20,269 nt of DNA from a virus: positions 1-20,269 of the IMG/VR virus record IMGVR_UViG_3300020463_000181; one strand, 5' to 3'. Positions 1 through 20,269 of the stretch are shown piece by piece. Position numbers and translations under genes: made by a program. The notes under the pieces are model-generated. The model saw nothing but the letters and a program-made list of their open reading frames with translations. It was not told where the DNA came from and did no database searches. Each line of letters starts with the position of its first letter. Positions within the stretch are counted from its first letter, which is position 1.

Positions 1-51
1 TTTAAGATCTACATGAATCTGTTGGGGCATCGGTTTTGTTGTTATCGCCAT
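1..51 (-). CDS. 5' end of an unidentified gene, cut by the left window edge
   Basis: An ATG at 51-49 on the minus strand opens a frame of 17 codons that runs off the window without a stop, beginning MAITTKPMPQQIHVDLK. It is preceded by an A/T-rich leader containing a TATAAACTA box at 69-77, 17 nt before the ATG. That spacing resembles the other promoter boxes in this window. Codon composition and the downstream position after the exonuclease gene make a real gene likely, but too little is visible to name a product. Confidence 0.55.
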   Translation of the reverse strand, partial: MAITTKPMPQQIHVDLK

Positions 52-68
52 GTTTTTAAATTTAAGTA

Positions 69-77
69 TAGTTTATA
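69..77 (-). promoter_or_regulatory. possible late-type promoter box TATAAACTA
   Basis: On the minus strand TATAAACTA lies 17 nt upstream of the partial gene starting at 51. It resembles the T4 late promoter core TATAAATA. A perfect TATAAATA also occurs on the plus strand at 79-86, but no plus-strand gene follows it. Support rests on spacing and similarity only. Confidence 0.3.
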
Positions 78-91
78 GTATAAATATAAAC

Positions 92-117
92 AAAAATTTT
101 CTGAACTGAAAATTTTT
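92..117. terminator. AT-rich 10-bp hairpin downstream of the exonuclease gene
   Basis: A perfect inverted repeat, AAAAATTTTC - TGAACT - GAAAATTTTT, lies about 30 nt after the exonuclease stop codon on the minus strand. The stem has only one G-C pair, so it would be weak as an intrinsic terminator. Its position between a gene end and the next promoter box nevertheless fits a transcription end or an mRNA-stabilising structure. Confidence 0.4.
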
Positions 118-122
118 ATGAT

Positions 123-139
123 ACTTTTTTCTAAAAAGT
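123..139. repeat. second small inverted repeat next to the exonuclease stop
   Basis: ACTTTTT - TCT - AAAAAGT forms a 7-bp stem with a 3-nt loop, immediately beside the hairpin at 92-117 and 10 nt from the exonuclease stop codon. Two hairpins in tandem suggest a 3'-end structure. It is AT-rich, so chance occurrence in this low-GC genome cannot be excluded. Confidence 0.3.
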
Positions 140-148
140 TATTAACAA

Positions 149-940
149 TTAAAGGGTGATGTTTTCTGCTCTCATTTTATCCATGAGCTTACGAGAGATG
201 ATTTTTACTTCCTTTGAGAATTCTCCTTTATCAATCATCCATTCAATATATCTTGAATCTGTTTCATAAACTTCTTTAAAGGTTTTTCCTTTATTCTTTC
301 CGAAGTTAAATACGATTTCTTTCTTACCTCCTATTTCAGCAATTTTATATTTACCGCTTAAATCAACTTGACTCTTTCTTGATTCATTTACAACTTCATC
401 AATCTCTTCGGCTGTTTTAGGCATATCATAAAGTTCTACTTGTTTATTAAAAACTTCCATAGTTGCTCTAATATCAACATCTGCTCTATGTGCTCCTTCT
501 AATTCTTTTCCTGTATATTTTTTATATGCAGAAGATAAATCTCTCCTTTCATATTTTGAATAGATTAAGAAAGGATCAATAACAGCTCTTTGGCGATGAG
601 GGAATGCAATACCGCATCTCATAAATTCTTCTACTAACATAGGTACATCAAAATAAAGTGCATTATATCCACCTAAATTACTATCACCTATAAAATCAAA
701 GACTTCTTTTGCTATCATATCAAAGGTATCCTTACCTTCTAACATTTCATAAGTTATTCCATGTTTATCAATAGCTTCTTGCCTCATTTCTATTTCTGAA
801 CCAGGATGTACCAATTTATGGTATACACCTATTTCATTTCCTTGTGCATCGGTTTTTATCATACATATTTCAATGATACGATCCGAGCTTGTGTTTACAC
901 CTGTAGTTTCTAAATCAAACCACACTATACTTTTTTCCAT
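149..940 (-). CDS. DnaQ-like DEDDh 3'-5' exonuclease with a C-terminal ExoX-type domain
   Basis: This 263-residue protein is a DEDD-family 3'-5' exonuclease, expected to use two metal ions to remove nucleotides from DNA or RNA ends. Exo I is FDLETTG (D9, E11), Exo II is GGYNALYFDVP (D99), and Exo III is HRADVD (H151, D156), which places it in the DEDDh branch used by DnaQ, ExoX and RNase T. Residues about 205-263 (from EIVFNFGKNKGKTF onward) resemble the small domain found after the nuclease in ExoX-like proteins, probably for substrate binding. T4 keeps its proofreading exonuclease inside gp43, so a separate enzyme here could act in repair, host DNA turnover or replication; the sequence does not decide. 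Its own promoter of the early type lies upstream (970-995), setting it apart from the late tail genes next to it. No Shine-Dalgarno is seen (TAGTAATATG). Confidence 0.88.
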   Translation of the reverse strand: MEKSIVWFDLETTGVNTSSDRIIEICMIKTDAQGNEIGVYHKLVHPGSEIEMRQEAIDKHGITYEMLEGKDTFDMIAKEVFDFIGDSNLGGYNALYFDVPMLVEEFMRCGIAFPHRQRAVIDPFLIYSKYERRDLSSAYKKYTGKELEGAHRADVDIRATMEVFNKQVELYDMPKTAEEIDEVVNESRKSQVDLSGKYKIAEIGGKKEIVFNFGKNKGKTFKEVYETDSRYIEWMIDKGEFSKEVKIISRKLMDKMRAENITL

Positions 941-969
941 ATTACTATATTTTAGTTACTCTCTGTTAA

Positions 970-995
970 TTTTATATAGCTTAAATGTGAAAAGG
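970..995 (-). promoter_or_regulatory. bipartite early/middle-type promoter for the exonuclease gene
   Basis: Minus-strand CCTTTTC (989-995) and ATATAAAA (970-977) are separated by 11 nt, and the ATATAAAA box is 29 nt before the ATG at 940. The block TAAAACCTTTTCA (988-1000) is identical for 13 nt to the one upstream of the clamp loader gene at 18128-18140. The repetition of both halves at similar spacing upstream of replication-type genes is the evidence. Confidence 0.55.
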
Positions 996-1012
996 TTTTA
1001 AGAAATAATTGA

Positions 1013-4000
1013 TTAATCGTCTACGACTATTTTAATAGATTGAATAGCACCAGGTAATCTATTCATGGTACTTTGTAAAGATCCCATGGTTTTATTGATA
1101 TTCTTAAGAGTAGCATTAAGGCTTTTGTTTTTAGGTTCACTCTTTTTGAATGGATTCATTTTATCAATAACACTTTCATTACCGTCACCTTCCCCATCTC
1201 CACTTAATACAGTAGAGATTTCTTGGACTGCATCAGCTAAGGCCATGTAAGCTCTTCGGTTAGATTGTAATTCAGCTGAGCTTTTGAATAAATTAGCCAT
1301 TGCATCTGCCGCATCTAAATCAATTGAATTAACTGCATCTGCGATAGCCGACATTCCATCCGCAGCAGTAATAAGATGTCCATCTTCTGCAACATCTGCT
1401 ATAGTTGTTATGAAACTTGAAAAATTATCAATTTTAGCAGAGAAGAATACACCTTCACCTGATCCATAAAATTTAGTAAATGTATCTGCAATAGAATTAA
1501 ATAAGGTACCTACAGTTTGTGCAACTTTAACAGGATCTGACATTAATTCAAATGTTTTTAAACCATTAGCAATATTTTCTAATTCCGAACCTGCTCCTTT
1601 TATATTTTTAATACCTTCTTTTACAAGGTTTTGTTCCCATTTAATTTTAAAACCAAAGAACGATGCTTCTTTACTACCAGTTTTACCAGCAACAGCAGAG
1701 AATGCATCACCAACAAAACTAACGGCAGTCTTAACCTTTTGTGCTAATCCTGTTACATCTTCAATTCCATTAAATGTATTTAGTGCATTAGCGATATTAT
1801 TTAATTCAGAACCTGCACCTTTAATTTTTTTAATACCTTTCTTAACTGTATTTTCAGAATAACTGATACTTCCAAAAATTCCTAAGTTAATACTTTTCTT
1901 TTGTACTTTACCGGCAACAGCAGAGAATGCATCAGATACAAAACTCACAGATCTAGTAACTGCTTTACCTAACTTATCCCAATCAACTTCTTTATCGATC
2001 ATTTCTTGGAATATCTTAAGACTATCTGCAATGTTCATTAACTCCTTTCCTGCGCCCTTAACAGAATCAATACCTACTTTAACTTTATTTTCTTTTATTC
2101 CAAATAAAGAACCAAAGAATCCACCTTTATCTACTGTCCCTTGATCACCAACAGCAGCAAATGCTTGATTGACAAATCCTACAGTATTAATTACAGCATA
2201 TGCCAAAGTATCTTTACCGCCGTAATCTCCTTCGGCGCCTGCATTAATATCACCAAACTTAACACCGTTATTAATTAAATTTTGGAATCCCATTAAACCA
2301 TCTGCAATATCTTTTAATGATTTACCGGCTCCTCTAACAGAATCAATACCTTCTTTAACCTTATTCTTTTTAATTCCAAATAATGTATTAAAGAATCCAC
2401 CAGCCGGAACAGTTCCTTGTTCAGCAACAGCAGCAAATGCTTCATTAATAAATCCTACTGTGTTTGTAACGGCGTATCCTAATGTACCTTCTTGATATCT
2501 TCCATTCTCGTCTGCTTCTCCAAACTTAACTCCACTTTCAATTAATTTTTGGAATGCCTTGAGCCCTGATGCTATATTTGTTAATGCTTTACCCGCATCC
2601 ATTACAGAATCTATACCTCTTTCAGTTGCATTAGGACTAAATGAGTTTCCAAAGATCTTTCCAAACAATCCACCAGGATTTGCAGGTTCTCCACCTGCCT
2701 GAGCAAATGCAGTAGTGATACCACTTAAGACTGTAGTCAATTCCATACTATCAGAATCACTCCAATCTAATTTTTTGTAATCTTTAAGACCTACTGCTAA
2801 TTTTGAAAGAGATGCACCAGCCGCAGCAAAACCTGCAGCAGCTTCTAACATTCTAACAGCATCTACTGCACCTGTTATAGCTCCACCAATTTTCTTAAAG
2901 AATCCTGTAACTCCACTTTCATTTTTACTACCAGGACCTAAGAATGCTGATTTAACACCTGCTAAAGTAGTTGTTAATTTCATTGCATCTTTCTCTGTAA
3001 AGTCAACCTTTTGAATAGCAGCTAATCCTGGTGCCAATAATGATAAAGCAAGACCTATAGCAGCAAATGCAACGGCTCCTGGAATAATTGCAATTGCACC
3101 AAATCCTGCTGCGGCAAATTCTAAACCTAAACCTAAAAGTATAGCAAGCTGTACACCTACTCCTTCCATTGTCATATCTTTTGTAGATTCAGCAAATGGT
3201 ACATAACCTAAATTGAATATGAGTAAACCTAATCCTATTGCAGCAAAAGATGCTGCACCTTGTATAATATAACTAAAGGCAAAACCTGCAAGAGCAGTCG
3301 CTAATCCTAAACCTACAAGAATAGCAGCTTGCATTCCTAATTGTTTAAAAGTAACATCTTTAGTCATAACAGCAAATAAGGCATAACCTAAAGAGAATAC
3401 ACCTAAACCTAATCCCATTACAGCTAATGCAGCAGATCCCTTTCTAACTTGCTTACTTACTAACCCTAATATGGCTACTGCTCCACCTACTAATAATAAG
3501 GCACCAACCATTCCTAATAAAATCATTGGTTGCATTAATATAAACATAGTAACTAGAGCAAAACCTGCTAAACCTAATGCAAAACTAAGAATAGCATCTC
3601 CTATGCCATCTAATGCATCAGATCCTTTTTGGACTTGCTTCTGTGCCATTCCTAATACGGCTAATGAACCTGCCATTAAACCAATTGCAAGTACTAAGAA
3701 TGGAATAGCTATAAGTCCTGGAATAATAAGTAAGGCAGATAAAGCAAGAGCAGTAGCAAACTTTTTAATTGCACCACCCATAGTATCTAATACATCAACG
3801 CCTTCTTGTGCCTTTTTAGTATCTTGTTCAGCAAGAGCAGTAAAGGCCTGTTGTACAAAATCAATAAATTTAGTTACGGCCTTTTTAGGAACTAACATCC
3901 AAAGAAGCATTCCTTTAGCAGTTGATCCAGCACCTAAACCTAATTGTTGTAATACTTGACCTGCAGATTGTGCTTCTTTAGTTTCATTTCCTTTTCCTCC

Positions 4001-4219
4001 AAAGAAACCACTTAATCCACCACCTCTACTATTATCTGCAATTATTTTAAGATATTCTGTTTGTGCTTCTAATTGAGTAACGATAGCCAACTCCAATCCA
4101 CCACCAGTATTACCGGTAGAAACAGCAATAAGAGCATCTAATTTTTCATTAGTCTGCTCTGCTGCTGCTTGGATCTTTGATAACGGATCCATCAAATCTT
4201 TGAGAGTTACTGCTGCCAT
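1013..4219 (-). CDS. tail tape measure protein, repetitive, with a hydrophobic core
   Basis: At 1068 residues this is the longest non-sheath gene here, placed directly after the tail assembly chaperone pair, the standard tape-measure position. Tape measures set tail length and are threaded inside the tube; T4's counterpart gp29 is about 590 residues, so a longer tail is possible. Residues 1-60 are predicted helical. Residues about 150-400 are strongly hydrophobic, with Gly/Ala/Leu-rich segments that recur with intervening KQVxKGSxAL and TKDxTxxxxGxQ motifs, as expected for the part thought to insert into the host inner membrane. Residues about 495-905 carry five imperfect units containing FVxxAFxAVA, FFGxxxxxNxVKxGI and GAGxELxNIAxxL. 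The C-terminus (from about 1000) is polar, ending KIVVDD. The first ATG is only 6 nt from a late-promoter box, so the true start may be Met10 (4192). Assignment is by context and composition, not by a conserved motif. Confidence 0.8.
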   Translation of the reverse strand: MAAVTLKDLMDPLSKIQAAAEQTNEKLDALIAVSTGNTGGGLELAIVTQLEAQTEYLKIIADNSRGGGLSGFFGGKGNETKEAQSAGQVLQQLGLGAGSTAKGMLLWMLVPKKAVTKFIDFVQQAFTALAEQDTKKAQEGVDVLDTMGGAIKKFATALALSALLIIPGLIAIPFLVLAIGLMAGSLAVLGMAQKQVQKGSDALDGIGDAILSFALGLAGFALVTMFILMQPMILLGMVGALLLVGGAVAILGLVSKQVRKGSAALAVMGLGLGVFSLGYALFAVMTKDVTFKQLGMQAAILVGLGLATALAGFAFSYIIQGAASFAAIGLGLLIFNLGYVPFAESTKDMTMEGVGVQLAILLGLGLEFAAAGFGAIAIIPGAVAFAAIGLALSLLAPGLAAIQKVDFTEKDAMKLTTTLAGVKSAFLGPGSKNESGVTGFFKKIGGAITGAVDAVRMLEAAAGFAAAGASLSKLAVGLKDYKKLDWSDSDSMELTTVLSGITTAFAQAGGEPANPGGLFGKIFGNSFSPNATERGIDSVMDAGKALTNIASGLKAFQKLIESGVKFGEADENGRYQEGTLGYAVTNTVGFINEAFAAVAEQGTVPAGGFFNTLFGIKKNKVKEGIDSVRGAGKSLKDIADGLMGFQNLINNGVKFGDINAGAEGDYGGKDTLAYAVINTVGFVNQAFAAVGDQGTVDKGGFFGSLFGIKENKVKVGIDSVKGAGKELMNIADSLKIFQEMIDKEVDWDKLGKAVTRSVSFVSDAFSAVAGKVQKKSINLGIFGSISYSENTVKKGIKKIKGAGSELNNIANALNTFNGIEDVTGLAQKVKTAVSFVGDAFSAVAGKTGSKEASFFGFKIKWEQNLVKEGIKNIKGAGSELENIANGLKTFELMSDPVKVAQTVGTLFNSIADTFTKFYGSGEGVFFSAKIDNFSSFITTIADVAEDGHLITAADGMSAIADAVNSIDLDAADAMANLFKSSAELQSNRRAYMALADAVQEISTVLSGDGEGDGNESVIDKMNPFKKSEPKNKSLNATLKNINKTMGSLQSTMNRLPGAIQSIKIVVDD
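2300..2600 (-). repeat. part of the internal tape-measure repeat array (full array about 1500-2735)
   Basis: The interval shown falls within consecutive units encoding GIDSVxGAGKxLxxIAxGLxxFQxLI and AFAAVxxQGTVxxGGFF. Five related units of roughly 75-95 residues span approximately 1500 to 2735. The copies differ in sequence, so they look like old duplications under selection for period and fold rather than a recent expansion. The first three units are most alike (FGI[K/E]xNKVK), the last two diverge (YSENTVKKGI, WEQNLVKEGI). Confidence 0.6.
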
Positions 4220-4225
4220 TCAGTA

Positions 4226-4235
4226 TTATATATTT
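4226..4235 (-). promoter_or_regulatory. late-type promoter box AAATATATAA before the tape measure
   Basis: Minus-strand AAATATATAA is the NNATATATAA decamer found before five other late genes. It overlaps the stop codon of the chaperone extension (4237-4235). Only 6 nt separate it from the annotated ATG at 4219, so a transcript from here would be leaderless or would start translation at Met10 (4192), 33 nt downstream. Confidence 0.45.
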
Positions 4236-4594
4236 TAGAGTCTAGGCATGCTTATCTTAGGCATAGATGGAGCTTTATATTGGCTCATATTTTTCTTAGC
4301 CTGGTTTTGCATATTTCCTATATTGTATTTATCCTCGAGCTCACGATTATTTTTTGATTCTGAATCATTACGCTCTTTTACAATATCATTGAACATTTCA
4401 AGTGTATACTCATATTCATAATACGGAAGCATATCCAGCTCTGATGGCTGGAGATGCAACTTTTCTAAAAGGAGGACTCTAACTTTATAGAAGTTCAGAA
4501 GAGATATCTGAAATAACGAAAAGAGACTTAAGCCCGCCGGGAAAGGAAAGCGGAACTGTGATCTCCGCACCACAGCTTTGACAAGGATAACCAA
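4235..4594 (-). CDS. +1-frame extension of the tail assembly chaperone (GT-like), probably made by ribosomal frameshifting
   Basis: This frame overlaps the end of the gp26-like gene by 110 nt and is offset by +1 (equivalently -2). It has no convincing start of its own: the first possible codon is a TTG at 4594, and the first ATG (4432) lies after the upstream stop. Unlike shadow frames it reads as a protein, with FYKVRVLLLEKLHL followed by PSELDMLPYYEYEYTLEMF, a helical and acidic/aromatic pattern like tail assembly chaperone C-termini, and a Lys/Met/Pro-rich tail (KAPSMPKISMPRL). It lies between tube and tape measure, where many tailed phages express G and G-T proteins from one start by frameshifting. 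If the shift occurs at the CCC-G at 4541-4538, the fusion would be 417 residues (317 + 100). The alternatives are an independent short protein or a sequencing error joining one longer gene. Confidence 0.6.
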   Translation of the reverse strand: MVILVKAVVRRSQFRFPFPAGLSLFSLFQISLLNFYKVRVLLLEKLHLQPSELDMLPYYEYEYTLEMFNDIVKERNDSESKNNRELEDKYNIGNMQNQAKKNMSQYKAPSMPKISMPRL

Positions 4595-5489
4595 ATTCTG
4601 GCTTAACTCCTATTTTCATTTTTTCAATTAATCTAAATACTAATGTATACTTACCTGTTTCCCAACCTTGGAATGCAGTCACAGCAGAAAAGATTTCTCT
4701 ATCATTAAAACCTCTCCATTCACGTTGTAAATAAGGTAATATACCTAAGGATGATTTATCCCAAGGTTTATTTTCTTCTTCTCTTTTTCTTACCCAATCT
4801 GTAATAGATCTCATAACACCGATTGTAGGTGGTGCTAAAGTTAATTCACCATAACTTTTAGTAGGAATAGAATAACATTTGTTTTCTGCATCATAATAAC
4901 TTTCAACCATTTCATCAACTTCATTAAATTGAACATTTTCTGTTTTTAATTCCATTGATTCTTGAGTTTTACATGTAGATGTTGTACATTTCTTTTTACC
5001 TACTGGCATCATTAATTTTGCTTCACCTTTTTTAAATGTCAATTCACGGATTGATAAAATTAAGTAAATTCTGTCTTCTTCAAGTATATCTCTATAAGAT
5101 CCTCTTTGATTACCATACATTATTTTAGTACAGCCTACGATTATAGAATTCAACGCATCATCAACTTCTTTAATGTTAGTTTCATCCATCATAGAGAAGT
5201 CTCTAATTTCTCCAACTCTGGCAGCTCTAATATGTACTTCAAAATCTTCTCTATAAAATCTACCAGCAGATGGTAATTGACTTAAATCAATTTTAATATA
5301 TCCGGCTAAATCTTGTATTCTTTTTATTTCAGGATCATCTGGTGAAGTAAAGCCTCTACCCTTAGTAGGATCAACCTTTCCTAAGTTAGAAATTTTACCA
5401 TCATCATTCTTAACAACTTCGGCTTTTGTATCTTCAATACCTTCAGCTGCCTCAAATTCCTTTTTAATGTTTTCTTCGTGCTTACTCAT
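4485..5489 (-). CDS. T4 gp26-like baseplate hub / tail assembly protein (G-like chaperone)
   Basis: This 334-residue protein resembles the T4 base plate family of gp26. It has the LPSxGxFY motif (residues 72-79), then IRAARVGEIRDF and a DILEEDRIYLILSIREL segment (about 134-150). Two cysteine pairs, CTTSTC (C168, C173) and CQSC (C303, C306), could bind zinc. T4 gp26 is 208 residues, so this version has an extra acidic, probably disordered N-terminus (1-55) and an enlarged middle. Such proteins act in assembly of the hub and tube rather than as major structural parts. It starts 3 nt after the endonuclease stop and ends inside the overlapping +1 frame that leads to the tape measure. The C-terminal residues after P317 (GGLKSLF onward) are replaced if frameshifting occurs. 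Assignment is firm at family level; the exact T4 orthologue (gp26 versus gp51) is not settled. Confidence 0.72.
   Translation of the reverse strand: MSKHEENIKKEFEAAEGIEDTKAEVVKNDDGKISNLGKVDPTKGRGFTSPDDPEIKRIQDLAGYIKIDLSQLPSAGRFYREDFEVHIRAARVGEIRDFSMMDETNIKEVDDALNSIIVGCTKIMYGNQRGSYRDILEEDRIYLILSIRELTFKKGEAKLMMPVGKKKCTTSTCKTQESMELKTENVQFNEVDEMVESYYDAENKCYSIPTKSYGELTLAPPTIGVMRSITDWVRKREEENKPWDKSSLGILPYLQREWRGFNDREIFSAVTAFQGWETGKYTLVFRLIEKMKIGVKPEFGYPCQSCGAEITVPLSFPGGLKSLFVISDISSELL
4538..4541 (-). other. candidate programmed +1 frameshift site CCC-G
   Basis: Within the 122-nt window where both frames are open (4609-4488), the codons TTT CCC GGC GGG lie in the only GC-rich patch of an otherwise AT-rich gene. 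A proline tRNA on CCC (4541-4539) could re-pair with CCG one base on, giving SFP-AGLSLF instead of SFP-GGLKSL. CCGC and GCGG arms flank the site (4553-4534) and could form a small stem. Overlapping proline codons are known +1 shift sites in Listeria phage PSA. Other slips in the overlap (for example CTT TTC G at about 4526) are not excluded. Confidence 0.4.
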
Positions 5490-5492
5490 TTT

Positions 5493-5963
5493 TTACTTAA
5501 TTTTTGTTAATTGTTTTTCGAGTGAAGTTTCTTTTACAATATGTTCAACTATTATGTTTCTTACATATCGTGAAACTGGTATAGGTTTTGTACTATTCTC
5601 CATTGATTTTTGAATAATTATAGTATTCAAGTTATCTTCATCTTCTGGTGTTAATAGAACCTGTAATTTTTTTGTTAATCTTTTTTTCTGTGGAATCATT
5701 TCCTGGATACTTTCATTATATCCATATTTAGGGTTATCCGATTTGAACTTCTTTATCCAAAATTCAACTCTTTCCATAACAGATCCTAAAGATTCTCCAT
5801 TTTCAAAAGTCTCTAATGTTTCTTTTGTGAAGTTTAAGGTTCCAAAATCTTTAACGGCTCTTTTAATGTATTTACCGTTTCCAAAATAATTAGGGTTATC
5901 ATTAATGGAATATCCTACATAAACCTTTTTGTTTGCTAAGTTGTTTACTTTAAATATATTCAT
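5493..5963 (-). CDS. GIY-YIG homing endonuclease-like protein with ribbon-helix-helix tail
   Basis: Residues 1-80 match the GIY-YIG nuclease pattern of phage Seg-type enzymes: NIFKVNNLANKKVYVG (NIF and VYVG replace GIY and YIG), NYFGNGKYIKRAV (26-37), FTKETLETF, and VEFWI with the likely catalytic Glu67. Such enzymes cut DNA at a site lacking the gene and so spread it. Residues about 97-145 (KKLQVLLTPEDEDNL to SRYVRNIIVEHI) look like a CopG/Arc ribbon-helix-helix DNA-binding unit that would supply specificity. The gene is free-standing, inserted between the tube and the gp26-like gene, with a terminator before it and its own promoter box (5989-5998). The degenerate GIY triplet may reduce activity, but the nuclease core is otherwise intact. 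At 156 residues it is shorter than most homing enzymes. The ATG follows AAAAACCA with no Shine-Dalgarno. Confidence 0.72.
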   Translation of the reverse strand: MNIFKVNNLANKKVYVGYSINDNPNYFGNGKYIKRAVKDFGTLNFTKETLETFENGESLGSVMERVEFWIKKFKSDNPKYGYNESIQEMIPQKKRLTKKLQVLLTPEDEDNLNTIIIQKSMENSTKPIPVSRYVRNIIVEHIVKETSLEKQLTKIK

Positions 5964-5988
5964 TGGTTTTTGTAATATGTATTCTATA

Positions 5989-5998
5989 TTATATATTA
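5989..5998 (-). promoter_or_regulatory. late-type promoter box TAATATATAA before the endonuclease gene
   Basis: Minus-strand TAATATATAA lies 25 nt upstream of the ATG at 5963 and just after the tube terminator, so the endonuclease and following gp26-like gene can be transcribed independently of the sheath/tube message. It shares the ATATATAA core with five other gene leaders. Confidence 0.5.
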
Positions 5999-6006
5999 GG
6001 GTGGTG

Positions 6007-6036
6007 ACAAAAAAACTGGCCTTAGCCAGTTTTTTT
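6007..6036. terminator. strong intrinsic terminator after the tail tube gene
   Basis: ACTGGC - CTTA - GCCAGT forms a perfect 6-bp GC-containing stem, flanked by a 7-base A run on one side and a 7-base T run on the other, so it can work in both directions and extends to a 12-bp stem. It begins 16 nt after the tube stop codon in the minus direction. It should end the abundant sheath/tube transcript before the endonuclease gene. Confidence 0.9.
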
Positions 6037-6052
6037 AAGAATTAAAAATTAA

Positions 6053-6607
6053 TTATGCTCCTACGTTTTCTTCCAACCAATGGTCACAACGATAAGTCAT
6101 TGTTAATTCAGCTGGTTCAGGAGTTTCATAACTTAACTCATCCACAAAATCAGGTTGTGCAGTTGGGAATACATCTTTTAATGTAATCTTTCTGAAAATA
6201 TCACCTGCTCTGTTAAATTGAACAACGATCATACTTCCTACATAGTCTTTCTTTAATCCCATTTCACCTGTTAAAGGATCATAGATTAATTTGTACCAGT
6301 TACGGAAAGTATTGTACATGTAATTTTCATTTGCGTCATTTAGGTTCAACGTAAAGTTTAATGTTAGATCCACGAAAGTCTGTCCAGGCATACTTGCATA
6401 AGACCTATCAGCAAATTTGTATTTCTGAGCTACTGCGTCTACTGATGGGTTTAAGTTATTTAAACCTCCAATAGATTTAACCTGTTCTAAAATCAAACCT
6501 GTATCATCGCCTAATGGACTGAAGATTGTAACCTCAAACAAGTTTGGTTGAATAGGTTCAAATCTCTGACTGCTAGCCCTTGCTTGTGTATAATGTGGTA
6601 GTGGCAT
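6053..6607 (-). CDS. 19: tail tube protein, T4 gp19-like
   Basis: This 184-residue protein follows the sheath gene directly and has the size and composition of T4 gp19 (163 residues), the subunit of the inner tail tube through which DNA passes. Family-like features are the N-terminal QPNLFEVTIFSP strand, the FADRSYASMPGQTFVDLTLNF segment (about 65-87), NYMYNTFRNWYKLIYDPLTGE (about 95-115) and the C-terminal PAELTMTYRCDHWL. The roughly 20 extra residues are at the N-terminus and in the loop near LGDDTG. It has its own late-type promoter in the 38-nt gap after the sheath stop and a strong terminator behind it, as expected for a protein needed in high copy. The leader ends GATAAATTATG without a Shine-Dalgarno. 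Confidence 0.85.
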   Translation of the reverse strand: MPLPHYTQARASSQRFEPIQPNLFEVTIFSPLGDDTGLILEQVKSIGGLNNLNPSVDAVAQKYKFADRSYASMPGQTFVDLTLNFTLNLNDANENYMYNTFRNWYKLIYDPLTGEMGLKKDYVGSMIVVQFNRAGDIFRKITLKDVFPTAQPDFVDELSYETPEPAELTMTYRCDHWLEENVGA

Positions 6608-6623
6608 AATTTATCTTATTTTT

Positions 6624-6633
6624 TTATATATTC
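6624..6633 (-). promoter_or_regulatory. late-type promoter box GAATATATAA before the tube gene
   Basis: Minus-strand TTGAATATATAAAAAAA sits 16 nt before the tube ATG at 6607, within the 38-nt gap after the sheath stop. The leader before the sheath gene has nearly the same string (TTTGAATATATAAAAAAA). The core ATATATAA resembles the T4 late promoter TATAAATA, read by the phage sigma factor gp55. Confidence 0.6.
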
Positions 6634-6645
6634 AACTTTTTTATC

Positions 6646-9600
6646 TTATTGGAAATTTCCTGCTTGGATTGCACCTGTTCTTAGAATTGTAGTTCTTTGA
6701 ACGAGTATTTCCATTCCTCTTACTGGCTCAATGAATGTATCAATGATACCAATGTTTTGGTCAATAACTTCTGGTGGGTTATTTGATTCATCCATTACAT
6801 TTCTGAAGTCAAATACACCATCATCGTTTTGAACCGTCGCGAGGAAGTTATCAGCAAGTGTTTTAATTTCCAACCTTGTTTGAGCAGTATTGAACTCAAA
6901 TAAGTAATTTTTTAGTATTGCTTCAATTCCATCTTGGATAAAGATTACAACCTCTCTACAGTTAATTGAACTTAAAGCAGATTTAGTTGTCTGCTGTGCA
7001 GTTTTATTTGCAAAGATTGTTGGCCCAGTTCCACTTTGGAATACAATCGGGTTCAATCCGAATGGCTCCAAGAATTCTCTGTCCTCTTTTCCAAGATTTA
7101 ATTCTAATCCTACAACACCGCTTCCTCCTACTACTCCTCTTCTAACTCCTGCAACTAATGACCACGGTAAAGCGTTTTCATATTTTGCAATAAAGTTATT
7201 AGAAACATAACATGCAGGTGGTACGTTTATATTCTTTCCTAAATCTCTTACCGTAATAAAAGGATAGTAGAATGCTCCAAAACTTGCACCTTGCGTTTGA
7301 GAAGGTAACGAGAATCTTACAGTTGGATTCTTCGTTAGATCTCCACCAGTAGAAATTAATCTAGATGAAAGAACTCCCGTAGCATCCAAGAATGAAGGAT
7401 CTGTACTATTTTTAAAGTCCTTAGAAGAAGGTGCATTAATTATTGCGAATGCATTCTTTCTAGTAGAACATAATGTAGTATAGATTGCTTTAGATCCACT
7501 TTCAATACCGTTTCCAAATGTATCTACGACATATCTGAAGTTTATTGTTTCTCTATCAGTTAATGCCTTAAATAAATTTGTACCGCTTAAAGTATCTGTT
7601 AAGATTTTATTTTGTTTATCATTACTTCCATCTGGTACATGTTTACTAGCATCTAATTTGAAACCATCTAATGTAAAGATGTTAAAGAAATCAACCCAAC
7701 GGTCAATAGGATAATACAATTCTACCTTTTTAACGCCACTTACAGTATCAACTAAGATTTCTGATTGTGTTGTTACAAGTATTGCAGTTTTATTTGCAGG
7801 AATTGTAGAATATGTAGAATTCGTTAAACCTCCAACTACTTCATTAATTCTTGTTAACCTTGATGGTACACTTCCTGTAGCATTTCCTTCAGAGTGTATT
7901 AAATAGTTTCCTACTAATACTGTATCAGCATCTTGATTATCACTTGCGATTAATACTTGGTTAGGTTTAAGTTGTACCTGAGTAGTAGAATCTGCTATAA
8001 TATCAATTGTTCTGTTTAAAGAACCTTTAAGTGTTTGAATACATAGTTCATTTGCTCCACCTAAAGTAGTTCCATCAGATTTTACAAATCTACCTGTTGG
8101 ATCATCAATAGTAAATTGTGATTGTAATGTTCTTACAGTATCAAATAGGTTATCAGCATAAGGAATTATCTGTACTGCTGGTAAATTATATGAAGGGTCA
8201 GTAATTGCAACCTTATTAACTGCTGTTGTTGGTGCACCTGTGTGGATGAATCCGTAATCTACAGCATTGAATACCAAGAAACTTTGAACAGTTACATTTG
8301 GATCACCTGTTGCAGAGTACTGAACTTCATCACCATCAGTAAGGGTACCGTTGGAGAATTGAGTATATAATGTACTTCCATAAGAAGCAATTATTCCAGC
8401 ATTTCCACCACTTGCATTTTCATTAACAACGAAGTCAAAATCAGCTTCATTTAAATAATTCAATGTTTGTCCTGCTCCAACTGTGAAAGAAGCAGCAGTT
8501 ACTCCACCAACTCCTGATACTACGATTGTTACAGTTCCACCTACAACGTTATGAGATATAACCGGTGCATATGTTCCTGCAGCAGTTTTAACATAAGAAC
8601 CTACTAAAGTTGCAGTATTGGCTCTCATCCCAAATAATGCATCATATAATGCATCTCCTGTAGTTCCGCCTGTTACTTGAATTTGTACATTACCACTTGT
8701 TAAATCAGTGGAAGTAGCAGTTTCAGTAGCACCTACAGTTACAGTAGTTCCTGATTCAACAGTTCTGTTGTAACATAAATCAGATACAATAGAAGATTCA
8801 TATGATAAGAAGTTAACTTCGTTTTGACCACTTATAGATTGTTGATTCTCTAAGTTATGACCAATTAAATCAATTCCTCCTTTAACACCATCTATTAAAA
8901 AGTCTCCGCTAAATAATTCTTCATTAACTGCTACAAATACTCCGGTTGTTGCAGTATCAGCATTAACAACTTTTTCTACGAAAAGGTTATTACCTACTAA
9001 GTCTACAAAGTTAGGTAGTAATGATGCAGTGTATTGAGCAATTAAATTAACTTCAGACTCATTAAAGAATTCTGCTAACATAGTATCAGTAGCATCTGAT
9101 GTAAATAATTTTCTCTTAATACCTTTAGTTTTATCAAAGTATGTTTGGAATGTTGGATCTGCTACGAACCTTTCATAAGGAGTTGCAGATGCAAAGTCTC
9201 CACCAAAGTTTCCTTCAATGACAAATATATCAACCATAAAGTCAGATATTAAACTGTCTTTATTTAGGAATCCTGGAACATTTGCAGCTCCATACCATTC
9301 TTCAGCCGTTACTTCAAGACCTGCAACATTTGCAGCGGCAGCCTTTCTAACGATTATAGATACAGGATTCTGTCCTAAATTTGTAAAATCTAAAAGATCA
9401 TTTGTTGTTCCAGCGCTAAAAGTATTACTTGCGCCAACATTCGTTAAGAATGATTCTGTTTCTGGGAAGAAGAATTTATCTCTGTTATAGAACTTTTGAT
9501 ATTCTGCTTGAGCCCCAGCATTTGCTTGTACTTCGGGAGTTGCAGCTGTGCCAAACTTGATAAAGTCAACTTTATCGTTTGCATCCAATGCTAAAAGATT

Positions 9601-9873
9601 AAGAGCTAAAATTGGTCCTCTTTCCAATGCTGCTAAACAGCTTCTGTGGAAAAAAGAATCCTTTCTCTCTAAGTTTCTATCAATATCACCATATACTTGT
9701 TTAAAGAATGCAGTATCTGGTACAAATACTGGTGTATTGAATGGTCCTTTTTTAGAGAAACCAACAATTAATCTAGTCTGGTTCGCAGGGATACTAACGA
9801 TCTGACTTTTGTCAAATTCAAAACGATATGTTCCTGCTGCCTTAAGCGAAGCGATTTTCGGATCTAGTGCCAT
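6646..9873 (-). CDS. 18: contractile tail sheath protein, T4 gp18-like, enlarged
   Basis: The 1075-residue product forms the contractile sheath around the tube. The N-terminus has the sheath pattern ANQTRLIVGFSKKGPFNTPV, then FKQVYGD and a CLAALERGPILALNLL segment. The C-terminal quarter (about 780-1075) has NVPPACYVSNNFIAKYENALPW, REVVIFIQDGIEAIL, TRLEIKTLADNFL and a final GMEILVQRTTILRTG strand, typical of the conserved sheath core that interlocks neighbouring subunits. T4 gp18 is 659 residues. The extra 400 lie mostly in the middle, where residues about 370-530 form a Thr/Gly/Val-rich low-charge segment like Ig-type or bacterial surface beta domains. These would project from the sheath. 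It follows the large terminase as in T4 (17-18-19) and has its own late-type promoter. Confidence 0.88.
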   Translation of the reverse strand: MALDPKIASLKAAGTYRFEFDKSQIVSIPANQTRLIVGFSKKGPFNTPVFVPDTAFFKQVYGDIDRNLERKDSFFHRSCLAALERGPILALNLLALDANDKVDFIKFGTAATPEVQANAGAQAEYQKFYNRDKFFFPETESFLTNVGASNTFSAGTTNDLLDFTNLGQNPVSIIVRKAAAANVAGLEVTAEEWYGAANVPGFLNKDSLISDFMVDIFVIEGNFGGDFASATPYERFVADPTFQTYFDKTKGIKRKLFTSDATDTMLAEFFNESEVNLIAQYTASLLPNFVDLVGNNLFVEKVVNADTATTGVFVAVNEELFSGDFLIDGVKGGIDLIGHNLENQQSISGQNEVNFLSYESSIVSDLCYNRTVESGTTVTVGATETATSTDLTSGNVQIQVTGGTTGDALYDALFGMRANTATLVGSYVKTAAGTYAPVISHNVVGGTVTIVVSGVGGVTAASFTVGAGQTLNYLNEADFDFVVNENASGGNAGIIASYGSTLYTQFSNGTLTDGDEVQYSATGDPNVTVQSFLVFNAVDYGFIHTGAPTTAVNKVAITDPSYNLPAVQIIPYADNLFDTVRTLQSQFTIDDPTGRFVKSDGTTLGGANELCIQTLKGSLNRTIDIIADSTTQVQLKPNQVLIASDNQDADTVLVGNYLIHSEGNATGSVPSRLTRINEVVGGLTNSTYSTIPANKTAILVTTQSEILVDTVSGVKKVELYYPIDRWVDFFNIFTLDGFKLDASKHVPDGSNDKQNKILTDTLSGTNLFKALTDRETINFRYVVDTFGNGIESGSKAIYTTLCSTRKNAFAIINAPSSKDFKNSTDPSFLDATGVLSSRLISTGGDLTKNPTVRFSLPSQTQGASFGAFYYPFITVRDLGKNINVPPACYVSNNFIAKYENALPWSLVAGVRRGVVGGSGVVGLELNLGKEDREFLEPFGLNPIVFQSGTGPTIFANKTAQQTTKSALSSINCREVVIFIQDGIEAILKNYLFEFNTAQTRLEIKTLADNFLATVQNDDGVFDFRNVMDESNNPPEVIDQNIGIIDTFIEPVRGMEILVQRTTILRTGAIQAGNFQ

Positions 9874-9901
9874 CTTATATTATTTTTTTTATTTGCTTTT
9901 T

Positions 9902-9911
9902 TTATATATTC
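9902..9911 (-). promoter_or_regulatory. late-type promoter box GAATATATAA before the sheath gene
   Basis: Minus-strand GAATATATAA followed by an A run lies 28 nt upstream of the sheath ATG at 9873, in the 54-nt gap after the terminase stop. It is identical over 10 bases to boxes before the tube, small terminase and neck genes. Confidence 0.6.
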
Positions 9912-9927
9912 AAACACTTACTACTTT

Positions 9928-11745
9928 TTATACTAAGTCGTAGATATCGTAATTAAGATTTCCGCCCTTAGCATCTTGCTCTAGTATAGCATCAATTTTA
10001 TCTTGTATACTTTGGTCTACCTCATCATGAATCTCTTCAGCAAAATCGGAAAAGTCTAAAGTAAAGAAGAATTCAGAACTATTTATACATGTCATTATGA
10101 GGTCATCATTACCTAATTGGCCTGCATAACTTCCATTAGGTAATTTACCAAATGTTGATGCTTCATATACTGTATTCTTATCCAAAAGTACTATTCTATT
10201 CTGTGATATGTATTTTTTGAAGTTTTGACAAAATATAGGTTTGTTGTCTTTCTTTACTTTTAAACCAAACCTTTTTGATTTAGCATCTATCCTATGTTTA
10301 AATTTAACAATAGATTCTTCATCATAATCATTCCTCTGTGGAAAAACAGTTTCCATTCTTTTAATTAATTCACCACCAAACATATTCCATTCTATAATCA
10401 TTTTTACATTTTCAGAATAAAACATATCATAAGCTAAAATGTAAAGAGATTTTGCAAATTCTTCTATCGTATGAGAATTACTTCGGAATCTTCCAATCTG
10501 TCTCATTCTATAAAAATCAACAAAACTTCCTGGTGATGTTACTCTTTTCCAATCTTTTTCCTCCATGATCTCCACCTTAAATATATTAATCACAGAATAG
10601 TCACCACCAGTTCCTTCTGCGATATCAACAGAGAATAACCAATAATTAGAATCTTCTTCTATATCATCCAGGTTAAAATCAGGGTGCCATAACATACCTT
10701 CATATTCAACATCTTCTTCCTCAAAATCTGGAAGTTCTCTATGTACAAATTCTTTCTGTTCGGTTTGTAATTTTTTAAGGCTATCAGCACCTAATAATAA
10801 AGATGAACTTGCAATAAATTGATTTCCATATTGACGGTTAAATGCTTCATCACTTCCTAAGTTAGCAACTTCTTGTCTCATCCATGCTTCGTCTCTTCCT
10901 GGTACATCCCACCAATCAACTCGGAATGGTATATATTCACTTAAGCCTTTTTCTGCTGCTGAGTAAATATCATAAAATTTATTAAAGCCGTTAGGTGTAC
11001 TAGTTATTATTACTTTAGAGTTTGCTGATGCTGACACCGTTGGATATACATTTTCATAAAAAGTATTTACAAAGTTTTGAGGTATGTGGGCAAACTCATC
11101 CATGAATAATAAATGAATGGTAAAACCAATCGCTGCTTTCTTTGTAGTAGTTTGGCCAATGATCCTACAGCCATTGTCAAATTTAGAATTAAATACATCC
11201 CATTTTAAAACTCCTGGTTTTAAAAAGAAAGGCATATGTTCCAATATAGTTTTACCTTTGTCAATAATTTCTCTGGTTGTTGCACCTTTATTTGAAAGTA
11301 CTAATGCGTTCTTATCAAAATTAAAAAGTACATACCAAGCAATAAAAATTGAAGAACATATTGTTTTTCCAACTTGCCTACTTGCGAGACATATATTAAA
11401 TCTTTCTTTTTGAAATTGCCTTAACATCTCTTCTTGGTAAGGTCTTAACTTAATTGTCTGTAAGCCGTGATCTGTCATTACAGTACAATAATTATTTGCA
11501 AAGTATACAATATCAGTTGCACATTTCTTAATCTCCTTTAATTCATTTGCAGTATAATTAAATACAATGTTACCTTTTCTTAAATTAGGGTTGCCTTCAT
11601 AAAATGGAGTTGATTTAGGTTTATACCCTTCTTCAATAGCAAGCATAAGTTGCTCTACCTTATCACTTGTCCATGAAAAGGATTGTTCAGCCTTTCCTAT
11701 GCTGAACTCAAAACCGGCGCTATCTGGTCTAGGCTTCTGTGGCAT
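9928..11745 (-). CDS. 17: terminase large subunit (packaging ATPase and nuclease), T4 gp17-like
   Basis: The 605-residue protein, the size of T4 gp17 (610), is the motor that pumps DNA into the prohead and cuts the concatemer. The ATPase domain shows an adenine-binding RPYQEEML (101-108), Walker A ASRQVGKT (121-128), Walker B LLFMDE (212-217, catalytic E217) and the coupling motif TSTPNG (248-253). The RNase H-fold nuclease shows FSVDIAEG (D374), IIEWN (E452) and GNDDL (D547/D548), the acidic triad seen in gp17. All motifs are intact, so the enzyme should be active. It overlaps the co-chaperonin gene by 17 nt, implying coupled translation, and precedes the sheath gene as in T4. The start at 11745 gives an N-terminus (MPQKPRPDSAGFEF) with no competing start supported by the sequence. 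Confidence 0.95.
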   Translation of the reverse strand: MPQKPRPDSAGFEFSIGKAEQSFSWTSDKVEQLMLAIEEGYKPKSTPFYEGNPNLRKGNIVFNYTANELKEIKKCATDIVYFANNYCTVMTDHGLQTIKLRPYQEEMLRQFQKERFNICLASRQVGKTICSSIFIAWYVLFNFDKNALVLSNKGATTREIIDKGKTILEHMPFFLKPGVLKWDVFNSKFDNGCRIIGQTTTKKAAIGFTIHLLFMDEFAHIPQNFVNTFYENVYPTVSASANSKVIITSTPNGFNKFYDIYSAAEKGLSEYIPFRVDWWDVPGRDEAWMRQEVANLGSDEAFNRQYGNQFIASSSLLLGADSLKKLQTEQKEFVHRELPDFEEEDVEYEGMLWHPDFNLDDIEEDSNYWLFSVDIAEGTGGDYSVINIFKVEIMEEKDWKRVTSPGSFVDFYRMRQIGRFRSNSHTIEEFAKSLYILAYDMFYSENVKMIIEWNMFGGELIKRMETVFPQRNDYDEESIVKFKHRIDAKSKRFGLKVKKDNKPIFCQNFKKYISQNRIVLLDKNTVYEASTFGKLPNGSYAGQLGNDDLIMTCINSSEFFFTLDFSDFAEEIHDEVDQSIQDKIDAILEQDAKGGNLNYDIYDLV

Positions 11746-12001
11746 CTTCTACTACTGCAAGGATATGGTTAATATGAAGTACTTCGTACTTTTCTTTTTC
11801 AAAAGTATATTCCGTACCCTTACCTATTGTTTTTATTATTACATCTCCAGGTTTAACTGAATCATTTTCTCCAACCGATAAAACTTCTGCTTGTCTATTG
11901 TATTTTGGTGTTGGTAAGAATAGACCACTTTCTGTTTTCGTTTCAGCTGGTATTTCTTTTGTAAGAATGTAATTATTCTTCATCTGTATCGCTATCGACA
12001 T
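11729..12001 (-). CDS. GroES-like co-chaperonin (functional counterpart of T4 gp31)
   Basis: The 90-residue protein has the GroES layout: an opening strand, KTESGLFLPTPKYNRQAEVLSVG (residues about 22-44) with the hydrophobic mobile-loop tripeptide LFL that would bind the chaperonin ring, then KPGDVIIKTIGKGTEYTF and a closing YEVLHINHILAVVE strand. Bacterial GroES is about 97 and T4 gp31 111 residues. T4 gp31 adapts host GroEL to fold the major capsid protein; a similar role is inferred here. The gene lies between the two terminase genes, overlapping the small subunit gene by 29 nt and the large by 17 nt, so all three are probably translated together. The start is uncertain: Met7 at 11983 gives MKNNYILTKE, closer to the usual GroES N-terminus, and would cut the upstream overlap to 11 nt. 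Confidence 0.85.
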   Translation of the reverse strand: MSIAIQMKNNYILTKEIPAETKTESGLFLPTPKYNRQAEVLSVGENDSVKPGDVIIKTIGKGTEYTFEKEKYEVLHINHILAVVEDATEA

Positions 12002-12581
12002 CTTCTATATCTTCTTCGTTAATAGTTTCTTGTAATGCTCTCATTAAATCTTTCGTACCTCTTGATTTAACTCCACTTGTTTTATTACGTGTATCTCCTT
12101 CAGGACTTCCGTGATAAACATCAATGTCTCTACTAGTCTTTTTTGCATTTTCTTCAATGGCTACCATATACATAGTTTGACTTTTAATGATATCTAAAAG
12201 AGTTCTTTGTAAATCACTAAGTACTTCAAACATTCTTGGTGATACATCACCTTCATTAATTGTATCCATTAGAGTGGTAATAGCAGTTTCACTATTTTCC
12301 ATTTGTCTAATTAACATACCTAATGCATATTCATCTAATTGAGCTTTAGCTTGGATATATTCATGCTCCGCAATAATTTCTTCACTTAAATAAAATTTAA
12401 GTAAACTATTCATTACCTTTTGTGCCTTTCCTTTGGCTCTAGTTAAAGCAACTGCTTGTGTACTTTCTAATCTTACTTTAGGTAATTCAGGAGTTTCTTC
12501 TAATCCTGGTACTTCGTCTGGTAAATCACTTAATAGATCACCTAAGCTATCTCTAAATTTATCTTTAGAATTATCTTCCAT
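11973..12581 (-). CDS. 16: probable terminase small subunit, T4 gp16-like
   Basis: This 202-residue protein occupies the gp16 position ahead of the large terminase. Small terminases form rings that recognise or load DNA and stimulate the motor. Acidic, proline-containing N-terminus (1-35) and C-terminus (about 160-202, ending DVDSDTDEE) flank a helical core (about 40-160) with heptad-like stretches such as AEHEYIQAKAQLDEYALGML and MFEVLSDLQRTLLDIIKS, matching the central coiled-coil region of gp16 (164 residues). There is no visible helix-turn-helix. The name therefore rests on position, size and helical architecture. It has its own late-type promoter (12598-12607) and overlaps the co-chaperonin gene. 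Confidence 0.65.
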   Translation of the reverse strand: MEDNSKDKFRDSLGDLLSDLPDEVPGLEETPELPKVRLESTQAVALTRAKGKAQKVMNSLLKFYLSEEIIAEHEYIQAKAQLDEYALGMLIRQMENSETAITTLMDTINEGDVSPRMFEVLSDLQRTLLDIIKSQTMYMVAIEENAKKTSRDIDVYHGSPEGDTRNKTSGVKSRGTKDLMRALQETINEEDIEDVDSDTDEE

Positions 12582-12597
12582 AGAGTTTTAATTTGTA

Positions 12598-12607
12598 TTA
12601 TATATTC
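12598..12607 (-). promoter_or_regulatory. late-type promoter box GAATATATAA before the small terminase gene
   Basis: Minus-strand GAATATATAA lies 16 nt upstream of the ATG at 12581, in the 31-nt gap after the neck gene. It would drive the terminase/co-chaperonin operon. Confidence 0.58.
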
Positions 12608-12612
12608 CAGGT

Positions 12613-14586
12613 TTATCTAGGGTTACTCTGCTTATCAAGTAATAATTGAGGTGCAGCATTATCTAATAATAAAGTTAAGTGAGTATCTTTAACAACATAC
12701 TGGCTTAAGATCAATGTTTGTAATTCTTCTTCTATAGGCTTTTTCCAAATACGGATATTTGTTAAATCTGTTTTACATCCTAAGAGTTTCCATGACTGAT
12801 TAGTTATTACATCTTCTGGAGTATAACCTTTTACTTCATGGAATAATTTTGTAAGCTTAGCAGTTTCAGCAGGATTGATAGCAGTATTATCTTCTGGTGT
12901 ACTATAAACATATAAGCTTAATTGATTTGCCACTGCATTAAGATTAATAACAAAAGCAAACCATTTACCTTTGGCCAATGATAAAGTTGAAGTTGATGCA
13001 AATTTCCATTTGTAATACTCGTTATTAATTTTCATAATAAACCAATTAGGAGTATATGTAAATTCAACATAGGTTGTCAATGGTGAACTATCATTATCAT
13101 ACGAGATAAAGTTATTACTTGCTTCTCTATTAAATTTAGGAGTACCACTAATGACATCATCTATATAGGCAGTATCGATGGTTATATTATTACCAGTGAT
13201 ATCTATAATCTTTTGAATTCCATTATATGAATTAGTACCAGCAACAGCAATCCAATTTCCAACTTTAAGGGTTTGTGCTAATGATGGAAGACCGCCTGTA
13301 TTAAATTGAGCTTTACCATTATTATTTGTAATACTTGTAATTAAAACATTTATTCCTATAGGATTGACATATTGAGGTCTTACCCAAAATGAGAATGCTC
13401 TATCTTCTGTTTTTGTCCATCCGCCTTTATACTGATATTCAACACCTTCTTCATTATCTAATAAAGATCCTAAATTATAGTGATACTTAGAAATAATAGT
13501 CCACTGATTGTAAACATTCTCTTCTTTAATAATTAATTTCTTATCTAAGATTCTTCTTACATAATCATTACATAAGCTTCCTATGGTGTTATACTGATTA
13601 GGTTTTCTAACATCTTCAAATTCATCTTCTCTTTCTTCTGCAAATTTTTCTTCAGCACTAGAAACAAGAGCCTTTGTTTCTGTCTCAACATTTTTACCTT
13701 CTGTTGTATTAGGAAACATAACAGCAGTTCTTTGTTGATAAGGTACAAGACTTACTCTCCAATAAGAACCTTCATAAAGAAAATCATCAGCTTCTGCAAT
13801 TGCATCTATTTCATACATCCTATTCATATACTGTTTAAAATATAAATAGTCTCTCATCTCTGGTTTAGAACCAACACCAAAGACAGCCTCAAATGCAGAT
13901 TTTACAATATGAACTTCAAATTGAACCGGGAAGTCCATCATAAGAGGATTGAATTGTATCTCTCTTGTTGGTAATTCGTTATCAGGTATAAGTATCTTTA
14001 CTTCCGCTGAAGACATTACATTAAACAAAGAATACTCTTTTAGTATAACATCTTTACTTCTTTGGTCAGCAGCTGTCTTAAAATAATCAACACAGAAACC
14101 AAACATATTAGAAGCAACTGCCGAAAGTTGCCTATACATCTGAGAAGCTCGTGATAGGTCATAAGGATCCCAAGGACCTTCACAGCAATCAACAACTAAG
14201 TTTTGTGCCCCTGATAATGTTTGCCCATCACAACATTCAATTTGTGGAATTTTACAAATTACACCACCGTCAGTTACTATTTCTAATGCAATTGATTCAA
14301 ACTCCAATTCACCATCACCGACTTGTGTATATTTGTATTGTATCCAAAAAGGATTTTCTGGGTTTAAAAGTAATGCTTTAAGGTTTGCATCAGTAAGTGT
14401 TACATAATCAGAATAAGTTACACCATCTATTCCCCATCTAAATTGTTTATCAAAAAAGATAGAGGTAGTTTCTCCCTTAGTAGAATCTGTGAAACCTATT
14501 ACTTCTACAACATTATTGTATGGTGTTTGTAGACTGATTAATATAGCATCACCGTTGGCATCTGTTTTAGTTCCATTAACGGCCAT
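12613..14586 (-). CDS. gp14-like neck protein fused to a lectin-like (concanavalin/LamG-fold) domain
   Basis: This 657-residue protein lies just ahead of the small terminase, where T4 has the neck and tail-completion genes 13-15. Residues about 1-108 form a beta-rich domain (FRWGIDGVTYSDYVTL, NPFWIQYKY, FESIALEI). A Cys-rich link (CC at 118-119 and 134-135) follows. Residues about 160-300 have PVQFEVHI and RDYLYFKQYMNRMYEIDAI then DFLYEGSYWRVSLVPY, the same order as the GDLIYFPMDNSLFEI and PFYQLGQ region of T4 gp14 (256 residues). Residues 300-330 are highly charged. Residues about 365-657 look like a concanavalin-type sandwich: RAFSFWVRPQ, WFIMKINNEYYKW, KGKWFAFVINL, LTNIRIWKKPIEEE. An inserted beta unit (about 415-480, GNWIAVAGTNSYNG) interrupts it. 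The tail domain could bind a glycan or a fibre at the neck. The gp14 link is a moderate inference; a head-fibre or baseplate protein is the alternative. Confidence 0.55.
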   Translation of the reverse strand: MAVNGTKTDANGDAILISLQTPYNNVVEVIGFTDSTKGETTSIFFDKQFRWGIDGVTYSDYVTLTDANLKALLLNPENPFWIQYKYTQVGDGELEFESIALEIVTDGGVICKIPQIECCDGQTLSGAQNLVVDCCEGPWDPYDLSRASQMYRQLSAVASNMFGFCVDYFKTAADQRSKDVILKEYSLFNVMSSAEVKILIPDNELPTREIQFNPLMMDFPVQFEVHIVKSAFEAVFGVGSKPEMRDYLYFKQYMNRMYEIDAIAEADDFLYEGSYWRVSLVPYQQRTAVMFPNTTEGKNVETETKALVSSAEEKFAEEREDEFEDVRKPNQYNTIGSLCNDYVRRILDKKLIIKEENVYNQWTIISKYHYNLGSLLDNEEGVEYQYKGGWTKTEDRAFSFWVRPQYVNPIGINVLITSITNNNGKAQFNTGGLPSLAQTLKVGNWIAVAGTNSYNGIQKIIDITGNNITIDTAYIDDVISGTPKFNREASNNFISYDNDSSPLTTYVEFTYTPNWFIMKINNEYYKWKFASTSTLSLAKGKWFAFVINLNAVANQLSLYVYSTPEDNTAINPAETAKLTKLFHEVKGYTPEDVITNQSWKLLGCKTDLTNIRIWKKPIEEELQTLILSQYVVKDTHLTLLLDNAAPQLLLDKQSNPR

Positions 14587-14604
14587 TCATTAAAGATATT
14601 TTGT

Positions 14605-14614
14605 TTATATATTC
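14605..14614 (-). promoter_or_regulatory. late-type promoter box GAATATATAA before the neck gene
   Basis: Minus-strand GAATATATAA, preceded by TTAGGA, lies 18 nt upstream of the neck ATG at 14586 and marks the start of the morphogenesis block. It overlaps the final codons and stop region of the preceding gene only marginally (that gene ends at 14617). Confidence 0.58.
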
Positions 14615-14616
14615 TC

Positions 14617-15282
14617 CTAATAAGGAGTATAGTCTGTCTTCACAGTAAGGATAGGATCATCTTCTTCCAACTTATTATCAATCTCTGCTAAAAAGTTAAA
14701 CGATGATAAAAGTCCGTTGACTTCCATTGTAGATAAAATATCAAAAAGAACAGTTGCTTTCATATAAAAATAAGGAGATCTTTCTAGATACTTGTTCGGT
14801 AATATGCCGACATCAATTAGAGTTTTATTAAAATCATCCAATTCTTTTCTGCTCAAAATTTTAGTTAGATCAAAAGCTCCTTCAACTATTTTAAAATGAA
14901 AACTTACAACTTCTCCTCTTTCTACCTTTACTAAACGAGTATATTTTTTATCATCGGATATTTTAAAGGTCACCCATTCTAAGTTATTTAATCTCTTTAT
15001 TATTGACCATAGAAAGAATATAGCATTAGGTTTAGATTCTTGCACTGTATGCAAATCTAAATTTTCAAACTTTTTAATTTCGCCTCTTAATCTTTTGCTT
15101 GTATTAAGAGCATTAATAAAAGATGATAGTTTTATTGTATACTCACCTTCCTTTTCAGAATAGTTTTTACATTCTTTTTTAACTCGTGAAATTATTACAC
15201 TATCAAAATAATCATACTTAAATAATGTAAATGAAATGTGAGTTGGTATACCTAATTCAAATTGACTGTCAATTAACATCAT
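14617..15282 (-). CDS. unknown protein of the replication block
   Basis: I do not recognise this 221-residue protein. It starts ATGATG at 15282, overlapping the preceding gene by 14 nt, so translation is probably coupled. The sequence mixes strands and helices without signal peptide, membrane segment or clear metal or nucleotide motif. Notable stretches are HISFTLFKYDYFDSVIISRVKK (shown in part), SFINALNTSKRLRGEIKKFENL, and an aromatic-rich KYLERSPYFYMKATVLFDIL. The C-terminus is acidic (NKLEEDDPIL). Its position between a possible clamp-loader partner and the neck gene is compatible either with replication or with a morphogenesis factor such as a tail-completion protein. Confidence 0.7.
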   Translation of the reverse strand: MMLIDSQFELGIPTHISFTLFKYDYFDSVIISRVKKECKNYSEKEGEYTIKLSSFINALNTSKRLRGEIKKFENLDLHTVQESKPNAIFFLWSIIKRLNNLEWVTFKISDDKKYTRLVKVERGEVVSFHFKIVEGAFDLTKILSRKELDDFNKTLIDVGILPNKYLERSPYFYMKATVLFDILSTMEVNGLLSSFNFLAEIDNKLEEDDPILTVKTDYTPY

Positions 15283-15679
15283 TTCCCATCTGTTTTTGTA
15301 ATATATCTATCGCGGACTGAACTTGTGATGGGTCGTGTTTTAATGCTTCTTTATATTCTCTTTCACCTATTTCATTAAACTTCATATAAAGTTCTAATGC
15401 TTTTGGATCTGGCGTCCATTCTTTTTGTTTAGGCTTTTTCTTTACCTTCGTATAAATGAATCCAGGAACTCTATTAAATTTAGATGCTACCATTCTCCAT
15501 GACTCTGCTTGACCGACTGGGTCAATTTTTAATGCATTAAATAAATTAGCTTGAACAGGAAATTTGATACTCATAAAACGATTTGTCATAAATGAATTTT
15601 TAGACTTATCGTAATTACTTACCTTATCCCATTGTTCATCCTTACCGAAAAGAACTCTTATATAGTCAAATAGTTTCAT
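15269..15679 (-). CDS. possible clamp-loader small subunit (gp62 / clamp loader A-like)
   Basis: The 136-residue protein begins MKLFDYIRVLFGKDEQWDKV and has KSKNSFMTNRFMSIKFP (about 26-42), a pattern like the FMINRxLSM motif of phage clamp-loader A subunits, followed by WRMVASKFNRVPGFIYTKVKKK (about 61-82; the lysines continue). In T4 gp62 (187 residues) joins gp44 to form the loader that opens the sliding clamp. A gp44-like ATPase lies 1.5 kb upstream, so a partner is expected nearby. The C-terminal half (87-136) is helical and charged. It carries an early-type promoter like those before the clamp loader and exonuclease genes. The match is to a short motif recalled from the family, so the function is tentative; the gene itself is secure. 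Confidence 0.5.
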   Translation of the reverse strand: MKLFDYIRVLFGKDEQWDKVSNYDKSKNSFMTNRFMSIKFPVQANLFNALKIDPVGQAESWRMVASKFNRVPGFIYTKVKKKPKQKEWTPDPKALELYMKFNEIGEREYKEALKHDPSQVQSAIDILQKQMGNDVN

Positions 15680-15686
15680 TGATATA

Positions 15687-15710
15687 TTTTATATTTATAT
15701 GAAGAAAAGG
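15687..15710 (-). promoter_or_regulatory. bipartite early/middle-type promoter for the 136-residue gene
   Basis: Minus-strand CCTTTTC (15704-15710) and ATATAAAA (15687-15694) are 9 nt apart. The ATATAAAA box is only 7 nt before the ATG at 15679, so the message would be nearly leaderless. An exact T4-type late box TATAAATA overlaps at 15692-15699, 12 nt before the ATG, so this leader could serve both classes. Confidence 0.42.
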
Positions 15711-15718
15711 AAAAATGT

Positions 15719-16942
15719 TTAAAATATCTTTCCCTTAGTTTTACGATCTTTGATAAAAGAAAAATCGGAATCATCTTTATCATCGTCTTTAAAAATCTTA
15801 GATGATATTGCAATTGAATCATCATCTAAATATGAAGTACCTTCTAATAATGATTTCATAGTAGAAATTGATTTTAGTTGAAGTCCTTTCTGATTCATTT
15901 TAGATTCTACAGAAACAAACATTTCGTCTAAAATACCTTCTGGGATTGATTCAGCAGCAAGAACCATTAGGTTAACATTAGATTTGATATTAGAAATAAT
16001 CTGTTCTCTGCTCATATGTTTGGCATTCATAACTCTAATAGTCATATTAGCCAAGTCAGTAACATACTCGTCATTGTAAAGATACATATGAGAAAGAACT
16101 CCATGTTTTTCTTTAAATTCAGAAATAATAGCAGTGGCTTTTTTCTCACTGATTCCATACCTTCTGTTTTTAAGTGTATAGTGGTATGCAGGTGGAACAT
16201 TATCTCCAGAGTCACCTGTAAGAACTTTACGGAATCTGAATTCCTCAGGGTCAACTTCAATAACAGAAGCCTTTTTCTTTGTAATTAAAGTCTTAAGTAA
16301 TTTTTTGGCCTGATTCTCTGGAGATACAGAAGTTTTAAGAACATCAAATATATCTGTAGATTCTTTATCTTCCTCTTCGGCATTCATCCATTCAGAGAAT
16401 CCTTGATATGTATATAATTTTTTATGTGCTGGTGAAAATAGAATAGTATGAGTATTATTGTTTTTACTCTTATCTACTAATTGTACCAAGTCTCTGTCTC
16501 CGGTAAACATAATTACAGATTTGTCATTAGCGAGACATTCAGTATTCCATGCATACATAAGATCATCACCTTCAGCACCATCAATTTTAGAAACAATAAC
16601 ACCTTGTTTAGATATCATAGAAATAAATTCTGATGTAACCTTTGAAAAGTTTTCCCAGTTAATGTTACTATCTTGTTTACGATTACCTTTATAGTCTGCT
16701 TCTGGATAGAAGTCTTTTCTCCAGGATCTAGAATCTACAGTCCATATAACTTTGTCAATCAGACCTTCAAATAATCGGATCTGGTATGCAAAGTCAGTTG
16801 CCAATTTTCTCATAAAGGCATTAGTATCTTCTTCAGTACCTAATAGACCTTTCTTTTTAGATCTGCTCGGTAACACATATAATGTTCTAAATAGAAAATA
16901 ATTTCCATCTATAACAAACGTATGTCTGCCTGTCTTTTTCAT
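15719..16942 (-). CDS. rnh: T4 RNase H-like 5'-3' exonuclease / flap endonuclease
   Basis: The protein belongs to the PIN-like 5' nuclease family that removes RNA primers and flaps from lagging-strand DNA. The acidic cluster is visible: VIDGNYF (D12), WTVDSRSWRKDFYPEADYKGNR (D70; basic clamp region), EGDDLMYAW (E124, D126, D127), FTGDRDLVQL (D149, D151) and LTGDSGDNVPP (D244, D247) leading into the helix-3-turn-helix GISEKKATAII (263-273). T4 RNase H has 305 residues. Here 407 are present, with an insert at about 180-235 (acidic then lysine-rich) and an extension from about 330 that ends in an acidic/lysine-rich tail (DDDKDDSDF, RKTKGKIF), a plausible site for single-strand binding protein or clamp contact. 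It follows the 51-residue ORF by 32 nt and probably shares the clamp-loader transcript. The start context is AATAATATG. Confidence 0.9.
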   Translation of the reverse strand: MKKTGRHTFVIDGNYFLFRTLYVLPSRSKKKGLLGTEEDTNAFMRKLATDFAYQIRLFEGLIDKVIWTVDSRSWRKDFYPEADYKGNRKQDSNINWENFSKVTSEFISMISKQGVIVSKIDGAEGDDLMYAWNTECLANDKSVIMFTGDRDLVQLVDKSKNNNTHTILFSPAHKKLYTYQGFSEWMNAEEEDKESTDIFDVLKTSVSPENQAKKLLKTLITKKKASVIEVDPEEFRFRKVLTGDSGDNVPPAYHYTLKNRRYGISEKKATAIISEFKEKHGVLSHMYLYNDEYVTDLANMTIRVMNAKHMSREQIISNIKSNVNLMVLAAESIPEGILDEMFVSVESKMNQKGLQLKSISTMKSLLEGTSYLDDDSIAISSKIFKDDDKDDSDFSFIKDRKTKGKIF

Positions 16943-16974
16943 ATTATTATTTGTTTAATTAAATATAACAAGTT

Positions 16975-17130
16975 TTAGTTAAAGTTGAAAGTTTCTCCTA
17001 AGACAGTTTCTTCGCATTCTTCTTTTGATAGCTTTTCTTGTCTTAGTATGAAATATCTTCTAACTGCTTGCCCTAATTGATAATCATTAGGAAATTTCTT
17101 TATTAGTTTATCTAAGAATTGTTTTCTCAT
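16975..17130 (-). CDS. small 51-residue protein translationally coupled to the clamp loader
   Basis: A short frame starts at ATG 17130 and ends TAA at 16975. Its start shares one base with the clamp-loader stop (TAATG), a classic coupling arrangement, and GGAG lies 4 nt before the ATG, one of the few Shine-Dalgarno-like matches in the window. The product is basic and helical at the N-terminus (MRKQFLDKLIKKFPNDY), then RRYFILRQEKLSKEECEE and a short tail ETFNFN. It fills the gap between clamp loader and nuclease genes exactly, and in T4 the small clamp-loader gene 62 occupies this place, but at 51 residues it shows no resemblance to gp62. Function unknown. Confidence 0.65.
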   Translation of the reverse strand: MRKQFLDKLIKKFPNDYQLGQAVRRYFILRQEKLSKEECEETVLGETFNFN

Positions 17131-18092
17131 TATGCTCCATTTAAAATTGATTGTAATTCATATACACATGCGAGCATTGAAATAACAGGATCTATCACCA
17201 ATTGTCTTTGTGATTGATATTTGGATATACATACAATAATTTGAGGTATAAATTGTACATATGATTGCCTTTCTTGTTTTATATAATCAATGAACTCTGC
17301 ACCTAAAGAAGAAAGTACATCATCTACTCTGCTTGAATAATTAGATACTAAATACTGATAATTCTTTACTGGGTCTGTTCCATCTATAACCAAATCATAA
17401 ATATCTTTATAGACCGAATTGAATTTCTTAATATCCTCAACCCCCACAGTTTCTAAACCTTGAGATTTAAATCCTTGTATAGCATTTAACATATTTCTTA
17501 AATCAGGAAATTTTCTTTTTACTAATTCAACAGCAGCATGTTTGTCAATACCTATACCTTCTTCTTTACAAATCTGAAGAATTCTCATTATGTAACCTTT
17601 CATAATTTCAGTTTCTTCATCTTTTGTAAAATCAAAATCTATCATTTCAAATCTTGACTGAATAGGATCAGGAACTTTATTGATATAATTACATGTAGCA
17701 ATAAATCTTGCATTAATACTAAATTGATCCATTGTAGCCCTTAATGCTTTAAAGAATTGATCTGATACTCCATCAATCTCATCAAGAATAATAACTTTCA
17801 TTTTTCCAGGTTCATCCATTATAGAACGATTAGCACAAAAGTCAGTAATTCTATTTCTTACAATATCCACTGATGTATCTGTTGATGCATTAATGTATAA
17901 GTAAGGATGATTAAAATGTTTTACTAAAGCTTTAGCAGCAGATGTTTTACCAGTTCCTGGGCTACCATATAATAGTAAATGTTGATAAACTCCTTTACCT
18001 AACTTATCTCCAACTCTTTTTGGAGTGATTAAGTCATCTAAAGATTTAGGCCTGTATTTTTCTGTTAAAAGAATGTTTTGAATGTTCTTCAT
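17130..18092 (-). CDS. 44: sliding-clamp loader ATPase subunit, T4 gp44-like
   Basis: The 320-residue AAA+ protein matches T4 gp44 (319 residues), the ATPase that loads the gp45 sliding clamp on primed DNA. It starts with the clamp-loader signature LTEKYRPKSLDDLI (9-22), then Walker A GSPGTGKT (43-50), Walker B VIILDEIDG (100-108; DE at 104-105), sensor 1 in ATCNY (N135) and the arginine-finger SRF (146-148) in place of the common SRC. The sensor 2 helix lies near KRKFPDLRNMLNAIQ (about 192-206), and the C-terminal collar spans about 230-320. All catalytic residues are present. The gene begins a replication operon with an early-type promoter in the divergent gap and ends overlapping the 51-residue ORF. 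The start context TAATAATATG matches the nuclease and exonuclease genes. Confidence 0.93.
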   Translation of the reverse strand: MKNIQNILLTEKYRPKSLDDLITPKRVGDKLGKGVYQHLLLYGSPGTGKTSAAKALVKHFNHPYLYINASTDTSVDIVRNRITDFCANRSIMDEPGKMKVIILDEIDGVSDQFFKALRATMDQFSINARFIATCNYINKVPDPIQSRFEMIDFDFTKDEETEIMKGYIMRILQICKEEGIGIDKHAAVELVKRKFPDLRNMLNAIQGFKSQGLETVGVEDIKKFNSVYKDIYDLVIDGTDPVKNYQYLVSNYSSRVDDVLSSLGAEFIDYIKQERQSYVQFIPQIIVCISKYQSQRQLVIDPVISMLACVYELQSILNGA

Positions 18093-18110
18093 ATTATTAG
18101 ATAGATTTAT

Positions 18111-18135
18111 TTTTATATGTAAAAAAATGAAAAGG
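18111..18135 (-). promoter_or_regulatory. bipartite early/middle-type promoter for the clamp-loader operon
   Basis: Minus-strand CCTTTTC (18129-18135) and ATATAAAA (18111-18118) are 10 nt apart, and the second box is 18 nt before the ATG at 18092. The upstream part TAAAACCTTTTCA (18128-18140) is identical to that before the exonuclease gene 17 kb away. It lies in the 79-nt gap shared with the divergent plus-strand gene. Confidence 0.58.
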
Positions 18136-18171
18136 TTTTAGGATGAATAAATAAAAAAAATATAGCAATAC

Positions 18172-18963
18172 ATGCGACGAATTCGTAGGATAAAACCAGG
18201 CAATGCTCCACAGCAAGCAAACTCACACAGCCAAACTAGAATACAAAGAGGTGTTAGAACAAATAAGATTGTTAAAACTAATGTACCTCCTGTTATTAAA
18301 AGCAATCCGGTTACAGTATCAAATACTCATTCCTCTTCTATTGCTAAGTGGAATTATGATACAGTTAAACCTATATGGTTAGATGAAACTGTTTATCTTA
18401 TAGGTGGTGGGCCTTCTCTTAAAGGTTTTCAATGGGATGCTCTAAACGGTAAAAAAACAATAGCAATAAATAGAGCTGTTCAATTTTACCCTAATGCTGA
18501 TGCTGTATATTGGACTGATTCTCGAGTATACATGTGGTATAAAAAGGATATTGATAAATTCAAAGGGCTTAAGTATACATTAAAAGCAGGTAATCATTAT
18601 ACTGGAAAGGTTCACGTTTTAAAGAAAGGTGTTAAGTTTGGTTTAGAATCTTCTCGTGATTCTTTAGCACATGGTCTTAACAGTGGATATGCTGCAATAA
18701 ATTTAGCAGTTCATTTAGGAGCCAAAAGAATTGTATTGTTAGGATATGACATGGGTAACGAAGGTGCACTTAGCCATTTCCATGATGGATATCCTGTAAA
18801 TGCTACAGCTGAAAACATTTACAGAAATCAATTTATTCCCGGGTTTACTGTTTTAAGAGAGCTTTTATATACAAAAGGTATTGAATGTTACAATGCTTCT
18901 ATAAATAGTAAATTGGAAGTATTCCCTAAGATTGATTTGATAAGAGCCTTAAGCCTTAGTTGA
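18172..18963 (+). CDS. MptE/DUF115-like or GT42-like Rossmann-fold protein with basic N-terminal tail
   Basis: The only plus-strand gene. Residues 73-263 contain VYLIGGGPSLKGF (74-86), KTIAINRAVQFYPNADAVYWTDS (ordered N100, D110, D116), HGLNSGYAAINLAVHLGA (167-184) and RIVLLGYDMG (186-195) followed by HFH (202-204). This order (nucleotide-binding GGGPSL, then AxN, then AD..y..D, then SGyaAinlA..lGa..I.L.GyD) is shared by DUF115/MptE-like proteins and resembles GT42 sialyltransferases (GNGPSLK). It suggests transfer of a group from a nucleotide-linked donor, target unknown. Residues 1-62 have about a dozen Arg/Lys and no Asp/Glu, with many Asn, Ser, Thr and Pro, so they are probably disordered and could bind nucleic acid. 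It overlaps the end of the convergent four-cysteine gene by 15 nt. Opposite orientation suggests separate acquisition and regulation. No clear promoter was identified for it. Confidence 0.72.
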   Translation: MRRIRRIKPGNAPQQANSHSQTRIQRGVRTNKIVKTNVPPVIKSNPVTVSNTHSSSIAKWNYDTVKPIWLDETVYLIGGGPSLKGFQWDALNGKKTIAINRAVQFYPNADAVYWTDSRVYMWYKKDIDKFKGLKYTLKAGNHYTGKVHVLKKGVKFGLESSRDSLAHGLNSGYAAINLAVHLGAKRIVLLGYDMGNEGALSHFHDGYPVNATAENIYRNQFIPGFTVLRELLYTKGIECYNASINSKLEVFPKIDLIRALSLS

Positions 18964-19440
18964 TCTACGAACATAGGTGATAAACTCCCTCTGCTCACCT
19001 TTTAATAATGATTTACAGTGTTGAGTAAATTCAACAGACGAATCTATTATTCTTTGATCTACTCTTTTATTCCGTGAGTTATGTGCTTGAGAACATTTGT
19101 TGCATACAAAGTTTTCAATCTTTTTTGAATTCATTCTTGATTTAATATCAACTCTACAAATTGCACAATTCCAATCTATGAGATTTGAATCAGCTTCAAC
19201 TTCTTTAAGTGTGGTGAGAGTTTCTCTAAAAGGATTCCAAACTATTTTATTAGGATTCTTTTCATGTTCATTCATATCCTCAACTTTAAAAATAATTTCA
19301 AAAGCCTGAGTATCAGAATCTAACCATTTAAGATAATCATTATCTAATAAAAGTTTTTGCTTCAAAGGAGGCAGATTCTCCAATAGAATACCATGCCTCC
19401 TTTTATACCAACCAAAATTTATTTTACGAACTTTGTACAT
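18949..19440 (-). CDS. unknown protein with a four-cysteine zinc-ribbon motif
   Basis: The 163-residue product contains CAIC (C92, C95) and CNKC (C113, C116) 17 residues apart, a likely structural zinc site of the ribbon type, followed by a basic stretch (NSRNKRVDQR). The N-terminal 90 residues carry the basic MYKVRKINFGWYKRRHG then acidic segments (DNDYLKWLDSDTQAFEIIF), and the end is Lys/Arg-rich (FITYVRRSTKA). Zinc ribbons of this sort occur in small phage transcription, recombination and nuclease-associated proteins, but nothing here fixes the role. It overlaps the preceding coiled-coil gene by 17 nt, so the two are probably co-translated, and runs convergently into the plus-strand gene. 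Confidence 0.7.
   Translation of the reverse strand: MYKVRKINFGWYKRRHGILLENLPPLKQKLLLDNDYLKWLDSDTQAFEIIFKVEDMNEHEKNPNKIVWNPFRETLTTLKEVEADSNLIDWNCAICRVDIKSRMNSKKIENFVCNKCSQAHNSRNKRVDQRIIDSSVEFTQHCKSLLKGEQREFITYVRRSTKA
18975..19003 (+). terminator. weak possible terminator after the plus-strand gene
   Basis: AGGTGA (18975-18980) and TCACCT (18995-19000) are perfect inverted arms with a 14-nt loop, followed by a short T run (19000-19003), 12 nt after the plus-strand stop. The loop is long and the T run short. It lies inside the convergent gene, so selection there is for protein too. Position is the main support. Confidence 0.3.
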
Positions 19441-20269
19441 TATGTTGTGCCATTAACCTTCTAAACTTATCTCCCATAGATTCACCAGCATGTGCTTCTT
19501 TAACTTCTTCGGCCTCACTAGGTGGCATACTTGCTTTAGGAACCAAGTTTTTAGGTTTAGCTTTATCTTTAATAGCTTTTTCTATTTCAGATGCTCTATC
19601 TTCAGAAACAGATTCTTCTTTAGGTTGAAGTTTATCTAAAGCATTTTTGGAATCTGATTCTTTTTTCTTAAGTTCTTTAATATCTTCTTGACTATCTTCA
19701 ATTCTTTTTTTGATCTTTTGAATTGCTTCATCTGAAGTTCTTCCTAATTCTTTATCTCTATTTGCTTGCTCTAATTCAGATTGTGCTTTAGTTAGTGAAG
19801 CTCTTTCTGTTTCAATAGATTTATTGTAAGCTGCAATATCTTTTTCTAATTGAGCAATCTTAGAAGCATTAGGATCTTCTTCTTGAGTTCCTTCCTCATC
19901 ATCATTTGCAACCTCAGTGTCTTGAACTGGAGCTTCTTCATCAGGCTTTTCATCTTTTTCAGTTGATGCATAATCCTTAAGAGCTTTAACTTCATCAGCT
20001 GCCTGTTTGTTTAATTTAGCAATTTGAACTTTAAGTTGTTTTGTTTCTTCAGCATCAGCTGCCTTAAGTGCTGTTTCAGCAGCAGCAACTTTAGCTTTAG
20101 TAGTTCCAATAGTTACAACCTTTTTTAGTGGAGTGGATGTAGCTAAGTCTTTCATCCTATCTTGGATAGCAGATCCTTTATCTGTAAGGGCTTGGTTCTT
20201 TGCTTTATTAGCAGCAGCAAGAGTTGCTTTAGTTTTAGCATCTAATTCACCTTTACTCTTTTGTTTTTT
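19424..20269 (-). CDS. lysine/glutamate-rich coiled-coil protein, 5' end beyond the window
   Basis: The frame stays open from the stop at 19424 to the right edge, 281 codons, so the Met at 20155 is internal and the true start is outside. The 38 upstream codons continue the same style (KKQKSKGELDAKTKATLAAA, then KAKNQALTDKGSAIQDR). It is Ala/Lys/Glu-rich, with a helical region up to about codon 105, an acidic linker (DEEAPVQDTEVANDDEEGTQEED), a second coiled coil (SKIAQLEKDIAAYNKSIETE onward to KNALDKLQ), and a C-terminal EEVKEAHAGESMGDKFRRLM segment. No enzyme motif or membrane segment is seen. Phage scaffold or core proteins share this charged helical composition, but composition alone cannot establish that. 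Confidence 0.75.
   Translation of the reverse strand, partial: KKQKSKGELDAKTKATLAAANKAKNQALTDKGSAIQDRMKDLATSTPLKKVVTIGTTKAKVAAAETALKAADAEETKQLKVQIAKLNKQAADEVKALKDYASTEKDEKPDEEAPVQDTEVANDDEEGTQEEDPNASKIAQLEKDIAAYNKSIETERASLTKAQSELEQANRDKELGRTSDEAIQKIKKRIEDSQEDIKELKKKESDSKNALDKLQPKEESVSEDRASEIEKAIKDKAKPKNLVPKASMPPSEAEEVKEAHAGESMGDKFRRLMAQHNVQSS

Follow-up and report, generated by a model that had tools for sequence, protein, structure and literature searches.

In phage lambda, a short tail assembly chaperone (gpG) and a frameshifted long form (gpGT) are encoded ahead of the tape measure gene. G and GT proteins of this class bind the tape measure protein, and virions lack them. Xu, Hendrix and Duda are said to have described this pair, and similar -1 frameshifts in other tail chaperones, in 2004. 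In T4 the chaperone pair is reportedly gp26 and gp51, and Vladimirov, Gautam and Davidson (2022, Virology 566:9-15) are said to have proposed -1 shifts in other T4-like groups. A two-product chaperone in T4-like phages, made by a -1 shift in some and from two genes in T4, is prior work. The gp26/gp51 chaperone work, as it is cited in two later papers (PMC10885494; PMC12846349), agrees with the frames described below. A 2016 review treated T4 as an exception to conserved G-T frameshifting, and also recorded that the -1 direction is not universal among tail chaperones: Mu uses -2 and HSTV-2 probably +1 (PMC5009743). We found no literature report of the +1 direction in the Bacteroidota and 'huge' phage clade considered here, the 2022 study being known to us through citations.

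The locus lies in the window, by which we mean the whole 20,269-nt stretch analysed (positions 1 to 20,269 of IMG/VR virus record IMGVR_UViG_3300020463_000181). A sequence-only reading of this DNA had proposed a +1 (or -2) frameshift joining a gp26-like protein (here G) to a second frame (T). It added that the usual examples of such a mechanism lie outside the T4-like phages, a remark that is out of date given the gp26/gp51 pair and the -1 groups above. Strong support for the frameshift itself comes from conservation, from coding constraint and from stops that deprive T of a start in some relatives. Indeed, the comparative evidence is strong that a programmed +1 frameshift is real and yields a T4-like pair (TAC-N and TAC-NC).

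The gene order is sheath, tube, homing endonuclease, G, T and a putative tape measure (Table 1), so two overlapping frames sit between the tail tube and tape measure genes. The open-frame overlap of G and T is about 122-125 nt, and G ends in TAA. The homing-endonuclease-like ORF (5493-5963, minus strand; phrog_314, E 1.4e-9) lies between the tail tube gene and G. The putative tape measure has zero Pfam or PHROG matches. The codons TTT CCC GGC GGG occupy 4544-4533 on the minus strand, with CCC-G at 4541-4538. Taking CCCG as one step gives a fusion in which P317 is followed by AGLSLF, and the junction reads ...PLSFPAGLSLF.... The ORFs, their overlap, the GC-rich codons, the CCC-G coordinates and the length of the fusion are all as first described. 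TTTCCCGG has one copy in the window compared with 0.05 expected from dinucleotide shuffles. CCC is rare (1 of 180 Pro codons in the other window genes) and the TTT-CCC codon pair is absent from the other genes of the window. Rfam gave zero matches in the window, and a search for homologues on plasmids found none. Transcriptional slippage was ruled out, the site being without a long A or T run.

Table 1. Features of the chaperone locus and its neighbours, in window coordinates.
Feature	Position	Strand	Basis
G / TAC-N, gp26-like tail assembly chaperone, 334 aa	4485..5489	-	Pfam PF12322, phrog_150, hhalign
T / TAC-C, +1-frame extension without its own start	4235..4540	-	coding constraint; hhalign to gp51-type C-terminal domain
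G-T fusion (TAC-NC), 417 aa, predicted product of +1 shift	4235..5489	-	hhalign against gp51-type proteins
Shift site TTT CCC GG (0-frame codons TTT CCC GGC)	4537..4544	-	kept in 153/153
5' hairpin	4554..4577	-	stem arms 4577-4569 and 4562-4554; loop 4568-4563 (GCGGAG) with GGAG
Probable tape measure protein, 1068 aa	1013..4219	-	size and place directly after T
Tail tube protein	6053..6607	-	phrog_3629 E 2e-8, phrog_45 E 8e-8
Tail sheath protein	6646..9873	-	PF17482

One clue to the identity of the two frames is that G scores 24.7 bits against PF12322 (T4_baseplate; cut-off 24.5) and also matches phrog_150 ('baseplate hub'). Comparison with T4-like gp26/gp51 by hhalign (Prob 91.1, P 1e-6) places G in the TAC-N family. 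T4 gp26 and gp51 both match PF12322, gp51 having an extra C-terminal part. In a profile-profile comparison, T aligns with this gp51-type C-terminal domain (hhalign Prob 94.1, P 1.3e-7) and so falls with TAC-C. A single-sequence search of T against phrog_634 gave no match at E<=1. The fusion matches T4-like gp51-type proteins (Prob 97.7, P 2.1e-12) more strongly than G alone (1e-6). Judged by these profiles, the two frames are a T4-like tail assembly chaperone, consisting of a gp26-like TAC-N and a gp51-like C-terminal extension.

Other T4-like phages share these homologous N- and C-terminal parts and likewise encode two products beside the tape measure gene. However, the route differs. T lies in the -1 frame in cyanophages S-PM2 and P-SSM2, and in HTVC008M, KVP40 and phiM12, after T TTT TTC or T TTT TTT. 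The -1 relation, with T TTT TTC (or TTTTTTT) just before the gp26 stop, recurs in 70 of 71 further loci (L206-L285). Four of the loci (L206, L236, L247 and L281) have no ATG directly past the stop, and there T appears to require a -1 shift. The pair is encoded by two genes in T4 and CP220; of the T4 genes, one is already fused. In contrast, the window has a +1 relation at TTT-CCC with a hairpin upstream. The resemblance to lambda gpG/gpGT is one of layout. Lambda differs in slip sequence, in the position of the stimulator and in direction, the frame relation here being +1 and not the -1 that is usual for such chaperones.

Two IMG/VR scans found 155 other loci encoding both parts. The usable set comprises the window and 152 IMG/VR loci (n=153; 76 distinct in the region, with some loci sharing a contig). 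The second frame is +1 relative to G in 153/153, and each sequence (76 distinct) has an in-frame TTTCCCGG whose distance to the end of G is exactly 60 nt. This arrangement is kept well beyond chance, although the relatives share ancestry and the counts are not independent events. At the codon level, TTT and CCC are each present in 76/76, and ACG in 66/66 where the preceding residue is Thr. The sequence-only reading had suggested looking for homologues with the same overlap and CCC-G, and the site is kept throughout the set.

Could the two frames be a pseudogene, or one gene broken by an indel from sequencing or assembly? The window is a single metagenome contig, and one relative does have a deletion at the site. 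However, the same frame relation holds in 153/153 and also in isolates with sequenced genomes, PAU and pT24 among them, and both frames are under coding constraint. The indel reading is refuted for the clade by this comparison, and its chance of applying here is negligible. The contig with the deletion (L067:4925-4935) lacks about 14 nt exactly at the GC-rich shift site, perhaps through an assembly fault.

A second alternative is that T is a separate gene with its own start, either a GTG in the zinc-finger codons or a later ATG, and that there is no frameshift. A T-frame GTG at about -29/-26 is present in many relatives, and in one distant locus T does have its own ATG (see below). Against this, a T-frame TAA or TGA ends 3 nt before TTT in 38/153, with no ATG, GTG or TTG ahead of the site. 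For these 38, therefore, the only way into T is from G, at the site or past it. The first T-frame ATG lies 73 to 256 nt past the site across the 153, and T is constrained as protein well upstream of it. This was examined from the G stop to +148 in the 112 loci (53 distinct) whose first T-frame ATG is at least 148 nt past the site. Single-base codon differences in the T frame were 9466 synonymous to 1001 non-synonymous, compared with 650:8485 and 1379:7872 in the other two frames, which argues that T is translated upstream of any ATG. T thus resembles the second frame of gpG/gpGT-type chaperones, without its own start and entered near the end of G. An indel and an independent start were the two outcomes named at the outset as fatal to the frameshift, and for this clade the 153/153 relation, the 38 stops and the coding test exclude both. 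A stand-alone T in the window is very improbable, although a late internal start may operate in addition to the frameshift. Synonymous codon identity relative to expectation is about 1.0-1.3 across G and rises to 1.4-1.9 from -45 to +60, as expected where overlapping coding and RNA signals coincide.

The arrangement extends well beyond the window clade. Homologues found by tblastn include Sphingomonas phage PAU, Tenacibaculum phages pT24 and PTm1/5, Chryseobacterium MA9V-1/2, Flavobacterium MaF61, Prevotella Lak phages and uncultured phages of 462-735 kb. In all of them G is followed by a T-like sequence in the +1 frame. The site is TTT CCC N in PAU, pT24, LR756501, LR756502 and LR745206, TTT CAA G in LR756500 and Lak, and TTT CGA in MaF61. 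In the huge phages LR756500 and LR756501 a T-frame stop stands just ahead of TTT, with no earlier start. A second clade (n=84) was assembled from 80 relatives obtained by a scan with LR745206 (a 634-kb phage) and four relatives of LR756500. Its site is TTTCCC-A/G in 80/84 and TTTCCTG in 4/84, and it lies 66 or 60 nt upstream of where G ends. A slippery sequence at a fixed place, as in gpG/gpGT-type systems, is therefore found in both clades. The distant alignment (A1) was nowhere conserved enough to be used for scanning a collection. TTT-C is absent at the usual place in MA9V-1/2, PTm1 (L165) and LR756504, where T is still +1. MA9V (L162/L372) has TTT CTA further downstream, and LR756504 (L167) has CCC ATC. 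In one 45% identical relative (L081), T stands as an independent ORF whose own ATG directly follows the G stop, and the +1 frame is closed (L081:4940-5020). This relative has lost the GGAGG element and reads CCA in place of CCC. By its sequence, this locus is a natural negative control.

The explanation that very probably holds as a whole, on this comparative evidence, is that one mRNA gives both T4-like chaperones through a +1 shift at TTT-CCC, with a hairpin probably stimulating. Most ribosomes would read G to its TAA and make TAC-N, the gp26 counterpart. A minority would pause as the rare CCC enters the A site while peptidyl-tRNAPhe is on UUU. The tRNAPhe would then re-pair one base forward on UUC, and translation in the +1 frame would give G-T (TAC-NC), the gp51 counterpart. 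By analogy with lambda G/GT, G might form a coat on the tape measure protein, with the T part recruiting tail tube subunits.

Which tRNA slips is a finer question. The sequence-only reading had named CCC-G as a +1 candidate; at that site peptidyl-tRNAPro would move from CCC to CCG. The CCC and TTT readings give an identical protein. In favour of CCC-G, the window clade has CCC without exception, and Listeria phages are known to shift +1 at CCC_U. However, TTT-C persists in relatives that have CCT (4 loci), CAA (LR756500, Lak) or CGA (MaF61) instead of CCC. What the site variants share is TTT-C, which favours a UUU to UUC slip of tRNAPhe at a slow A-site codon. Peptidyl-tRNAPhe slippage before the rare CCC thus appears likelier, and slippage on CCC-G, although possible, unlikely. 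Precedent comes from influenza A PA-X, where UUU_C slippage with a slow A-site codon has been argued (Firth 2012, PMC3498833). PA-X shares the in-frame UUU_C P-site slip followed by a rarely used codon. This likeness is functional, with no homology: the gene and host are unrelated, and PA-X has no known stimulator, whereas a 5' hairpin is likely here. The CCC_U sites of Listeria PSA, A118 and A500 share a +1 shift at a rare Pro CCC in a low-GC phage (PMC5009743). They differ in serving a major tail or capsid protein and not a chaperone, and in having a 3' pseudoknot or stop codon as stimulator. Finally, a -2 slip would reach the same final frame as +1, and Mu uses -2. Nevertheless, tRNAPhe and tRNAPro would be unable to re-pair two bases back at ACG/TCC TTT CCC, and the product would have one extra residue. 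Of the two directions first proposed, +1 stands and -2 is scarcely credible.

The hairpin, which was missed in the earlier reading, lies about 10-12 nt upstream of the shift site and carries GGAG in its loop. The codons that encode this element are near-invariant (GAG 74/74, GTC 74/74), although the rest of the window favours GAA and GTT/GTA. The window hairpin folds at -10.4 kcal/mol (p 0.013 against synonymous recoding). Across the clade the mean z against synonymous recoding is -3.3 (42 distinct sequences), compared with 0.1 to -1.8 in control windows. The wobble base at -13 tracks the other arm: T occurs with TGCAGT in 11/11, C with TGCGGT in 44/46 and A with TGTGGT/C in 16/16. In the second clade GTGTGG/CCACAC becomes GTGCGG/CCGCAC. 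Because of shared ancestry, this covariation represents few independent events. The coding constraint of the zinc-finger codons also overlaps the hairpin. Lak, L078 and LR756500 have a weak hairpin or none, and its register varies between subgroups. RNAalifold over the whole region gave nothing better than shuffled columns, and no conserved structure 3' of the site among pseudoknot-free folds. The difference in register would explain why the hairpin is seen only in per-sequence recoding tests. Taken together, the hairpin is probably a stimulator of the forward shift.

How might it act? The bacterial prfB gene (release factor 2) also combines a +1 shift with an SD-like GGAG(G) upstream. However, prfB has its element 3 nt from the site, whereas here it ends 17-18 nt before TTT within a hairpin loop, and the A-site codon is CCC and not a stop. 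A further contrast is that hosts of relatives here are Bacteroidota, where SD pairing is reportedly blocked: Bacteroidia ribosomes are reported not to recognise the SD, with bS21, bS18 and bS6 sequestering the anti-SD (PMC9976891). Perhaps the loop is a ribosome sensor whose pairing with the anti-SD is confined to ribosomes with altered or missing bS21, so that ribosome type tunes the chaperone ratio, and hence tail assembly. This idea is quite improbable. On a more modest reading, the novelty would lie in a 5' hairpin that stimulates +1 shifting from behind the ribosome.

Most phages known to use such frameshifts slip backwards. A broad T4-like clade, including huge phages and Lak relatives and with several members infecting Bacteroidota, would instead arrive at both products through a +1 shift. 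Known frameshift sites would be extended by a UUU_C +1 site that has a 5' hairpin, in hosts whose ribosomes do not normally use Shine-Dalgarno pairing. It also follows that T is missed in these genomes or mis-annotated as a separate small ORF. Lak phages recode TAG, and one of them (Lak-B5, L166) has an in-frame TAG in the T part, 112 nt past the site. Judging from the reading frame, this TAG must be read as an amino acid, which would place frameshift and recoding on one message.
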